Shown: positions 1-64,000 of the stretch, one piece after another
Layout of the letters: each line of letters opens with the position of its first letter
Numbering within the stretch: the first letter of the stretch is position 1
Assembly (NCBI GenBank): GCA_004292515.1
Contig: RDXB01000043.1
Location: 1-64,000 of the forward strand
DNA from: Oscillatoriales cyanobacterium
GTDB lineage: Bacteria; Cyanobacteriota; Cyanobacteriia; CACIAM-69d
Length of the DNA: 64,000 bases
Reading direction: 5' to 3'
Made by a program: the position numbers and the translations under genes
The notes under the pieces: model-generated
Seen by the model: the letters and a program-made list of their open reading frames with translations, nothing else
The model's database searches: none
What the model was told of the DNA's origin: nothing

Positions 1-92
1 CGCTCAATCTGCAAAAGGCGGCCAGTCCGGTCGTGTCAGCCTGTGGAGCGGATGAAGCCGACTTCGCCGCGATGAAGCAGGAAGCTTCCTGA
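1..92 (+). CDS. C-terminal tail of an unidentified protein (partial)
   Basis: One frame is open from the left edge (first full codon at base 3) to a TGA at 90-92, giving about 29 residues that end in FAAMKQEAS. The fragment is too short to assign to a family. It is reported because real coding sequence may run into the window here; it may also be a chance open frame. No terminator is evident between it and leuA. Confidence 0.3.
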   Translation, partial: LNLQKAASPVVSACGADEADFAAMKQEAS

Positions 93-179
93 TTGCTGCG
101 TTTGCTAGTCAATTGCAGCAATTGTTAGTGAATTAGTGACGGTTTAGTGGACTCCATGATCAACTGTCTCGATCGCCCC

Positions 180-210
180 TTGCGCGATCGATAACCAAAA
201 TCGCTAGAAT
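180..210 (+). promoter_or_regulatory. Possible leuA promoter
   Basis: A TAGAAT hexamer at 205-210 resembles a sigma-70 -10 box. TTGCGC at 180-185 could be a -35 box, with a rather long 19-bp spacer. Transcription would start about ten bases before the leader hairpin at 221-250. This is pattern matching only. Confidence 0.3.
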
Positions 211-220
211 AAGACCCGTG

Positions 221-250
221 AGCGCAACCTAAATTTAGCGTTGCGCTTTT
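221..250 (+). promoter_or_regulatory. Terminator-like hairpin in the leuA leader
   Basis: AGCGCAAC at 221-228 pairs perfectly with GTTGCGCT at 240-247, leaving an 11-nt loop that is itself partly self-complementary, and is followed by TTTT. It lies between the proposed promoter and the leuA start at 319. It could attenuate leuA, or it could terminate an upstream transcript. No leucine-rich leader peptide was seen, so the classical leu attenuation model has no direct support. Confidence 0.45.
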
Positions 251-318
251 GCATTTTTGGTTGTCCCTTATGAATAGTTGTCCGCATTGGTCGCGGCCGA
301 TTCCTCGGAGGTAATTCT

Positions 319-1950
319 ATGACCGCTCAGTCTGCTGGCCCGGTAATTAATCCCGATCGCGTGTTGATTTTTGACACCACCCTGCGTGATGGCGAACAGT
401 CGCCCGGCGCATCGCTGAACGTCGAAGAAAAGCTCACGATCGCCCGCCAGCTAGCTCGACTGCAAGTGGACATCATCGAAGCTGGCTTCCCCTTCTCCAG
501 CCCCGGCGATTTTGATGCGGTTCAGCGAATTGCCGCCGAGGTGGGAACCCCCAACGGCCCGACCATTTGCGGCCTCGCCCGCGCCCGCAAGGAAGACATT
601 AAAAAGGCGGCCGAGGCCCTGGAAGAAGCAGCGAAGTGGCGGATTCACACCTTCATCGCCACCTCCGACATCCACATGAAGTACAAGCTCAAGAAAGAGC
701 GGCCGGAAGTGGTGGCGATCGCCGAAGAAATGGTGGCCTACGCCAAAAGTTTCACCAATGATGTGGAATTTTCGCCGGAGGATGCGGGTCGCAGCGATCC
801 GGAGTTTCTCTATGAAGTGCTGGAACGGGCGATCGCCGCTGGAGCCACCACGGTCAATATCCCCGACACCGTGGGCTACACCACACCCGACGAGTTCGGC
901 GCGCTGATTCGCGGGATTAAGCAAAACGTGCCGAACATCGATCAGGCGGTGATTTCCGTCCATGGCCACAATGACTTGGGCTTGGCGGTGGCCAACTTCC
1001 TGGCGGCAGTGCAAAACGGTGCGCGCCAGTTGGAGTGCACCCTGAACGGCATTGGCGAGCGGGCGGGCAATGCGTCCTTGGAAGAATTGGTGATGGCGCT
1101 GCATGTGCGGCGATCGTTCTATAACCCGTTCTTTGGGCATGCCCCAGAATCCGAAGCACCCTTAGTCGGTGTGAACCTGAAGGAGATCTACCGCACCTCG
1201 CGCATGGTCTCGCAACTGACGGGGATGATCGTGCAGCCGAACAAGGCGATCGTTGGGGCCAACGCCTTCTCGCACCAGTCGGGCATCCACCAAGACGGGA
1301 TGCTCAAAAACAAGCTGACCTACGAAATCATCGATGCCCAGACGATCGGGCGCACGGAAAACCAAATCGTGCTCGGCAAGCTGTCGGGCCGCAACGCCTT
1401 CGCCACACGCCTCAAGGAGCTGGGCTTTGAGCTGACCGAAACGGAATTGAACAAGGCCTTCGTGCGGTTCAAAGACGTGGCGGACAAGAAGAAGGAAGTG
1501 AGCGATCGGGATTTGGAAGCGATCGTCAACGACGAAATCCGCCAAGCACCTAAGCTCTATCATTTAGAGCACGTACAGGTCTCCTGCGGTAATCAATCCA
1601 TTCCAACTGCCACCGTCACAGTGCAAATGCCCGATGGAGTTGAGTGCACTAATGCTGCTATTGGTGCCGGACCAGTGGATGCCGTGTATCAGGCCATTAG
1701 TCAGATTGTTGGGATTGAGAATGAGCTGGTTGAGTTTTCGGTGCAGGCGGTGACAGAAGGCATTGATGCCATTGGCGAAGTCACGATCCGAATTCGCCAC
1801 GCTGACACGGTATTTTCAGGCCATGCTGCTGACAATGACATTGTGATGGCGGCGGCCCTCGCCTACGTCAGTGCCCTGAATCGGTTGGCGGCGGCCCTGC
1901 AAACCGAGGGTAAGCGCAACCCCCAAACGGAGGTTGTGGCGATCGGCTAG
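319..1950 (+). CDS. leuA: 2-isopropylmalate synthase
   Basis: LeuA condenses acetyl-CoA with 2-oxoisovalerate, the first committed step of leucine synthesis, in the cytoplasm. The 543-residue product has full family length. [13 protein letters not shown] lies near residues 18-30. Further on come the metal-site HGHNDLG, then GIGERAGN, then [10 protein letters not shown]. These belong to the HMGL-like TIM barrel. The last ~150 residues form the LeuA allosteric domain that binds leucine in this family. GGAGG at 307-311 sits seven bases before the ATG and fixes the start. The gene stands alone, convergent with thf1, and is preceded by a possible attenuator hairpin. Confidence 0.97.
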
Positions 1951-1983
1951 GTTCCCCATAACCCGAATCATCCCCCAAAATCG

Positions 1984-2010
1984 TAGGGGCGGGTTTGAAA
2001 CCCGCCCCTA
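1984..2010. repeat. Palindromic repeat between convergent leuA and thf1
   Basis: This is a perfect 13+1+13 palindrome (TAGGGGCGGGTTT and its complement around one G). A near-identical element lies at 22556-22584, also between convergent genes. It has no T tract, but the strong stem in the tail-to-tail spacer could protect or end both transcripts. Confidence 0.75.
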
Positions 2011-2045
2011 GCCAGCGTTTCCTGGTTTTGCGATCAACCCGTGAA

Positions 2046-2798
2046 TCAGGCCGGATCGCTGGGAGCGGCGTTGACCTCCGCTTCGGTGGCGGCCCCGGCT
2101 TCCGCAGCGGCCTTGGCTTCAGCGGCGGCGGACTTTTCAGCGGCCCGCTGTTCCCGTTTGCGGCGCTCGGCTTCCAACATATCCTCGTAGGTGATTCGGG
2201 CCTGGGCGATTTTCTCCAGGTTGCCGCGATAGAGTTCTAGATCCTTTTGCAGCTTGTCAATCGGCAGGTTCAAGGTTGCGGCAAACGATTCGATCGCCTC
2301 CTTCAGGCGATCGGCATTCTCAGCCAAGTCAAGAACCGTTGCTTCCAGCAGGGTATACAGGCCAATCCCAAACAGGCGGCTGTATTTAAAACTCGATTCC
2401 GCAAAAATCACATCGGCCGCCTCGCGCAGGGGGCCGCCGCTGCCGTCTTCACGATTTAGAGCCGCTTTCATCCCTTCAAATCCAGTCGCCTTGGCCGCAT
2501 CCAGCAGGTTGCTAGCCCGGTAGCGGTAGTCATCTACATTGCCGCCCACCGATTGGCAGAGGGCGTGGAAAATCGAACCCAAATCCCGCTCGGGTTGATA
2601 ACCAGTCATGAACCGATCGAACGCCGTCACTACGCCCAGCACATAAATCGGCTCAAAGCGAAAATCGGCGCTGACGGACAGCAGGTGCATTTCCACCATC
2701 AGTTCCTCCACCACCCGGCGGTAGATCGCATTGATCGGCCGTTGGTGGAGCGAATAGAAGGTGCGTTTGGTTTCAGAAACGGTGCGGATTTCGTTCAC
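2046..2798 (-). CDS. thf1: Thylakoid formation protein Thf1 (Psb29)
   Basis: Thf1/Psb29 is a helical protein of oxygenic phototrophs that is linked to FtsH protease stability and photosystem II repair. The product has 250 residues. Its N-terminus (TVSETKRTFYSLHQRPINA, then YRRVVEELMVEMHLL) is highly characteristic of the family. The C-terminal ~50 residues are a charged coiled coil rich in Ala, Glu and Lys, ending in a low-complexity tail. The start is a GTG; no in-frame ATG lies just upstream and no clear Shine-Dalgarno sequence is visible. The family match is strong, while the exact start is less certain. Confidence 0.93.
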   Translation of the reverse strand: MNEIRTVSETKRTFYSLHQRPINAIYRRVVEELMVEMHLLSVSADFRFEPIYVLGVVTAFDRFMTGYQPERDLGSIFHALCQSVGGNVDDYRYRASNLLDAAKATGFEGMKAALNREDGSGGPLREAADVIFAESSFKYSRLFGIGLYTLLEATVLDLAENADRLKEAIESFAATLNLPIDKLQKDLELYRGNLEKIAQARITYEDMLEAERRKREQRAAEKSAAAEAKAAAEAGAATEAEVNAAPSDPA

Positions 2799-2934
2799 GG
2801 GAGGCGCATTCTATGGCGATCGGTTCGTCTATTCTCAGGCCGGGCCGGGCCTTTGCCAACAGTGAAGCTTGTCGCGATCCCCGATGGCTTTTGGGTCTTG
2901 ACGAAATGTAAAGAAATATGTCAGAGATGAGCAA

Positions 2935-3534
2935 TCAGAGGCGATAGGTTTGCCAAGCCGGTTGGTCGGGAGTCGAGCGCCCTGAATCCAGCCGTGCCAA
3001 TCGCCAGGTTTTACCCTCAGACTGGCGCTGCAAGTAAACCTCGAAGGATTGCTGACCCGATGCTGGTTGGGATGCAGTTTTTGAGGATGTGGTTCCGTGG
3101 CGATCGCCCCCTTGCCCGCGCCCTCGCCATCGATAGCGCCCCACCACTTGCCAGCCGGGCCGCCCCGCGATCGCGATCGCAGTTCTTTGCTCAATCCGCA
3201 GCCGATCGACCTGAGCCACCGTGGCCACATCCAGATCATCGGCCGTAATCACCACATCGATCGGCAGATTAGCCCAAGATATCGATCGCCCCGATGAGAG
3301 TGACGACTCACCCAACTGCTGCACCAACGTCACCTGGGTTTGCAACAACTGTAAGGCCACCGCCCGCCGAATGATCGCTGCCGGTGGCCCGCCCCAACCC
3401 GGGCCAGCACAGCCCGCCAGCCCGATCGCCAACGCCCCAAAGCCAGCCCACAGCCAAGACCAGCGAATGGGTTGTCTAGGGTCAATTGACTGCCAAAGGG
3501 CCATCGATCGCACAGTTGCGGTCACCACCGCCAT
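2935..3534 (-). CDS. Putative lipoprotein of unknown function
   Basis: The 199-residue product has a hydrophobic stretch ending in the lipobox LAGC (FGALAIGLAGC) at about residues 35-45, so it is probably lipid-anchored on the outer face of a membrane. The mature part starts with a helical segment, followed by a mixed domain with TWRLARLDSGR near the end; a Gly/Ser/Arg-rich linker divides it. I do not recognise a family. A longer frame begins at 3612, but the ATG at 3534 gives a more usual signal peptide. The gene is divergent from the HNH gene, with about 115 bases between them for both promoters. Confidence 0.6.
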   Translation of the reverse strand: MAVVTATVRSMALWQSIDPRQPIRWSWLWAGFGALAIGLAGCAGPGWGGPPAAIIRRAVALQLLQTQVTLVQQLGESSLSSGRSISWANLPIDVVITADDLDVATVAQVDRLRIEQRTAIAIAGRPGWQVVGRYRWRGRGQGGDRHGTTSSKTASQPASGQQSFEVYLQRQSEGKTWRLARLDSGRSTPDQPAWQTYRL

Positions 3535-3649
3535 CCAGTGAGATGTGCTAATATCGAACGCGACTGGCTTCAACGCTTCGTAAAGTTTGTTTGCAATTCT
3601 TATCCGCTGCAATTCTTAAAACTTGCCATTAGTTGCGGTCTTTTGTCCG

Positions 3650-4147
3650 ATGGGCAAAGTATTAGTGCTCAACGCTTCTTACGAGCCGCTCAATATTACC
3701 AGTTGGCGGCGAGCCATTGTTTTATTGCTCAAGGGCAAGGCCGAGCAAATCGAGCATAACGGCCGCGTTGTCTATCACAACATTCCGTTGCCCACGGTCA
3801 TCCGCCTGCGTCACTACGTCAAGGTTCCCTATAAGGAAATTCCCCTGACGCGGAAAAACATATTGCACCGGGACAGTCACTCTTGTCAATACTGCGGTTA
3901 TACCGGAGATGACTTGACCCTGGATCACGTTGTGCCGCGATCGCGCGGGGGTGGTGAGCATTGGGAAAACATGGTCACCGCCTGTGTCCGCTGCAACATC
4001 AAAAAGGGCAATCGCACCCCCAAGGAAGCGAATATGCCCCTGCGCCAAGTGCCGCGCCGTCCCCACAGCAGCCTCTATTTTGAAGTCACCAAGCACGTCA
4101 AGAGCGGTGTCCACCAGGAGTGGCGCAAGTACGTGATTGGCTTGTAG
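3650..4147 (+). CDS. HNH endonuclease-type protein
   Basis: The product is a 165-residue protein of the HNH family that is widespread in cyanobacteria. Two CxxC pairs (Cys79/Cys82 and Cys112/Cys115) should bind structural zinc. [11 protein letters not shown] at 91-101 carries the Asp-His of the HNH core, followed by Asn107 in HWENMV. The N-terminal ~70 residues ([14 protein letters not shown] onward) are the conserved extension typical of this cyanobacterial group. The ATG at 3650 is chosen because [14 protein letters not shown] is the family N-terminus; the frame could extend upstream to a TTG at 3623. No restriction or intron context surrounds it, so its role is unknown; nuclease activity is inferred from the fold. 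Confidence 0.88.
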
Positions 4148-4448
4148 GACGTTTGTCGGGCCAGTGGTTAGTCAAGCAATCACGCCTCCGGAAGTCGTCT
4201 GTCGTCATCTGGTCAGTCGCTCCCACGATCGCCCAGCCCTGGTCTGGCCCTCAGCTTATGAGCGATCGAACAAAAAACAATCGATTAGGCAGCGCGCGAT
4301 CGCCCAGTCCGTTGCGATTTCGGTTGATAATGACAAACGGTGTCTGATCGCCCCGCTCGGTCAGCGTTCCCAGCCACCCTCCCTTTCAACGCGGCGATCG
4401 CCCACACGCGATGCCCAGTGCAACCACCAACGGAGACCGATCGATCCT
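4148..4448. other. Intergenic region upstream of ndhH
   Basis: This is about 300 bases without a convincing gene. The frame upstream of ndhH stays open through it, but that stretch lacks NdhH homology and has scattered GCGATCGC sites. GTTGATAATGA near 4322-4332 could hold a -10 box. GGAGA at 4432-4436 may serve as the ndhH ribosome site. Confidence 0.4.
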
Positions 4449-5633
4449 ATGACCCGGATTGAAACTAAAACCGAACCGATGGTCGTGAACATGGGCCCCC
4501 ATCACCCGTCCATGCACGGCGTGTTGCGGCTCATCGTCACCCTCGACGGCGAAAACGTCATCGACTGCGAACCCGTCATTGGCTATCTCCATCGCGGCAT
4601 GGAGAAAATCGCCGAAAACCGCACCAACATCATGTTTGTGCCCTACGTCAGTCGGTGGGACTACGCGGCCGGGATGTTTAACGAGGCGATCGTCGTCAAC
4701 GCCCCCGAAAAGCTCGCAGGGATCACCGTGCCCCGCCGTGCCAGCTACATCCGCATGATCATGCTGGAGCTGAACCGGATCGCCAACCACCTGCTGTGGC
4801 TTGGCCCCTTCCTGGCCGACGTGGGCGCACAAACCCCCTTCTTCTACATCTTCCGCGAGCGGGAGATGATCTATGACCTGTGGGAAGCCGCCACGGGTGC
4901 ACGACTGATTAACAACAACTATTTCCGCATGGGTGGTGTGGCCGCTGACCTGCCCTATGGCTGGGTCGATAAGTGCCGCGACTTTTGCAACTACTTCGCC
5001 CCCAAAATCGACGAATACGAAAAACTGATCACCAACAACCCGATTTTCCGTCGCCGGGTGGAAGGCATTGGCACGATCACCCGCGAAGAAGCGATTAACT
5101 GGGGACTATCGGGCCCGATGCTGCGGGGTTCGGGTGTGAAGTGGGATCTACGGAAAGTTGACCACTACGAGTGCTACGACGAACTCGATTGGGATGTGCA
5201 GTGGGAAACTAGCGGCGACTGCTTTGCTCGTTACCTGGTGCGGGTGCGAGAAATGCGCGAGTCAAACAAGATGCTCTTGCAAGCGCTGGATCAGCTCCCC
5301 GGCGGCCCCTACGAAAACCTAGAAGCCCAACGGATGCTAGGCGGGCCAAAGTCTGAGTGGAGTGGCTTTGACTATCAATTCATTGGCAAGAAGCTGGCTC
5401 CCACCTTCAAGATTCCGAAGGGCGAGCACTATGTGCGCCTAGAAAGCGGCAAGGGCGAGTTGGGTGTGTTCATCGTGGGTGATGACAACGTGTTCCCTTG
5501 GCGCTTCAAGATCAAGGCTCCCGACTTCACCAATCTGCAAATCTTGCCGCACTTGTTGAAGGGCGTGAAGGTGGCAGACATTATGGCAATTCTGGGTAGC
5601 ATCGACGTGATTATGGGATCAGTCGATCGCTAA
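4449..5633 (+). CDS. ndhH: NAD(P)H-quinone oxidoreductase subunit H
   Basis: NdhH is a peripheral-arm subunit of the thylakoid NDH-1 complex, which takes electrons from ferredoxin to plastoquinone for cyclic flow, respiration and CO2 uptake. The product has 394 residues, the standard length. It begins [11 protein letters not shown] and then carries [14 protein letters not shown] near residues 14-27, the family hallmark close to the quinone pocket. The C-terminus ([12 protein letters not shown]) is also typical. The ATG at 4449 is preferred over the longer open frame because homology starts there. It is a single gene, followed by a strong terminator. Confidence 0.97.
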
Positions 5634-5656
5634 ATCTTCAAAAAACTCAAACATCA

Positions 5657-5696
5657 AGCGGGGCTTACCTTTTAGGTGGTCTCGCTTTGCTTTTTT
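5657..5696 (+). terminator. Rho-independent terminator after ndhH
   Basis: AGCGGGGCT...ACCT pairs with AGGT...CTCGCT around a TTT loop, with one bulge and a few G-T pairs. It is followed by TTGCTTTTTT. It lies 23 bases after the ndhH stop. Confidence 0.8.
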
Positions 5697-5790
5697 ACGC
5701 GATCAGCCTTGCCACTTGAGGTTTTTAGATTTTCTTAAGCTAGCCTGTTTAAAGGATAAAGCTCTGATTACTTAAACTACACAGTTCCAT

Positions 5791-6435
5791 ATGAGCACTA
5801 GTACTACTTCGTCACAAGCCGAGGATCAAGGTAGTCAACTTGTTCATTGGCTCCTAGATTCAATGGTGAATGGTTTTGGTATTCTTCCATCCGCTATTGA
5901 TATTGCAGAAGATCATTTGAAAGCCTGTAAAGGCAACCGCGCAGCGGCAATTGATTCAGTAATTGGCTGGCAAACCGCTTATGCTTCAGGCACTGGATTT
6001 GCTTCAGGTTTGGGCGGCATTGCTCTGCTTCCGATTACACTACCAGCAGGATTAGCGGCCTCTTATATTCTGGCTGTGAACACTATTGCAGCAATTGCCT
6101 ATCTGCGTGGTTATGACCTTCAGTGCAATCAGGTACGGACTAGCGTATTACTCTGTTTGCTTGGTGACGGGGCCATCGAGGTTCTCAAGCAAGGTGGTAT
6201 TAAATTTGCTAGTAAACTCACTCAGCAATTAATTGCTCAAATTCCCGGCAAGGTTCTGATTGAAATTAATAAGCGCATTGGCTTTCGGCTGCTAACGAAG
6301 GCAGGCGAGAAAGGAATTATAAATCTCATGAAGCTTGTGCCAATTGCAGGTGGACTAGTTAGCGCAGGATTTGATGGTGTTTTTATCAACACATCTGGTC
6401 AGGCGGCTAAAAAGTTTTTCCCGACAGCCTCTTAG
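5791..6435 (+). CDS. EcsC-family protein
   Basis: The 214-residue product resembles the EcsC family, which has no settled biochemical function. Features are an N-terminal soluble helix region, a glycine-rich hydrophobic stretch at about 70-110 (ASGLGGIALLPITLPAGLAA, then SYILAVNTIAAIAYLRGYD), and a second hydrophobic segment near the C-terminus (VPIAGGLVSAGFDGVF). The protein is therefore probably membrane-associated. The gene looks more AT-rich than its neighbours and has no clear Shine-Dalgarno sequence before the ATG. With the dispersed repeats immediately after it, this hints at an accessory or acquired locus. The family call rests on overall pattern rather than a catalytic motif. Confidence 0.65.
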   Translation: MSTSTTSSQAEDQGSQLVHWLLDSMVNGFGILPSAIDIAEDHLKACKGNRAAAIDSVIGWQTAYASGTGFASGLGGIALLPITLPAGLAASYILAVNTIAAIAYLRGYDLQCNQVRTSVLLCLLGDGAIEVLKQGGIKFASKLTQQLIAQIPGKVLIEINKRIGFRLLTKAGEKGIINLMKLVPIAGGLVSAGFDGVFINTSGQAAKKFFPTAS

Positions 6436-6464
6436 CGGATCTTGGGCAGGCATGATTACTTATC

Positions 6465-6570
6465 GTTCCCACGTTGAACGTGGGAATGTATTCCTAGACG
6501 CTCTACGTCTTGCTCGGGGGACACGACGCAGAGCGTCGAAACGACGTTCCCACGCAGAGCATGGGAACGA
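6465..6570. repeat. Composite palindromic repeat block
   Basis: Three inverted repeats lie side by side. The first is a perfect 10+1+10 palindrome at 6466-6486 (TTCCCACGTT and complement). The second pairs GACGCTCT at 6497-6504 with AGAGCGTC at 6530-6537. The third is CGTTCCCA...TGGGAACG at 6545-6569. Parts of the first recur in the third. This kind of GTTCCCACG block is a dispersed non-coding repeat in cyanobacterial genomes. The rest of the 6571-7116 spacer, apart from the palindrome at 6619, shows nothing I can name. Confidence 0.7.
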
Positions 6571-6618
6571 TAGAACGATGGAAGTTGATACTCTATATAC
6601 CCCATCGATCAACGGAAA

Positions 6619-6638
6619 CAAGGGGCTTAAGCCCCTTG
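6619..6638. repeat. CAAGGGGCT palindrome, copy 1
   Basis: This is a perfect 20-base palindrome, CAAGGGGCTTAAGCCCCTTG, 183 bases after the EcsC-like gene. Near-identical copies lie at 18515, 56029, 56967 and 57451, all shortly downstream of stop codons. Confidence 0.8.
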
Positions 6639-7116
6639 CTGCCACGACTATTGGTGTTGAGTTCGGGCCCAGAGATACTTTTCAGACATCCTCTCAAAAG
6701 CATCTCTGGGCTTGAGTCTTGGCAGTGTGAATTCAATCAATATCAGCCTTCTTGTCTCTGTTGGGTTTCGTCCCTCAACCCAACCTACTGGATCGACTAC
6801 TAGATCGGCAGTGACTGAGATGCCTGGTCTATTCCTAGGGGCGATCGCAGGGCGCTGGGTTTGAGTTTTAAATTTCTAATCGCAATCATCTTAAATTTCT
6901 AACCTTGAACTGCATCCATGGCTGCCCAACCGCTGAAAGCTTGACCCGGCTGTTGAGGGGCTGGCTTGCGCGCCGTGCGGGAGTCCAGGCAGGGCGAGCG
7001 CCCTGCCAATTCATGAGTACGCATAATCGCCAATCACGTTTACAGTGCTGGTAAATTGTCGCCTTCTGAGCGGTTCGGTGTTTGTGTGCTCGTGGTTTTA
7101 GCCCGCTAACTGTTCT

Positions 7117-7635
7117 ATGGACAACGCTCGACCCTCCGATCCAATGTCTCAGGAAAATGGGCCGAACAATGCCCCAAAAAAGTTCGCAGCGGCCGACCCA
7201 TACTATGAATTTGGGCAGGGAGTTAAACAATTTAATGAGGGCGAGTTCTATGCCTGTCATGACACGATCGAAGCCCTGTGGATGGTGGCGGATGAGCCGG
7301 ATCGCACGTTCTACCAAGGCATTTTGCAGGTGGCGGTGGCACTTTATCACCTCAGCAATCTCAATTGGCGGGGCGCGGCGATTTTGTTGGGTGAAGGCCT
7401 CAAGCGCCTCAACAAATACGACAGTCACTACGGCGGCATTGATGTGGATGGGTTGATCGCTCAGGTGGCCGATTTGCTGCATTGTTTGCAGGTGGCGGGG
7501 CCGGAGCGGGTGGAAATTACGGCAACTCAGTTAGGCTTGCGCATGGACTTGGATGGCCTGATGGATGTGGAGCGCGATCTCTTGCCGATCGCGGTGCGCC
7601 CAAGAATTCAGTATTTAGATCAATATTTAGACTAG
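7117..7635 (+). CDS. DUF309-family protein
   Basis: The 172-residue product has the DUF309 signature. GEFYACHDTIEALW at about residues 44-57 corresponds to the family pattern of an aromatic residue, a conserved His, an acidic residue and a final Trp. Around it are FNEGEF and FYQGILQVAVALYHL. The fold is a small all-helical bundle, probably soluble; the conserved His and acidic residues suggest metal or nucleotide chemistry, but no activity is established. The ATG at 7117 is used, with an alternative ATG at 7144. The gene lies 170 bases before the ClC gene on the same strand and has no obvious functional partner. Confidence 0.85.
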   Translation: MDNARPSDPMSQENGPNNAPKKFAAADPYYEFGQGVKQFNEGEFYACHDTIEALWMVADEPDRTFYQGILQVAVALYHLSNLNWRGAAILLGEGLKRLNKYDSHYGGIDVDGLIAQVADLLHCLQVAGPERVEITATQLGLRMDLDGLMDVERDLLPIAVRPRIQYLDQYLD

Positions 7636-7804
7636 TGCTGGTTTGGGGTGACGATCGCCGTTGTACCAACTGCGGCTCCCAGCGGTGGGGACGATCGGCG
7701 GCCACTGTTTTTGGTTAGGTATCCGTTTCGTGTCGAACACTTGGTATAGCCGCCATAGTCCCTTTGGCGATCGATGGCATCCCCTGCGGTGGGTGCGACC
7801 GCTG

Positions 7805-10423
7805 ATGCGCCCCAAAACCCTGGCGCTGTTTGAGGCCTGTACGATCGGGCTGGTGTCGGGTCTGGCGGCGGTGTTGCTGAAGTGGGGGGCGGCTTGGATG
7901 GGTAGCTATCGGATTGCGATCGCCACCCAAAGTCCCGTCCCGGCTTTGGCGTTGATGGCGATCGGGGTGGTGGGTTGTTGGTTAGCGGGTTGGTTGGTGC
8001 AGCGGTTTTCGCCGGAGGCGGCCGGCAGCGGCATTCCCCAAGTGAAGGCCAAGCTAGCCTTTGGCCCGATCACTCTGGATTGGAAATCCGTTTGGGTGAA
8101 GTTGCTGGGCACGATGCTGACGTTGGGATCGGGCTTGACCCTGGGCCGGCAGGGGCCAACGGTGCATGTAGGGGCTTCGATCGCCGCCCAACTGAGTCGC
8201 TGGATTCCCACCTCGCCGGCCTATCGCCGCCAAACGATCGCAGCGGGGGCGGCGGCTGGCTTGGCGGCAGGGTTCAACGCGCCGATCGCCGGGGTGCTGT
8301 TTGCCGTCGAAGAATTGCTGCACGACGTGTCGGGGCTGACCTTGGGGCCGGCGCTGCTGGCGGCCTTCGTGGGGGCGGTGGTGGCTCGATCGCTCGGTGG
8401 TGAAATTTTGCCGGTGGCCTTAAATCTGTCGCGGGCGGCTACCGAATTTTCCGCCACCGAAATTCCCGCTTACCTATTGTTGGGGCTGCTGGCTGGCTGG
8501 CTGGGGACTAACTTTAACCGGGGGGTGTTGGCCAGCTTGGGGGCCTACCGGCGACTGAAGGTGGGACTACCGGAGCGGATGGCGATCGCCGGGGGGTTGA
8601 CGGGATTGGGCATGGCGCTGCTGCCCTCGGAGTTTTGGAACTATAGCTGGTTGCGGGAGGAGCTGATTTTGGGCGATCGCTCCTGGCAGGTGGCCGCGAT
8701 CGCCTTTGGGGCCCACTTTGTGCTGACTTTGGTGGCCTTTGGCTCCGGTGCGCCCGGTGGGTTGTTTGGCCCCTCGCTGATTTTGGGGGCTTCCTTGGGC
8801 AGTGTGGTCGGGGCCTTGGTAGGGGCTGAGTCTGTCACCACCTTTGCCCTGGCGGGAATGGGGGCTTTTTTTGCGGCCGTGTCCCGAGTGCCAATTACGG
8901 CGATCGCGATCGTCTTTGAAATGGCAGCGGACTTTAACCTAGTGCTGCCCCTGACCATTGGCTCCACGGTGGCCTATTTGGTGGCCGATCGCCTCGATCC
9001 GGGATCCCTCTACGATCGGTTACTGGTATTGAAAGGGTTTGAGTCGGAAGTGACCCCCGATGTGGATCTCTTGGCAGATTTAACGGCCAAGGACGTGATG
9101 CACCAGCCCGTGGAAACCCTCCGGGCTGGCCAGACCCTAGAGGATGCGCGCCAAACCTTTTTGAAATCCCACCATCGCGGGTTTCCGGTCGTTGATGATC
9201 GGGGAAACTTGGTGGGCATTGTCACCCAGTCGGATGTGACAGATTTGGACGCGCAGGAGTTGTCACCCACGGAGCCGATCTCGGCCGCCATGACCCCCCA
9301 GCCGATCGCCGTCCAAATTGACGATCGGCTCTCGGATATTCGGTTTCTGCTCAGTCGCTACAAGCTGGGGCGCTTGCCCGTGCTGGAAGGTCAGCGCCTG
9401 GTGGGAATCGTCACTCGCAGCGATTTGATCCGCGCCGAGTCGCGCCGATTGGGTGGTGAATTTAATCCCCAACAACCGCGCCGCCCGGTCTATGCGATTT
9501 ATAAAACTCGTGGGCCCAACACGGGGCGATCGCGGATTTTGGTACCCATCGGCAACCTGGTAGCTGCGCCGGCCCTGCTGCGGTTGGCTTTGGCGATCGC
9601 CCGCGATCGGCAGGCGGAGGTGGAGTGCCTGCATGTAATTTCGCTTGGCCCCAACCGATCGCCGGACCAAACGGCGATTGCCCCCGCCTTGCTCGCACCG
9701 ATTCGCCAATTGTTTGAGCGAGCCACCCGCGCGGGTCGTCTGTGGGATGTGCCGGTGCATACCCAAATTTGCTTGGCTCGGGAACCGGCTGAGGCCATTT
9801 TGGAAATCATGCAACGCCGCCGCATTGACCTGGCGATTCTGGGGTGGCGGGGGGCGATCGCGCGACCGGGGCCACAAATCTTTGGGGATGCGTTGGCCAA
9901 GCTGCTGCACGATGCCCCTTGCGAGGTGATGTTGGTGAAGTGGGGCGATGAGCTGTTTCACAGCAAAACCATTCGCAACCGGGATGTGGTGCGAGCCATT
10001 CTCAGTCTCGATCGCTGGCTAGTGCCGGTGGGAGGCGGCCCGAACGTGGAACGGGCGTTGGACTTATTGCCACCCCTGTTGAAATTGACAAAATCCGCAT
10101 CGGTGACCCTTTGCCAAGTGCTACCTGGGGTGGATCAGCAAAGCCCTGAGACTCCCGAAGCGGATGATTTGCCCACAGAAGTGCTCGATCGCGCCACCCA
10201 GCGGTTAGATCGATCCGTCACCAGCTCAGTTTCGGCCGTGGCGATCGCCGCGCCGAACATTACCGATGCCATTCTCAACTTGGCCCACACCCTCGACAGT
10301 CAGGCCATTGTGTTGGGAGCCAGTCGCGAGGGCTTGCTCAAACAGGCACTCTACGGCAACTTACCCGCTGCGATCGCCCGTCACTACACCGGCACAATTA
10401 TTGTGGTGCGCGGCCCCCTATAG
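7805..10423 (+). CDS. ClC-type chloride channel/transporter with CBS pair and two Usp domains
   Basis: The 872-residue product is a fusion. Residues ~1-420 are the ClC membrane domain, with GSGIP at 74-78, GRQGP at 114-118, GFNAPIAG downstream and GGLFGPSL. Residues ~430-545 are two CBS domains (each ending GIVTQSD or GIVTRSD), which sense adenine nucleotides in this family. Residues ~560-870 are two universal-stress-protein-like domains. The ClC gating glutamate of GREGP is a glutamine here (Gln116, codon 8150-8152), which in characterised ClCs uncouples gating or proton exchange. The ATG at 7805 is chosen because homology starts there; the frame is open back to a TTG at 7661. Anion transport regulated by energy state is inferred. 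Confidence 0.9.
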   Translation: MRPKTLALFEACTIGLVSGLAAVLLKWGAAWMGSYRIAIATQSPVPALALMAIGVVGCWLAGWLVQRFSPEAAGSGIPQVKAKLAFGPITLDWKSVWVKLLGTMLTLGSGLTLGRQGPTVHVGASIAAQLSRWIPTSPAYRRQTIAAGAAAGLAAGFNAPIAGVLFAVEELLHDVSGLTLGPALLAAFVGAVVARSLGGEILPVALNLSRAATEFSATEIPAYLLLGLLAGWLGTNFNRGVLASLGAYRRLKVGLPERMAIAGGLTGLGMALLPSEFWNYSWLREELILGDRSWQVAAIAFGAHFVLTLVAFGSGAPGGLFGPSLILGASLGSVVGALVGAESVTTFALAGMGAFFAAVSRVPITAIAIVFEMAADFNLVLPLTIGSTVAYLVADRLDPGSLYDRLLVLKGFESEVTPDVDLLADLTAKDVMHQPVETLRAGQTLEDARQTFLKSHHRGFPVVDDRGNLVGIVTQSDVTDLDAQELSPTEPISAAMTPQPIAVQIDDRLSDIRFLLSRYKLGRLPVLEGQRLVGIVTRSDLIRAESRRLGGEFNPQQPRRPVYAIYKTRGPNTGRSRILVPIGNLVAAPALLRLALAIARDRQAEVECLHVISLGPNRSPDQTAIAPALLAPIRQLFERATRAGRLWDVPVHTQICLAREPAEAILEIMQRRRIDLAILGWRGAIARPGPQIFGDALAKLLHDAPCEVMLVKWGDELFHSKTIRNRDVVRAILSLDRWLVPVGGGPNVERALDLLPPLLKLTKSASVTLCQVLPGVDQQSPETPEADDLPTEVLDRATQRLDRSVTSSVSAVAIAAPNITDAILNLAHTLDSQAIVLGASREGLLKQALYGNLPAAIARHYTGTIIVVRGPL

Positions 10424-10445
10424 CGTTCAGGACTGACACAAAACC

Positions 10446-10545
10446 TCAATTATCCTCATCCCCCAATCCCTTCGCCCCACTCGGGAAAAGGGGGAAGCGT
10501 TGTTTTTCCCTCGCCCTTTTTGGGAGCAGGGCTAGGGGGGAAAAT
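10446..10545. repeat. Dispersed C-rich repeat between convergent genes
   Basis: The spacer between the ClC gene and the HD-domain gene holds a C-rich stretch (CCTCATCCCCCAATCCCTTCG) followed by GGGAAAAGGGGGAAGCG and CCCTCGCCC...GGGCTAGGG segments that can pair. A related stretch lies near 24571-24625. It resembles a common cyanobacterial dispersed repeat. Confidence in the exact ends is low. Confidence 0.5.
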
Positions 10546-10588
10546 TCTGACAGATTCTGCGTAACATCAGCCACCTGAAGCGCTCCCA

Positions 10589-11482
10589 TCAAGGGGCGAT
10601 CGACTTGCTGGGAGCCATGCGCTCTGAACCCGGCGCAAAAAACGGCGTGGACTGCTGGTGTTCAACCCGAAACACATTGGCATACAGATTCGCCGCAATT
10701 TGTTTGCCCGTCTGGGTCAGCTCCAAATGGCCCAAGGCAGGCTCGATGTAGCGGTACACCACGTTCCAATAGAAGCTTGGATACTTGGCCCGCAGGTCGT
10801 CGGGGCTGTAGTAGCCCAACTGATGGTTAGTACCGATTTCCTCAAATTCGTAATAGAGGGCCGGGATTTTTTGCAAGTAGCGCGGATCTGATAGCTGCCC
10901 AATCAAATCGGCGGCGCGCACGAGACCCGGATAGCCGATCGTATCAGCATGGTCGCTGTCCTCGGGAACAGGAAACCGGGTGAGTTCGATGTTGGTTTGC
11001 ACCACTTGGGTGTCGATCAGTTGGTGCTTATTGAACCGATCGCGAATGAAACGCTTGCCGCGATCAACATGGTAGGGAGCCATGCTGGCATCGGTGGCTC
11101 CAGCGGCTAGCTGCACCGTTTGGTCACCAATTCCTGTGGCGTAGATCCGATCAAAGGGGCGGTCTTGGTGGCACACGCCGCGCACGTAGCCAATGTCGTG
11201 GCACAGCAACGAAACATGAAAGAGCAGCCAATCTTCGCAGGTCACACCGCCTTGGCGAATATGTTTGCCCTTCAGGATTTCTTGGCCCACGAGGGTGACG
11301 TACATGGTGTGCTCAACGTTGTGGTAGAGCGCGTCACTATTGGCGATGTTTTCGAGGGCCATGTTGGCGACCCAGCCGAGAATTTCCGCATAGTCAGACT
11401 TCATGCCGCCGTAGGTTTGGCGGTAGCCGTCAGCGAGTTCGCGGGTTAGCTCGTCCACGATCGACTTCGTGGGGTTCAGCAT
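10589..11482 (-). CDS. HD-domain metal-dependent phosphohydrolase-like protein
   Basis: The 297-residue product has the His and His-Asp pattern of HD phosphohydrolases: YHNVEHT at about 54-60 and LLCHDIGYV at about 92-100, with further conserved His and Asp residues in MAPYHVDRGKRF and the AADLIGQLSDPRY segment. Members hydrolyse phosphate esters or cyclic nucleotides; the substrate cannot be told here. The protein is soluble, without a signal peptide. It is a single gene, convergent with the ClC fusion and divergent from the barrel-like protein gene. The C-terminal ~20 residues are low complexity. Confidence 0.85.
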   Translation of the reverse strand: MLNPTKSIVDELTRELADGYRQTYGGMKSDYAEILGWVANMALENIANSDALYHNVEHTMYVTLVGQEILKGKHIRQGGVTCEDWLLFHVSLLCHDIGYVRGVCHQDRPFDRIYATGIGDQTVQLAAGATDASMAPYHVDRGKRFIRDRFNKHQLIDTQVVQTNIELTRFPVPEDSDHADTIGYPGLVRAADLIGQLSDPRYLQKIPALYYEFEEIGTNHQLGYYSPDDLRAKYPSFYWNVVYRYIEPALGHLELTQTGKQIAANLYANVFRVEHQQSTPFFAPGSERMAPSKSIAP

Positions 11483-11741
11483 GATCGCTCTGCCTCGTTT
11501 GTCGGGAGGGAATCTCGGGCCATGTCGTGGAGGGCAATGCCATGCAACGCTTACAGACCAGTCCGCTGAGGGCAGCTAGGACAAGCTAGCGCACACCAAG
11601 CGCACACCAACTGTTCATTCCTTCTATCCTAATCAGTCTGATGCCGGACAGCATGATCGCCAAGGCTAGAGCCAGTGATGGCCGTTCGCGTCCGGTGCGA
11701 TCGTATCTTGGTGAGTGCTGCGATCGAATAGGCAAGAACCG

Positions 11742-13397
11742 GTGACGCAAGAGAACAGTCCAGCACAAGTCAGGAAACAGCCCGATTGCGATCGATTTGC
11801 ACAGGCGGCGATCGCCCAAATTCCCAAAATTTTGACCCTAGGCGATCGCAACCCCCACAGTTCCACCTACGGCTGCTTCGATCGCAACTATTGGCAATAC
11901 AAAATTGTGGACTTTCCCAGCGGCATGAGCCAAGAATTTGTGCTGCCGCTGGCCTTGGTTTGGGCCTTAAATTTGCCAGACAATCCCTATTATCAGCAGC
12001 CCAATTTGCGGGAATGGGTGGCGGCCGGCATTCGCTACGCCGCCCAGAGTGCCCACCCCGATGGCTCCTGCGATGACTATTTTCCCTTTGAGCGAGCCGG
12101 TGGGGCGGCGGCCTTTTCGCTGCTGGCTTGCATTGATGCTTGTGAGCTGATCGGGTTAGATGATCCGGCGGTTTGGCAATTTCTCAGTCAGCGGGCCGAT
12201 TGGTTAGCACACCACCAAGAAAGTGGCCGCCTCACCAATCACCAAGCCCTGATTGTGTTGTGTTTGGAATTGTTGGGCCGACGGCTGAACACCGATCGCT
12301 GGCATTCAGCCAAAGTCGATCGCCTGGATTTGGTTTTTTCTTGGCAAAGTCCCGAAGGCTGGTTTCAAGAGTATGAAGGCTGCGATCCGGGCTATCACAC
12401 CTTGACCATTTCTTGCTTGGCTCGCCTGCTGGCCTTGCAGGGCAAAACTGCCGATCCAAGACTGCAACCAGCTTTGATCAAAGCGGTGGAGTTAGCGCAA
12501 CTTTTTGTCCATCCCGATGGCTCGTTTGGCGGGGAATATACCAGCCGCAACACCTACAATTTCTTTCCGCACGGCTTTGAATTGGTCGGACATTGGTTGC
12601 CTTCAGCCCTCGCAGTTAATGATCGCATTTTGCAAGGTCTAGAACGAGGGCTAGGCGCTTGCTATGCCGATGATCACATCGTGGGCCACCATGTTTGGAA
12701 TTATTTGTTGGCTTGGCGCGATTTTGTGGTCGATCGCCCAGCCCTACCCAACTGGCAACCCAAACGGATTTGGCTACCTGCAGCTCGCCTCTTGGTAGAC
12801 CATCGCCAAGATGATCGCGGTGAACCAGTCAGCCTATTTTTAGCCCTTAATAAAGGCGGCACATTCAAACTCTTTCGGGGCGATCGACTCGTGGCCGCCG
12901 ACACGCAATTTTCTCTGCAAGTGCGACAGGGCAAAAAACTCAAAAATGCAGTGGGGCACTTGGTCGATCAATACGATTTGCAGGTCGATCAAGATGCGAT
13001 CGGCATCACCGGGAATTTGGGCTGGGCCAAACAAACCCTAATGACTCCTGCCAAGCTGATGATTTTGCGGGTGGTGATGTTATCGATCGGGCGCTTTTTT
13101 CCCAATTTAATTCGCCGCATTTTGCAGCAAATTTTGATTGTCGGTAAACAAACCACGCCCTATCGGTTTATTCGTCGCTTGCAATGGACGGGGGCCGGCT
13201 GGCAAGTCACCGATGAGCTAACGGCTGCCGACTGGCGAGCGATCGAAAGGGCCCAAATCGGCACGGCCCAAACCTCCATCTATGTGGTGATGAGTCGCAC
13301 CTACCAAGCGGCCCAACTGCAACCGGCCTGGGATCTCAGCGATCGCGTTCGTCTGCTCGGCCCCAACGCTGTACTCAAGGTCGATCGCACTTTCTAG
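11742..13397 (+). CDS. Unassigned protein, helical barrel plus beta-rich C-terminus
   Basis: The product has about 551 residues. The first ~350 are rich in paired helices with recurring Gly/Trp/His motifs (PDGSCDDYFPFERAGGAA, then PDGSFGGEYTSRNTYNFFPHG), as in alpha/alpha toroid enzymes. The remainder looks beta-rich, with a hydrophobic basic patch near residues 445-470. The order of barrel then beta domain recalls heparinase II/III-like polysaccharide lyases, but I cannot name catalytic residues, so no function is assigned. GTG at 11742 has AGG about nine bases upstream; GTG at 11715 is an alternative. A flippase-like gene follows 144 bases later on the same strand, suggesting glycan or lipid-linked chemistry. 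Confidence 0.7.
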   Translation: MTQENSPAQVRKQPDCDRFAQAAIAQIPKILTLGDRNPHSSTYGCFDRNYWQYKIVDFPSGMSQEFVLPLALVWALNLPDNPYYQQPNLREWVAAGIRYAAQSAHPDGSCDDYFPFERAGGAAAFSLLACIDACELIGLDDPAVWQFLSQRADWLAHHQESGRLTNHQALIVLCLELLGRRLNTDRWHSAKVDRLDLVFSWQSPEGWFQEYEGCDPGYHTLTISCLARLLALQGKTADPRLQPALIKAVELAQLFVHPDGSFGGEYTSRNTYNFFPHGFELVGHWLPSALAVNDRILQGLERGLGACYADDHIVGHHVWNYLLAWRDFVVDRPALPNWQPKRIWLPAARLLVDHRQDDRGEPVSLFLALNKGGTFKLFRGDRLVAADTQFSLQVRQGKKLKNAVGHLVDQYDLQVDQDAIGITGNLGWAKQTLMTPAKLMILRVVMLSIGRFFPNLIRRILQQILIVGKQTTPYRFIRRLQWTGAGWQVTDELTAADWRAIERAQIGTAQTSIYVVMSRTYQAAQLQPAWDLSDRVRLLGPNAVLKVDRTF

Positions 13398-13541
13398 GGG
13401 TGATGGTTGCGCAAAGCCTTTCTGGGCCCGATCTATAACCCCCTCATTAACCTCTCATTAACCCCTCATTTGCCGGCCACAACCCTGCTCTGGAGGGTTG
13501 ATTGGCCCAGATTCCGCCCCCTCACCCCCCCACACAACGCC

Positions 13542-14501
13542 ATGAAACGCTGGGTTTCGATCGCCATTAGTCTGCTGATTTTGGTCGCAATCTACAGCCG
13601 CATTGATTTTGCAGGGTTGCTTACCGTCTTTCAGCAATGCGATCCCCTGTGGATGGCCGCCAGCCTGGGCATGGTCGTGCCCCTAACACTACTGACCGCT
13701 TGGCGGCTGCAGCAGCTAATGCCCCGCGCCGCCAAAAGCACCCTCGACTTTGGGGAAGCCAACCGGCTGATTTTGGCCGCCAGCGTGCTGAACATGGTCT
13801 TGCCCTCCAAAATGGGCGACCTTGCCAAGGCCTATTTCATGCGCGATCGCGGTCATCTCGACGGCCCCCTTGCCTTTGCACTGGTGGTGTTTGAAAAAAC
13901 CTGCGATATGTTGTCGCTGCTGGTGTGGTGTGCCTTTGGACTGTTGCTCTATCCCAGCAAAGATCCGCTGTTTTGGACAATGACCTTGGCGGTGGTGGGC
14001 GGTCTGGGCCTGGGTTTGGCCCTGCTGGGCTGGCCCGCCTTTGCCCGATCGTTCTTCGCCGCGATCAAGCACATTGCTCCCCACAAGCTGCGCCGCAAGA
14101 TCGATCGCCTGGGCGAGTCCTGGCAAACCATGCACAACTACTTCTGGGGCGATCGATCCCAACTAGTACTGATTGCAGTCACTTCAGTCTTCATTTGGTT
14201 CTTGCATCTGTTGCAAATCTGGCTGTTTATCTTGGCCCTGAGGGCCTCAGCCCCATTCTTGGCCAACCTGGCCCTGTCGCCATTGGCCATCTTGGCCGGT
14301 TTGTTGCCCCTAACCTTTGCCGGTGTGGGCACGCGCGATGCCGCCTTAATCGCGTTCTATCAGCCCTATTTTGCTGCCCCGATCGCAGCGGCCCTAGGAT
14401 TACTCTGCACCTCGCGCTACCTACTACCGGCAATCGGCGGCCTACCCTTTTTGGGTCAATACCTGGCCCAACTCAATCGCTGGCAGCAAGGGGCATCCTA
14501 A
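13542..14501 (+). CDS. Flippase-like (UPF0104/LPG synthase TM domain) membrane protein
   Basis: The 319-residue product has about eight predicted membrane helices, starting with WVSIAISLLILVAIY. The segment ASVLNMVLPSKMGDLAKAYF and the later ALVVFEKTCDMLSLLVW are typical of the flippase-like domain shared with lysylphosphatidylglycerol synthase (the MprF membrane part). No soluble aminoacyl-transferase domain is attached. Members move or modify lipids in the cytoplasmic membrane. The ATG at 13542 begins the hydrophobic domain; the frame is open back to 13407 without a convincing start. A 10-bp CTCATTAACC motif is repeated about three times just upstream (13440-13470). It is probably co-transcribed with the preceding barrel-like gene. 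Confidence 0.82.
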   Translation: MKRWVSIAISLLILVAIYSRIDFAGLLTVFQQCDPLWMAASLGMVVPLTLLTAWRLQQLMPRAAKSTLDFGEANRLILAASVLNMVLPSKMGDLAKAYFMRDRGHLDGPLAFALVVFEKTCDMLSLLVWCAFGLLLYPSKDPLFWTMTLAVVGGLGLGLALLGWPAFARSFFAAIKHIAPHKLRRKIDRLGESWQTMHNYFWGDRSQLVLIAVTSVFIWFLHLLQIWLFILALRASAPFLANLALSPLAILAGLLPLTFAGVGTRDAALIAFYQPYFAAPIAAALGLLCTSRYLLPAIGGLPFLGQYLAQLNRWQQGAS

Positions 14502-15384
14502 ACAGCATGATTGCCCTCTGGCGCACAGCGGCGCGGCCAAACCCCTGAGCCAATACAGGTGGGCTAACTCAGGGGGCCACAGGAGGCCAATTGTTAGCCA
14601 GCCCTATGGGTGCGTGCGATGGCCTCAGCTTCAGTGGCGATCGCAGCGGCCCGATCGCGCCCAGGCAGGCATCCGCAAACCTCCGCAAACTAGTGAGAGC
14701 AGACCCTTAAAAGCAGACCATTGAGAGATGTATCGAATCAGCACATCACGCCACCTAATTTTTAAAAGCCCTGCAAACAATCTCTTTCTAAAGAAAAAGT
14801 TAAGTTTAATCGGTCAATCAAGGGCTAACAAGCCCCGATTTTGGGACAGTCTATCGGATTGCCTAAGTTTTTATACTCAATATCTTCAAAATCATAGGTG
14901 CAGGGGATCAAGCCTTGCAATGTAAAGGATTGATCGACTTGCTAGGTAAAACTTGATGTCGCATGGGGTGGAATTTAGCAACCTCGGAGTTTCCTTAGTG
15001 GTTCGTTGCTCGCTACGAACATCTCCGATGAAACTTAACAACTTGTAATGACTAAACCCCTTTTAGCGTTGTATAAAGAAAGAGCCGAGAGGTGTTTAAC
15101 AAGCAAAAGTTAATCAACACGCTGTTGCTAGGGATTATTCCCGGTTCTCATAAACCTTGAAAAATCTCTCAGATTTCTAGCAGTTTGTTGTGGTTAATAG
15201 CCGCGATCGCTCACTGCGTTTTGAATTTTGAGATCCCCAGCTTCAAATTAGCGTTACTCAACTCAATGCTTGTTGAAACCCGACTCGCACTGCGCTAGCA
15301 GTTGAAAGGCAGCTTTTTGTTGTCTACAGCGCAAAAAACCACAACCAACCTCGACAAACACCTATCCCTTAGGAGATCGATTCC
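14502..15384 (+). promoter_or_regulatory. Long non-coding region and leader upstream of cpcB
   Basis: These 883 bases lack a credible gene and become AT-rich toward cpcB. A weak hairpin with GGGCT/AGCCC arms and a T run lies near 14822-14842 and may end the upstream transcript. A nested structure lies at 14984-15028. TATAAAG near 15071 is a candidate -10, which would give a 5' leader of about 300 nt, as is common for cpc operons. AGGAG at 15371-15375 precedes the cpcB ATG by nine bases. Confidence 0.5.
14984..15028 (+). promoter_or_regulatory. Nested hairpin upstream of cpcB
   Basis: TCGGAG (14984-14989) pairs with CTCCGA (15023-15028), enclosing GTTCGT (15001-15006) paired with ACGAAC (15015-15020). 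No T tract follows, so a structured RNA or DNA-binding site is as likely as a terminator. Confidence 0.4.
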
Positions 15385-15903
15385 ATGTTCGACGCATTTG
15401 CGAAGGTTGTTTCTCAAGCTGATGCTCGCGGTGCATACCTGAGCAACGACCAACTCGATGCTCTGAGCGCCCTTGTTGCTAGCGGTAACAAGCGCCTTGA
15501 TGTTGTCAACCGCTTGACCAGCAACGCTTCGACCATCGTCGCTAACGCTGCTCGCGCCCTGTTTGCTGAGCAACCCCAACTGATTGCTCCCGGTGGTAAC
15601 GCTTACACCAACCGTCGCATGGCTGCTTGCTTGCGCGACATGGAAATCATCCTGCGTTATGTGACCTACGCAACCTTGGCTGGCGATGCTAGCGTTTTGG
15701 ATGATCGCTGCCTGAACGGTCTGCGCGAAACCTACGTTGCTTTGGGCGTGCCCGGCGCTTCGGTGGCTGCTGGCGTTGCCAAGATGAAGGATGCTGCTGT
15801 GGCGATCGCTAACGATCCCGCTGGCATCACCCCCGGCGATTGCTCTTCGCTGATGTCGGAAGTGGCTGGCTACTTCGATCGCGCTGCTGGTGCAGTTGCT
15901 TAA
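15385..15903 (+). CDS. cpcB: C-phycocyanin beta subunit
   Basis: CpcB pairs with CpcA to form the alpha-beta monomer that builds phycobilisome rods on the thylakoid surface. The product has the standard 172 residues. The two bilin-binding cysteines are visible: Cys82 in [10 protein letters not shown] and Cys153 in PGDCSSL. Asn72 in the GGNAYTNRR segment is the site methylated in the family. Cys109 is an additional free cysteine that is often present. A good AGGAG site sits nine bases before the ATG. It is the first gene of the cpc cluster. Codon use is biased toward GCT/CTG/CGC, as expected for a very highly expressed gene. Confidence 0.99.
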
Positions 15904-15979
15904 TCGAAGCTGCCGTGAAGTCACTGAGAGTTTCAATCTTCTTTTGGCTTCAATCTAGTCTCGATTTATCGGAAAACAG

Positions 15980-16160
15980 GGTTTAACACCCCGCCCTTCA
16001 GGGCGTTTTAGGCTATGCATGGCCGCTAGGCTAGCGGTTTCAGTCTGTGGAGCGACCGTAAGACCAAAAGCCCTTCGAGGTGGAGGCAGGTGCAGTGAAG
16101 CAGAAACCCAAACTGCGAGGTTTGGGAATCCCCGTTCACTTACGGCGGGGAAGATGTCAA
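15980..16160 (+). mobile_element. IS200/IS605-family remnant (TnpB right end / omega-RNA scaffold)
   Basis: The cpcB-cpcA spacer is 291 bases. Its right part (16125-16160) reads GGGAATCCCCGT, a short loop, ACGGCGGGGAAG, then ATGTCAA. This is the GAATC-hairpin-GAGG-(T/G)TCAA layout of IS605-type right ends, which are also the 3' scaffold of TnpB omega RNAs (known from ISDra2). Upstream lie hairpins CGCCC/GGGCG (15992-16005) and CCGCTAG/CTAGCGG (16023-16037). A vestige of the TnpB C-terminus is readable through it. The right end at 16160 is well defined; the left end is approximate. No transposase remains, so it is a solo or non-autonomous relic. Confidence 0.7.
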
Positions 16161-16198
16161 CAACGCTAACTTTAGAGACACCTAACACGGGACTATGA
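16019..16198 (+). pseudogene. Vestigial TnpB C-terminus ORF overlapping the cpcA start
   Basis: An ATG-initiated frame of 59 codons runs from 16019 to a TGA at 16196-16198. That stop overlaps the cpcA ATG at 16195 as ATGA. The peptide begins MAARLAVSVCGATVRPK and contains ARFGNPRSLTAGKM. The CGA.VRP and GNPR.L.AGK features resemble degenerate C-termini of cyanobacterial TnpB proteins, whose last codons overlap the omega-RNA region. It lacks all nuclease motifs. It may be a simple relic, or it may now be translated between cpcB and cpcA and couple ribosomes to cpcA, which has only a weak ribosome site of its own. No clear Shine-Dalgarno sequence precedes 16019. Confidence 0.5.
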
Positions 16199-16683
16199 AG
16201 ACTCCGATCACCGAAGCTATCGCTGCTGCTGATTCGCAAGGTCGTTTTCTGAGCAATGCTGAACTGCAAGCTGCTCGCGGTCGTTTCGAGCGCGCTCAAG
16301 CCAGCATGGAAGCTGCTCGCACTTTGACCTCGAAGGCTGACAGCCTCGTCGGCGGTGCTGTGCAAGCCGTCTACAGCAAGTTCCCCTACACCACCCAAAT
16401 GTCTGGGAACAACTACGCTGCTGACCAACGCGGCAAGGACAAGTGTGCTCGTGACGTGGGTTACTACCTGCGCATGGTCACTTACTGCCTGGTTGCTGGT
16501 GGCACCGGCCCCATGGATGACTACCTGTTGGCTGGTTTGGCTGAAATCAACACCACCTTTGAACTGTCGCCCAGCTGGTATGTTGAAGCTCTCAAGAGCA
16601 TCAAGGCTAGCCACGGCCTGAGCGGTCAAGCTGCTAACGAAGCGAATACCTACATCGACTACGCCATCCAAGCCCTGAGCTAG
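16195..16683 (+). CDS. cpcA: C-phycocyanin alpha subunit
   Basis: CpcA is the partner of CpcB in phycobilisome rods. The product has the standard 162 residues, starting [20 protein letters not shown]. Cys84 in [10 protein letters not shown] binds phycocyanobilin. The C-terminus ([12 protein letters not shown]) is typical. The sequence just before the ATG has no good GGAG-like site (only GGGA close to the start), unlike cpcB and cpcD. Translation may therefore depend on ribosomes arriving from upstream, including the overlapping vestigial frame. It is co-transcribed with cpcB and followed by a strong terminator before cpcC. Confidence 0.99.
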
Positions 16684-16692
16684 TTGATGCAA

Positions 16693-16783
16693 TCCCGGAA
16701 GAGTGTCCGAGCCGGTTGCGGCTGGCTTGCCCAGTGCTGGTAACCCGGTTCAACTGGTTGGCTCCTCTTCCGGGAGCTTTTTT
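16693..16783 (+). terminator. Terminator/attenuator between cpcA and cpcC
   Basis: TCCCGGAAGAG (16693-16703) pairs perfectly with CTCTTCCGGGA (16765-16775), then GC and a T run to 16783. The 61-nt interior contains further G/C-rich self-complementary segments. Partial read-through here would explain the excess of CpcBA over linker seen in cpc operons generally. Confidence 0.85.
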
Positions 16784-16821
16784 ATAAGCCGTGCTTGCTG
16801 TGATTTTTGGGAGATTCGTTC

Positions 16822-17688
16822 ATGGCCGTTACTGTTGCTGCTTCGCGCCTAGGGACGGCAGCTTATGCAGATGCTGCACCCGTTGAGCTGCGAGCCTATG
16901 CTTCGGCAGATGATGTTGAGCTAGTGATCCGGGCGGTTTACCGTCAGGTGCTAGGCAATGATTATGTGATGCAATCCCAGCGCTTGGTTAGCTCCGAGTC
17001 GCTGTTGCGCAATCGTTCGATCACGGTGCAGGAATTTGTCCGCTCCGTGGCTAAGTCCGATCTTTACAAAGAGAAGTTTTTGTATAACAACTTCCAAACT
17101 CGGACGATCGAGTTGAACCTGAAGCATCTGTTGGGTCGTGCGCCCTACGATGAGTCGGAAGTGATCGATCACCTCGATCGCTACCAGAATAAAGGGTTCG
17201 ATGCTGACATCGATTCCTACATCGATTCGGCGGAATATCAAAACGCCTTTGGCGAAAATATCGTTCCTTACTACCGTGGTTTCTCGACCCAAACGGGTCA
17301 AAAAACCGTGGGCTTCACGCGGATGTTCCACCTGTACCGGGGCTATGCCAATAGCGATCGGTCGCAGATCGAAGGCATCAGCCCGCGTTTGGCTACGGAA
17401 CTGGGTCGCAACTCGGCTTCGGCTGTGGTTGGGCCGTCAGGTAGCAACTCGGGTTGGGCATTCCGCAACTCCCAGGATCTGGGCCAAGGCAGCTTGACCC
17501 CCACCTCGTTTGGCCAAAGCCAAAGCGATCGCCTGTATCGCTTGGAAGTTACCGGCTTGATGGGTGCTGGCTATCCGGCAACGCGCCGCAGCAGCCGCAC
17601 GTTCACGGTACCTTACTCGCGGTTGTCTGATCAAATTCAAAAAATCCAACGCATGGGCGGCAAGATCGCCAGCGTCACCCCTGTTTAA
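16822..17688 (+). CDS. cpcC: Phycobilisome rod linker polypeptide, phycocyanin-associated
   Basis: CpcC joins phycocyanin hexamers into rods. The 288-residue product has an N-terminal PBS-linker domain (about residues 20-150, including [19 protein letters not shown], then ERxxxSES-like and [14 protein letters not shown] motifs). A Gly/Ser-rich link follows, then a C-terminal CpcD-like domain (about 225-288; [29 protein letters not shown]). GGGAG about nine bases before the ATG at 16822 supports this start over a TTG at 16807. It lies downstream of the cpcA terminator and probably depends on read-through. Only one such linker gene is present here. Confidence 0.96.
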
Positions 17689-18147
17689 GGGACTGGGTTT
17701 GAATGGCATGATGGCTCATGCTGGCGATTTGGGATGAGTTGTTTCGGTGTGATGTTTGAAGCGATGATTTGGCTGGTTAGCTATGGTTGTGATCGCTTGA
17801 TGCAGATCAACTGATCATTTAATGATTATTTGATGTGATCATGGGGTTGCAATTGCAGTTCAACCCGACCCTAACTTCCTATCGCTTTGATCGCATTGGT
17901 TTAATCTCATTGTCAAAGAGTTTATTGGGCTTGTTTGCTTGCTCCTGTTTGCTTGTAGTGGTTGCGATTAACGAGGTGCAATGATCATGACCCATTCATG
18001 CATTGTGCCTCGTTTTCTATGGCACAAAACCGATCATACTCACTCGAAAAGAGCGGATCGGTATATGGGCGATCGCGCTACAATTGCCCCTACAAGGCAA
18101 AATTCTCGAATTAAACCACAAAACTTTTTAAGCGTTTGGAGGGTTTT
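17689..18147. other. Spacer between cpcC and cpcD
   Basis: These 459 bases are non-coding and AT-richer, with several GAT/TGATCA-rich stretches. They contain a strong terminator (17971-18016) and then a possible cpcD promoter with TACAAT at 18079-18084. The long spacer suggests that cpcD has its own transcript besides any read-through. Confidence 0.5.
17971..18016 (+). terminator. Terminator after cpcC
   Basis: ACGAGGTGCAATG (17971-17983) pairs with CATTGTGCCTCGT (18001-18013) with two G-T pairs, followed by TTTTCT. The spacing from the cpcC stop is nearly 290 bases. Confidence 0.75.
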
Positions 18148-18387
18148 ATGTTGGGTCAAGCTCTAGCGGGTGTTGCTGCCAATACGAGTGCTGGTGCACG
18201 GGTGTTTCGCTATGAGGTGACGGGTTTGGCTCAAAATGACCAAACCGATCGCCAAGATTTCTCCGTTCGTAACAGTGGTAGTGTTTTCATCAACGTACCT
18301 TACAACCGCATGAACCAAGAAATGCAACGCATTTTGCGGCTGGGCGGTAAAATCGTCAACATCACGCCCGTCGTTGTGGCTGAGTAA
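18148..18387 (+). CDS. cpcD: Phycobilisome small rod-capping linker
   Basis: CpcD caps the outer end of phycocyanin rods and limits their length. The 79-residue product is a single CpcD domain: RVFRYEVTGLAQ near the N-terminus, FINVPYNRMNQEMQRILRLG, then GKIVNITPV at the end, parallel to the C-terminal domain of CpcC. GGAGG at 18138-18142 sits five bases before the ATG at 18148 and fixes the start. It is the last gene of the cluster here; the lyase genes cpcE and cpcF, often downstream, are absent from this window. Confidence 0.96.
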   Translation: MLGQALAGVAANTSAGARVFRYEVTGLAQNDQTDRQDFSVRNSGSVFINVPYNRMNQEMQRILRLGGKIVNITPVVVAE

Positions 18388-18466
18388 GTTTTGGCAAAAT
18401 TAAGTTTTGGCAAGATGCTGATGCTTGATTTGATGCTTGATTTGATGCTTAATTTTGATGCTTGAG
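18386..18466. repeat. Short tandem repeats after cpcD
   Basis: AAGTTTTGGCAA occurs twice (18387-18413), then GATGCTTGATTT about four times with small changes (18420-18466). The repeats start directly at the cpcD stop codon. Confidence 0.8.
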
Positions 18467-18509
18467 GTTGATCACTGCTATTGATTGATCGCCATCAAAC
18501 CGCATCCTA

Positions 18510-18539
18510 AAAAACAAGGGGCTGAAGTCCCTTGTTTTC
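18510..18539. terminator. CAAGGGGCT palindrome, copy 2, acting as convergent terminator
   Basis: CAAGGGGCTGAAGTCCCTTG (18515-18534) is flanked by A residues on the left and TTTT on the right. This makes a plausible bidirectional terminator between cpcD (+) and the M61 peptidase gene (-). Confidence 0.7.
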
Positions 18540-18566
18540 ATTTTGGGGCAGATCAGGATCAATCCA

Positions 18567-20411
18567 TTAGGGCAGAGGTAGCCACCCACAGAGCAATTGT
18601 TCCTGGTCGGTTGTTAGATTTTTGCGCACCACCACGTCATATCGGTTGGGTTTGGCTGGCTCCAACAGCAGGGTGGCCGTGCGCAGTTCATCCTGATGGA
18701 AATAGGTCAACGTGCAATGATCGCCAGCTTGATAATCTGCTAGTCGATCGCCCCATTGATTTGGCCCAAGTCGTAGCCCATCGATCGCCAGGATTTCATC
18801 ACCCGGATCGATTCCCGCGACATAGGCCGGGGAACCAGCTTCCGTAAATTTCACCACCTCGCGACCATGCTCACTCGCCAGGCGTAATCCCCCATAGGGC
18901 ACAGGGCGATCGGGGCGATCAAACATCGGTTTGAGCTGCAACCCAAAGGGATCAAGATAGGTTTGCAGGGGCAATTCTTCTGTGGTGTGCAAATAGCGCT
19001 GGAAAAAATCGCTCAAATCCTCATCAGCCACTTGGGCGATCGTGCTTTCTAGTTCTTGAGCCGTAAATCCCCGCTCAGGCTGACCAAAAATCTGCCAAAG
19101 CTGCTGTAACGCATCATCGAGCGATCGTTGATTGTTGAATTTAGCGCGAATTTTGAGATCCAGCAGCAGGGAGAGCATTTCTCCCTTGATGTAGTAGGAA
19201 ATTTGGTGATTAGCGCTATGGGCTTCTGCGCGATAGAGCTTAATCCACGCATCAAAACTCGACTCTGCCAGGGGCTGCACCAATCGTCCCGGCGTATTGA
19301 GGTAACGGGTAATTTCTTTGCCCAATTGGTTTAGAAACTCAGCCCGCTTATAAATTCCCGATCGATAGGGAATTTGCAGATCGTAATAGCTCGTTGTGCC
19401 TTCACTAAACCAAAGGGATGGGGTGTAGTTTTCGCCCTCATAGTCAAAGGTTTCTAGCTCTTTGGGACGAATGCGCTTCACATTCCACAGATGGAAAAAC
19501 TCGTGAGCAACCAGTTGCATAAATTGGTTGAGCTTGTCGGGCTGCCCAAAGCCATAGCGCGAATAAATTAAAGAACAAGAATTTTTATGCTCCAAGCCGC
19601 CGTAACCATGATTGGTCAGGTGCAGAATAAACAAATAGCGATCATAGGGTAATCCTCCAAACAGCTCCGCCTCTGTTTGAATCATTTTTTGCATATCAGC
19701 GATCGCGGCTGTAGTCTGGAGATTACCCTGACCCCAAACTACTAGTTGATGTTGTTTACCCAGCACTTCAAATTCGTAGGAGTCATGTGTCCCAATTTCA
19801 AAGGGACTATCGACTAATTCATCAAAATCAGCCGCCTGAAAAGTCAAATACTGGCCGTCCAGAGCAGCTTGGTCTACTCCTGAAAATCCAGTGATTTGAG
19901 CCGGGGTCACTGGGGGGAGTGCGGTAGCCACACGCCAATCTGGATGGGGGAGGGCGATCGTAATTTGCAAGGGCAGCGACAACCCACCCTGTGGATATAA
20001 AAAAGTCGCAGCCCCATTGAAATAGGCATGGGTACTATCTAAATGGTTGGTGCGCACCGTTAATTCATTCGCAAATAATCGATAGCGAATCGTGATGCAA
20101 TCTCGGGAGCCGATCGCAATTTGCCAGTGATTTTTTGCTAATTTCCGCCATGGAAGTGGCTGATTTGTCGAGTCGATCGCCACAAAATCCTGTAAGTGCC
20201 GTTCGTATTCACGCACCAAATAGGAACCGGGTGTCCATACCGGAAATTTCAAATCTAAGACTGTAGACTGCCATCCCTGAACCACTAACTCAATTTCAAA
20301 CAAGTGGGTTTGAGGCTGAGGCATGGCCACACAATAAGCTAACGTGGGCCGCTGTTCTGGTGATTGGTTGAGCATGGGAAGAGCTGTAGGATTGGGAGCT
20401 GTTTGCGTCAT
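18567..20411 (-). CDS. M61-family metallopeptidase with PDZ domain
   Basis: The 614-residue product matches M61 (glycyl aminopeptidase-like) peptidases. The zinc site is VAHEFFHLWNVKRI, with His303, Glu304 and His307; Glu337 in PSLWFSEGTTSYYD is the third ligand. The N-terminal ~200 residues are the beta-rich domain of the family (FPVWTPGSYLVREYERHL). A PDZ domain lies at about 510-590 (GLRLASEHGREVVKFTEAGS, then AGIDPGDEILAIDG). No signal peptide is evident, so it is probably cytoplasmic. It is a single gene, convergent with cpcD. The substrate is unknown. Confidence 0.92.
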   Translation of the reverse strand: MTQTAPNPTALPMLNQSPEQRPTLAYCVAMPQPQTHLFEIELVVQGWQSTVLDLKFPVWTPGSYLVREYERHLQDFVAIDSTNQPLPWRKLAKNHWQIAIGSRDCITIRYRLFANELTVRTNHLDSTHAYFNGAATFLYPQGGLSLPLQITIALPHPDWRVATALPPVTPAQITGFSGVDQAALDGQYLTFQAADFDELVDSPFEIGTHDSYEFEVLGKQHQLVVWGQGNLQTTAAIADMQKMIQTEAELFGGLPYDRYLFILHLTNHGYGGLEHKNSCSLIYSRYGFGQPDKLNQFMQLVAHEFFHLWNVKRIRPKELETFDYEGENYTPSLWFSEGTTSYYDLQIPYRSGIYKRAEFLNQLGKEITRYLNTPGRLVQPLAESSFDAWIKLYRAEAHSANHQISYYIKGEMLSLLLDLKIRAKFNNQRSLDDALQQLWQIFGQPERGFTAQELESTIAQVADEDLSDFFQRYLHTTEELPLQTYLDPFGLQLKPMFDRPDRPVPYGGLRLASEHGREVVKFTEAGSPAYVAGIDPGDEILAIDGLRLGPNQWGDRLADYQAGDHCTLTYFHQDELRTATLLLEPAKPNRYDVVVRKNLTTDQEQLLCGWLPLP

Positions 20412-20849
20412 AATTCGGCGCTAAGGACTGGCAAAACAAGTTAACAGACTGAACCAATCAAGCAGTTAGTATGTGATTAGTGATCAAGGAACTAACTGAT
20501 TAACTGGCTAAATTGGTGATAGCAATCCTGCAATTTTGATTCCCCAATAATTGAAAAGCAAGGGGCATCTTTTCATAGTTCTTGGACAAGCTGGCAGTCT
20601 GTAGGGTGGAAGTTGCCCACCTAATCATGACTTTATGGTATCTGCGATCTGACGCACCAATCATGTTAGGTAAAGGTTGTATCTTTCCATAGGTCTTGTG
20701 CAAATCAGCTCAACTATACAAGAACTGATTGGAACCGCTTGGAACCGCTATCAGCTTTGGCATCGTGAGTGGCGATCGCAGTCTATGCAAAAGCTTTAGG
20801 CAATTGCTGAGTTTTGATCGATCCTCAAAATTGATCCTCAAACTTGTAG
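20412..20849. other. Intergenic region with composite repeat
   Basis: There is no credible gene in this 438-base, AT-richer stretch. Around 20598-20672 a segment reads GTAGGGTGGAAGTTGCCCACCT, followed by ATCATGACTTTATGGTATC and GATCTGACGCACC. This resembles pieces of a dispersed cyanobacterial repeat (the GTAGGGTG...GACGCACC type). The rest shows nothing I can name. Confidence 0.4.
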
Positions 20850-21554
20850 CTATCCTTGGCTGGCCAATTGCTTGAGCTGCGGCAACAATGGCAAGTGCAT
20901 AATCCGTTCTCGATCATCAATCGAAACCCAGCCCTTTTCTTGGAGCTTGGTCATAATTTTGGATGCGTCCTCAATCGTAATATCGCTAACTTCTGCGAGG
21001 TCTTTAATCGGAATATTAAAAATGTCGCGCCCCCGACCAGCAGGCTGACCATACTCTTCTGCCAAGGCCATCAATGTGTTCGCCAACTTGACTGCACTGG
21101 GCTTGCGCCGCAACTGGAGCCGAGTATTGACATTGCGCACCCGCTTCACCATCAATTGCAGCAAGCGGTGGTGTAGTTGCGAGTCTTTAAATAATGTTTG
21201 GACAAATCGTTGGGCCGAAATGCTAAACAGCTCCACATCGCTGAGGGCAATCACATCTGTCGATCGGGGAGATTCATCGAGAATTGCCATTTCTCCAAAG
21301 AAATCACCATGCCCCAAAATTGCCAGCGTCATATCTTTATCATTAGAGAGCCGTCGCACTTTCACCCATCCTGAGGCAATAAAATATACGGCGTTGCCCC
21401 ATGAGTCCTCCATCAAAACTGCTCGCCCAGCCGGGTAGTCATGTTCGACGGCTGCCGACAAAAGCCAGTCTAGGGTCTCTTGGCTAGCAGAATCAAAGAG
21501 AGGAAAAAGCTCGGTAAAGGTTTCAGTTTGCATAGCTGGAGAGTTCAGCGGCAT
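20850..21554 (-). CDS. Crp/Fnr-family transcription regulator
   Basis: The 234-residue product has an N-terminal cyclic-nucleotide-binding-like beta barrel (about 15-130, with GHGDFFGEMAILDESPRSTD matching the phosphate-binding cassette region). A long dimer helix follows, then a C-terminal winged helix-turn-helix (IPIKDLAEVSDITIEDASKI, about 175-200). FGEMAxL.xxPRS is close to the cAMP-binding consensus, but the ligand cannot be fixed by eye. There is no Fe-S cysteine cluster at the N-terminus, so it is not a classical FNR. It is a single gene, divergent from comB by about 200 bases. Alternative start: the Met at residue 8. Confidence 0.88.
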   Translation of the reverse strand: MPLNSPAMQTETFTELFPLFDSASQETLDWLLSAAVEHDYPAGRAVLMEDSWGNAVYFIASGWVKVRRLSNDKDMTLAILGHGDFFGEMAILDESPRSTDVIALSDVELFSISAQRFVQTLFKDSQLHHRLLQLMVKRVRNVNTRLQLRRKPSAVKLANTLMALAEEYGQPAGRGRDIFNIPIKDLAEVSDITIEDASKIMTKLQEKGWVSIDDRERIMHLPLLPQLKQLASQG

Positions 21555-21758
21555 GGTTCTTTGAGCCTAGCAAGAGGTGGTGAGGATGGCGATAGAAACG
21601 AGGACAGTTTTTAGGAATTTAGATTTATTTTAGGCTGCTTTGGAAGGGTTGGATCGACTGGGCTGGGATCGACAGCCTAGCTCAATTTAAGGCTTGCGCG
21701 ATCGCCCCGCTCATGATGCACTTAAAGGTATCGTTGCGTTCTGTAAAGAAATCAATCT

Positions 21759-22514
21759 GTGAAGATTTCTATTTTTCATACACCGGAATTAACGCCAGAT
21801 TTGATCGGGACAGCGTCGCCGACGACTGCGGTCCCGGACTGTGCGATCGCGATTGATGTGTTGCGCGCGACCACCACGATCGCCACAGCCTTGGCCGCCG
21901 GGGCCGATTCCGTGCAAGCCTTTTGCACGATCGATGGATTGATGACCGTCAGCGAGGACTGGCCGGCCGATCGACGCATTCGGATTGGCGAGCGCGGTGG
22001 CAAAACCGTAGAGGGATGTGATTTGGGCAATTCCCCCCTAGATTGCACCCCCGATCGCGTTGGGGGCAAGCGCCTATTTATGAGTACGACCAATGGGACG
22101 CGCGCCCTGCAAAAAATTCAAAATACACCGATTGTTTTGGCCGCTGCCCTGGTGAACCGACGGGCGATCGTGGATTTCTTGCTCGATCGCCAACCCGAAA
22201 CCCTATGGATGACCGCTTCGGGCTGGGAAGGCAGCTTCTCACTGGAAGATACGGTTTGTGCGGGGGCAATTATTGCGGGTTTACTGGAAAAAATTGATCG
22301 CGATTCCGACTGGTTTGGCAACGACGAAGCCGTCGCGGCCTTGGCGCTCTATGAACAGTGGCGCGATCGCCTCTTGCAATTGTTCTATCAAGCCAGCCAC
22401 GGCCAACGCCTGCTGCGGCTGGGGCTAACCGAAGATCTAGCCTACTGTGCCAGCCAAGATCAGCTCAACATTGTGCCAATCCAAGTGGCTCCAGGGGTGA
22501 TTGGTCGTCTGTAA
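21759..22514 (+). CDS. comB: 2-phosphosulfolactate phosphatase ComB-like
   Basis: The 251-residue product matches the ComB family, Mg-dependent phosphatases first known from coenzyme M synthesis. Conserved stretches are [20 protein letters not shown] at about 27-46, RIGERGG near 73-79, [17 protein letters not shown] near 108-117 and [17 protein letters not shown] near 153-169. Cyanobacteria do not make coenzyme M, so the physiological substrate is unknown. The start is GTG, with no strong Shine-Dalgarno site. The gene is convergent with sigA; a palindrome separates their ends. Confidence 0.9.
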
Positions 22515-22555
22515 ACGACGGCCGAACCCTTGCTTGTTTTAGCTCCTACAAACTC

Positions 22556-22584
22556 GTAGGGGCAGGTTTCAAACCTGCCCCTAC
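22556..22584. repeat. Palindromic repeat between convergent comB and sigA
   Basis: This is a perfect 14+1+14 palindrome (GTAGGGGCAGGTTT around one C). It is the same family as 1984-2010, again in a tail-to-tail spacer. Confidence 0.8.
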
Positions 22585-22615
22585 CAATAACCAACCGTCA
22601 ACTGGTGTGACCCGA

Positions 22616-23779
22616 CTAGCGGATATATTCCTTGAGAATGCTGTTACGGTTCGGGTGACGCAGCTTGCGGAGGGCCTTCGCTTCAATTTGACGAATCCGC
22701 TCGCGCGTGACGTTAAAGATTTGCCCGATTTCTTCCAGGGTCTTCATCCGCCCATCATCCAAGCCATAGCGCAACCGCAGCACATCCCGCTCACGAGCGC
22801 TGAGGGTGTCGAGCACGCTTTCGAGATCTTCGCGAAGCAGGTTCTTGGCTACGCGATCTTCAGGGGTTTCACCGTCGGATTCGATGAAGTCACCCAAACG
22901 CGAGTCTTCCTCTTTCCCGATCGGGGTTTCTAAGGAGATCGGCAGTTGGGCAGACTTGGCGATAAACCGCAGCTTTTCGATCGTCATTTCCATCCGAGTG
23001 GCAATTTCTTCCTCGGTGGGCTTGCGACCCATTTCCTGGGACAGCAGCTTAGTAGTTTTCTTAATCCGCGAAATGGTTTCGTACAGGTGCACCGGCAGGC
23101 GAATCGTTCGCGATTGGTCAGCGATCGCCCGGGTAATGGCCTGACGAATCCACCAGGTGGCATAGGTGGAGAACTTGTAGCCCTTTTCATGGTCGAACTT
23201 TTCGGCAGCCCGAATCAAACCCAAGCTACCTTCTTGGATCAAATCTTGGAACGACAGGCCGCGGTTCATATATTTCTTGGCGATCGACACCACCAAGCGC
23301 AGGTTCGACTGCACCATTTTGTCCTTGGCGCGGCGACCCACATGCAGGCGCTTGCGAAACTCGGGCAAGCCCATGTTCATGGCTTCGGCCCATTCGCGAT
23401 CATTCGGGACGCGATCGAGCTGATCAAGCAGCTTTTCGTGGACGCGCTCGATTTCTAGCAAGTCGGCGATTTTCCGTGCCAGCTCGATCTCTTCATCAGC
23501 CCGCAGCAATCGGATGCGACCAATTTCTTGGAGATACAGACGAATGGAGTCTTCGGTATAGTGCTTTTTCTTGGCAGCCGTACGACGACGTGAGGCGGCG
23601 GCTTTCCCAGGCTGCTCGTCGTCTTCGTCGTCTTCAACTTCAGCGGAGGTGTCTTCGTATTCGTCTAGATCAACCTCGTCTTCTTCTTCGGCAACTAGAA
23701 GTTCCAGTTCTGCTTCCGGCTCTTCTGCCGTATCAGTCAGTACATCCATTTCTTCGAGTACGGTTTTGGCCTGGGTCAT
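22616..23779 (-). CDS. sigA: Principal RNA polymerase sigma factor (group 1)
   Basis: SigA/RpoD directs core RNA polymerase to housekeeping promoters. The product is about 387 residues. After an acidic N-terminal stretch (runs of Asp/Glu, about 15-55) and a Lys/Arg patch come regions 1.2, 2, 3 and 4. Region 2 includes [20 protein letters not shown] and [20 protein letters not shown]. Region 4 includes [18 protein letters not shown] and the recognition helix [17 protein letters not shown]. The ATG at 23779 starts [12 protein letters not shown], with AGGA shortly upstream; the frame is open back to 23887. A ~870-base non-coding region lies upstream, leaving room for multiple promoters. Confidence 0.96.
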
Positions 23780-24655
23780 GCCGAGTCCTCTCGCTCCTTG
23801 ATGACGAAGTAGGGGTAGATGTGTAGTGGTTAACAGAGATTGGTAGCGGGTGGGGAGTGCGATCGAGCCGATCTGAAGTTCCAGCAACTTCCCAGCCCGG
23901 GTAACGTTTTGATGCCGAGTTTTGAGATTGCTCTCGGATTTTCAAACGTCCCAATAAACTGTAGCCTGTCTTACGAAATTTTGCCGGAGTCTGGCAAGAT
24001 TTCAATGTCCATTTTGGCTTGCACCGGCGCTTTTATGGCGGAAACCCAATCGGAAAAAGGCTTTTGGCGATCTAGCTGGGGCAACTGAAGTTATGGGTTG
24101 CTGATGCGGGGAAATGAGATCTCAACCCTTGAAGAACCACGAGTGATTGAGCCAGTCGTGAAGCCGCTAGCCAATGATGGAGTCGCAATATTTAAGCGCC
24201 CCAATCCCTTGCAACAACAACAAGAGTGAATCTTTCTCTGTTGTAACATGGGACTTTCGGATCGGTGGGTTGCTGTTTTGAATTCTGTCTCTGACAGCCA
24301 CCCGATCGCCTCGATCAGTTCTGACTAGAAAGCGCCAAACCCCTCATTTTGACGGACTTTAGACATTAGCTAGACATTAAATTGATGGAGATTGATGGGG
24401 CAGGGTCTCAAAGCGGTCGATCGCTCCGCCGTCCCCGAAGACTGCAAGTCTGTGAGCAACAACTGAGAAAACTATAGCGGTCGATTGTGACTCATTGACC
24501 CATCGATGATCCATCAGTGATCGATCAATGACCGAATACTGATGAGACTCACGCATAGGACTTACGCAGGGTTTTCTAAAACCCTCACCCCTAGCCCCTC
24601 CCCCAAGTCGGGCAAGAAACTGGGTGACCCAAATCGAAATCGATAGAGCCACCGA
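23780..24655. other. Long spacer upstream of sigA with a dispersed repeat
   Basis: No credible gene is present. Bases 24571-24625 hold a C-rich dispersed repeat (ACCCTCACCCCTAGCCCCTC...), related to that at 10446. Bases 24485-24535 carry imperfect ATCGATGATCCATCAGTGATC-like direct repeats. The part nearest sigA should hold its promoters; none is clear enough to mark. Confidence 0.45.
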
Positions 24656-26134
24656 TTATCGCTTTTCGGGTGATGGCGTGGCATGACCCACGGACAGCTC
24701 ACTAGCCCACTGGATCAAAGCTGGGCGGAGGCGATCGAACAGTCCTGACCAATCCCCAATTTTGGGTTGACGAAACAGGCGAGCCGTTGGGTACCAGGCA
24801 GTACGATCGCCCGTTAGCAACCAGCGCCAATCGGGCACGGCAGGCACCAAGATCCAAACCGGCTGCCCGATCGCCCCGGCCACGTGGGCCACAGCCGTAT
24901 CCACCGAAATCACCAAATCTAACTGGGCGATCGCCCCGGCCGTGTCGGCAAAATCCCCTAGGCGATCGCCCAACAGCGTCACTCCGCGATCGGCGAGCCA
25001 AGCGGCCTCCGCTGGCTCCATCTCCTTTTGCAAGACAAAAAATTCTAAATTCGGCAAGGCCAAGAGATCCTGCCAAAGGGCTAGGGGGCTTGATCGCTTG
25101 CGGGCCGTTGCGCCAGTCCGGCCCGAAGCCCAAACTATTCCCACCCGGCGCGGTTGGTGCGGCGATCGCGGGGGGAGAGTGGGCCCCGCGATCGGTGGTT
25201 GGAGGTAGGGAATGGTGGCGGGAATGGAGGCCGGTGTGGTTTGAAAGGCAGCCGGCAAACTCATCAGCGGCGACCAGTAATCGAAGGCTGGAACCGCCTC
25301 ACCTCGGGGAATGAGCCGATCGATGCCCGCCACGGTTCCCAACAGACGCGCCAGGGCCGGGGGCGCTTCCAACAACACTCGGGCCCCCCGTGCTGCCAAC
25401 CAAGGTGCATAGCGCACAAAATTGAGGGCATCGCCAAAGCCCATATCGCAATAGAGCAGAATGGTTTTGCCCTGAAGAGTTTGGCTACCATTCCACACCG
25501 GCTGTGGAAAGGGAACCGGCGGCAAGCCCCGGGCCGTTTCCACACAAAACCAGCGGTGCTCGTAGTCCATCAGGCCGCCGGCCCAATCGCCTAGGGTCAT
25601 CCGCACCATGCCGCGATTGGCGATCGCCTCATGGAAGGCGGGTTGTTGGGCCAGGGCGCGATCGTACTGAACGATCGCATCTTCGTAGCGACCCTGTTCC
25701 CAGAGGATATTGCCCAAGCTATGCAAGGCCTTGGGGCAATGGGGCAAGTGACCGAGCACCTGCCGAATCTGAATTTCTGCTGCAACCGGCTCACCCAGTT
25801 TTTCCAGTGCGTTGGCGAGGTTGCGACGGGCATCGAGACCAGTTGGGTCTTGGGCGATCGCCTGTTGGTATTGAGCAACGGCGGCGGTGAGTTGGCCAGC
25901 TTGGCGCAGGGCCGCGCCCAGGTTGACTCGCAACCCTGGATCATGGGGTTGCAACTCGATCGCCCGTTCGTAACAAGCGATCGCTTGCCCAAACTCCTCA
26001 AGCCGAAAGTAAGCAATTCCTAAATTTTTCCACGTGGCCCAATCCTGGGGTTGATGAGCGATCATAATTTGCCACAGGGCGATCGCCTCAGCCAACTGCC
26101 CTTGGCGAGCCAAACCCAACGCCCGATCACTCAT
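24656..26134 (-). CDS. TPR protein with glycosyltransferase-9-like C-terminus
   Basis: The product has about 492 residues. Residues 1-205 contain five to six TPR units (WATWKNLGIAYFRLEEFGQA, then AVAQYQQAIAQDPTGLDARR, then LHSLGNILWEQGRYEDAIVQ). Residues ~225-480 resemble the heptosyltransferase-like GT-B fold: ILLYCDMGFGDALNFVRY near the start, RRVGIVWASGR in the middle, and ISVDTAVAHVAGAIGQPVWI near the end, the nucleotide-sugar-binding motif of this group. Such cyanobacterial fusions are usually annotated as TPR or glycosyltransferase proteins without known acceptor. An ATG at 26134 is preferred to a GTG at 26149. It is downstream, on the same strand, of a coiled-coil membrane protein gene. 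Confidence 0.8.
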   Translation of the reverse strand: MSDRALGLARQGQLAEAIALWQIMIAHQPQDWATWKNLGIAYFRLEEFGQAIACYERAIELQPHDPGLRVNLGAALRQAGQLTAAVAQYQQAIAQDPTGLDARRNLANALEKLGEPVAAEIQIRQVLGHLPHCPKALHSLGNILWEQGRYEDAIVQYDRALAQQPAFHEAIANRGMVRMTLGDWAGGLMDYEHRWFCVETARGLPPVPFPQPVWNGSQTLQGKTILLYCDMGFGDALNFVRYAPWLAARGARVLLEAPPALARLLGTVAGIDRLIPRGEAVPAFDYWSPLMSLPAAFQTTPASIPATIPYLQPPIAGPTLPPRSPHQPRRVGIVWASGRTGATARKRSSPLALWQDLLALPNLEFFVLQKEMEPAEAAWLADRGVTLLGDRLGDFADTAGAIAQLDLVISVDTAVAHVAGAIGQPVWILVPAVPDWRWLLTGDRTAWYPTARLFRQPKIGDWSGLFDRLRPALIQWASELSVGHATPSPEKR

Positions 26135-26181
26135 GCCCAGATCACACAATCAATCCCAATTAAGCTGACCGCTGATTCGGG

Positions 26182-26934
26182 CTAATAGTCATATTCCACA
26201 AAGTCCGGTGCGCCCGGTTCGCGGCGGGACGACGCATAATCCTGCTGGCGCGATCGAGGCAAATAGGTCGGCACCACCCGAATCGGATGGAAGGGATGGG
26301 GCGCAGGGGGCGGCGCGCCGTATTGTCCGCGATTTTGGCGCGCCATGGTAGAAATCACCCCCGCCATCACAATGCTGCTGACGGTCAACACCATGCCGCC
26401 TAGGGCCCACAAAATGCCATTACCCCACTGACCCGTGGGTTGCTCACCACGGTCAGCGGCCAAGCGCGTCAATTTTTCATCCAGCGCCATGGTGGTCAGG
26501 GCTTTATCTTGCCCCTTCAGCTCATCGCGCAGCTTGTCGAGGTCGGCGCGTTGCTGTTTCATTTCTTCCCGCAACAGCACCAAGGTCTCTTTGCTCTGTT
26601 CGGTCTGTTTACGAATTTGCTCTTCTAGCTTGGCGATCGCACTGTCGTTGACGGGCTGGGCAGGCGCTTCAGCAGGTACCGGGGCCGCCGCGGCTGGGGC
26701 TGCCGGTCGCGCTACCGCCGCCGGGTTACCGGCCACCGGAGACGGCAACATATTCACCGTTGGCGCAGGGGGCAACTGCGCCGAGTCTAACAGGGGAGCT
26801 GCACTAGATCCATCGGGTAAACCAGGTACCGAGGAGGGAGGCGCGCCCACCGCAATCCATCCCTTCGCGACCGCAAATGCTAGCGATCCCGTAATGGCGC
26901 AGCCTGCTAAAAACGCTACTCGACCCTCGGCCAT
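26182..26934 (-). CDS. Coiled-coil membrane protein of unknown function
   Basis: The product is about 250 residues. Near the N-terminus is a hydrophobic segment (VAFLAGCAITGSLAFAVAKG); then comes an Ala/Pro-rich linker (about 60-100). A coiled coil covers about 100-155 (IAKLEEQIRKQTEQSKETLV, then LREEMKQQRADLDKLRDELK). A second membrane helix (GILWALGGMVLTVSSIVMAG, about 172-191) is followed by a Pro/Arg-rich tail ending DFVEYDY. I do not recognise a family. ATG at 26934 is used; a GTG five codons upstream is an alternative. It lies 47 bases before the TPR-glycosyltransferase gene, so the two may be co-transcribed. Confidence 0.65.
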   Translation of the reverse strand: MAEGRVAFLAGCAITGSLAFAVAKGWIAVGAPPSSVPGLPDGSSAAPLLDSAQLPPAPTVNMLPSPVAGNPAAVARPAAPAAAAPVPAEAPAQPVNDSAIAKLEEQIRKQTEQSKETLVLLREEMKQQRADLDKLRDELKGQDKALTTMALDEKLTRLAADRGEQPTGQWGNGILWALGGMVLTVSSIVMAGVISTMARQNRGQYGAPPPAPHPFHPIRVVPTYLPRSRQQDYASSRREPGAPDFVEYDY

Positions 26935-27101
26935 ACTGATGCCCGTCACAACTTCTCGCCAATGCTAACTGACAATCCCACAAAAGGGTAGACGCTGGTG
27001 GATTCAACCCAGCCCCCTTAATCCCTACACCCCCCTCGGGCGCGATCGGCCACGGTTGATTTCGGCCACGGTTGATTATGGGTCTTCAACCCGCAATCAA
27101 G

Positions 27102-27160
27102 TTGGATATCGATTTGGATATCGATTTGGATGTCGATTTGGATGCCGATTTGGATATCGG
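27102..27160. repeat. 12-bp tandem array
   Basis: Five units of TTGGATATCGAT: two identical, two with single- or double-base changes, and a truncated last one. Confidence 0.9.
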
Positions 27161-27193
27161 CCGGATGTGGAATGAGCCAAGCTGGCATCGCCT

Positions 27194-27252
27194 GCTGACC
27201 TGCCCCTAGCTGACTTGCCCCTAGCTAACTGGCCCCTAGCTAACTGGCCCCT
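27194..27252. repeat. 15-bp tandem array
   Basis: Four units of GCTAACTGGCCCCTA, with a gradual change from GCTGACCTG to GCTAACTGG across the array. Confidence 0.9.
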
Positions 27253-27339
27253 GTGAACCTGTGGCCCTACGTTTCGGGTCACAACTGCCCAACCCGCCCT
27301 CAATCCCGACCGGGGCGAATTCAGGACAAATTCAGCGAC

Positions 27340-28500
27340 TTAATCGGCCTGCAACAGCTCCGCGATCGCCTGGCCCTCCTCCGTCGGGGTAGCAGGCATC
27401 ACCTGGCGGGCATCCGTAATCAACCAATCCAGCGCCGCCGCCTGCACATCGATCGTTGCTCCCGTTTTGTCCACGCAGTAGCGACCAAACACCAACTTAT
27501 CCACCAGCCGCACCCCCGGGCCCAAGCGGGAATATTCAAAAATCACGCTATTTTCCACCGTGGCCCCACTGCAAATATGGCAGTTTTGCCCGATCATCGT
27601 GGGCCCCACAATTTTGGCCCCATCATCAATCCGGGTCATACCACCGATATACACCGGTCCCTGGATATCCACCTTGTCCCAATTCACCGATACATTCAGC
27701 CCCGTGTAGACTCCGGGTTTGACCTGGCGGCCGGGAATGGCCACGTTTTGGATTTCCCCAAGCAACACGCCTCGGATTGCGCGCCAATAGTCCGGCACTT
27801 TACCGATGTCCACCCACTGGAAGTCCATGGTGATGCCATAGAACGGCGCACCCATTTCCACCAATTTGGGGAATAGGTCACCACCGATGTCATATTCGCA
27901 ATCCGGCGGAATGTAGTTAAAAATCTCCGGCTCGAAAATGTAAATCCCCGTGTTGATGCTGGTGCTGAGGGCTTCTTCCACGGCGGGTTTTTCCTGAAAG
28001 GCCTTGATGCGGCCATCGGGTTCCGTCAGCACCACCCCATAGCTGGAAACCTCCTCACGGGATACCGATTTCATGACGATCGTGGCTAGGGAGCCTTTGG
28101 CCTTGTGGAATTTGACGGCAGCGGTCAAATCGAGATCGATCAGTGCGTCGCCGCACAGCACCACGAAGGTGTCGTCAAAGAAGGGGGAAAAATCTTGGAT
28201 GTTGCGCAAACCGCCGGCCGAGCCTAGGGCTTTGCCGATCAGTTCGCCGTCTTGGACATAGCCTTCAAAGGAGTAGGCAATTTCAACTCCAAATCGCTGG
28301 CCGTCGCGGAAGTAGTCTTCAATTTCCTTGGCTAAGTGGCTGACATTGACCACCACTTGGTCGAAGCCGTGCTGCCGCAGGAGTTCGATCAAGAATTCCA
28401 TCACTGGCTTTTGCAGGATGGGGATCATCGGCTTGGGCACGGTGAAGGTAATGGGCCGCACGCGCGTGCCTTTGCCTGCCGCAAGAATCATGGCTTTCAT
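27340..28500 (-). CDS. NDP-sugar pyrophosphorylase / mannose-1-phosphate guanylyltransferase-like
   Basis: The 386-residue product begins MKAMILAAGKGTRVRPITF, the nucleotide-binding signature of sugar-1-phosphate nucleotidylyltransferases, followed by VPKPMIPILQKPVME. VLCGDALIDLDL near residue 105 holds the metal-binding Asp. Residues ~250-350 form a left-handed beta-helix (hexapeptide repeats such as VYIGGMTRIDDGAKIVGPTM). It likely makes an activated sugar for glycans; whether GDP-mannose or another sugar cannot be decided by eye. The ATG at 28500 matches the family N-terminus; the frame runs back to 28533. Tandem arrays flank the gene on both sides. Confidence 0.9.
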   Translation of the reverse strand: MKAMILAAGKGTRVRPITFTVPKPMIPILQKPVMEFLIELLRQHGFDQVVVNVSHLAKEIEDYFRDGQRFGVEIAYSFEGYVQDGELIGKALGSAGGLRNIQDFSPFFDDTFVVLCGDALIDLDLTAAVKFHKAKGSLATIVMKSVSREEVSSYGVVLTEPDGRIKAFQEKPAVEEALSTSINTGIYIFEPEIFNYIPPDCEYDIGGDLFPKLVEMGAPFYGITMDFQWVDIGKVPDYWRAIRGVLLGEIQNVAIPGRQVKPGVYTGLNVSVNWDKVDIQGPVYIGGMTRIDDGAKIVGPTMIGQNCHICSGATVENSVIFEYSRLGPGVRLVDKLVFGRYCVDKTGATIDVQAAALDWLITDARQVMPATPTEEGQAIAELLQAD

Positions 28501-28617
28501 GGTTTGGCTTGCTTCTCCCCAAGAATGCTTCACGTTTTATTTAAGGTTGCGATCTCCCGGTCGGCAAGCCAAGAGCATCGCGGCGATCGCTGCCGTCATC
28601 CTAAGGCGAAGGTGTGA

Positions 28618-28717
28618 CGGTTGTGTCTAGGGCGGTTGTGTCTGGGGCGGTTGTGTCTAGACAATGACATCTGGGCAGTGACATCTGGGCAGTGACATCT
28701 AGGCAGTGACATCCGAG
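28618..28717. repeat. Two adjoining tandem arrays (15 bp and 14 bp units)
   Basis: CGGTTGTGTCTAGGG occurs about three times (28618-28661). CAGTGACATCTGGG follows four times with drift (28662-28717). Confidence 0.9.
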
Positions 28718-28786
28718 TGATGGGATCTGAGTAACGAGATCCGAGCTAACCGGTGGTTGATAAGTTCCTGCGGGGCCAGGGAGTGC

Positions 28787-29716
28787 ATGATGGGCTTGGA
28801 TTGGGTGGTGCTGGGGCGGCTCTATGGCACGCTGGCTGGGGGTGTGGGGTTGGGGGCGGTGTTGGGGCGGTGCTTGCCGCCAGCGGTGCCGGGGGTGATT
28901 GGTCGCTGGCTGTTTTGGGTGGGTGTGCCGATTAGCTGTGTGGCTTTTTTGCGCCAAACCAATTTGGCGGGCCAGGCTTGGTTGGCTCCGGTGGTGGCTT
29001 GGGGGGCGATCGGGCTGGCGGCGATCTTGGCTTGGCTGTGGTTGCGGTGGATGGGGGCAACGGATGCCAAACACCGGGCGACGTTCTGGCTGGCGACGAT
29101 GTTTGGTAACACGGGCTATTTGGGGTTTCCGATCGCCCTGGCCCTGGTGGGGAGTGATTATTTTGCTTGGGCGCTATTTTTTGATGTGGCGGGTACGACT
29201 TTGGGGGCCTATGGGGTGGGGTCGGCCTTGGCGGCGCGGATGGGCAATCGGGCTAGTGGGGGCTGGGCCAGCCTCAAGGCGGGCTTGCTGAATCCAACTG
29301 TGTGGGGGGCGCTGGCGGGGCTGGGGTTGCGATCGCTGACTTTGCCTAAGCAGGTAGATCAGGGGCTGATGGCGATCGCCTGGGGCGTGGTGGTGTTGGC
29401 TCTGGTTTTGATCGGAATGCGGTTGGGGCAATTGCCTTTGGGGAAGGCGGCGCGGCCAGCTTTGGCGGCCCTGGGGATCAAGATGGTGATTGTGCCGGCG
29501 GTGATTGGCTTTGGTCTGCGGGCGATCGGCTGGAGCGGGCCGCCGTTGTTGGTGATGGTGTTGCAAATGGCGATGCCGCCGGCCTTTGCCACCTTGGTGA
29601 TTTCCGAGGCCTATGATCTCGATCGCGACCTGGCCGTTTCGGGGGTGGCTTTGGGAACCATTGCCCTGTTGCTGACCCTGCCAATTTGGATTGCCCTATT
29701 TGGCATTGGGATCTAA
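28787..29716 (+). CDS. AEC (auxin efflux carrier)-family transporter
   Basis: The product is about 309 residues with roughly ten membrane helices in two inverted halves, as in the AEC/BART superfamily. FGNTGYLGFPIALALVGSD near residues 107-125 is the conserved family stretch (N-x-G-x-x-G-x-P). A C-terminal half-repeat includes MVLQMAMPPAFATLVISEAY with the matching helix-break prolines. Substrates of bacterial members are mostly organic anions; none can be assigned here. GGGAG lies just before adjacent ATGs at 28787 and 28790, so either may start. It is convergent with phoU, with only about 35 bases between the stops. Confidence 0.85.
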   Translation: MMGLDWVVLGRLYGTLAGGVGLGAVLGRCLPPAVPGVIGRWLFWVGVPISCVAFLRQTNLAGQAWLAPVVAWGAIGLAAILAWLWLRWMGATDAKHRATFWLATMFGNTGYLGFPIALALVGSDYFAWALFFDVAGTTLGAYGVGSALAARMGNRASGGWASLKAGLLNPTVWGALAGLGLRSLTLPKQVDQGLMAIAWGVVVLALVLIGMRLGQLPLGKAARPALAALGIKMVIVPAVIGFGLRAIGWSGPPLLVMVLQMAMPPAFATLVISEAYDLDRDLAVSGVALGTIALLLTLPIWIALFGIGI

Positions 29717-29751
29717 AACATGGGATCTAAAACAACTGGGCGAGTCCTGGG

Positions 29752-30447
29752 CTACTGGCGATGGCCCGTGACGATGTAGGAGGCGCGTTGGGCAATGTTG
29801 GTGGCATGGTCGGCCATGCGTTCGATGTGGCGGATCGTGAGCACCATCAAGACGATCGGCTCGATCGCCCCGGGCACATCGCGCTGATTGGCCAACAATC
29901 CGTAGAGGCGATCGTAGGCTTCATCTACCGCATTGTCAGCTTCCTTGAGCCGCGCACCCGCTTCCGGATCAGGCTCCACCAGGGCCGCCAGGCTCATACC
30001 CAACATGGTCATGGTCTGACGGGCCATCGATTCCACATCGGCCAGGTGGGGATGGGGGCCGTAGGGGAATAATTTCACAGCAATTTCTGCCAAGTCTTGT
30101 GCATAGTCACCAATCCGTTCTAAATCGCGCACGAGCTGCATCAAAGCACTCAACCACCGGCAATTTTCGGCAACGGGCGCGTTTAGCGTCATGGTGACCA
30201 CGCAGTCTAGTTCAATTTGGTGATAGAACTCGTCGATGCGATCTTCTAGGGTGGCAATGCGATCGAGCACTGACAGGTCACGGGCAAAGAGTGCTTGCTG
30301 ACTGAGGCGAAACGAGTCTTCAACCAAGGCCCCCATTCGCAACACATCTTGGCAAACACGCTTGATTTTGCGTTCGATCGCCGTTGGTTTAGCACTTGCA
30401 CCCGACGTTGCCAAAAATAGAGATCGTTTCACTTCGATAGCAGTCAT
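29752..30447 (-). CDS. phoU: Phosphate signalling protein PhoU
   Basis: The product is about 231 residues and has the two PhoU three-helix repeats. The first contains QALFARDLSVLDRIATLEDR and then LMQLVRDLERIGDYAQDLAE. The second contains VLTIRHIERMADHATNIAQR. Both carry the E/D-x-x-R-x-x-D metal-binding pattern. PhoU links phosphate transport to the phosphate sensor kinase and helps keep the regulon off when phosphate is plentiful (SphU in Synechocystis). The ATG at 30447 is chosen; the frame runs to 30498. It lies about 800 bases downstream of sphS on the same strand, supporting a shared role with sphRS. Confidence 0.92.
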   Translation of the reverse strand: MTAIEVKRSLFLATSGASAKPTAIERKIKRVCQDVLRMGALVEDSFRLSQQALFARDLSVLDRIATLEDRIDEFYHQIELDCVVTMTLNAPVAENCRWLSALMQLVRDLERIGDYAQDLAEIAVKLFPYGPHPHLADVESMARQTMTMLGMSLAALVEPDPEAGARLKEADNAVDEAYDRLYGLLANQRDVPGAIEPIVLMVLTIRHIERMADHATNIAQRASYIVTGHRQ

Positions 30448-31255
30448 GAGCAATTTTATCAGGGAAAAATCATTGGTTTTGGTTTGTTTGATCGCCAAAA
30501 ATGGTTCATCTTAAAATGATCGGCAATGTCATTTTAGGTTTGAAAAACGATCAGTAAATTCAGAAGATGATCCGCGAAATGAACATTTGAAAGTTGACTT
30601 AGCTGGTTTTCTTAGCCCTTGATTCACTAAAAAATCGCAGTTTTTTTGTCGCTGATTGGCAGTGTCGTGATGAAAATTAAAAAAATCTAACGAGATTTAT
30701 CCTTTATAGCTTAGATCACTCAGAGGTGGACTGGATATCGCTGAAGTTTAGTGGGGTCTTAACCCGATCTCAATCTTGGCAAAGCTGCGATCTCGACCAT
30801 CGTCCGGTGGGCAAGAGATTGCGCGATCGCCTAACCCAGAGTTTTGATAGGGCGTAACCCAATCAATCATTCTTCAATCAGGGCCAGGATATGGGTACAA
30901 ACTGCTTGGGGTGATCGACATCATGATTTGGCATCGCGATCAGGAGCGGATTAACCCCTATTGTTCAAAGTTTGTTGCCGCGATGACGTATTTGGAATTA
31001 CATAAATTCCCCAATCACGACTCTGCGAGTGATCTAAAGGGTGCGATGGCGCGGGACGATCGCCCCACTTGGCCACGACTCTGGACAATTTGCATTCGAG
31101 TTTGTTGCCCGAGTTTGTTGCCCAAGTAAGTTGCCCGATCAAGTTGCCCGATCAAGTTGCTTGGGCAATCGCCAATCACTGATCGCCGATTGCCAATCAC
31201 TGATCGCCAATCACCGGCCGAGATCGCTGGGTTGTGGAGCGCGAAGCCGCGATCC
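30448..31255. other. Spacer between sphS and phoU with tandem repeats
   Basis: No credible gene is present. The half next to phoU is AT-rich and probably carries its promoter; no clear Pho box was seen. The half next to sphS holds tandem repeats, described separately. Confidence 0.5.
31098..31214. repeat. Tandem repeat cluster near the sphS 3' end
   Basis: GAGTTTGTTGCCC occurs twice and AAGTTGCCCGATC two to three times (31098-31160). GCCAATCACTGATC occurs two to three times (31171-31214). Confidence 0.8.
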
Positions 31256-32698
31256 CTAGCGCGTCGCGGCTCGAATCGGCAAACTCACCCGCAGCCGCGC
31301 ACCGCCAGTCAGGGGATCGTTGCTGCCCGTAATTTGACCACCGTGGGCGATCGCAATTTGCCGCGCGATCGCCAGGCCGAGGCCGCTGCCGGTGTTGGGA
31401 AAATTGGCGGCGATCGCAGCATCGGTTTCTCGGGTGCGCGACGAGTCGCCCCGATAGAGCCGCTCGAAAATGTGGGGCAAATCGGCCAGGGCAAACCCCG
31501 GGCCTTGGTCGGTGATGTCGGCATAGGCCCGCTGGGCGGCTGGATCACGATCCTCGATCGCCTCATCGGGCAAGGATTCGCGGGATAAGTTAAGCCAAAT
31601 TTGCCCACCTGCGGGGCTGTACTTGATGGCGTTGTCGAGCAGATTGAGCAGCAAGCGATGGAGCTTGGCGCGATCGCCTTCTAGCCACAGGGGATCATCG
31701 AGGGGTTGCTGCAAGCATAGTTGAACCGATTTGCGCTCCGCCAAAGGCTCCACCGACCGCCAAGCAGCCTGGGCCACTTCGGCCAAGTCCAATACCTCTA
31801 ACCGCAGGATTTGACCGGGATTTTGCTCCATTTGGCTCAAATCTAGCCAATCTTGCACAAACCGCACCAGCCGTTTGACTTCGGGCATTCCGCGATCGAC
31901 CCAATGACGCAGGGGTGGGTCTAGTTGCTTTTGGAGCGTCTCAAAGACCAGTTGGATTGAGGTGAGGGGCGTGCGCAGCTCATGGGCCAAGTCATTGGTC
32001 CAACGGTTGCGACTGCGGGCCAAATCCACCAACTGCTGGCAGTTTTCCACAAAGACCGCCACGTGACCCCGCTCTAGGGGAATGCCCCAACCGCGCAGGG
32101 CCATGCCGCCGCTGCCAATTTCCGTGGGCAGGGGATTGCCGATCGCCCGGCCCTCAGCGCTGGCTCCAGGGTCAGCCGGGGTTCCCGTGGCGCTGGTTCC
32201 CGGCTCGGCAGCGTAGTCACTGGGGTAGGTGTCGGGATAAAAGTTCCATTCCCGTTGGTGGGGCGATCGGCGCTGGCGGGTTTGCTGCACCAGGCGATCG
32301 AGATCGTAGGAGCGCACCACTTCGATCAACAGGCGATCGCGATCGGGCTGCCATTGTCGAATGCCAAACAATTCCCGGGCGCGATCGTTGCACCAACGCA
32401 GGCCATCATCAGCATCGACCCAAAAAAACGCCACGGGTGCTGCTTGGAGGGACTGCTCCCAAATACTCAACTGGGTTTCGAGGGCAATTTCGCGATCAAG
32501 GGCACTGACCACCCCTCGCCGCACCAACGACTCCAAACCCAACGGGATTTGCACCTCGTCGGCCAACAAGGGCGACAGCACCTGGCTCAGGCGCGATCGC
32601 AGGCGGGCCTGTTGCCAGACCCCAAGGCCCAAGCCGAGTCCCACGCCCACAAGGACGCTAGCCAAATCGATAGCCAAAGCCGCGGATGGTGACGACAT
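31256..32698 (-). CDS. sphS: Phosphate sensor histidine kinase SphS-like
   Basis: The product is about 480 residues. An N-terminal hydrophobic helix (LASVLVGVGLGLGLGVW) anchors it in the membrane. A PAS domain follows at about 85-165 (APVAFFWVDADDGLRWCNDR), then a Pro/Gly/Ser-rich insert (about 165-200). The H-box is NDLAHELRTPLTSIQLVFE. The ATPase has N-box LLLNLLDNAIKYSP, G1 DQGPGF and G2 GSGLGLAIARQIA. This is the layout of cyanobacterial SphS, which senses phosphate limitation together with PhoU. Start ATG at 32698 overlaps the sphR end by 41 bases, consistent with translational coupling. Confidence 0.88.
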   Translation of the reverse strand: MSSPSAALAIDLASVLVGVGLGLGLGVWQQARLRSRLSQVLSPLLADEVQIPLGLESLVRRGVVSALDREIALETQLSIWEQSLQAAPVAFFWVDADDGLRWCNDRARELFGIRQWQPDRDRLLIEVVRSYDLDRLVQQTRQRRSPHQREWNFYPDTYPSDYAAEPGTSATGTPADPGASAEGRAIGNPLPTEIGSGGMALRGWGIPLERGHVAVFVENCQQLVDLARSRNRWTNDLAHELRTPLTSIQLVFETLQKQLDPPLRHWVDRGMPEVKRLVRFVQDWLDLSQMEQNPGQILRLEVLDLAEVAQAAWRSVEPLAERKSVQLCLQQPLDDPLWLEGDRAKLHRLLLNLLDNAIKYSPAGGQIWLNLSRESLPDEAIEDRDPAAQRAYADITDQGPGFALADLPHIFERLYRGDSSRTRETDAAIAANFPNTGSGLGLAIARQIAIAHGGQITGSNDPLTGGARLRVSLPIRAATR

Positions 32699-33410
32699 AT
32701 TCGGGCGTGCTGGGATCACGTTCGATCTTTTCACGCAGCCAGCGAATATGCACGTCTACGGTTTTACTGTCACCAATAAAATCAATGCCCCAAACGCGCT
32801 CTAGCAACTGCTCTCGCGACCAAACACGCCGGGGGTGTTGCACAAACAATTCCAACATCCGGAATTCCTTGGGCGAGAGGTTCACCTCCTGCGATCGCAC
32901 CACCACGCGGCATTCTTGCGGATAAAGCTCAACGTCACGGTAGCGCAACACGTCTGGCTGGGCGGCCGCCGCAATCCGGTTTCGCCGCAGCAAGGCCCGA
33001 CACCGTGCCACCAGCTCGCGCATACTGAAGGGCTTGGTCAAGTAGTCATCGGCCCCGACTTCTAGACCTAAGACGCGATCAGTTTCGGTGCCCTTGGCGC
33101 TCAACATCAAAATCGGCACAGGATCTTGGCGCTGGCGCAACAGCCGACAAACATCCAAGCCATTGACACGCGGCAACATCAAGTCCAGCACAATTAAATC
33201 TGGCGGCCGTTGGGGATCCGTGGGGTTATCCAAGTTCAATAGCTTGAGTGCGGCTGCGCCATCGGCGGCGGCGATTGTTTCGTAGCCCTCGTCGCGCAGG
33301 GCCGTGGCAATCATGTCGCGGATCAGTTCTTCGTCTTCAACAATCAGGATGCGGCTGGGTTGGTTGGAGTCCAGCGGGGAAAATTTGAGAGCGCGATCGC
33401 TTGCCAGCAT
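32658..33410 (-). CDS. sphR: Phosphate response regulator SphR (OmpR/PhoB family)
   Basis: The product has 250 residues. The receiver domain is at about 20-140: acidic pocket VEDEE, phosphoacceptor Asp in LIVLDLMLPRVNG, and Lys in DDYLTKPFSM. The C-terminal winged-helix domain is at about 155-250, with LSPKEFRMLELFVQHPRRVW, then DSKTVDVHIRWLREKIE and a final IRGFGYRFG. Phosphorylated SphR activates phosphate uptake and phosphatase genes. The adjoining kinase and the nearby phoU support the phosphate assignment over other OmpR regulators. The start at 33410 gives a 19-residue N-terminal extension before the receiver; a later start is possible. Confidence 0.9.
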   Translation of the reverse strand: MLASDRALKFSPLDSNQPSRILIVEDEELIRDMIATALRDEGYETIAAADGAAALKLLNLDNPTDPQRPPDLIVLDLMLPRVNGLDVCRLLRQRQDPVPILMLSAKGTETDRVLGLEVGADDYLTKPFSMRELVARCRALLRRNRIAAAAQPDVLRYRDVELYPQECRVVVRSQEVNLSPKEFRMLELFVQHPRRVWSREQLLERVWGIDFIGDSKTVDVHIRWLREKIERDPSTPEYVVTIRGFGYRFG

Positions 33411-33645
33411 AACGTTAGGGCTTGCTTTCTCAGCAGGTCGTGGCTTGGGGTCCGGCGCACCGATCGCAAAGGATGGTATTCGCGGCTTACAAAAACGCTT
33501 GATGAAAACGCTTGACAGAAACCTTAAAAAAGGAGCGTTTCGTAGTCTGGTATACGTTTTTCTACGATACCAAGTTCTGGTCTTGGTGCTTGAAGCGATG
33601 GTTGGGAACTGCTTTGATTATCAACGGTTCTTGACCCAAGCGCGC

Positions 33646-34272
33646 TTAAGGACGATCGAGGGGCGATCGCCCCTCCGCCAACAAGATGCCCAACCCCGTG
33701 CCACTCACCAGCCCCACCACTGCGCCGCTGGCCAACCCATTCAGGGCCCAAAAGCCCGGTAGTGATTGTTGGGCCAAGCCCAGGGTGCTGATACCCACCA
33801 GCAGCAGAGGTACGAGGTTAATCAGCCAGGCCAGGGCGCAAACTCCGATCCACCAGTTGGGTCGTGAGAGGCGCGATCGCAGCACCCGCGACTGCATCCA
33901 ACCCTGCACCGCTGCCCCCACTGGAAACACCAGGATCACGGGGATAATGCCGCCGGAGGGTAGGTGCTGCTTGAGCTGAATCATGAGCAACAGCAGCAGA
34001 CCACCCGCCGCTATGCCCAGCACCATCCCGATCGCCGTGGCGATGGCCCAATCCCGGCCGCGACCCAGACGCGATCGAATGGCCAAGCCTTGCAAAATGC
34101 CGACGATCGGGGCACTGAGCAGCGGTCCCAACAGCGGCCAAATACCGTTGGTTGGATCAAGGAACAGGGCCCCTTGGATCAATCCGGCCAAGCCCGCGCC
34201 CACACTGCTCACCAACGTCCATTCCAACCAGAGGGGCAAGGACTGGGGACGCAGAGGCAAACCAGCCGTCAT
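33646..34272 (-). CDS. Multipass membrane protein of unknown function
   Basis: The 208-residue product has about five to six hydrophobic helices (LVSSVGAGLAGLIQGALFL, then AIGMVLGIAAGGLLLLLMI, then IIPVILVFPVGAAVQGWMQ, then VGLVSGTGLGILL), with short basic loops such as RSRLGRGRDW. I do not recognise a family beyond similarity to uncharacterised cyanobacterial membrane proteins. Its ATG overlaps the stop of the upstream peptidoglycan-binding protein gene by four bases (ATGA at 34269-34272), so the two are almost surely co-translated and may act together at the envelope. Confidence 0.72.
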   Translation of the reverse strand: MTAGLPLRPQSLPLWLEWTLVSSVGAGLAGLIQGALFLDPTNGIWPLLGPLLSAPIVGILQGLAIRSRLGRGRDWAIATAIGMVLGIAAGGLLLLLMIQLKQHLPSGGIIPVILVFPVGAAVQGWMQSRVLRSRLSRPNWWIGVCALAWLINLVPLLLVGISTLGLAQQSLPGFWALNGLASGAVVGLVSGTGLGILLAEGRSPLDRP

Positions 34273-35699
34273 TCAAGCAACCCCATGGCGCGCTGGGTGC
34301 TCAGGTCGGCAATGCCTGTGGGACTGAGGCGGCGCGATCGCTGAAAGTTCATGACAGCTTGGGCGGTGGCAGTGTCATAGCGACCCGTGACTCGATCGAA
34401 TCCCAACAGTCCAAAGTCGGCCAAGCGTTTTTGCAGGACGCTGACTCGCTCGCCCCGATCGCCCGGCATGATCCAGCGATCATCGCTGCGTGACAGGGAA
34501 CCCGATCGGGGAACCCAAGATCGCTGACGGTTGGCGGCGCTGATGGGCGTGCCAAACAAGGCTCGCTGGGTGGCTGTGGTGGCAATGCCCGTGGCCGGTA
34601 GGCGGCGCGATTGTTGGAAATTTTGCACCGCTGCCCGGGTGATGTCGCCATAGTTCCCTGTGCTACGGGCGCTGAAGAACCCGAGTTCCCGCAGCCGATC
34701 TTGCAGCAGTTTGACCCGATCGCCCCTGTCACCGGGGCGCAATTGTTGGTAGTCGCGCCCGACGTAGCGCATATCAAAGCGATTAGGCGCATTGGCACTC
34801 GCCGATCGCGATCGGCCAGCGGCGATCTGATTGGACATCCTTGACCCTGAGCGACTATTCAGGGCCCGCAATGTGCCCGCATCGGCCTGGCCGGTGGCAG
34901 GCAAGCCCATGGCCCGTTGGAACGATCGGACTGCTGCGGTGGTGATCGAGCCGTAGTAGCCCGTGGGGTTGGCGCGGAAATAGTTGAGCTGACGCAGCTT
35001 GGTCTGCAAGTTGCGCACAGCGGTGTTGCGCTGACCCGGCCGCAAGCTGCCATTGATCGAACCAAAGCCCACTTGACCATTAGCACCAGGACGGTTCGGC
35101 AGTTGCCCAGACGCAGTACCACCGCGCTCGCGCAGGGCCCGCATTGTCACCGAATCCACATTGCCCGTGGCCGACAACCGCATCGATCGCTGAAATGCTT
35201 CGAGGGCGCGGCGGGTGCTGTTGTCGAACTGGCCGTTGGGTTCCACCGCCAAGAAACCCAGCCGTTCCAAGATTTGTTGCAGCTCAACGGTGCTGGGGCC
35301 GCGATCGCCCAGCTGCAAATTAGCCGCCAGGGTGCCATCGCGCTCGGTCGCCTCCAACAGGGCCTGGCGGGTCGCCATATCCACAGCAGGCTTGCTGTAG
35401 AGACCGCGCGATCGCTGAAATGCCGTCAGGGCCACCGCCGTCGCCGGGCCAAACCGACCATCGAGGGGGCCGCTGTAGGTACCGAGGCGCTGCAATTGGC
35501 GCTGCAATCTCGCCACACTGGGGCCCGCATCCCCCGATCGCTGGCTGGACAACAGGGCCTGGGCCGGCACTGCGGCCAAGCTGCCCGCCCCCGCGATCAT
35601 GACGGCCAAGCACCAGGAGCCAAATTGCTGCCACCGCAGGGCCAACCCTGCCTGATGCCAATCGATGAGCTGGGGTCGTTGCTGGCTTACCGGTTTCAT
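34269..35699 (-). CDS. Secreted protein with five peptidoglycan-binding domains
   Basis: The 476-residue product has an N-terminal signal peptide (hydrophobic core LAVMIAGAGSLAAVPAQA, likely cleavage after AQA near residue 48). Five PG_binding_1-type repeats of about 60 residues follow, at roughly 57-115, 130-190, 215-275, 325-380 and 400-470. Each has a GD.G..V..LQ..L..LG start and a FQ...L..TG end. No catalytic domain is fused. It is likely periplasmic and anchors or spaces something on the cell wall. It is translationally coupled to the downstream membrane protein. The number of repeats is higher than the usual one or two. Confidence 0.88.
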   Translation of the reverse strand: MKPVSQQRPQLIDWHQAGLALRWQQFGSWCLAVMIAGAGSLAAVPAQALLSSQRSGDAGPSVARLQRQLQRLGTYSGPLDGRFGPATAVALTAFQRSRGLYSKPAVDMATRQALLEATERDGTLAANLQLGDRGPSTVELQQILERLGFLAVEPNGQFDNSTRRALEAFQRSMRLSATGNVDSVTMRALRERGGTASGQLPNRPGANGQVGFGSINGSLRPGQRNTAVRNLQTKLRQLNYFRANPTGYYGSITTAAVRSFQRAMGLPATGQADAGTLRALNSRSGSRMSNQIAAGRSRSASANAPNRFDMRYVGRDYQQLRPGDRGDRVKLLQDRLRELGFFSARSTGNYGDITRAAVQNFQQSRRLPATGIATTATQRALFGTPISAANRQRSWVPRSGSLSRSDDRWIMPGDRGERVSVLQKRLADFGLLGFDRVTGRYDTATAQAVMNFQRSRRLSPTGIADLSTQRAMGLLE

Positions 35700-35799
35700 A
35701 GGATGTCCTTCCGAAGCAGTCGATCCGTCGTCAAAAGGTCACTGCCATGCTAGCCCAGGCGATCGCGCGGTGATCGGGGGGGGCATGCCGGTACAAAAC

Positions 35800-37104
35800 C
35801 TAGACCACTAGGCTTTCAAGCCAATCGGCGATCGCCACTGCAATACCCTGCTTGCCCAACATCCTTAGGGGCGCACGTTCCAAGGTCACCAGGTAAGCAA
35901 CTTGCTCCCCGTCACTGCCAACTTCGTTGCCCCGATTGGCAATCACCGCTCGGTGTCCTGCGGCCAATCGACTGTGGGCAATTTCAATCAACCGATCGTA
36001 GGCGATCGCCTCCTGGTACTTAAAACTAATTAAAGACAGCATCGGAGCCTGCTGACGCACCAAATCAATCACCTTTTCGGTGGGCTGCAACTGAATTGAC
36101 TGCCAATGGCCACCGCTAGCAATCTTGCCCGGATAGACCTGGGTGGGCTGGTAATCGGCCACGGCCGCCGAAAAAATGCCAAATGCGTAAGACTGCTCGG
36201 TCACGGCCGCCAATACCCTGTCGCGATAGGCCTCGTAGGTCGAGACAATCTTGTGGGGCAACCAGTGAGGCGGCGTGACGCTGCCGGCTCCGTGAATCAG
36301 ATGCACATTGGCCCCTCGCAAATACAGCTCTCGGGCGATTTCCACGCCCAACTGACCCGTAAAGCGATTGGTAATGCGACGAACGGCATCGAGGGGCACG
36401 GGGGTCGGGCCGCCCGTCACCAGGATCGATTGGCCGCGCAGGGGCGATCGCGTCAGGGTACGGCACAGTTGGATGGCGATCGCCTGGGGATCGGGCAAAT
36501 TGTTTTTGCCATAGGCCTGGCGCGGCGGCAAGATTTGCACCCCCAGCGATCGCAGGGATCTCAACGACTCTGACAGCACCGTATTGTGCATACTGCCATG
36601 CATGGTGGGGGCCACCAACAGAGCCGTTTTGCCCATCTCCATCCGCCCGATCGCAGAGGCCAGGGTTGAAGTCACCACCCCATCGGCGATCCCGTGGCGC
36701 ATTTTATTAATCGTGTCGTAGGTGGCCGGAGCCACCAGGTACGCCGCAAAGGGGCGATCGTCGCTCAGATGCTCGGCCGCCGCCGTCAAGCGGGTCACGG
36801 CAGGATTATTGGTACTCCATTCCAGCGCATCCAACGTGACATAACGCAGGGCTTCTTTCGACACAAAAGCCACCACATCAGCCCCCTGACGACGCAGGGC
36901 CCGCGCCAAGTCCGGGGCGCGATAGGCCGCAATGCCCCCACAGACCAAAAGGGCAATGCGCCGCCCGGCCAGGTGCATTCCATCCAAAAACACTTCACGA
37001 TCGCCCAAGTCACAGGAGGGCGGCGGCGACAGATCCCAATCATCCATAGCAGGAGCGGAGATAACAATACGTAGACGAGGGGTAGCCGTGAGGGGATCAT
37101 CCAT
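35800..37104 (-). CDS. coaBC: Bifunctional phosphopantothenoylcysteine decarboxylase/synthetase
   Basis: CoaBC makes 4-phosphopantetheine from phosphopantothenate and cysteine in coenzyme A synthesis. The 434-residue product has a flavoprotein decarboxylase domain at about 45-225: IALLVCGGIAAYRAPDLARA near the start, VAPATYDTINKMRHGIADGV, and the MHGSM stretch. A CTP-dependent ligase domain follows (about 230-430): ILVTGGPTPVPLDAVRRITN, then HLIHGAGSVTPP. The first ~40 residues precede the usual start (MHLAGRRIALLVCGG), so initiation may be further in. It is a single gene with a long AT-rich spacer upstream. Confidence 0.92.
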   Translation of the reverse strand: MDDPLTATPRLRIVISAPAMDDWDLSPPPSCDLGDREVFLDGMHLAGRRIALLVCGGIAAYRAPDLARALRRQGADVVAFVSKEALRYVTLDALEWSTNNPAVTRLTAAAEHLSDDRPFAAYLVAPATYDTINKMRHGIADGVVTSTLASAIGRMEMGKTALLVAPTMHGSMHNTVLSESLRSLRSLGVQILPPRQAYGKNNLPDPQAIAIQLCRTLTRSPLRGQSILVTGGPTPVPLDAVRRITNRFTGQLGVEIARELYLRGANVHLIHGAGSVTPPHWLPHKIVSTYEAYRDRVLAAVTEQSYAFGIFSAAVADYQPTQVYPGKIASGGHWQSIQLQPTEKVIDLVRQQAPMLSLISFKYQEAIAYDRLIEIAHSRLAAGHRAVIANRGNEVGSDGEQVAYLVTLERAPLRMLGKQGIAVAIADWLESLVV

Positions 37105-37429
37105 TACCGGCCTGACATTGACCTGACATTGCTATCTAGTCTCGACTCCCCATTCCAGGGCGCTCATACTGATTGGATGACCCCAAGGCGGTGCGCGGCA
37201 AAGGTTGAGACTAGCAGCAACAGAGGATACATAGCAGTTTCGATTAATAATGAGATCATAAAAGCCTCTTCTAGAAAGGATTTCAGGAAAGGATTTCAGG
37301 TCGCAGTGGGTCTCATTTTTGATTCAAACTACTACACAAACAACAGGGATCACTCCACAACCGGGCGTGATTGCCCGCCCGCTGCGATCGCGTAGTTCCC
37401 CTGCGATCGATTCAGGCCGGAACCCAGGG
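37105..37429. other. Spacer between coaBC and lepB
   Basis: There is no gene in these 325 bases. GAAAGGATTTCAG occurs twice at about 37275-37300, and CCTGACATTG is repeated near 37109-37130. The middle is AT-rich and probably holds the coaBC promoter. Confidence 0.45.
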
Positions 37430-38047
37430 TCAGACGGGCCCCAGGCGATCGAGGGGCCAAAACCGCCACCAGGCCCGCCCAATCGCATTTTGGGCCGGCA
37501 AAAAGCCCCAAACATGGGAGTCATTACTATTGTTACGATTGTCGCCCATCACAAACAGGGCATTTTCAGGAATGGAAACTTGCGGCAACTCGTATTGAGG
37601 GGCTTCTGCGATGTAAGGCTCAACTAGGGGCTGGTTGTTCACATAAACCTGACCTTGGCTGACTCGCACGGTTTCGCCAGGAAAGGCGATCGCCCGCTTA
37701 ATGAAAGCCTGATCACGGCTGTAGCCTAGGGACTGGAGCTGTGGCGGGGGTTCAAACACCACAATATCCCCCCGTTGTAGAGGCCGCACCCAGTGGGAGA
37801 TTTTTTCGATCACCAGCCGATCGTTAATGGCCAAAGTGGGATACATCGAATCCGACGGAATCACACGCGGCTCGGCCACAAACGTGCGAATCAGCAGGGC
37901 CAACAGCAACGCAATGCCAATAATTTGCAGGTTTTCGCGCCACCGTTGCCACCCCGAGCGATCGGGGACTGATGTTGATAGCTCAGGGCGGTTAGTCCCA
38001 TCAGCAACGGTCTGGGGCGTGGCAGAGTCGGGTTGGGAGGGAGGCAT
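37430..38047 (-). CDS. lepB: Signal peptidase I
   Basis: LepB removes signal peptides from secreted proteins at the membrane. The product is about 205 residues with one N-terminal membrane helix (LQIIGIALLLALLIRTFVA, about 40-58). The catalytic Ser67 is in RVIPSDSMYPTL and Lys117 in FIKRAIAFPGETV. Box E appears as FVMGDNRNNSNDSHVWG. The ATG at 38047 (MPPSQPDSATPQ) is preferred; the frame is open back to 38125 but that part looks non-coding. A 17-bp tandem array lies just upstream of the start region. Confidence 0.94.
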   Translation of the reverse strand: MPPSQPDSATPQTVADGTNRPELSTSVPDRSGWQRWRENLQIIGIALLLALLIRTFVAEPRVIPSDSMYPTLAINDRLVIEKISHWVRPLQRGDIVVFEPPPQLQSLGYSRDQAFIKRAIAFPGETVRVSQGQVYVNNQPLVEPYIAEAPQYELPQVSIPENALFVMGDNRNNSNDSHVWGFLPAQNAIGRAWWRFWPLDRLGPV

Positions 38048-38118
38048 AGTGAGTAGGCCAAGGCAGCAAGCGAGGAAAATGGATGGGCGATTGCCGTTGC
38101 AACAAGCAACTCCATGCA

Positions 38119-38200
38119 AGAACAACGCCTAGACAAGAGCAACGCCTAGACAAGAGCAACGCCTAGACAAGAGCAACGCCTAGACAAGAGCAACGCCTAG
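38119..38200. repeat. 17-bp tandem array
   Basis: Four perfect copies of ACAAGAGCAACGCCTAG (38133-38200) are preceded by a partial copy. The array lies between divergent lepB and the DegT gene. There are no unique spacers, so it is not CRISPR. Confidence 0.95.
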
Positions 38201-38376
38201 AACAGATCACCCAACGGATCGCCCCCACAGCAAGGGGGTGTCATTAGCGTAGCGAAATCCCTTGCGCCATCCGATCGATTTTGCCTGATCGCCCGCTATC
38301 TTCGGTTAAGGAGCGGTGATCACATTCCGCCACAGCCGACACATCCGAGCCAACGTTATAGCGATGGGGTGAGCTT

Positions 38377-39531
38377 ATGGGGGTCATGGGGCCGATTCCG
38401 CTGGTGGATTTGTCGATGCAGCACGCTGTTTTGCGACCAGCGCTCGATCGCGCGATTGCAGACACCTTGGATCGGGGGGATTTTGTCCTCGGTCAGGCCC
38501 TGGGAGAATTTGAAACCAGTTTTGCCACGGCCTGCGGCGCGGCCCACTGCATTGGCGTGGGTACGGGTACTGATGCGTTGGCCCTGGGGCTGGCGGCTGG
38601 CGGCGTGGGGCCTGGCGATCGGGTGATCACGCCAGCGAATACCTTCATCGCGACCATTCTAGGGATTTTGCGGACGGGCGCACAGCCGGTATTGGTGGAT
38701 TGCGATCCGCAGACGGCGTTGATGGATCTGGCTGCTGCCGAGCGAGCGAGCGACCCCCAAACCAAGGCGATCGTGCCGGTGCATCTGTATGGGCAAATGG
38801 TCGATCCCGAAGCCCTCGTTGCTCTGGCCGATCGCCACTGCCTGATGATTTTTGAGGATGCGGCCCAGGCCCATTTGGCCCAGCGGGGCGGCCGAGTGGC
38901 GGGCACGGTGGGCCGGGCGGCGGCCTTTAGTTTCTATCCCGGCAAAAATTTAGGCGCGATCGGGGATGCGGGGGCCGTGCTGACGGATGATCCCGCGATC
39001 GCCGAGCGCGTCCGCAAGTTCCGCAACTACGGAGCACCGCGCAAATATTTCCACGAGGAACTGGGCACCAACTCGCGCCTCGACACCCTGCAAGCGGCGG
39101 TGCTGAACGTGAAGCTACCCTACCTGAGCCAGTGGAATCAGGAGCGATCGACCCTGGCGGCCGCCTATGACCAGCGACTGGCTGATCTTGCCGACTGGGG
39201 CATCCAACCGATCGTCAACCGGGCAGGCGCGGGCCATGTCTACCATCTCTACGTGGTGCGCGTGCTGCCTCACTGCCGCCTCGATCGCGATCGGCTGCTG
39301 GCGGCCCTGCAACAGGCCAACATCTTTGCCGGGATTCATTACCCAATTCCCTGTCACCTGCAACCGGCCCTCGCATCCCTGGGCTATGGGGCTGGGGCCT
39401 TTCCGGTGACGGAGCAGCTAGCGGGCGAAATCCTGTCGCTGCCCATGTTCCCGGGCCTGACGATCGCCCAGCTTGATTACGTGGTGGACACCATTACCCA
39501 AGCCGTGCGGCCCCAAAGTGCGATCGCCTAG
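38377..39531 (+). CDS. DegT/DnrJ/EryC1/StrS-family aminotransferase
   Basis: The 384-residue product is a PLP-dependent sugar aminotransferase-type enzyme. PLP would bind Lys190 in FSFYPGKNLGAIGDAGA. Asp161 in IFEDAAQAH contacts the pyridine ring, and GTGTDALALGL near 62-72 binds phosphate. LGTNSRLDTLQAAVL near 226-240 is the family stretch before the C-terminal domain. Members transaminate nucleotide-linked keto-sugars for surface polysaccharides or natural products. No partner sugar genes adjoin it. ATG at 38377 is used; a second Met three codons on (38386) also fits the family N-terminus GPIPLVD. Confidence 0.92.
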   Translation: MGVMGPIPLVDLSMQHAVLRPALDRAIADTLDRGDFVLGQALGEFETSFATACGAAHCIGVGTGTDALALGLAAGGVGPGDRVITPANTFIATILGILRTGAQPVLVDCDPQTALMDLAAAERASDPQTKAIVPVHLYGQMVDPEALVALADRHCLMIFEDAAQAHLAQRGGRVAGTVGRAAAFSFYPGKNLGAIGDAGAVLTDDPAIAERVRKFRNYGAPRKYFHEELGTNSRLDTLQAAVLNVKLPYLSQWNQERSTLAAAYDQRLADLADWGIQPIVNRAGAGHVYHLYVVRVLPHCRLDRDRLLAALQQANIFAGIHYPIPCHLQPALASLGYGAGAFPVTEQLAGEILSLPMFPGLTIAQLDYVVDTITQAVRPQSAIA

Positions 39532-39615
39532 GCCGGGTTTGTTGAGCGGTGCGATTGGAGGGGCGATCCAAGGCATTCGACCCGTAACCCGTCATCGCCC
39601 GAGGTCATGTTGACC

Positions 39616-40131
39616 CTAGGCAAAATCCGCTGGAATGCCCGAGGGGAAGTTGCCCAACGGGTTCGGGATCGATTCGCCCTCTTGCCATTGCTGCACCTGG
39701 GAGAACAGGTTGCGCACGGTTTCTTGGAAGGCCTCGCGCCCCACTTCAATGCCCTGCATCAAGTCGCCCGGCAAGTCAAAAAAGACGATGCTATCGACAC
39801 TTTCGAGGGCCATCAACTGAAACAAAATGTGGGTGACGGGAAACGGCGCGGCCATGATGTTGGGATCCTTAACCGGCATCGGCCCCCGGGCAGCATCTTG
39901 TAGGGTGGGGAAAGCGTAAATCACATTTTTCTCAACCCCTTGTTCGCGCCGGTTGCCCAGGGTGACACGCACCCAATCCCCGTTCAGGGTTTGCAGAATG
40001 TAGTAGTCTTCGCGACTGAGCTGGTTGGCAAAATAGATCAATGCTGGGGCGATCGCAGCAACGATTTCAGGCGTTTGACCATCTTGGGGTGCATTATCAA
40101 GTAGAAGCTGGATTTGACTATCGAGATCCAT
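39616..40131 (-). CDS. Conserved cyanobacterial protein of unknown function
   Basis: The product is about 171 residues, soluble, with a mixed alpha/beta pattern. Recognisable stretches are APALIYFANQLSREDYYILQ near 25-44, GDWVRVTLGNR near 48-58 and SVDSIVFFDLPGDL near 112-125. It ends in a Gln/Glu-rich helix and an Asn/Pro tail. I associate the overall pattern with uncharacterised cyanobacterial proteins but cannot name a family. ATG at 40131 is preferred over a TTG at 40140. It is convergent with the DegT gene and divergent from hetZ. Confidence 0.7.
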   Translation of the reverse strand: MDLDSQIQLLLDNAPQDGQTPEIVAAIAPALIYFANQLSREDYYILQTLNGDWVRVTLGNRREQGVEKNVIYAFPTLQDAARGPMPVKDPNIMAAPFPVTHILFQLMALESVDSIVFFDLPGDLMQGIEVGREAFQETVRNLFSQVQQWQEGESIPNPLGNFPSGIPADFA

Positions 40132-40368
40132 AGAGTCCAAAAACGAGGGGGGCAGGCGGAGTCATCAAAGGGGTGTTTGAGAATGTCCGCAATTTACCGG
40201 AGAGCCGGGTAACGAATCAAACGTGGTGTAAAGGATGTCAGAACGGAAAGCCGGTTGCGATCGCGGTATCGATTATTCTGGTCATGTTAATGCAACAAGT
40301 TCGTGCAATCAGCAGTCTCCACTAGGGATTGCCGATCGGGGTGGCACAAGCAGCAATGGTCGGTTGTA

Positions 40369-41547
40369 ATGGTGGCATCAGGCGAGAGTTGTAGGGGCGT
40401 GGAATCGACGATCGAGCTATTGCAGCGGGAGTTCCAAACGGGCACGACCGCAACCGACCGAGTGCGGGCAGAAGTGGCCGGTCGGATCACGGCGGAGGTC
40501 GATCGGATCTGCACCGAAAGCCGTCGCATTCAGTCCTCTGGGGATGTGCTGGGGTGGGCCCACAGCTTGGCGCGCCACCGGTTGCAGCAAACCCTGCGCT
40601 ATTACCAGTTGGGGTCTCAACGGGGGCGCACGGAACTGCACAGCACCCTCAGCGCCATCATCTATCGATACATCAGTCCGGCCCGATCGCGCACCAGCTA
40701 TCAAGCCCGACTGCTGGCGATCGAGGATTTTTTGCAGGGGTTTTACGTGGAGTCCCTGGCGGCTTTTCGGCGCGAGAACGTGATGCCGGCCAACTACACC
40801 CCACGGGTACGGCTCGAACTGGCTGAATACATGGCCTTTGTGGAGCGCTACGCCAAGCGGCGGATTCCCTTGCCCGGTGGGCGATCGCAACAATTGATTG
40901 TGTTGCGGGCCCAAACCTTTGCCCGTCAGCAGCCCCCGGAAACCTCGATCGACATGGAGCAAGCCGCCGAAAGTGGCAGCGACAACAGCGAAGGCTATTC
41001 CTGGGATGATGCTTCGGTGCAGCAAGTCCGCAACCAAATTGGGGCCAAAGAATCCACCGAGGTGATGGATGGGGCCTTGCGCCAGGCGGTGGTGGATGAG
41101 CTGATTGCCTATCTGCGCGATCGCGACCAAGAACAATGCGTCGATTATTTGGCCCTGCGCCTCAAGGATTTATCCGCCAGCGAAATCGAAAAAGTCCTGG
41201 GTCTGAATGCCCGCGAGCGCGACTATCTGCAACAGCGGTTTAAATATCACTTGATCCGCTTTGCCCTGATGCACCGCTGGGAATTGGTGCACCAATGGCT
41301 GGATGTGGATCTCGATCGCGACTTGGGCTTAACCCCCCGCCAGTGGGAAGCGCTGTTGGGGCAACTGGGGCCCGAGGCGGTCAAGTTGGTGAAGCTGAAG
41401 CGATCGGGATTGGACGATCGCGCCATTGCCCAAACGTTGGGCGTGGGGGCCTCACAAGTCCAAAAGTTGTGGTTTAAGCTGCTGGAAGCGGCTTGGGAAA
41501 TTCGCAACCGCACGGAATCCGGAGCGAGGAAAGGGACGGATGAATAG
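40369..41547 (+). CDS. hetZ: HetZ-like protein
   Basis: The product is about 392 residues. It has several stretches I associate with HetZ, the regulator needed early in heterocyst differentiation in Anabaena and also kept in non-heterocystous filamentous species. These are RICTESRRIQSSGDVLGW, LGSQRGRTELHSTLSAIIY, ELAEYMAFVERYAKRRIPLP and YLQQRFKYHLIRFALMHRWE. The C-terminal ~60 residues look like a helix-turn-helix (LDDRAIAQTLGVGASQVQKL), supporting a DNA-binding role. ATG at 40369 (MVASGES) fits better than the upstream open frame. It overlaps patU by eight bases, the same order as hetZ-patU in Anabaena, which strengthens the call. Confidence 0.75.
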   Translation: MVASGESCRGVESTIELLQREFQTGTTATDRVRAEVAGRITAEVDRICTESRRIQSSGDVLGWAHSLARHRLQQTLRYYQLGSQRGRTELHSTLSAIIYRYISPARSRTSYQARLLAIEDFLQGFYVESLAAFRRENVMPANYTPRVRLELAEYMAFVERYAKRRIPLPGGRSQQLIVLRAQTFARQQPPETSIDMEQAAESGSDNSEGYSWDDASVQQVRNQIGAKESTEVMDGALRQAVVDELIAYLRDRDQEQCVDYLALRLKDLSASEIEKVLGLNARERDYLQQRFKYHLIRFALMHRWELVHQWLDVDLDRDLGLTPRQWEALLGQLGPEAVKLVKLKRSGLDDRAIAQTLGVGASQVQKLWFKLLEAAWEIRNRTESGARKGTDE

Positions 41548-42646
41548 CAACTTAGATAGCGTGCCTGGTGCGCTGCAAGCCAGGTTGTTGGGCCAGTTTC
41601 TCGATCGGGAAGCGGCGGTGGTCACAGAAGAAGATGAGGCGCTCTTAGATCTCGATCCGGCCGAGATTGACCGGGCGATCGAGCAATCCCTCGCCACCTA
41701 CAGCTACGATCCCGACGATGTTTTGATGATGGCGGAAGCCCTCGATCAATTCGACCAAAACGAGTTGCCCTTCAGCACGGACGTTGCAGCCGTTGCCCCA
41801 GCGCGATCGCTATCCCCCAGCGATTTATCGGTTGCTAACCCTATGCTCGACCTTGATGCTATTCCCGCGATCGATCAACGTTACCAAACGCTGCTGAAAC
41901 AGCGTCTGATGCTGGAAGCGGAACAGCGCCCGCCGCTCTTTCCTTGGGAATCGCCCGGCATGGCCTTGGACTACGGCGACACCTACGAAGACGCAGCAGC
42001 GATCGCCCCAGTTCCCGGCAACCCTTGGCTACGGCAGGTTTTGGCCCTGGATATCCCCACCACCTTGCCCGCCGAAATTGCCGATCGACTCCTGGCCGCC
42101 TGCCAAAGCGTCGCTGCCCAAACCCTCAAGGAAGGGGTCGCCCTAATCCGGGCCGTGGAAGAGCTGTTCCCCGCCCAAGAAGCCCTGTTTAATCAGCGCG
42201 CGGGCTGGGTTTTACAAACGGCCACGCCTGGTCGGACGGGCGATCGGCTCTCCTTGCCCTACCGTGACTTTGAAAGCAGCAACTCCGAAAACCAATTGAC
42301 CTTGGCCATGTTCGCTGCCCGCGAGCTGCTGAAGAAGTTGACAATCACCCTCAGCGCCAAGGAGCCAACCGATGCCCAAGAGTGGCTAGCCGATCAAGGG
42401 GCCCTGCGTTTAGAAGCTCGCTACGGCACACCCTCCGATCGCTCCGAACTGAATATCACCCTGCATTTACCCAGCAGTGGTAGCGCCACCCTCAGCGGCT
42501 CCCGGTCATCGGTGCAAGCCACGGGCACAGGGGCGTTGCGCCTGTCCATGTTGGATGTGCGACCGGGCGATCGCTTTGCCCTAGCGGTGACGACGGCCGA
42601 TGAGGTGGAACTGCCGCCCCTAACCTTCACGATCGTAGTGAACTAG
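41540..42646 (+). CDS. patU: PatU-like protein
   Basis: The 368-residue product overlaps the end of hetZ by eight bases. It begins MNSNLDSVPGALQARLLGQF and has an acidic segment (EEDEALLDLDPAEIDRAIEQ). IDQRYQTLLKQRLMLEAEQR followed by PPLFPWES near residue 130 matches my recollection of PatU proteins, which act with HetZ in heterocyst patterning. The C-terminal ~100 residues look beta-rich (ALRLSMLDVRPGDRFALAV), possibly a sandwich. In Anabaena the function is split between patU5 and patU3; here it is one gene, as expected outside heterocyst formers. The assignment leans on gene order, so I am moderately sure. Confidence 0.62.
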   Translation: MNSNLDSVPGALQARLLGQFLDREAAVVTEEDEALLDLDPAEIDRAIEQSLATYSYDPDDVLMMAEALDQFDQNELPFSTDVAAVAPARSLSPSDLSVANPMLDLDAIPAIDQRYQTLLKQRLMLEAEQRPPLFPWESPGMALDYGDTYEDAAAIAPVPGNPWLRQVLALDIPTTLPAEIADRLLAACQSVAAQTLKEGVALIRAVEELFPAQEALFNQRAGWVLQTATPGRTGDRLSLPYRDFESSNSENQLTLAMFAARELLKKLTITLSAKEPTDAQEWLADQGALRLEARYGTPSDRSELNITLHLPSSGSATLSGSRSSVQATGTGALRLSMLDVRPGDRFALAVTTADEVELPPLTFTIVVN

Positions 42647-42939
42647 CACGGAGCCAAACGGTGCAGGGCCAGGATCTAGACCAGGATCTCGATCTCAGGA
42701 GATTGCCCAGGAAACAGTAGCGTGAGGATGCATGACACCGCCCCAGGTTGGCAGCCCCAGTACGCGATCGCGGAGAGTTTAGCAACTGAATTGTTGTAAA
42801 AGCGATCAATGAAGGCGATACACTGGGGGGGTGGACGAATGGGCGATCGACCCGACGATGCTGCCCCGTCCCGGCGGCTCCCCGCGCTGGAGTTGCCCTG
42901 GCCAAGTTTGATTCCTCTTGCTAAACCCATCGCATCGTT

Positions 42940-43176
42940 ATGTCCCTACCCCTCACCAACGAAAACGTTGAAGCCACCCTCGACGAACTCCGTCCCTACC
43001 TATTGGCCGATGGCGGCAACGTCGAACTCGTGGAAATTGACGGGCCGGTTGTCAAACTCCGTCTACAAGGGGCTTGCAGCTCTTGCCCCAGCTCGGCGAT
43101 GACGCTGCGGATGGGCATCGAGCGCCGCCTCAAGGAAGTCATTCCCGAGATTGCCACAATCGAGCAAGTCGCCTAG
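42940..43176 (+). CDS. NifU-like iron-sulfur scaffold protein
   Basis: The 78-residue product is a lone NifU C-terminal (Nfu) domain. [13 protein letters not shown] near 23-35 and the Fe-S cysteines in [20 protein letters not shown] (CxxC) are diagnostic. Nfu proteins hold and pass on 4Fe-4S clusters; in cyanobacteria this small form serves photosystem I assembly and is essential. It is probably soluble. It is a single gene, followed by a strong terminator about 155 bases on. Confidence 0.95.
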
Positions 43177-43177
43177 G

Positions 43178-43208
43178 TGGGTGACTACATTGGGTGACTA
43201 CATTGGGT
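43178..43208. repeat. 13-bp direct repeat after the nfu gene
   Basis: GGGTGACTACATT occurs twice, followed by a third partial GGGTGA. Confidence 0.7.
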
Positions 43209-43332
43209 GATCGGCTACCCGGATGTTCGATGGAGCATGTCCGATTGCGCCTCCCCAGCTCCAGTCCGCGACGGATCTTCAATGGTCTTTCCTACCTGTC
43301 CTAACTGCTAAACCAAACAAATCGCTGATGGA

Positions 43333-43358
43333 ACGAGGGGCATTGCTCCTCGTTTTTT
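43333..43358 (+). terminator. Rho-independent terminator
   Basis: ACGAGGGGC pairs with GCTCCTCGT around an ATT loop, followed by six T. It is likely the end of the nfu transcript. The spacer 43177-43479 holds no gene. Confidence 0.85.
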
Positions 43359-43479
43359 CTTTGGCTCCTCAGATTGAGCCAGCCTGCCAGTGGGCTGGAT
43401 GCAAACGACTAGGGGCCAAGGTGCATGAATCCTGGCCCCTAAATCATGGATTGAAAACGCAGACATGGGACGGCGATCG

Positions 43480-45282
43480 CTAGAAGGTGGTGCGATCGCG
43501 GTTGGCGGCGGTGGCTCGTTCAATGGTGTCGGCCACCGTCACCGATCCCAAATCACCATCGGCTCGGGTGCGGAGGCTGAGGCTGTTGGTTTCCACCTCC
43601 TTTTCACCAACCACGGCCATCACGGGGATTTTTTCTTTCTCAGCGTTGCGAACAATTTTGCCCAGGCGATCGCCCGATTGATCAACCGTGACGCGCACGC
43701 CTGCCGATCGCAACTGAGCAGCGGCGGCCTCCGCAAAGGCGCGGAAATCATCGCCAACCGGTAGCAGCCGCACCTGTTCCGGTGCTAACCAAAAGGGCAG
43801 ATCACCGGAATACTGCTCAATCAGAATGCCAATGAAGCGCTCTAAAGAGCCAAAAAGCGCCCGGTGCAGCATCACGGGTCGCGACCGATCGCCCTCTTTG
43901 GTCACGTACTCAATATCAAAGCGTTCTGGCAGATTCAAATCCACCTGCAAAGTGCCGCACTGCCAATCTCGCCCGATCGCATCATGCAGCACAAACTCCA
44001 GCTTGGGGCCATAAAAAGCGCCTTCACCCTCATTGATCTGGTAGGTCAAGTTCAAGGCCGAGAGGGCCGACGAGAGCGCCGCTTCCAGCAAATCCCAAGT
44101 TTGATCGGTGCCGATCCGGTTTTCGGGGCGGGTTGAGAGCTTGATCGACACCTCTGCAAAGCCCAACTCTTTGTAGATATCCAGCACCAATTTCACAACC
44201 TCCTCGCATTCACGGGCCATATCCTCCTGGGCACAGAAGATATGGGCATCGTCTTGGGTGAAGTGGCGCACTCGCATCAGGCCATGCAACGTGCCAGATG
44301 GTTCGTAGCGGTGAACCTTGCCAAACTCTGCCATCCGAATCGGCAGATCGCGGTAGCTCTTGAGACCATGTTTAAACAGGGACACCGCACCCGGACAATT
44401 CATCGGCTTCAGGGCAAAGACTCGATCATCTTCGGTCACGGTGGTGAACATGTGATCTCGGTAATTTTGCCAGTGACCGGAGGTTTCCCAGAGGGATCGA
44501 TCCATCACGTCTGGAGTGTTGACTTCAATGTAGCCAGCCCGCTCTTGGCGCATCCGCATGTAGGCGATCAGCTGCTGGAACAGAGTCCAGCCTCTGGCGT
44601 GCCAAAAGACTGAGCCGGGAGCAGCTTCCTGAAAATGGAATAGATCCAGTTGGTTGCCCAGTTTGCGGTGATCGCGCTTGAGGGCTTCTTCCTTGCGGCG
44701 TTTGTGTTCGGTCAGTTGTTCGGGGCTTTCCCAGGCCGTGCCATAGATCCGCTGGAGCTGGGCTTTGGTGGCATCCCCACGCCAATAGGCTCCGGCGACG
44801 GTTTCCAGTTCGATCGCCTTGGGGTTAATTTCTGAGGTGTTTTCTAGGTGCGGCCCGGCACAGAGATCCCACCACTGGTCGCCCAGGTGATAGAGGGTGA
44901 TTGGTTCGGTTTTGATGTCGTCGAGAATTTCCAGTTTGTAGGGTTCCCCGATCGCCTCAATCCGGCGCTTGGCTTCCTCGCGGGACACCTCTTCACGAAT
45001 CACGGGCAGCTTTTTGTTGATGATTTTGATCATCTCTTTTTTGATGGCCTTCAACGCTTCTTCACTGAAGGGTTCGGGGCTATCAAAATCATAGTAAAAG
45101 CCGTTTTCGATCCAAGGGCCGATCGTCACCTGGGCTTTGGGAAACAGCTTCTGCACTGCCATGGCCATCACGTGGGATGTGGTGTGGCGAATTTTTTTCA
45201 GCGTTTCCGATTCGCTGGTTTTGGGTAGGGAAATTTTGGCCTCGTGATCGGCTGTGGGGCGATCGGACACTTGCTGAACCAT
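43480..45282 (-). CDS. thrS: Threonyl-tRNA synthetase
   Basis: ThrS charges tRNA-Thr. The 600-residue product lacks the N-terminal TGS domain but keeps the editing domain: HTTSH gives His33 and His37, and WWDLCAGPH the Cys and His pair. The class II catalytic core follows, with motif 2 near FGKVHRYEPSGTLHGLMRVR, Zn ligands in MNCPG and the later His residues (DDAHIF), and motif 3 in GSLERFIGILIE. The anticodon-binding domain occupies the last ~100 residues (EQVRLLPVGDDF). The ATG at 45282 (MVQQVSDRPT) is preferred to an upstream frame start at 45321. Confidence 0.96.
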   Translation of the reverse strand: MVQQVSDRPTADHEAKISLPKTSESETLKKIRHTTSHVMAMAVQKLFPKAQVTIGPWIENGFYYDFDSPEPFSEEALKAIKKEMIKIINKKLPVIREEVSREEAKRRIEAIGEPYKLEILDDIKTEPITLYHLGDQWWDLCAGPHLENTSEINPKAIELETVAGAYWRGDATKAQLQRIYGTAWESPEQLTEHKRRKEEALKRDHRKLGNQLDLFHFQEAAPGSVFWHARGWTLFQQLIAYMRMRQERAGYIEVNTPDVMDRSLWETSGHWQNYRDHMFTTVTEDDRVFALKPMNCPGAVSLFKHGLKSYRDLPIRMAEFGKVHRYEPSGTLHGLMRVRHFTQDDAHIFCAQEDMARECEEVVKLVLDIYKELGFAEVSIKLSTRPENRIGTDQTWDLLEAALSSALSALNLTYQINEGEGAFYGPKLEFVLHDAIGRDWQCGTLQVDLNLPERFDIEYVTKEGDRSRPVMLHRALFGSLERFIGILIEQYSGDLPFWLAPEQVRLLPVGDDFRAFAEAAAAQLRSAGVRVTVDQSGDRLGKIVRNAEKEKIPVMAVVGEKEVETNSLSLRTRADGDLGSVTVADTIERATAANRDRTTF

Positions 45283-45507
45283 ACGATCAGAACTCAACAA
45301 CAGTGCAGAACAATGAATCAAATCAACTAAAACTCAGGCAATTCACGCCCATGATGTTTGATGTTCATCATGAAGCGATCGCATCTAACCACGGTCGATC
45401 ATGCCCTAGGGGATGGACTAATCCATGGATCAATCCGTTGACCAGGCCTGAGGCTTTTATTCTACCGAGGTCTGGGATTGTCCTGGTGGGGAACCGGGTG
45501 GGGCAAT

Positions 45508-47361
45508 TCAGGCCCGATCGCCGCTGGGCAAGCTGTAGGGCACAATCCAGTTGCCTTTGCCCGATCGGGCCCGATAGAGGGCCAGGTCTGCCCGGTGAAT
45601 CAGCTCGGCCGCCGTGCAGCCATGGTTGGGGAAACAGGCAATGCCCATAGCCGCGCCAATGCCCTTGGGGGTGAACTCCAACAGCGACAATTCCAGGGAC
45701 GACAGCAGTTGCCGCAACTGTTCGGCCCGGTAGCAGGCTTCCTCGATGTCGGTGCCCGGCAGCAACAGCAACAGATCATGTTTGCCGTAGCAACCCAGGG
45801 TTTCGCCCTCATGGACTCGGGGACGTAAGCGCTCGGTCACTTGTTGCAGCAAGTTGCGAAGACAATCGCGACCCGAGAGCCGCTCGGCCAGCTCCAACCC
45901 ATCAAGGGCGATCGCAATCACGCTAAGGGATGTTTTGTTGCGAGCGGCCAGGGCCAGGTCGCGATCGAGCCGCTGCTCCAAATAGCGCCGGTTAAAGAGC
46001 TGGGAATCTTCATCGTGGATTTCCCGTTGCTGGTAGTGCTGGCGCAGTTGCATATCGGCGAGGGCCAGGGCCAAGTGCTCCGCCACCGTCACGGCCATGG
46101 GGCGATGCTCCGGGGCCAGCCGTTGCCGGGGTTGGGCACAGAGATGCAACATGCCCAGCGGTGCGCCCTTGCCGGCGATCGGCACGCAAAGGGACTCCCC
46201 CGAAAAATCATCGTGTACATGCTGACAGCGCAGGTTCTGAGCGCCAGCATCAATCCAGTGGGGGCGGCCGCGCCGCAGGGCCCAGCATTGGCGAAACGTA
46301 AAGGAGGGATTGCTGGCTAAGTGGCTCCCCCACTGACCAATGATCGAGAACAAACCCTGCAAATCGTCGTAGAGGTAGAGACCGCCGCTGCATTGGGGAA
46401 ACAGGGGCGCGAGCAGCTTGGGCAATGCATCCCCCGCTTCTTCAATGCTGAGGCAAGTTTGTAAGAGGCTGCTTAGGTCGCCTAGCAGCTTCAAGTCGTG
46501 GTTGCGGCGTTCGAGGGCTTCAATCCAGGTTTTGAGTTGGACGTTGGCTTCGGCCAGGGCGCGTTCGGCTTGCTTGCGATCGCTGATGTCCCGAGCAACC
46601 CACATGGCCGAGCGATCGGAAATGGGGACAATGCTGGCTGCAAACCAAATATCCTGCTGGTTTAGGTATAGGGAATATTCGAGCGAGATCATCGTCTGTT
46701 TGACCACTGCTTCCCGGGCCGCCGCCAGCCAGGGGCCGGAGCGATCGGGATGGGTCAAAATCTCAACCATTTGGTTAATGAGGTCGCCACCCCGCCCGAG
46801 GGATTGGGCCAACTGGGTTGGCAGCACTTTCACCTGGAGCTGGTCGATCGCAATTTCAAACACCATGTCTGGCAGGGCATCGAGCATGGATCGCAACTCT
46901 TGGTAGGCCGTGATCATTTGCTGTTCCGCCAAAGCCCGATGGGTGGACTGTTGTTGGAGACGGCGGATGGACTCCTGACACAGGCTTGACAAGGGCAACA
47001 GGCCCACGGGCCGGTGGCGATCATCCACGAGGGGCAGCCATTCCAGTTGTTGCTGCGAAAAGCGATCGACTAAGGTTTTCAGGCCCGCTTCCGTGGCGAT
47101 CGCCTGGGTCAAGTCTGCTGATGTGAGGGGTACGACTGGCCGGGCAATTTGCCCCAGGGCTTGGGCTGGTTGGGTTGCGAGGGCGCGTAGCAAATCACGC
47201 GGCAGCACAATGCCCACCAGGGACTCTCCCTCTAGCACCAGGAGGCAGGTGGTGTGGGATGCCGGGTCAGGCAGCGCCATCCATTGCCGCGCCGCTGCGG
47301 CAACCGACGCAGAAACCAGTCCCGTCGCAAAGGTCTGCTGAATAGCCGCTTCAAGTTCCAT
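45508..47361 (-). CDS. CBS-PAS-GAF protein with degenerate GGDEF domain
   Basis: The 617-residue product has several parts. Two CBS-like motifs occupy ~1-125 (LVLEGESLVGIVLPRDLL, then PLVDDRHRPVGLLPLSSL). A helix and PAS domain cover ~140-280 (MLDALPDMVFEI onward, ending ARDISDRKQAERALAEANVQ). A GAF domain spans ~300-440, and a C-terminal GGDEF fold ~450-605 includes LFNRRYLEQRLDRDLA. The active-site loop that should read GGDEF reads GKHDL (CYGKHDLLLLLPG, codons near 45776-45794), so diguanylate cyclase activity is unlikely. It probably senses ligands or redox and signals by binding. It is cytoplasmic with no membrane segment. No RxxD inhibitory site is seen. Confidence 0.85.
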   Translation of the reverse strand: MELEAAIQQTFATGLVSASVAAAARQWMALPDPASHTTCLLVLEGESLVGIVLPRDLLRALATQPAQALGQIARPVVPLTSADLTQAIATEAGLKTLVDRFSQQQLEWLPLVDDRHRPVGLLPLSSLCQESIRRLQQQSTHRALAEQQMITAYQELRSMLDALPDMVFEIAIDQLQVKVLPTQLAQSLGRGGDLINQMVEILTHPDRSGPWLAAAREAVVKQTMISLEYSLYLNQQDIWFAASIVPISDRSAMWVARDISDRKQAERALAEANVQLKTWIEALERRNHDLKLLGDLSSLLQTCLSIEEAGDALPKLLAPLFPQCSGGLYLYDDLQGLFSIIGQWGSHLASNPSFTFRQCWALRRGRPHWIDAGAQNLRCQHVHDDFSGESLCVPIAGKGAPLGMLHLCAQPRQRLAPEHRPMAVTVAEHLALALADMQLRQHYQQREIHDEDSQLFNRRYLEQRLDRDLALAARNKTSLSVIAIALDGLELAERLSGRDCLRNLLQQVTERLRPRVHEGETLGCYGKHDLLLLLPGTDIEEACYRAEQLRQLLSSLELSLLEFTPKGIGAAMGIACFPNHGCTAAELIHRADLALYRARSGKGNWIVPYSLPSGDRA

Positions 47362-47426
47362 GCATCCTGACTATCGACAAACCGTTGATTAGCCCACCAA
47401 CCCATGGTTGCTGGGTCGTGATTTGC

Positions 47427-49103
47427 TTAAACTTTAGTCCGCCTCGATCGCCGATGCAGTAGCGCCTTCACCTCCGGCAGATTCAGCCGCCAAGCAACGA
47501 TGCCAAACATTCCTAATCCAGCCGCGCTAGCGATGACTAACAACAGGAGTTGACCTCCTAGAGATGTGCCCAAACCATCGGCTAATTGCCAGCGTACTCC
47601 CCAAGCCGTCAGACCCGCCAATAGGCTGCCACCGAACACACCAATAAAGGGGCCGGCCCAAGCGCCCCAAGGCAAACCACCCAGGCGGCGATCGAGCAGC
47701 CACAGCAGGGCGATCATCGCCAGGGCATTCACCCCCACCGTCGCCAAAACGATCCCCGGCGCACCGAACCGGGGCACCAAGATCCAATCCAGCAGCGCAT
47801 TGATCCCAATATTCACCAGGCTGATCCGAAAGGGCGCGTTGGCATCGCCGAGGGCGTAGAAGGCGCGCACCATTACATCTCGCCCCAAGTAGACGAACAT
47901 CCCCACACTGGCAGCAATCAGCACGCTGGCCACCAGTTGCGAGTCGCCGCTGTTGAACGCGCCGCGCTGATAAATCACTTGGACGATCGGCCCGGACAGG
48001 GCGATCATCAAGCCGCTAAGGGGCAGCATCGTGATCGCAGAAACTAACAGGCCTTGCCGCAGCCGATCGATAAATACGGGGCGATCGTCGATCGAGCGGG
48101 CCAACACCGGCAACAACGGCACCAACACCACGTTGGACACCAGACCTAGAGGTGTTTGAATCAGCAAGTTGGCGTAGTTCAGGGCCGCAGCGGCTTGGGG
48201 CACAAAGGACGCAAAGAACAAATCCGTGTAGAGGTTGATTTGCAACATCCCCGAGGAGAGGGCCGCTGGCCCAATCACGCCCATCACTTCGCGCACGCCC
48301 TCATGCTGCACTGACCAGCGAAGGCGGAAGCGACCCATGCCGGCCTTGACCTGGGCGGGCAGTTGCACCAGCCATTGCAGCAGGGCCCCTGCCGTGGTGC
48401 TGGCTCCCAACAACAAGGCTCCCAAGGCTAAGGAGTCCCCGCCGGCCGTGGGGTGTTGGAGGGCATACCAGCCGATCGCCCCGATTGTGACGATGCTGGA
48501 CAAAATCGGGCTAATCGAAGGTAGCCAGTAGAGATCGGCGGCATTGAGGCTGCCGAACCCAATCCCGATCGCCCCGGCCAAGAAGGCGATCGGGGCCATC
48601 ACCCGCAACTGCAACACCGCCAGTTCCCGGGTTTGCAGAGCAGCAGCCGTTTGGTGAGCGCTTAACCCTGGGGCCAACAGCCCGATCGCCGGTTCCGCAA
48701 ACAACACCAACGCCACCGTTACCACCAACAGCGCCCCACAGACGATCGTCGTGACGGTTTCGACAATCTCCGCCGCTTCCGAGCGATCGCGCCGGGACAA
48801 CACACTGACGATCGCACTGTGAAACGGGCCGTTGATCCCGCCCAGCAAAATCAGCAAAAACCCCGGCAGCAAATAGGCATAGGCATAGGCATCGACTACG
48901 GGCCCCGCCCCAAAGGCCGCCGCAATCACCTGTTGGCGAATCAGTCCCGCGACTTTGCTGAGGAGGGTGGCTCCGGCCACAATGCTGGCGATCGACAACA
49001 GCGATCGGCGAGCAGGTTGGGCCGGTGCTGGGGGTTCTGGGTCGGGCAACTCAGCGGGCAACTCAGTAGGATCGGTCACAGTCGAGGGGCAAGGCGATCG
49101 CAA
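47427..49103 (-). CDS. murJ: Lipid II flippase MurJ
   Basis: MurJ carries lipid II across the cytoplasmic membrane for peptidoglycan synthesis. The 558-residue product has about 14 membrane helices, beginning with LLSIASIVAGATLLSKVAGL; SKVAGLIRQQVIAAAFGAG near residues 48-66 is the family signature. GAFNSGDSQLVASVLIAAS lies in the middle and the conserved Arg residues of the central cavity are visible. The ~35-residue Pro/Glu-rich N-terminal extension starts from a TTG; a GTG at 49079 is an alternative. It is divergent from the copper ATPase gene. Confidence 0.94.
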   Translation of the reverse strand: MRSPCPSTVTDPTELPAELPDPEPPAPAQPARRSLLSIASIVAGATLLSKVAGLIRQQVIAAAFGAGPVVDAYAYAYLLPGFLLILLGGINGPFHSAIVSVLSRRDRSEAAEIVETVTTIVCGALLVVTVALVLFAEPAIGLLAPGLSAHQTAAALQTRELAVLQLRVMAPIAFLAGAIGIGFGSLNAADLYWLPSISPILSSIVTIGAIGWYALQHPTAGGDSLALGALLLGASTTAGALLQWLVQLPAQVKAGMGRFRLRWSVQHEGVREVMGVIGPAALSSGMLQINLYTDLFFASFVPQAAAALNYANLLIQTPLGLVSNVVLVPLLPVLARSIDDRPVFIDRLRQGLLVSAITMLPLSGLMIALSGPIVQVIYQRGAFNSGDSQLVASVLIAASVGMFVYLGRDVMVRAFYALGDANAPFRISLVNIGINALLDWILVPRFGAPGIVLATVGVNALAMIALLWLLDRRLGGLPWGAWAGPFIGVFGGSLLAGLTAWGVRWQLADGLGTSLGGQLLLLVIASAAGLGMFGIVAWRLNLPEVKALLHRRSRRTKV

Positions 49104-49324
49104 AAAGGCTGGTTTGCAGCATACCTGAGCTAGGGGGCGATCGCCCTTCCCAGCAACCCGCTATAGTCGATTTGCTGTGGCTGCGGTTCACTGGCCACCT
49201 CAGTGCCCGGGCGATCAGGCGGTTCATGCCCCCTGGCGATCGCAATTCAACGCCGATTTGTTGCCGATTGCTGCCGATTGCTACTGTCCGAATTGCTCGC
49301 TGATGTCGAGTCTTGTTCCGTCCT

Positions 49325-51703
49325 ATGACCTCTACCATGCCGACTGTTGCCCCTCGACCCACCGTGGTGCTGTCCGTGTCGGGCATGAAATGCGGCGGTT
49401 GTGTGGCGGCCGTGGAAACCCGCCTGAAGCGGCAACCTGCGGTGGCCGATGCAAATGTGAACTTGGTGACTGGGTTGGCTGTGGTGGATCTGTGGCCGGG
49501 AACCGATGTGCAAGCCACCTTGCCCACCTTGACCGCCACCCTAACCGGCGCGGGCTTTCCCAGCGAGGTACAGCCGGCCGACCTCACCCCAATCGCCCCG
49601 GACTCCGCCACCGAGGACGGCGCTTGGTGGCAACCATTGATCGTGGCGGGCTTGTTATTGCTGGTTTCCACCCTGGGCCACCTCGATCGGCTCGGAGGGC
49701 CGCCAATCCCAATTGTCAGTCGGGTGGAATTTCACTTTTTGGTGGCGACCCTGGCCCTGCTGTTTCCCGGTCGCGACATTTTGCTGGAGGGGTTTCGATC
49801 GCTGCTGCGCGGCATCCCCACCATGAATTCCCTGATTGGCTTGGGCACTGGTGCAGCCTACCTCGCTAGCATCGTGGCGCTGGTACGCCCCAGTTGGGAT
49901 TGGGCTTGTTTTTTTGATGAACCAGCGATGCTGTTGGGGTTTGTGTTGCTGGGGCGGACGATCGAGGCTCGGGTGCGGGTGCGATCGCGCGAGTCCTTCA
50001 AGGCCCTGCTGGCCCTAAAGCCGGCCATGGCGCGGCGGCTGGGGGCAGAACCCACCGCCCTCGACCCAGCCATGACCACAGAATCGGTATCCGTGGGGAT
50101 GGTGCGCGTGGGCCAAATCCTGTTGGTGTTACCGGGCGATCGGGTGCCAGTGGATGGAGACGTGCGCCTGGGCACCACCGCCGTGGATGAAGCCATGCTC
50201 ACGGGGGAATCGCAGCCCGTCGCCAAGGGGCCCGGCGATCGGCTGCTGGCGGGGACGCTGAATCAGTCCGGGGCGATCGTCATGCGGGCCCAGCGCGTGG
50301 GCCGCGACACGGAATTAGCCCGAATTGTGCAACTGGTGGCCGAAGCCCAAGGTCGCAAGGCTCCGATCCAGCGGCTAGCCGATCGCGTGGCGGGCTATTT
50401 TTGCTGGGGGGTAATGGCGCTGGCCGCCTTGACCCTCGTGTTTTGGGCTGGGCTGGGCGATCGCTTTCCCCAAGTGCTGCAAGCCGCCGCCACCAGCAGC
50501 AGTGCTCACATTGGCCACGGCCATGCCGCCCACTCGTCAGCCCTTGTTCTGCCCCTGGCCCCGTTGGAACTAGCTCTGAAATTAGCGATTTCGGTGCTAG
50601 TGGTGGCCTGTCCCTGTGCTTTGGGGCTAGCCACGCCGACGGCAATTTTGGTGGGTGCAAGCTGGGGAGCCGAACGGGGCTTGCTGATTCGGGGTGGTGA
50701 TGTGCTGGAACGATTACAGCAGGTGCAAACGGTGGTCTTTGACAAAACCGGAACCCTGACGACAGGGCAGCCGGTGGTGGTCGATCGCCTGGCCTTAGTC
50801 CCCGAGGTAACGGTTGACCAGCTTTTGCAGTGGGCCGCCGCCGTGGAACGAGGCACTCACCACCCATTGGCCCGGGCGATCGGCCAGGCCGCCACCCATT
50901 TACCAGCCCTGAGCGCCACAGCGTTTGCCACAGAGCCAGGACTGGGGGCCAGGGCCGACGTTGACGGTCAACCGGTCTGGGTGGGCAATGCCGCTTGGAT
51001 CGCCCGATCGCCTCACCCCCTGAGTGAGTCGGCCCAAACCCTCGCTGACCAATGGGCCCAGGCCGGCAAAACGCCAATTTTCGTAACCCGGGGCGATCGC
51101 TTGGTTGGGATGTTGAGCACCGCCGACGAGCTGCGGCCCGACGCGATCGCCACGGTTAGCACCCTCCAACAGATGGGACTAGAGTTGCGAATTTTGACGG
51201 GCGATCGGCCAGAAGTCGCCACCGCCCTGGCCGATCGGCTCGGCATTCCCCGATCGGCGGTTTATGCGGAGATGCGCCCCGACCAAAAGGCCCAGGCGAT
51301 CGCCCAATGGCCCCATCCTGCCATGGTGGGAGACGGCATCAACGATGCCCCCGCGATCGCCACGGCCACAGTTGGAATTGCCCTTGGCTCGGCCACGGAC
51401 GCAGCCCTTGAAACCGCTGGGGTGGTGCTGACGCGCGATCGACTGCTGGACGTGGCCACGGCGATTCACTTGGGGCGCGCAACATTCCGTAAAATTCGCC
51501 AAAACCTGCTATGGGCCATCGCGTACAATGCGATCGGCATTCCCTTAGCCGCTGGTGTTGGTTTGCCCACCTTGGGCATTGGGATCGGGCCCGCCACCGC
51601 CGCTGCTCTGATGGCCTTTAGTTCCGTCAGTGTTGTCTGCAACTCTCTACTGCTTCGCCGCAGTGCTCGATCGAGCCTTGGCTCTCGACCCGAACCCGAT
51701 TGA
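49325..51703 (+). CDS. ctaA: Copper-transporting P-type ATPase, CtaA-like
   Basis: The product is about 792 residues. An N-terminal heavy-metal domain carries SVSGMKCGGCVAAVE with the CxxC near residue 21. Further motifs are the actuator loop MLTGESQPVAKGPGD, the ion-site VVACPCALGLATPTA, the phosphorylation site FDKTGTLTTG, the HP locus GTHHPLARAIG and the hinge VGDGINDAPAIA. The GMKCxGC form of the N-terminal domain is closer to CtaA, which brings copper inward for plastocyanin and oxidase, than to PacS. A His-rich loop (AHIGHGHAAHSS) precedes the CPC helix. ATG at 49325 is preferred to TTG at 49313. CtaA versus PacS remains open. Confidence 0.85.
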   Translation: MTSTMPTVAPRPTVVLSVSGMKCGGCVAAVETRLKRQPAVADANVNLVTGLAVVDLWPGTDVQATLPTLTATLTGAGFPSEVQPADLTPIAPDSATEDGAWWQPLIVAGLLLLVSTLGHLDRLGGPPIPIVSRVEFHFLVATLALLFPGRDILLEGFRSLLRGIPTMNSLIGLGTGAAYLASIVALVRPSWDWACFFDEPAMLLGFVLLGRTIEARVRVRSRESFKALLALKPAMARRLGAEPTALDPAMTTESVSVGMVRVGQILLVLPGDRVPVDGDVRLGTTAVDEAMLTGESQPVAKGPGDRLLAGTLNQSGAIVMRAQRVGRDTELARIVQLVAEAQGRKAPIQRLADRVAGYFCWGVMALAALTLVFWAGLGDRFPQVLQAAATSSSAHIGHGHAAHSSALVLPLAPLELALKLAISVLVVACPCALGLATPTAILVGASWGAERGLLIRGGDVLERLQQVQTVVFDKTGTLTTGQPVVVDRLALVPEVTVDQLLQWAAAVERGTHHPLARAIGQAATHLPALSATAFATEPGLGARADVDGQPVWVGNAAWIARSPHPLSESAQTLADQWAQAGKTPIFVTRGDRLVGMLSTADELRPDAIATVSTLQQMGLELRILTGDRPEVATALADRLGIPRSAVYAEMRPDQKAQAIAQWPHPAMVGDGINDAPAIATATVGIALGSATDAALETAGVVLTRDRLLDVATAIHLGRATFRKIRQNLLWAIAYNAIGIPLAAGVGLPTLGIGIGPATAAALMAFSSVSVVCNSLLLRRSARSSLGSRPEPD

Positions 51704-51790
51704 GCATGTCAAAATTAACCGTGAGCGAGCGACCTTGAGTTTCTCAGACTCCAACGGGAACCTAGTCAATCCAGTCCGCATAGTCAGCCC

Positions 51791-52225
51791 ATGCCCGCAG
51801 AACCCAGGCAAAATCACCTTTTAATCGTTGAAGACGACAAGGGAAGACGGGAAGTGATTCTTGAGAACCCCGTTTACTCCATTGGGCGCGATCCCAAATG
51901 CGATGTCATCCTCGTATCCCAGTTTGTCTCACGTCGCCACGCCACCCTGGTTAGGCTGTCCTATGACGATGGAACTGCCTACTACCGCATCGTGGATGGC
52001 AACTTGAAGGGTAAACCCAGCGCCAACGGCCTACTCATCAATGGTCGCAAGCTTCAGGTGCACGATTTGCAAAACGAAGATGAAATCGTCTTTGGGCCGC
52101 AGGTACGCGCGATCTACTACACCCTGAAACAGGACACCCTCTCGATCGGGCCACCGGATGAGTTTGATATCACACTGATCAGTCCCAATATGGTGGGTGA
52201 TCCCGAAGATGCTGATGATGATTGA
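51791..52225 (+). CDS. FHA-domain protein
   Basis: The 144-residue product is one forkhead-associated domain plus an acidic tail. The core motifs are YSIGRDPKCDVIL near 28-40, SQFVSRRHATLVRL near 43-56 and SANGLLINGRKL near 77-88, which give the GR, SxxH and N-G of phosphothreonine binding. It ends in a run of Asp and Glu. Such proteins read Ser/Thr-kinase signals; the partner is unknown. It is a short single gene 87 bases after the copper ATPase and might be co-transcribed with it. Confidence 0.9.
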   Translation: MPAEPRQNHLLIVEDDKGRREVILENPVYSIGRDPKCDVILVSQFVSRRHATLVRLSYDDGTAYYRIVDGNLKGKPSANGLLINGRKLQVHDLQNEDEIVFGPQVRAIYYTLKQDTLSIGPPDEFDITLISPNMVGDPEDADDD

Positions 52226-52264
52226 GACCCTTGAGACCCTGAGACTGTTGAGACCCTGAGACTG
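52222..52264. repeat. 17-bp tandem repeat at the FHA gene stop
   Basis: TTGAGACCCTGAGACTG occurs twice (52231-52264), preceded by a partial TTGAGACCC that includes the stop codon of the FHA gene. Confidence 0.85.
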
Positions 52265-52425
52265 TTGATTTGGCAATAGCACAAGCGCGATCGAGCTGGC
52301 AGCCTGTACAGTCGGGCCATGAACTCGATCGCGTCATTTTTGCAGCGGCTGGCTGCCTCCGAGGGGTGAACCCTGGTCAGCTTGCAGCCAAAGGGCAGGG
52401 AAGCGATCGCCCTTTGCCCGATTCC

Positions 52426-52773
52426 CTAGCCGGTGACGCTACTGAGCAGCTCCAGAAAACCGCTGTCCTGTAACGATTGGCCAATGCGCTCAGACATTTG
52501 GCGGCAGTGGTTGTCTTGCTTAAGGGCTAATTCTTCGTTTTTGACAATCAAATTCAGGCGGGCACGGTTACGGGCTTCATCGGTGCGATCGACCACCAGC
52601 TCCACAGTAACCATCCGCGGGTAGGACACGTTGCCGGGTCGCTCACGGGCCAAAAGGTAGTCGGGCGTTTTGTGAACAACATTGAGTCCACAGGTCGCTA
52701 GCGCGGGTTCGAGTTGTCCCAGCACCTGATCGGACGGCTGTGAAAATGAAAACAAGCAGGTATAACGAGCCAT
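52426..52773 (-). CDS. Small conserved cyanobacterial protein of unknown function
   Basis: The 115-residue product is soluble, with an alpha/beta pattern. MARYTCLFSFSQPSDQVLGQ begins it, and VTVELVVDRTDEARNRARLN in the middle is amphipathic. No motif of a known enzyme is seen. The reading frame is clean with typical codon use, and the start is an ATG at 52773. It is convergent with the FHA gene, separated by about 200 bases that include the 17-bp repeat. Confidence 0.7.
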   Translation of the reverse strand: MARYTCLFSFSQPSDQVLGQLEPALATCGLNVVHKTPDYLLARERPGNVSYPRMVTVELVVDRTDEARNRARLNLIVKNEELALKQDNHCRQMSERIGQSLQDSGFLELLSSVTG

Positions 52774-53243
52774 GAAGATTCGATTGCGTGAAACTGCGTA
52801 GAGCCGCGTCCAACCCTATAATACCCAAGCCATTCTTCCCTGGTGGGTTGGGCTGTGTCGGCTGTGGGTTTTATCAAACCCCATCAACAGCGGTGGGGAG
52901 ATGGGCGTGGAAGCCCAATCGCTGACCAAATCGCTGATCCTAACGGGAAGCGGGCTGGCCCTAGCGCGATCGCAGGGATAGCGATCAAGATCGCAGGGAT
53001 CGAGATCCAGATCGCAGAGATCGAGATCAAGATCGCAGGAATAGCGATCAAATCGCGATCAAATCAAACTGATATCGCACAGATCAGTCGATCTTGTGAC
53101 GAGCCAGCGGCTAGTTTTGTGGGCTGAATGGGTTCTCAACTAGCGCCATGAGTGGAGCAATGCCCGCCTACTCAAACCAAGCCAATTCAGCCAATGATGT
53201 TGAACGGCAGGAATAGGGTTGAATCCTGGGGACTGGAGCACCA
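52774..53243. other. Spacer before tmk with 21-bp tandem array
   Basis: No convincing gene is present. TATAATA at about 52817-52823 resembles a -10 box. The 21-bp array at 52968-53051 lies in the middle. GGAG near 53235-53238 serves tmk. Confidence 0.45.
52968..53051. repeat. 21-bp tandem array
   Basis: Four units of GATCGCAGGGATCGAGATCAA with one to four changes each. The unit length is a multiple of three and one frame through it reads as Ile/Ala/Gly/Glu heptapeptides. A 94-codon GTG frame (52843-53127) spans it, but it has no ribosome site. Confidence 0.9.
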
Positions 53244-53975
53244 ATGACGTTGCCTGATGGGTCACAGCTCGATTTTTCGCACCCGGAGGCTGTTTATCCG
53301 GGTCGTTTGATTACTTTTGAAGGGGCCGATGGGGCCGGTAAAACCACGCAGCTACAGCAGGTGGCGGACTGGTTGCGATCGAGCCGGATTTTGGGCGATC
53401 GGCCCTTGGTGGTGACGCGGGAGCCGGGCGGCACGGCCTTGGGTCAGCAACTACGCCATCTGTTATTGTCGGGGGACTGGGCGGTGGTCGATCGGGCCGA
53501 GCTGTTGCTGTATGCGGCCGATCGGGCCCAGCATGTGGAGGAAGTGCTGAGACCTGCCCTGGCTGCGGGGTCGCTGGTGTTGAGCGATCGGTTTGTGGAC
53601 TCCACGGTGGCCTACCAGGGCTTTGGCCGCAAACAGGATTTGACCTTAATCCAAACCCTGAACCGGATCGCCACGGCCGGTCTCACCAGTGATTTAACTC
53701 TCTGGTTTGATGCGTCCCTGGCAAGTTGTTTGGCCCGTCGCCAGGCCCGCAGTGGCCCGCTCGATCGTCTCGAACGCAGTGCCGGTGGATTTCATCAACG
53801 GGTGCGGGATGGGTTTGCCACGTTAGCGCATCGGGAACCGGATCGGATTCGACGGGTGGATGCCAATGGCGATGCCATCACGACGTTTACCGCAGCCCAA
53901 GCGGTGTTGCTCGATCGCCTAGAGAGTTGGTGGGGGACGACCTGCGCCCCTGTGTCCTTGGGACAAGGGGGATGA
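53244..53975 (+). CDS. tmk: Thymidylate kinase
   Basis: Tmk converts dTMP to dTDP for DNA synthesis. The 243-residue product has the P-loop FEGADGAGKTTQLQQ near residues 25-39, the DRX motif region LSDRFVDSTVAYQGFGR near 113-129 and the lid segment RSGPLDRLERS near 168-178. The first ~20 residues precede the usual start but the ATG at 53244 has GGAG nearby. Its TGA overlaps the holB ATG as ATGA at 53972-53975, the usual tmk-holB coupling. Confidence 0.96.
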   Translation: MTLPDGSQLDFSHPEAVYPGRLITFEGADGAGKTTQLQQVADWLRSSRILGDRPLVVTREPGGTALGQQLRHLLLSGDWAVVDRAELLLYAADRAQHVEEVLRPALAAGSLVLSDRFVDSTVAYQGFGRKQDLTLIQTLNRIATAGLTSDLTLWFDASLASCLARRQARSGPLDRLERSAGGFHQRVRDGFATLAHREPDRIRRVDANGDAITTFTAAQAVLLDRLESWWGTTCAPVSLGQGG

Positions 53976-54961
53976 CGGTGCGATCGCCACTGGAGCCGGT
54001 CTTTAGTGAGCTGGTGGGTCAGGCGGGGGCGATCGGCCTGTTGGTTTCGGCGATCGAGCGGGATCATGTGGCCCCAGCTTATCTGTTTGCGGGGCCCGAC
54101 GGTGTGGGGCGCAAACGGGCGGCCGAATGCTTTGCCCAACTGGTGCTGGCCGATCGCCCAGAACTGGCGACGGGTTTGGCCCGGCGGGTGCGTGAGCGGA
54201 TGCACCCGGATTTGGTGTGGTTGGAGCCGACCTATACCGATCGCGGGCAACTGATCCCGGCCAGCCAAGCCCAGGCCGCTGGCCTCGAAAAGAAAACCCC
54301 ACCCCAAGTGCGCCTAGAACAAATTCGGCAACTGGCGGCTAATTTGGGTCGCCCTCCGATCGAGGCCGCTCGATCGTTCGTGGTGATTGAAGGGGCCGAA
54401 ACCATGGCCGAAGGGGCCGCCAATGCCCTGCTGAAGACCCTGGAAGAACCGGGCCGCGCCACAATTATTTTGCTGGCTCCTGGCCCCGAGGCCCTGCTGC
54501 CCACCCTGGTTTCTCGCTGTGCGCGGGTGGCCTTTCGGCGACTGGCTCCCGAGGAATTGGTGCTGGTGCTCGATCGCGCTGGCCAAGGGCATCTGCGCGA
54601 CCAGCCAGAGGTGTTGGCTTTGGCCCAGGGTTGTCCCGGCCAGGCGATCGCCCATTGGCAACAACTGCAAAGCCTGCCGCCAGAGTTGCTCGCCAGTTTG
54701 CGACGACCCCCCAGCACGGTCTATCAAGCGCTGGATCTGGCCCGCCAAATCGACAAGACTACCGACACAGAACAGCAACATTGGCTCGTGAACTATCTGC
54801 AACAAACCTGGTGGCAACCGGCTGACGGATGGACGACAAGCCGCCTCCAGCAAGATCGTTGGCTGCGTCGCCTAGAAACACTACGAAAGCAGCTTTTGGG
54901 TTATGTGCAACCCCGTCTGGCCTGGGAAGTGGCCCTGATCGAGTTGGTGGAGATGGGTTAG
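53972..54961 (+). CDS. holB: DNA polymerase III delta-prime subunit
   Basis: HolB is part of the clamp loader. The 329-residue product has an AAA+-like fold with degenerate sites. The Walker A region reads GPDGVGRKR, so the catalytic Lys position is Arg, as expected for a delta-prime subunit that does not hydrolyse ATP. The four zinc cysteines common in other HolB proteins are missing. VVIEGAETMAEGAANALLKT near 140-160 and TLVSRCARVAF near 180-190 are typical, the latter holding the SRC motif. It is translationally coupled to tmk. The frame is open further upstream through tmk, but that part is a shadow. Confidence 0.9.
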   Translation: MTVRSPLEPVFSELVGQAGAIGLLVSAIERDHVAPAYLFAGPDGVGRKRAAECFAQLVLADRPELATGLARRVRERMHPDLVWLEPTYTDRGQLIPASQAQAAGLEKKTPPQVRLEQIRQLAANLGRPPIEAARSFVVIEGAETMAEGAANALLKTLEEPGRATIILLAPGPEALLPTLVSRCARVAFRRLAPEELVLVLDRAGQGHLRDQPEVLALAQGCPGQAIAHWQQLQSLPPELLASLRRPPSTVYQALDLARQIDKTTDTEQQHWLVNYLQQTWWQPADGWTTSRLQQDRWLRRLETLRKQLLGYVQPRLAWEVALIELVEMG

Positions 54962-55255
54962 GGGAAGGGGTCGATCGCGACTGATCGCGACTGATCGCCA
55001 CCGATCCGCCCGACCCACGCGATCGGCGGCCTAGAATGGCCATTAGGAGCTGGTAACCCGTGCTTTCGCTAACCATCTGCGACTGCCCATCTGGGACTAA
55101 CCATGCGGGCGGGAACTAATCATCCGGGTCGATCTCCCCTTCGCTCGGATAGTGCGATCGGGAGGAAACTTCCCATCTAGCCGTTCGATCGCCCCTAGGC
55201 TCAGAACGATCGTCCCCGTGCTTTACCCTTGTGCTGACCCAGGAGGGTTGGTTCT
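54962..55255. other. Spacer between holB and the GerMN gene
   Basis: There is no gene. GATCGCGACT is repeated at about 54972-54996, and a CATCTGGGACTAACCATGCGG-like direct repeat lies near 55085-55125. AGGAGG at 55241-55246 precedes the next start. Confidence 0.4.
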
Positions 55256-55942
55256 ATGTCTGATGATCCCCGCCGTAGTTTACCCATCGGGATTATCGCT
55301 GCCGTTAGCTCTGCCGCCGTCGCTGTGGGAGCCGGTGTCGCCTGGTTGAGCGCTGGCCAGTCCCCTGCACCGATCCCGTCGCCCAGCCCCGTGGTGATTG
55401 CCCCATCGGCCAGTCCCTCGATCGCCCCATCACCATCACCCACGGCCGCCGCTGCTCCCCAATCGCCCACGGCCCAACCCACCGTCAGTGCGGCCCCCAG
55501 TCCTCCGATCGATCGCGATTTGCAGCTCTATTGGCTCAAAGACACGGGCACTCGCTTCGTCATGGCCGGTCAGCCAGCCAAGCCCGCCACCAGCAATGAT
55601 CCCGAAGCGATCGTCCGCAGCGCGATCGAGCAACTCCTCAACAGCAGCCCGATCGACACCAACCTCAGCAGCGCCATTCCGCCCAACACCCGCCTGCTGG
55701 GCTTAACCGTCAGTCCCGAAGGGGTGCGAGTCAACCTGTCGGCTGAGTTCACCAGTGGCGGCGGCACAGCGGCCATGACCGGTCGCCTGGGCCAAATCAT
55801 TTACACCTCCACAACGCTCAACCCTGGAGCCTCGGCCTGGATTTCCGTGGAAGGACAGCCCCTGACAGTGTTGGGTGGCGAAGGGATCGAAGTGAGCCAA
55901 CCGATCACCCGCGCTGCGTTCGATCGGCAATTTGCCCCGTAG
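55256..55942 (+). CDS. Membrane-anchored GerMN-domain protein
   Basis: The 228-residue product has an N-terminal hydrophobic helix (LPIGIIAAVSSAAVAVGAGV, about 9-28). A long Pro/Ser/Ala linker follows (about 35-85), then a GerMN domain at about 88-225: LQLYWLKD at the start, AIEQLLNSSP, TRLLGLTVSPEGVRVNLSAE and LGQIIYTSTTL. In Bacillus this domain occurs in spore germination proteins; in cyanobacteria it is a periplasmic domain of unknown function. A perfect AGGAGG lies ten bases before the ATG. It is convergent with the ABC ATPase gene. Confidence 0.88.
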   Translation: MSDDPRRSLPIGIIAAVSSAAVAVGAGVAWLSAGQSPAPIPSPSPVVIAPSASPSIAPSPSPTAAAAPQSPTAQPTVSAAPSPPIDRDLQLYWLKDTGTRFVMAGQPAKPATSNDPEAIVRSAIEQLLNSSPIDTNLSSAIPPNTRLLGLTVSPEGVRVNLSAEFTSGGGTAAMTGRLGQIIYTSTTLNPGASAWISVEGQPLTVLGGEGIEVSQPITRAAFDRQFAP

Positions 55943-56028
55943 TCTCTAGTCAGGCGGTTTAGGAACCCTAGCGCCGATCGGCAAATTGCCTGAAACCCTG
56001 ATGCTGCCGAGACGAGATCATGGAGCAG

Positions 56029-56048
56029 CAAGGGGCTGAAGCCCCTTG
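56029..56048. repeat. CAAGGGGCT palindrome, copy 3
   Basis: CAAGGGGCTGAAGCCCCTTG lies between the convergent GerMN and ABC ATPase genes, followed by TTACAAC. Confidence 0.8.
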
Positions 56049-56111
56049 TTACAACCATTGGGGCAAGGAGAAGAGCTGTTTCAGCTTGCACCCGGGACGT
56101 GGCAATAGGAT

Positions 56112-56846
56112 CTAGACACTGGGATAGAGCTGCTCGCTGGCCAGAAGTCGATCGCGCATGGCCGCTGGTTTTCCGGCGGCCACAACCTGTCCGTTTTCCA
56201 GCAAAAAGGCCCCATCGCAATAGTCCAGTTCTTCCAGGCGATGGGTTACCCAAAGGGCTGTGATGCCGCGATCGTCCACCAACTGCCGCACACAGCGCAC
56301 CAAGTCCAATTGACTGTCGGGGTCGAGCAGGGCCGTGGGTTCATCCAGCAGCAAGACTTCGCAGCGAGTGGCGATCGCCCCGGCAATGGCCACCCGTTGT
56401 TTTTGGCCGCCGCTCAGGGCGTAGATTGGGCGGCGCTCCAGTTCCAAAATATTCAGCTCGGCCAGGGCGCTGCGGATGCGATCGCGCATGGCGATCGCCG
56501 ATAAATTCTCCTCAGCCAGCCCAAAGGCCACATCCGAAGCGACCGTGGGCATCACCAACTGGCGATCGGGATTTTGAAACACAAACCCCACGGGCCGCCG
56601 CAACAACACCTGGCCCGCACTCGGTTGGTTCAACCCTGCCAAAAGCTGCATCAGGGTTGATTTGCCGCTGCCATTGGTTCCCAGCAACATCCAAAATTCG
56701 CCGACCGGCACGCTCAGGGAGCAGTTTTGGAGAACGGGTTTATCTTTCGCCCATTGGAATGAGACCTGTTGCACGGCGATCGCCGGTTCCGTTCCGCGAT
56801 CATCTGGGAGCAATCCCCGCTGATCCGATTTGGGCTGACCTGGCAT
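56112..56846 (-). CDS. ABC transporter ATP-binding protein, energy-coupling-factor type
   Basis: The product is about 244 residues. Walker A is LGTNGSGKST, the Q-loop FVFQNPDRQL, the signature LSGGQKQRVAIA and Walker B VLLLDEPTALLD; the switch His is in WVTHRLEEL. FQNPDRQ is typical of the EcfA (cobalt or vitamin ECF) group. No S or T component adjoins it, so it may combine with subunits coded elsewhere. The ATG at 56846 (MPGQPKSDQ) is preferred; the frame runs back to 56912. Substrate unknown. Confidence 0.9.
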   Translation of the reverse strand: MPGQPKSDQRGLLPDDRGTEPAIAVQQVSFQWAKDKPVLQNCSLSVPVGEFWMLLGTNGSGKSTLMQLLAGLNQPSAGQVLLRRPVGFVFQNPDRQLVMPTVASDVAFGLAEENLSAIAMRDRIRSALAELNILELERRPIYALSGGQKQRVAIAGAIATRCEVLLLDEPTALLDPDSQLDLVRCVRQLVDDRGITALWVTHRLEELDYCDGAFLLENGQVVAAGKPAAMRDRLLASEQLYPSV

Positions 56847-56966
56847 GGGGGCGATCGTCCTCAACAGTGCGCGACAGAGATGATGAATGGTTCGCAAGAC
56901 CGACCCAACCACAAAGCAACCTCAACCCAACTGATTAGCATGAGCCTGCTCAAACCCGTTAAGGGG

Positions 56967-56986
56967 CAAGGGGCTTCAGCCCTTTG
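56967..56986. repeat. CAAGGGGCT palindrome, copy 4
   Basis: CAAGGGGCTTCAGCCCTTTG, slightly imperfect, lies 41 bases past the stop of the UPF0367 gene. Confidence 0.75.
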
Positions 56987-57027
56987 TCTCGTCCAGTGGT
57001 GATGGGATTGGATCGGTCACGGCGAAC

Positions 57028-57309
57028 TTAGTTGGTTGCGCCCGTGGCGGCGGCCAAGAAACCGGCCGTGCGGCCACCCGCTTGGGCAGCACCGGACTTA
57101 TCGCTGATTTGCACGGCCACCACTTCGCTGGTCAGGATAGAAACTTTCTTGCCCACCATTTTTTCGCAGGCCAGATCAAGCCATTGGGTCTGACCCGATC
57201 GCACAAAGCCCAAAATTTCCGCATAGAGCGCTTCTGCATCTTCCGCATTTTTGCGCTGCACCGAAAACGTGGCGGGCGAACTCTTGAGAGCAACTTCGAT
57301 CGTGAACAT
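57028..57309 (-). CDS. UPF0367 protein
   Basis: The 93-residue product matches the cyanobacterial UPF0367 family. MFTIEVALKSSPATFSVQRK at the start, AEDAEALYAEIL near 22-33 and ILTSEVVAVQISDKSG near 58-73 are family stretches. The function is unknown; it is small and soluble. The last ~18 residues are Gly/Ala/Thr-rich. It lies between asd and the ABC ATPase gene on the same strand and is bracketed by two copies of the CAAGGGGCT palindrome. Confidence 0.88.
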   Translation of the reverse strand: MFTIEVALKSSPATFSVQRKNAEDAEALYAEILGFVRSGQTQWLDLACEKMVGKKVSILTSEVVAVQISDKSGAAQAGGRTAGFLAAATGATN

Positions 57310-57450
57310 GGCACTTAGAACAAGAAACAGCTTGGGAGTTGACCGATTGAGCGCAAATGGGGCGCAGCCGGGATCATCTTAGCGCGGTGGCCCGAGCGCG
57401 ATCGCCCAGAAAACCGATCCCTTCCTAACCACCGCCGCACCGTGAGGGGG

Positions 57451-57470
57451 CAAGGGGCTTTAGCCCCTTG
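57451..57470. repeat. CAAGGGGCT palindrome, copy 5
   Basis: CAAGGGGCTTTAGCCCCTTG lies 41 bases past the asd stop on the asd strand. Confidence 0.8.
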
Positions 57471-57511
57471 TCTACACCGGTTTCCTTGCTTACACCCGAT
57501 GGTTTGCCGCT

Positions 57512-58543
57512 CTAGCGGGCGGATTTGCGCTTCACCCAGCCTTTTTCCACCAACAGTTCGGCAATTTGCACCGCATTCAGGGCCGCACCCTTGCGGATTT
57601 GGTCGCCACAGAGCCACAGGTCGATCGCGTTGGGGTTAGAAATATCCTGGCGAATCCGCCCCACCAACACGTCATCTTTGCCGCTGGCATCGATCGGCAT
57701 CGGGAAATAGTTGCGCTCCCAGTCTTCCAGCAGGGTCACACCGGGGGCCGACTTCAAGATCTCACGGGCGCGATCGACCGGGAACGGCTCCGCAAATTCC
57801 AGGTTCAGCGCCTCCGAGTGGGCCCGCAACACCGGCACGCGCACACAAGTGGCCGTCACCCGCACGGCTTCGGTGCCAAAGATTTTGCGGGTTTCGTTCA
57901 CCATTTTCATTTCTTCTTCGCAATAGCCATTGGGGCCCAGGGGCGAATTGTGCGGGAACAGGTTAAAGGCCAAGGGATAGGGCAAAATTTCCGCCACCGG
58001 CTGGCCCCCATCCAAAATCGCCCGCGACTGCACCTTCACCTCTTCCATGGCCCGAGCGCCCGCGCCGCTGGCCGATTGGTAGGTGGCAGCCACAATCCGC
58101 TGGATCGGTTGCACCAAATGCAAAGGCCAAGTAGCCACTGCCATCAAAATCGTGGTGCAGTTGGGGTTGGCGATGATCCCTTCATGGTCAGCCGCCGCCT
58201 CGGGGTTCACTTCAGGCACGACCAGGGGCACGTCGGGCCGCATCCGAAAGGCGCTGGAATTGTCGATCGCCACGGCTCCCGCAGCCACGATCGTGTCGAT
58301 CCAAGCCTTGGAGGTGCTGCCCCCGGCCGAGGCCAACACAATATCCACGCCCTCAAACGCCTCGGCGGTGGTGGCTTCCACGGTCAGGGTCTCGCCGCCA
58401 AAGGTGCAGGTCTGGCCGGCCGATCGCGCCGAGGCCAGCAACTTCAGTTCTGAGATCGGGAACTGCCGTTCTGCCAGCAGTTGCAGCAACTCCGTACCCA
58501 CAGCGCCCGTAGCGCCCAAGATGGCGACGCGATATCCAGCCAA
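57512..58543 (-). CDS. asd: Aspartate-semialdehyde dehydrogenase
   Basis: Asd reduces aspartyl phosphate to the semialdehyde for lysine, threonine and methionine synthesis. The 343-residue product has the NADP-binding VAILGATGAVGTELLQLL near 5-22, catalytic Cys in NPNCTTILMA near 127-136, and the QSASGAGARAMEE stretch near 156-168. The start is TTG with GGAGA six bases upstream; no better ATG is nearby. It is divergent from tig. The usual partner dapA is not adjacent. Confidence 0.96.
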   Translation of the reverse strand: MAGYRVAILGATGAVGTELLQLLAERQFPISELKLLASARSAGQTCTFGGETLTVEATTAEAFEGVDIVLASAGGSTSKAWIDTIVAAGAVAIDNSSAFRMRPDVPLVVPEVNPEAAADHEGIIANPNCTTILMAVATWPLHLVQPIQRIVAATYQSASGAGARAMEEVKVQSRAILDGGQPVAEILPYPLAFNLFPHNSPLGPNGYCEEEMKMVNETRKIFGTEAVRVTATCVRVPVLRAHSEALNLEFAEPFPVDRAREILKSAPGVTLLEDWERNYFPMPIDASGKDDVLVGRIRQDISNPNAIDLWLCGDQIRKGAALNAVQIAELLVEKGWVKRKSAR

Positions 58544-58868
58544 GGTATTTCTCCGAATGCCTAAAAAACGCTGAAGTTTAGTCCAGAAAATAGTTGATTG
58601 TCGATCGCGGCTGGGCCTGGCGGCCGGGCATCAATCGAGCGATCGCCCATGCAGATGGGCGCATTTCAGCTAGGATAGTCTATTGCGGTTCATCTGGCGC
58701 AGCTTGCCCGCCACCGTCGCCCCCCCGCCTCAGCACGATGCCGCAGCATTTGGCCAGCGCCACGACCCGCCGCGCGTCGCCCTGTCGTAGGCGTGGCTGT
58801 TGCCAGTTTGCGTTGCCTGTTTCCGCTCGTTCACCTGTATTCGTCATTTGTCAGTTGTTGGATCATCC
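58544..58868. other. Divergent spacer between asd and tig
   Basis: These 325 bases should hold both promoters. TAGGATAGTCTATTG near 58672-58686 could include a -10 for tig. No gene or repeat is evident. Confidence 0.4.
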
Positions 58869-60347
58869 ATGAAAGTTACCCAGGAAAAACTGTCCGCTAG
58901 TCAGGTTAGCCTCACGATCGAAGTACCCGCTGACTTGTCGGCCAAGGTTTACGAAGACACCATTACTAAGTACGCCAAATCCGCCACATTTCCTGGGTTT
59001 CGCAAGGGCAAAGTGCCCCGCGCCATGGTGATTCAGCGCATTGGCTCTGCTGCGCTCAAGGCCGCTAGCCTGGATGAGTTGGTAGAAGCCGGTGTGAAAG
59101 CTGCGATCAAACAAGAAAAGATCGAACCCGCTGGCCAGGCACAAATTACCTCTTCAGAGGAAGAACTGTTTACCCAGTTCGAGCCGGGCCAAACCTTGAC
59201 CTTCCAAGTCAAGCTGGATGTAGTGCCAGACATTGAGCTGCCGACCTACACCGGCCTGACGATCCAAGCCGAGCGCGTTGATCCCGACCCCGAGCGGGTC
59301 GATCGCATCCTAGAACAGCAGCAGGAATCCTCGGCGGATTTGATTCCCGTTGAAGGTCGTCCGGCCCAGTTGGGTGACGCGGTGGTGATTGACTACAAGG
59401 GAACCCTCACCTCCGAGGAAGGCAAGACCGAGCCCGAAGATCTGTCGGGTCTCGAAGCCACAGACTTCCAAGTGGAATTGGATCAAAAGAAATTCATCCC
59501 CGGTTTCGTAGACGGCATCGTAGGCATGAACGCCGGTGAGAGCAAGTCGATCGTCGTGCAGTTCCCGGCGGACTACGGCCGCGAAGATCTGCAAGATCGC
59601 GAAGTCACCTTTGAAATCACGCTGCATGACATCAAAGAGCGCGAGCTGCCTGAGCTGACCGACGAGTTCATCAAGTCGATCAGCAAATACGAAAACCTGG
59701 CGGAACTGCGGGCGGAGTTTGAGTCGCAGTACCAAAAGGAAGCAGACGAGCAAACCGAACAAAACAAGGAAGCAGCCTTGATTGCGGCGCTGATTGACAG
59801 CACCGAAGTGGAAGTGCCGGAGGGGTTGATTCAGCAAGAGGTGCGGGCGATCGTTAACCAGTCGATGTACCAACTGCAAAACCAGGGCATCGATGTGCGC
59901 AAGTTCATGAACGATGAACTGATGGCCAACATGCAGGAAACGGCGCGCCCCGATGCGATTCGGCAGGTGAAGACCGATTTGATCCTGCGGGCGGTGGGTC
60001 GCCAAGAGTCGATCGAAGTGACCGACGCAGAAGTGCAAGCCCGCGCCAAGGAGCTGAAAGCCGCACTGTCGGGCCAAAAGGTCGATCGCGCCCGCCTCGA
60101 ATCAGTGGTCTATGAAGAGTTGTATCGCGGCAAAGTGATGACCTGGCTGGCGGAAAACAACAGCTTCGAGCTGCTAGAGCCGGGTTCCCTGACCCCGCCC
60201 GCAGAAGAAGTACCCGCCGCAGAGGCCACGGTGGATGTGGCAGTGGAAGCGGGGGATGAAACGGCAGATGAAACGGCAGCAGACGATCAAGCCAGCGAAG
60301 CCGCCAAGGTCAGCTCGAAAAAAGCCAAGCCCAAAAAGGGGAACTAA
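58869..60347 (+). CDS. tig: Trigger factor
   Basis: Trigger factor binds ribosomes at the exit tunnel and folds new chains. The 492-residue product has the ribosome-binding domain at ~1-115, with FPGFRKGKVPRAMV near 40-53, the signature loop. An FKBP-type prolyl isomerase domain lies at ~155-240 (GDAVVIDYKGTL, then FIPGFVDGIVGMNAGESKSI). The C-terminal helical chaperone domain follows, then an acidic Ala/Glu/Asp tail with a Lys-rich end. The ATG at 58869 is the family start; the upstream frame to 58800 is not homologous. In other cyanobacteria clpP2 and clpX follow; here clpX follows without clpP. Confidence 0.96.
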   Translation: MKVTQEKLSASQVSLTIEVPADLSAKVYEDTITKYAKSATFPGFRKGKVPRAMVIQRIGSAALKAASLDELVEAGVKAAIKQEKIEPAGQAQITSSEEELFTQFEPGQTLTFQVKLDVVPDIELPTYTGLTIQAERVDPDPERVDRILEQQQESSADLIPVEGRPAQLGDAVVIDYKGTLTSEEGKTEPEDLSGLEATDFQVELDQKKFIPGFVDGIVGMNAGESKSIVVQFPADYGREDLQDREVTFEITLHDIKERELPELTDEFIKSISKYENLAELRAEFESQYQKEADEQTEQNKEAALIAALIDSTEVEVPEGLIQQEVRAIVNQSMYQLQNQGIDVRKFMNDELMANMQETARPDAIRQVKTDLILRAVGRQESIEVTDAEVQARAKELKAALSGQKVDRARLESVVYEELYRGKVMTWLAENNSFELLEPGSLTPPAEEVPAAEATVDVAVEAGDETADETAADDQASEAAKVSSKKAKPKKGN

Positions 60348-60944
60348 ACACCCCTAGGTAACTCCAGTCGGCTGTTGGGGGATGGGCCCGGTGCTAGCCT
60401 GGTCTACCCTCGCTGCAAGATCGAGACTGGAGCCACCCCCCCCTAACCCCAGGCCACTGCCGCCCCTCTGGATTGGTGTGGGAGCAGTTCTGGATTCTTT
60501 CTAGCTCTCTTCTAGATCTCTTCTGGGCCTCTTCTGAATTCTTGACAGATCAGTACCCATCGCGTTACCGAATTTACCGCCACCGCGCGCTCCTAGTCGG
60601 TTAGGGTAGGGGCGCGCGTTCGTTTTGGAATAGCGCGATCGCAATCCAGCTCAGGGATTTTCCCTGGCTTGCGGAGCGCTTGAGGCATAATTAACTGTAG
60701 GTATCCTCTGGCTACCCACGCTCTCGCGTCGGCAGCGCCAACCCGCTACACAATCACAGTCCGTGATTCCAGGTAATGGGACAGGCGATTTTTCGATCTT
60801 CGATACTTCGATCTTCGATAACGTTGTCCGTTGTCGATCGCCCAGGGCTGCCTCGCCAGATCTTGACTCACCATCAGCGCAACCGCCGCTCGATCGCCCC
60901 CGGACGATCGCCGCGATCGCAGCGCGACCTCAAGGGCAACCGGT
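60348..60944. other. Spacer between tig and clpX, no clpP
   Basis: These 597 bases contain no gene longer than about 80 codons and no ClpP motif. TCTCTTCTAGA-like units of about 12 bases repeat four times at 60496-60542. CATAAT near 60687 is a weak -10 candidate. GATCTTCGATACTTCGATCTTCG direct repeats lie near 60798-60820. Confidence 0.55.
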
Positions 60945-62333
60945 ATGTCGAAATTTGACTCCCATCTCAAGTGTTCGTTTTGTGGCAAGTCCCAGGAGCA
61001 AGTCCGCAAGCTGATTGCCGGGCCGGGAGTCTACATCTGCGATGAATGCGTCGATCTTTGCAATGAAATCCTCGACGAAGAACTCTTCAACGGTGGCGCA
61101 ACCAGCCAAGCCCCACCCCGGCCAGAGCCGGCCGAACGCACCCGCACGCGCCCGCCTCGCACCACGCCTCACCGAGTGCTGAAGCCCCGCGAAATCAAGA
61201 AATTTCTCGATGACCATGTGATTGGCCAAGACGAAGCCAAAAAAGTCCTGTCCGTCGCGGTTTATAACCATTACAAGCGACTGGCCTGCCTACAGGAACG
61301 CGAGCAGCAACTGGCCAATCCCCCCGCCAGCCCCAGCAATCCTGCCGCCGGGGGCGCACCTAGCCCTACTCTGGATGACGGCGTGGAGCTACAAAAATCC
61401 AATATTTTGTTGATGGGGCCCACGGGCTGCGGCAAAACCCTGCTGGCCCAAACCCTAGCCAAAATCCTCGATGTGCCCTTCGCTGTGGCCGATGCCACCA
61501 CCCTGACCGAAGCGGGCTACGTGGGCGAAGATGTGGAAAATATTCTGCTGCGGCTGTTGCAGGTGGCGGATTTTGATGTGGAAGAAGCCCAGCGCGGCAT
61601 CATCTACATCGACGAAATTGACAAGGTGGCCCGCAAGAGCGAAAACCCTTCCATCACTCGGGATGTGTCCGGCGAGGGTGTGCAGCAAGCCCTGCTGAAA
61701 ATGCTGGAAGGCACGGTGGCCAATGTGCCACCCCAAGGTGGCCGCAAGCACCCCTACCAAGACTGCATCCAGATCGACACCAGCAATATTCTGTTCATCT
61801 GCGGCGGGGCCTTTGTGGGGCTGGAGAAGGTGGTTGAACAACGCACGGGCAAGAAGTCGATGGGCTTTGTGCAGGGGGGCGAAACCCAATCGCGCGAACG
61901 GCGCACGGCCGACACGCTCCGCCGCCTCGAACCGGAAGATCTGGTGAAATTCGGCATGATTCCCGAATTTATTGGGCGGGTGCCGGTGTTGGCGGTGGTG
62001 GAACCGTTGGATGAAGAGGCGCTGGTGGCGATTTTGACTCAGCCGCGCAATGCCCTGGTGAAGCAATACCAAAAGCTGCTGCGGATGGATAATGTGCAGT
62101 TGGTGTTTGAACCGGAGGCGGTGCGGGCGATCGCCCAGGAAGCTTACCGTCGTCGCACCGGGGCGCGGGCCCTACGCAGCATTGTGGAAGAACTGATGCT
62201 GGATGTGATGTATGAAATCCCGTCGCGCAAGGATTTGACCCGCTGCTTGATTACGCGGGATATGGTGGAGCATCGATCGACTGCTGATTTGTTGTTGCAC
62301 CCGTCATCGATGCCTAAGCCCGAGTCGGCCTAG
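60945..62333 (+). CDS. clpX: ATP-dependent Clp protease ATP-binding subunit ClpX
   Basis: ClpX unfolds substrates for ClpP. The 462-residue product has an N-terminal zinc domain with four Cys (KCSFCGK and CDECVDLC, residues ~10-43), then a Pro/Arg linker. The AAA+ core has Walker [14 protein letters not shown], Walker [10 protein letters not shown], and sensor and arginine-finger regions including [14 protein letters not shown] near the C-terminus. The loop that docks ClpP, usually IGF, reads MGF (GKKSMGFVQ). It lies downstream of tig without clpP between them. Confidence 0.96.
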
Positions 62334-62378
62334 GGCGGCGGGCCCAGGACAGTGTGAGATCAGGGACAGCATGGCTGA

Positions 62379-63236
62379 ATGGCTTATCTAGAAATTCGCG
62401 GTACGCCGCATTACTACGAATGGATTGCCCAAGACGGGACTAATGCGCCCACGGGCAAGCCGGTGATGGTGTTTTTGCATGGTTGGGGCGGCTCGGCTCG
62501 CTATTGGCGATCAACAGCGGCGGCCTTGAGCGATCGTTTTGATTGTTTGCTCTACGATTTGCGGGGATTTGGTCGATCGCGCCTGCCTGCCCAGCACCCC
62601 GATGCCCAGTCCCCAGACTATTGGCTGGAAGCCTATGCTGCCGATTTAGCGGAGTTGCTCGATCGCCTGGGTCTCGATCGGGTCTATCTGAATGCTCACT
62701 CGATGGGCGCTTCGATCGCCGTTTTGTTCTTGGGCATGATGGGCGATCGGGTGCAACGGGCAATCTTGACCTGTAGCGGCATTTTTGAATACGACGAGGC
62801 GGCTTTTGCGGCTTTCTATCGGTTTGGCGGCTATGTGGTCAAGTTCCGCCCCCGATGGTTACATCAGTTGCCGCTCGTGCCCCAATTATTCATGGCCCGG
62901 TTTTTACACGGGCCGATTCCCGAGACCGAGCAGCGCGCCTTCGTGGAAGATTTCACCCTTGCGGATCAGGCAGCAGCCCTGGGGACGATCTTCACCTCCG
63001 TCAGCCTGCAGGCCGTGGAAGAAATGCCCGGAGCTTTCGCGGCCTTGAACGTGCCGACGCTGTTGATTTCGGGGGAGTTTGATCAGATCATTCCGGCCAA
63101 ACTGGGGCAACAAGCGGCGGCCTTGAGCCAGGCGATCGACTACTGCCTGATTGCCCGCACGGGTCACTTTCCGATGTTGGAAGATCCCGACGCTTACTTG
63201 GCAGCGGTGGATCGGTTCTTAGCGATCGCGCCCTAG
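62379..63236 (+). CDS. Alpha/beta hydrolase
   Basis: The 285-residue product has the canonical fold. HGWGGSARYW near residues 34-43 is the oxyanion loop, the nucleophile Ser is in NAHSMGAS near 105-112, the acid is probably Asp in ISGEFDQIIPAK near 230, and the His is in RTGHFPMLEDPDAYL near 260. A helical lid occupies about 140-200. There is no signal peptide, so it is cytoplasmic. The substrate cannot be assigned. It starts 45 bases after clpX on the same strand and may be co-transcribed. Confidence 0.88.
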   Translation: MAYLEIRGTPHYYEWIAQDGTNAPTGKPVMVFLHGWGGSARYWRSTAAALSDRFDCLLYDLRGFGRSRLPAQHPDAQSPDYWLEAYAADLAELLDRLGLDRVYLNAHSMGASIAVLFLGMMGDRVQRAILTCSGIFEYDEAAFAAFYRFGGYVVKFRPRWLHQLPLVPQLFMARFLHGPIPETEQRAFVEDFTLADQAAALGTIFTSVSLQAVEEMPGAFAALNVPTLLISGEFDQIIPAKLGQQAAALSQAIDYCLIARTGHFPMLEDPDAYLAAVDRFLAIAP

Positions 63237-63412
63237 GAACGGGTGCTAGACGGTTTGGCGGATCGGCGATTGCGCTGGTCGGGTTGCTGGAACCGAGGAT
63301 TGCACAGTCCGAAAGGGATTGGCACAATAGCCCTGGGTGCAGCCTGTAGGGAGAGACGATCGACGATGGTTTTCGCACAACAATTTCCTCAGCCCGTCGC
63401 GGCCCTCGCTCC

Positions 63413-64000
63413 ATGATCGATCGCGTTAACTTGCCGCCCTTGGACGAGCTGCCGGTCGAGCGCAAGCCACCATCCGTGGTCGGCTCCTTTACCAATGGTG
63501 TGATTGCAGCCCTCAGTGCGATCGCACTGCTCTGGTTGGGGGCTAACCTGGCCGAATTTGCGCCTTCTTCCGCAACCTATTTGGGTAAGCCCCTGCGCCT
63601 CAAGGAAGGATTAGCGATTCCGCCTTTGGCCATGAAAGGGGGCGATCCTTACTTGCGCGCCCTGATGCGGACGATTTCCGTGAGTGAAGCAAATGGGCGT
63701 GATCCTTACGTGCTGCTCTATGGCGGGCGACGAATCACGGATCTCAGCCAGCATCCCCAAGAGTGCGTGACGATTTTGCTGGGGCCGAATATGGGCAACT
63801 GCTCCACGGCCGCTGGGCGCTACCAAATGCTCGATCGCACCTGGCTGGAAAAGGCGCGCGCCTATCACCCCGATCGCCACAGTTGGGGAGTGTTGGGTCG
63901 CTATAGCTTTCAGCCAGATCAACAAGATTGGGTGGTCTATCGGTGGCTGACCGATCGAGCTGCTTGGGGGATGGATCTGCGTCAAGCATTACGCCAAGGG
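63413..64000 (+). CDS. Lysozyme-like glycoside hydrolase, GH104/GH24 type (partial)
   Basis: A frame opens at ATG 63413 and runs off the right edge (196 codons). It has an N-terminal membrane anchor (VIAALSAIALLWLGANLAEF, about 30-49). A domain resembling phage-type lysozyme follows: RTISVSEANGRDPYVLLYGG (about 87-106) holds the Glu expected to be catalytic; then ITDLSQHP, then NCSTAAGRYQMLDRTWLEKA. This pattern fits GH104. It may cut the glycan strands of peptidoglycan in the periplasm. The C-terminus lies outside the window. Confidence 0.8.
   Translation, partial: MIDRVNLPPLDELPVERKPPSVVGSFTNGVIAALSAIALLWLGANLAEFAPSSATYLGKPLRLKEGLAIPPLAMKGGDPYLRALMRTISVSEANGRDPYVLLYGGRRITDLSQHPQECVTILLGPNMGNCSTAAGRYQMLDRTWLEKARAYHPDRHSWGVLGRYSFQPDQQDWVVYRWLTDRAAWGMDLRQALRQG

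Follow-up and report, generated by a model that had tools for sequence, protein, structure and literature searches.

Why is the spacer between the two phycocyanin genes so long in this Limnothrix-like cyanobacterium, and what does the extra DNA do there? The cpcBA operon is strongly expressed. In the window analyzed here (the whole stretch of 64,000 nucleotides), its spacer measured 291 bp (15904–16194), whereas in 104 other cyanobacterial cpcB-cpcA loci parsed alike it was 39–199 bp long, with a median of 83 bp; the unusual length pointed out in a sequence-only reading was thus borne out. That reading had placed an IS605/TnpB-type right end with an omega-RNA-like scaffold in the spacer, as a plain relic, a domesticated mRNA element or a guide-like RNA serving a TnpB from another locus. 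An inserted element, 15970–16160, accounts for the extra length. We consider this element very probably a fixed, non-autonomous IS200/IS605 (IS1341/TnpB-type) miniature that is tolerated and drifts slowly. The comparison covered the genome that holds the window (G000), two genomes of the same genus (G001 and G002) and three of other genera in the same family (G003, G004, and G005).

The whole-genome search with the spacer found both parts of the query on contig 62 (C62), 1.3 kb apart. The right part matched at 43688–43833 with 77% identity. The left-end match (42538–42573) was weak alone (E 0.4), yet it was in register and was confirmed by alignment. An intact TnpB of 391 aa (P0001) was encoded between the two ends. 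This protein matched the ISDra2 TnpB (PDB 8bf8) over residues 3–372 (E 1.6e-77), and in this alignment its catalytic RuvC residues (D/E/D) stood opposite those of the ISDra2 protein. Its domains were HTH_OrfB_IS605, OrfB_IS605, and Cas12f1-like_TNB. The C62 copy was preceded by TTCAG, one base off the motif found before most copies. Because both matched parts flank the TnpB gene in C62, the spacer copy corresponds to the C62 element minus ~1.1 kb. A full-length copy with both ends, as sought by the sequence-only reading, was therefore present in the same genome. Its statement that no transposase or intact tnpB remains in the spacer also held, since there was no tnpB ORF and only a 15-codon trace of the C-terminus.

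The ends of the spacer element were placed by comparison with its relatives (Table 1). Most copies ended in TGTCAA and were preceded by TTCAT, TTTAT, or ATCAT. For a full relative in G002 (C10), the sister genome G001 provided an empty site, in which TTCAT was joined directly to ATTAATG without target duplication. By the same end rule, the window element runs from 15970, after TTTAT, to 16160, and the guide position starts at 16161. The element terminates in ...GATGTCAA at 16160. By analogy, the cpc copy itself would also have inserted 3′ of a short fixed target motif without duplication. Empty sites were sought for the miniature copies C25, C9, and C17 as well, and none was resolved; the single clean site was that of the full element C10. 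The end at 16160 proposed earlier was retained, and the proposed start at 15980 moved to 15970. Likewise, the right end was correctly recognized, while the left end had been missed and a complete miniature element is present. The cpc element and the full element C62 have subterminal palindromes at the left and right ends in common. Y1 TnpA is absent from the cpc element, as expected for a non-autonomous derivative, and we therefore filed it as an IS200/IS605 derivative and not as an autonomous member.

Table 1. Features of the cpcB-cpcA locus and of the inserted element in the window.
Feature	Positions	Strand	Basis
cpcB (phycocyanin beta subunit), upstream gene of the operon	15385..15903	+	ORF; 97% identical in same-genus genomes
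TTTAT, target / TAM-like motif directly 5′ of the element	15965..15969	+	TTCAT, TTTAT or ATCAT in most other copies; empty site in G001
Complete miniature (non-autonomous) IS200/IS605-family element, 191 bp	15970..16160	+	Dispersed copies of the same layout, measuring 194–198 bp; ends by analogy with empty site
Left end with two hairpins, 15979–15991 (GGGT/ACCC) and 15992–16005 (CGCCC/GGGCG)	15970..16017	+	Alignment with left end of intact element G000:C62; fold
Junction of left end and omega-RNA, tnpB body (~1.1 kb) missing	16012..16021	+	Comparison with C62 (1299 bp between the same ends) and other miniature copies
TnpB omega-RNA scaffold, 34-pair consensus, 32 pairs kept	16018..16160	+	Model R1, 142 bits, E 1.8e-38; pair count
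Remnant of tnpB 3′ coding end, AARLAVSVCGATVRP, 15 codons, frame lost further on	16022..16066	+	Alignment with C62 and its TnpB ending AAGLAVSVCGATVRP
Scaffold hairpin CCCAAAC/GTTTGGG	16107..16126	+	z −2.9; covarying helix across copies
Right-end hairpin (CCCCGT.../...GCGGGG)	16129..16151	+	Fold; C-G to U-A double change between orthologs
Guide position, CAACGCTAACTTTAGA, within the cpcA leader	16161..16176	+	Follows TGTCAA immediately; no other match in own genome at ≤1 mismatch
cpcA (phycocyanin alpha subunit)	16195..16683	+	ORF

The omega-RNA scaffold was identified with a covariance model (R1), which was built from an alignment of 24 right-end regions of other elements, with the window and its orthologs left out. 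The consensus fold of this alignment comprised 34 pairs; at 20 of them, both partners were changed in at least one of the sequences. R1 matched the spacer over the interval and with the score listed in Table 1, and in 100 other cyanobacterial loci it had no match within the cpc spacer; the covariance-model fold suggested earlier thus gave a clear result. The scaffold is conserved and covarying, and it lies at the 3′ end of the element, overlapping the 3′ end of tnpB. The guide slot follows directly beyond the right end (TGTCAA at 16160, then flank) as in other copies, an assignment by position. The motifs described in the sequence-only reading were found in place, namely the hairpins at 15992–16005 and 16023–16037 and a right-end hairpin with GAAGATGTCAA ending at 16160; two of the three correspond to helices of R1 and the third is a left-end hairpin. 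Single-sequence folding was unremarkable (spacer, z −1.4; scaffold, z −0.3) and so would have missed the scaffold on its own. The Rfam search gave no credible match.

The contig itself opens with another TnpB tail/omega-RNA, a divergent one that R1 also matched (window 14–112; 36.6 bits, E 7e-9). Several other contigs of the draft begin or end in such copies, and the assembly seems to break there. A weak match (27 bits, E 1.6e-5) was observed ~300 bp downstream of cpcA in the unrelated Rhizonema sp. PD37 (L112:2006–2109).

The spacer copy belongs to a dispersed family. Other copies in which the left end is joined to the omega-RNA start without tnpB were found in G002 (C25, C9, and C17), G001 (C100, orthologous to G002:C9), and G004 (C11), the last in another genus of the same family. 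In its own genome, the cpc copy was the only miniature found, and plasmid records gave partial matches only. Across nine miniature copies, all seven helices were kept as a group and 92% of the pair cells were standard. Both partners had changed in 13 pairs, compared with 5.2 pairs in shuffled controls and 1–4 in slid ones, although the alignment was fitted to the model and these pair statistics lean towards structure. The scaffold thus kept its fold as the family spread, which suggests that it may have been used in trans. A further copy, G002:C6:225568–225714 (L239), had the same miniature architecture with a diverged first helix. It may stem from a separate loss of tnpB in which the full omega-RNA was likewise kept. 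Together, the ends of C62, R1, the dispersed copies, and the empty site uphold the identification of an IS605/TnpB right end with an omega-RNA-like scaffold.

The insert occupied the same bases in G001 and G002 and is thus orthologous in all three compared genomes of the genus. The spacer of Limnothrix sp. CACIAM 69d (L065) did not differ from the G001 spacer, and the two records probably represent one assembly. In G003, G004, and G005, the spacers were 59–73 bp long and lacked the insert, and it was absent from ~100 other cyanobacterial cpc loci. As the insert is shared by the genus and absent from other genera, the insertion predates the split of the three species. The comparison with sister strains, proposed as a way to an empty site, therefore gave occupied sister genomes and insert-free spacers in the other genera; an exact empty site at cpc was not found among near relatives, where the nearest empty spacers were too diverged for base-by-base joining. 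A different origin, in which the sequence is an ancestral feature of the cpc spacer unrelated to IS605, was the alternative by which the sequence-only reading could have failed. Nothing was found in its favor. The ends are shared with full IS copies, including C62 in the same genome, and the sequence is absent from other cyanobacteria; this origin is refuted and retains hardly any probability.

Around the spacer, G002 and G001 (L036 and L037) differed at 6 of 1188 bases. Within the element, a patch of ~70 bp (spacer ~148–216) carried ~20 substitutions and one indel between these two genomes, and the rest of the spacer was identical. No gene-conversion donor for the patch in G001 was found in six family genomes.

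Two explanations give the insert a present role. The first is that its hairpins have been domesticated and now tune the processing or stability of the cpcB/cpcA mRNA. Fixation in three species inside a highly expressed operon is consistent with this, as are hairpins that stay paired despite divergence, including the compensated C-G to U-A change. However, the folding of the whole spacer was not unusually stable, two close species are strongly divergent in the ~70-bp patch, and the element is absent from other family members. We regard a domesticated mRNA element as doubtful.

The second explanation is a live guide RNA: the C62 TnpB would excise the scaffold from the cpcBA mRNA, and the complex would cut empty cpcBA alleles, so that the insert is kept in a polyploid cell and during natural transformation. 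Intact TnpB was present in G000 and G002, the scaffold lies in sense orientation within a strongly expressed operon, and a TnpB is able to process mRNA to omega-RNA in vitro (Nety et al., PMC10278001). The retention of 32 of the 34 scaffold pairs (31–32 across the three cpc orthologs), and of the seven helices with their double-changed pairs in the miniature family, also points this way. Against it, G001 retained the cpc insert, while no TnpB with more than 38% identity to P0001 was found there. Between the cpc orthologs, pairs were kept only slightly better than with random placement of the same substitutions (p 0.02–0.13), and without the right-end hairpin the remaining helices were not significantly protected (p 0.10–0.19). 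The 16-base guide had no other match at ≤1 mismatch in four genomes. At ≤3 mismatches it had 14 matches in G000, compared with 49 for the reversed control, and its first 20 bases had no exact match in viral contigs. The only two-mismatch site in its own genome (C70:228–243) was rejected as a second target, as the TAM was absent (AAGCG). The first 34 bases 3′ of the element were identical in all three genomes of the genus; this cannot be credited to the guide because the same bases form the cpcA leader. For the proposal of a guide-like RNA for a TnpB elsewhere, an intact TnpB does exist, but no target was found and G001 retains the insert with no close TnpB. A live guide is thus unlikely, and use of the guide by the cell is possible but unsupported.

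The plain relic, in the form of a fixed miniature, is the best supported of the three options. The sequence comparison shows that an ancestral element lost the body of tnpB, while both its ends and the entire omega-RNA scaffold were retained. Its site and the orthology of the copies show that it entered the cpcB-cpcA spacer 3′ of TTTAT in the ancestor shared by the genus, with Y1 TnpA presumably supplied in trans at that time. No IS605 TnpA was found in its own genome, so mobility now would need TnpA from outside. The sole protein with a Y1 transposase domain (Y1_Tnp) found there has 191 aa and appeared RayT-like by inspection (G000:C82:11117–11479, L034:1456–2031). Owing to the sense orientation, read-through would put the scaffold in the cpcBA mRNA, with the cpcA leader at the guide position. 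The cognate TnpB of G000 could still bind the scaffold and trim it from the mRNA, and the guide would have no target left because all three genomes of the genus are occupied. Today the element is most likely a tolerated, slowly drifting insertion with no function beyond toleration in the mRNA. Some selection may still act on it, as the structure is slightly better kept than random and the insert persists in three species.

Palindrome-associated transposable elements (PATEs) of IS605-type transposons are known, for example from Haloquadratum (PMC3119063). Like the cpc element, PATEs are short and non-coding, with near-terminal palindromes, no terminal inverted repeats, a deletion of the IS605-type core, and dispersed copies; the cpc element differs in the complete omega-RNA scaffold between its ends and in one copy lying inside cpcBA. 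The C62 element is a cyanobacterial IS1341-type (tnpB-only) IS with the same two ends, whereas the spacer copy has no tnpB gene. P0001 shows clear homology to the ISDra2 TnpB, for which PDB 8h1j is a second entry. The TAM-like TTYAT of the miniature and full elements resembles TTGAT of ISDra2. The ISDra2 scaffold, like the cpc scaffold, ends in ...TCAA just before the guide. Unlike ISDra2, the cpc copy has no tnpB in cis and its guide lies in an operon leader. A literature search of partial coverage found no paper on omega-RNA-bearing PATEs or on inserts in the Limnothrix cpcBA spacer, and an earlier description of such PATEs is possible.

A complete and structurally intact TnpB guide scaffold thus lies inside one of the most strongly transcribed operons of cyanobacteria, and the same genome has an intact TnpB gene at another locus. 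Among the most abundant messages of the cell, one should therefore include a guide RNA of the TnpB type. We speculated, as an idea of low probability, that miniatures carrying omega-RNA are a class of non-autonomous elements relying on TnpB borrowed in trans; the cpc copy would then mass-produce a guide RNA protecting its own insertion in a polyploid genome, and trimming by TnpB would tie the cleavage of the cpcB/cpcA mRNA to this protein. In the Limnothrix-like genus, the cpcBA spacer, which is widely used as a barcode, includes mobile DNA, and the locus is a natural test of the use of omega-RNA in trans and of the behavior of a transposon guide inside an essential mRNA.
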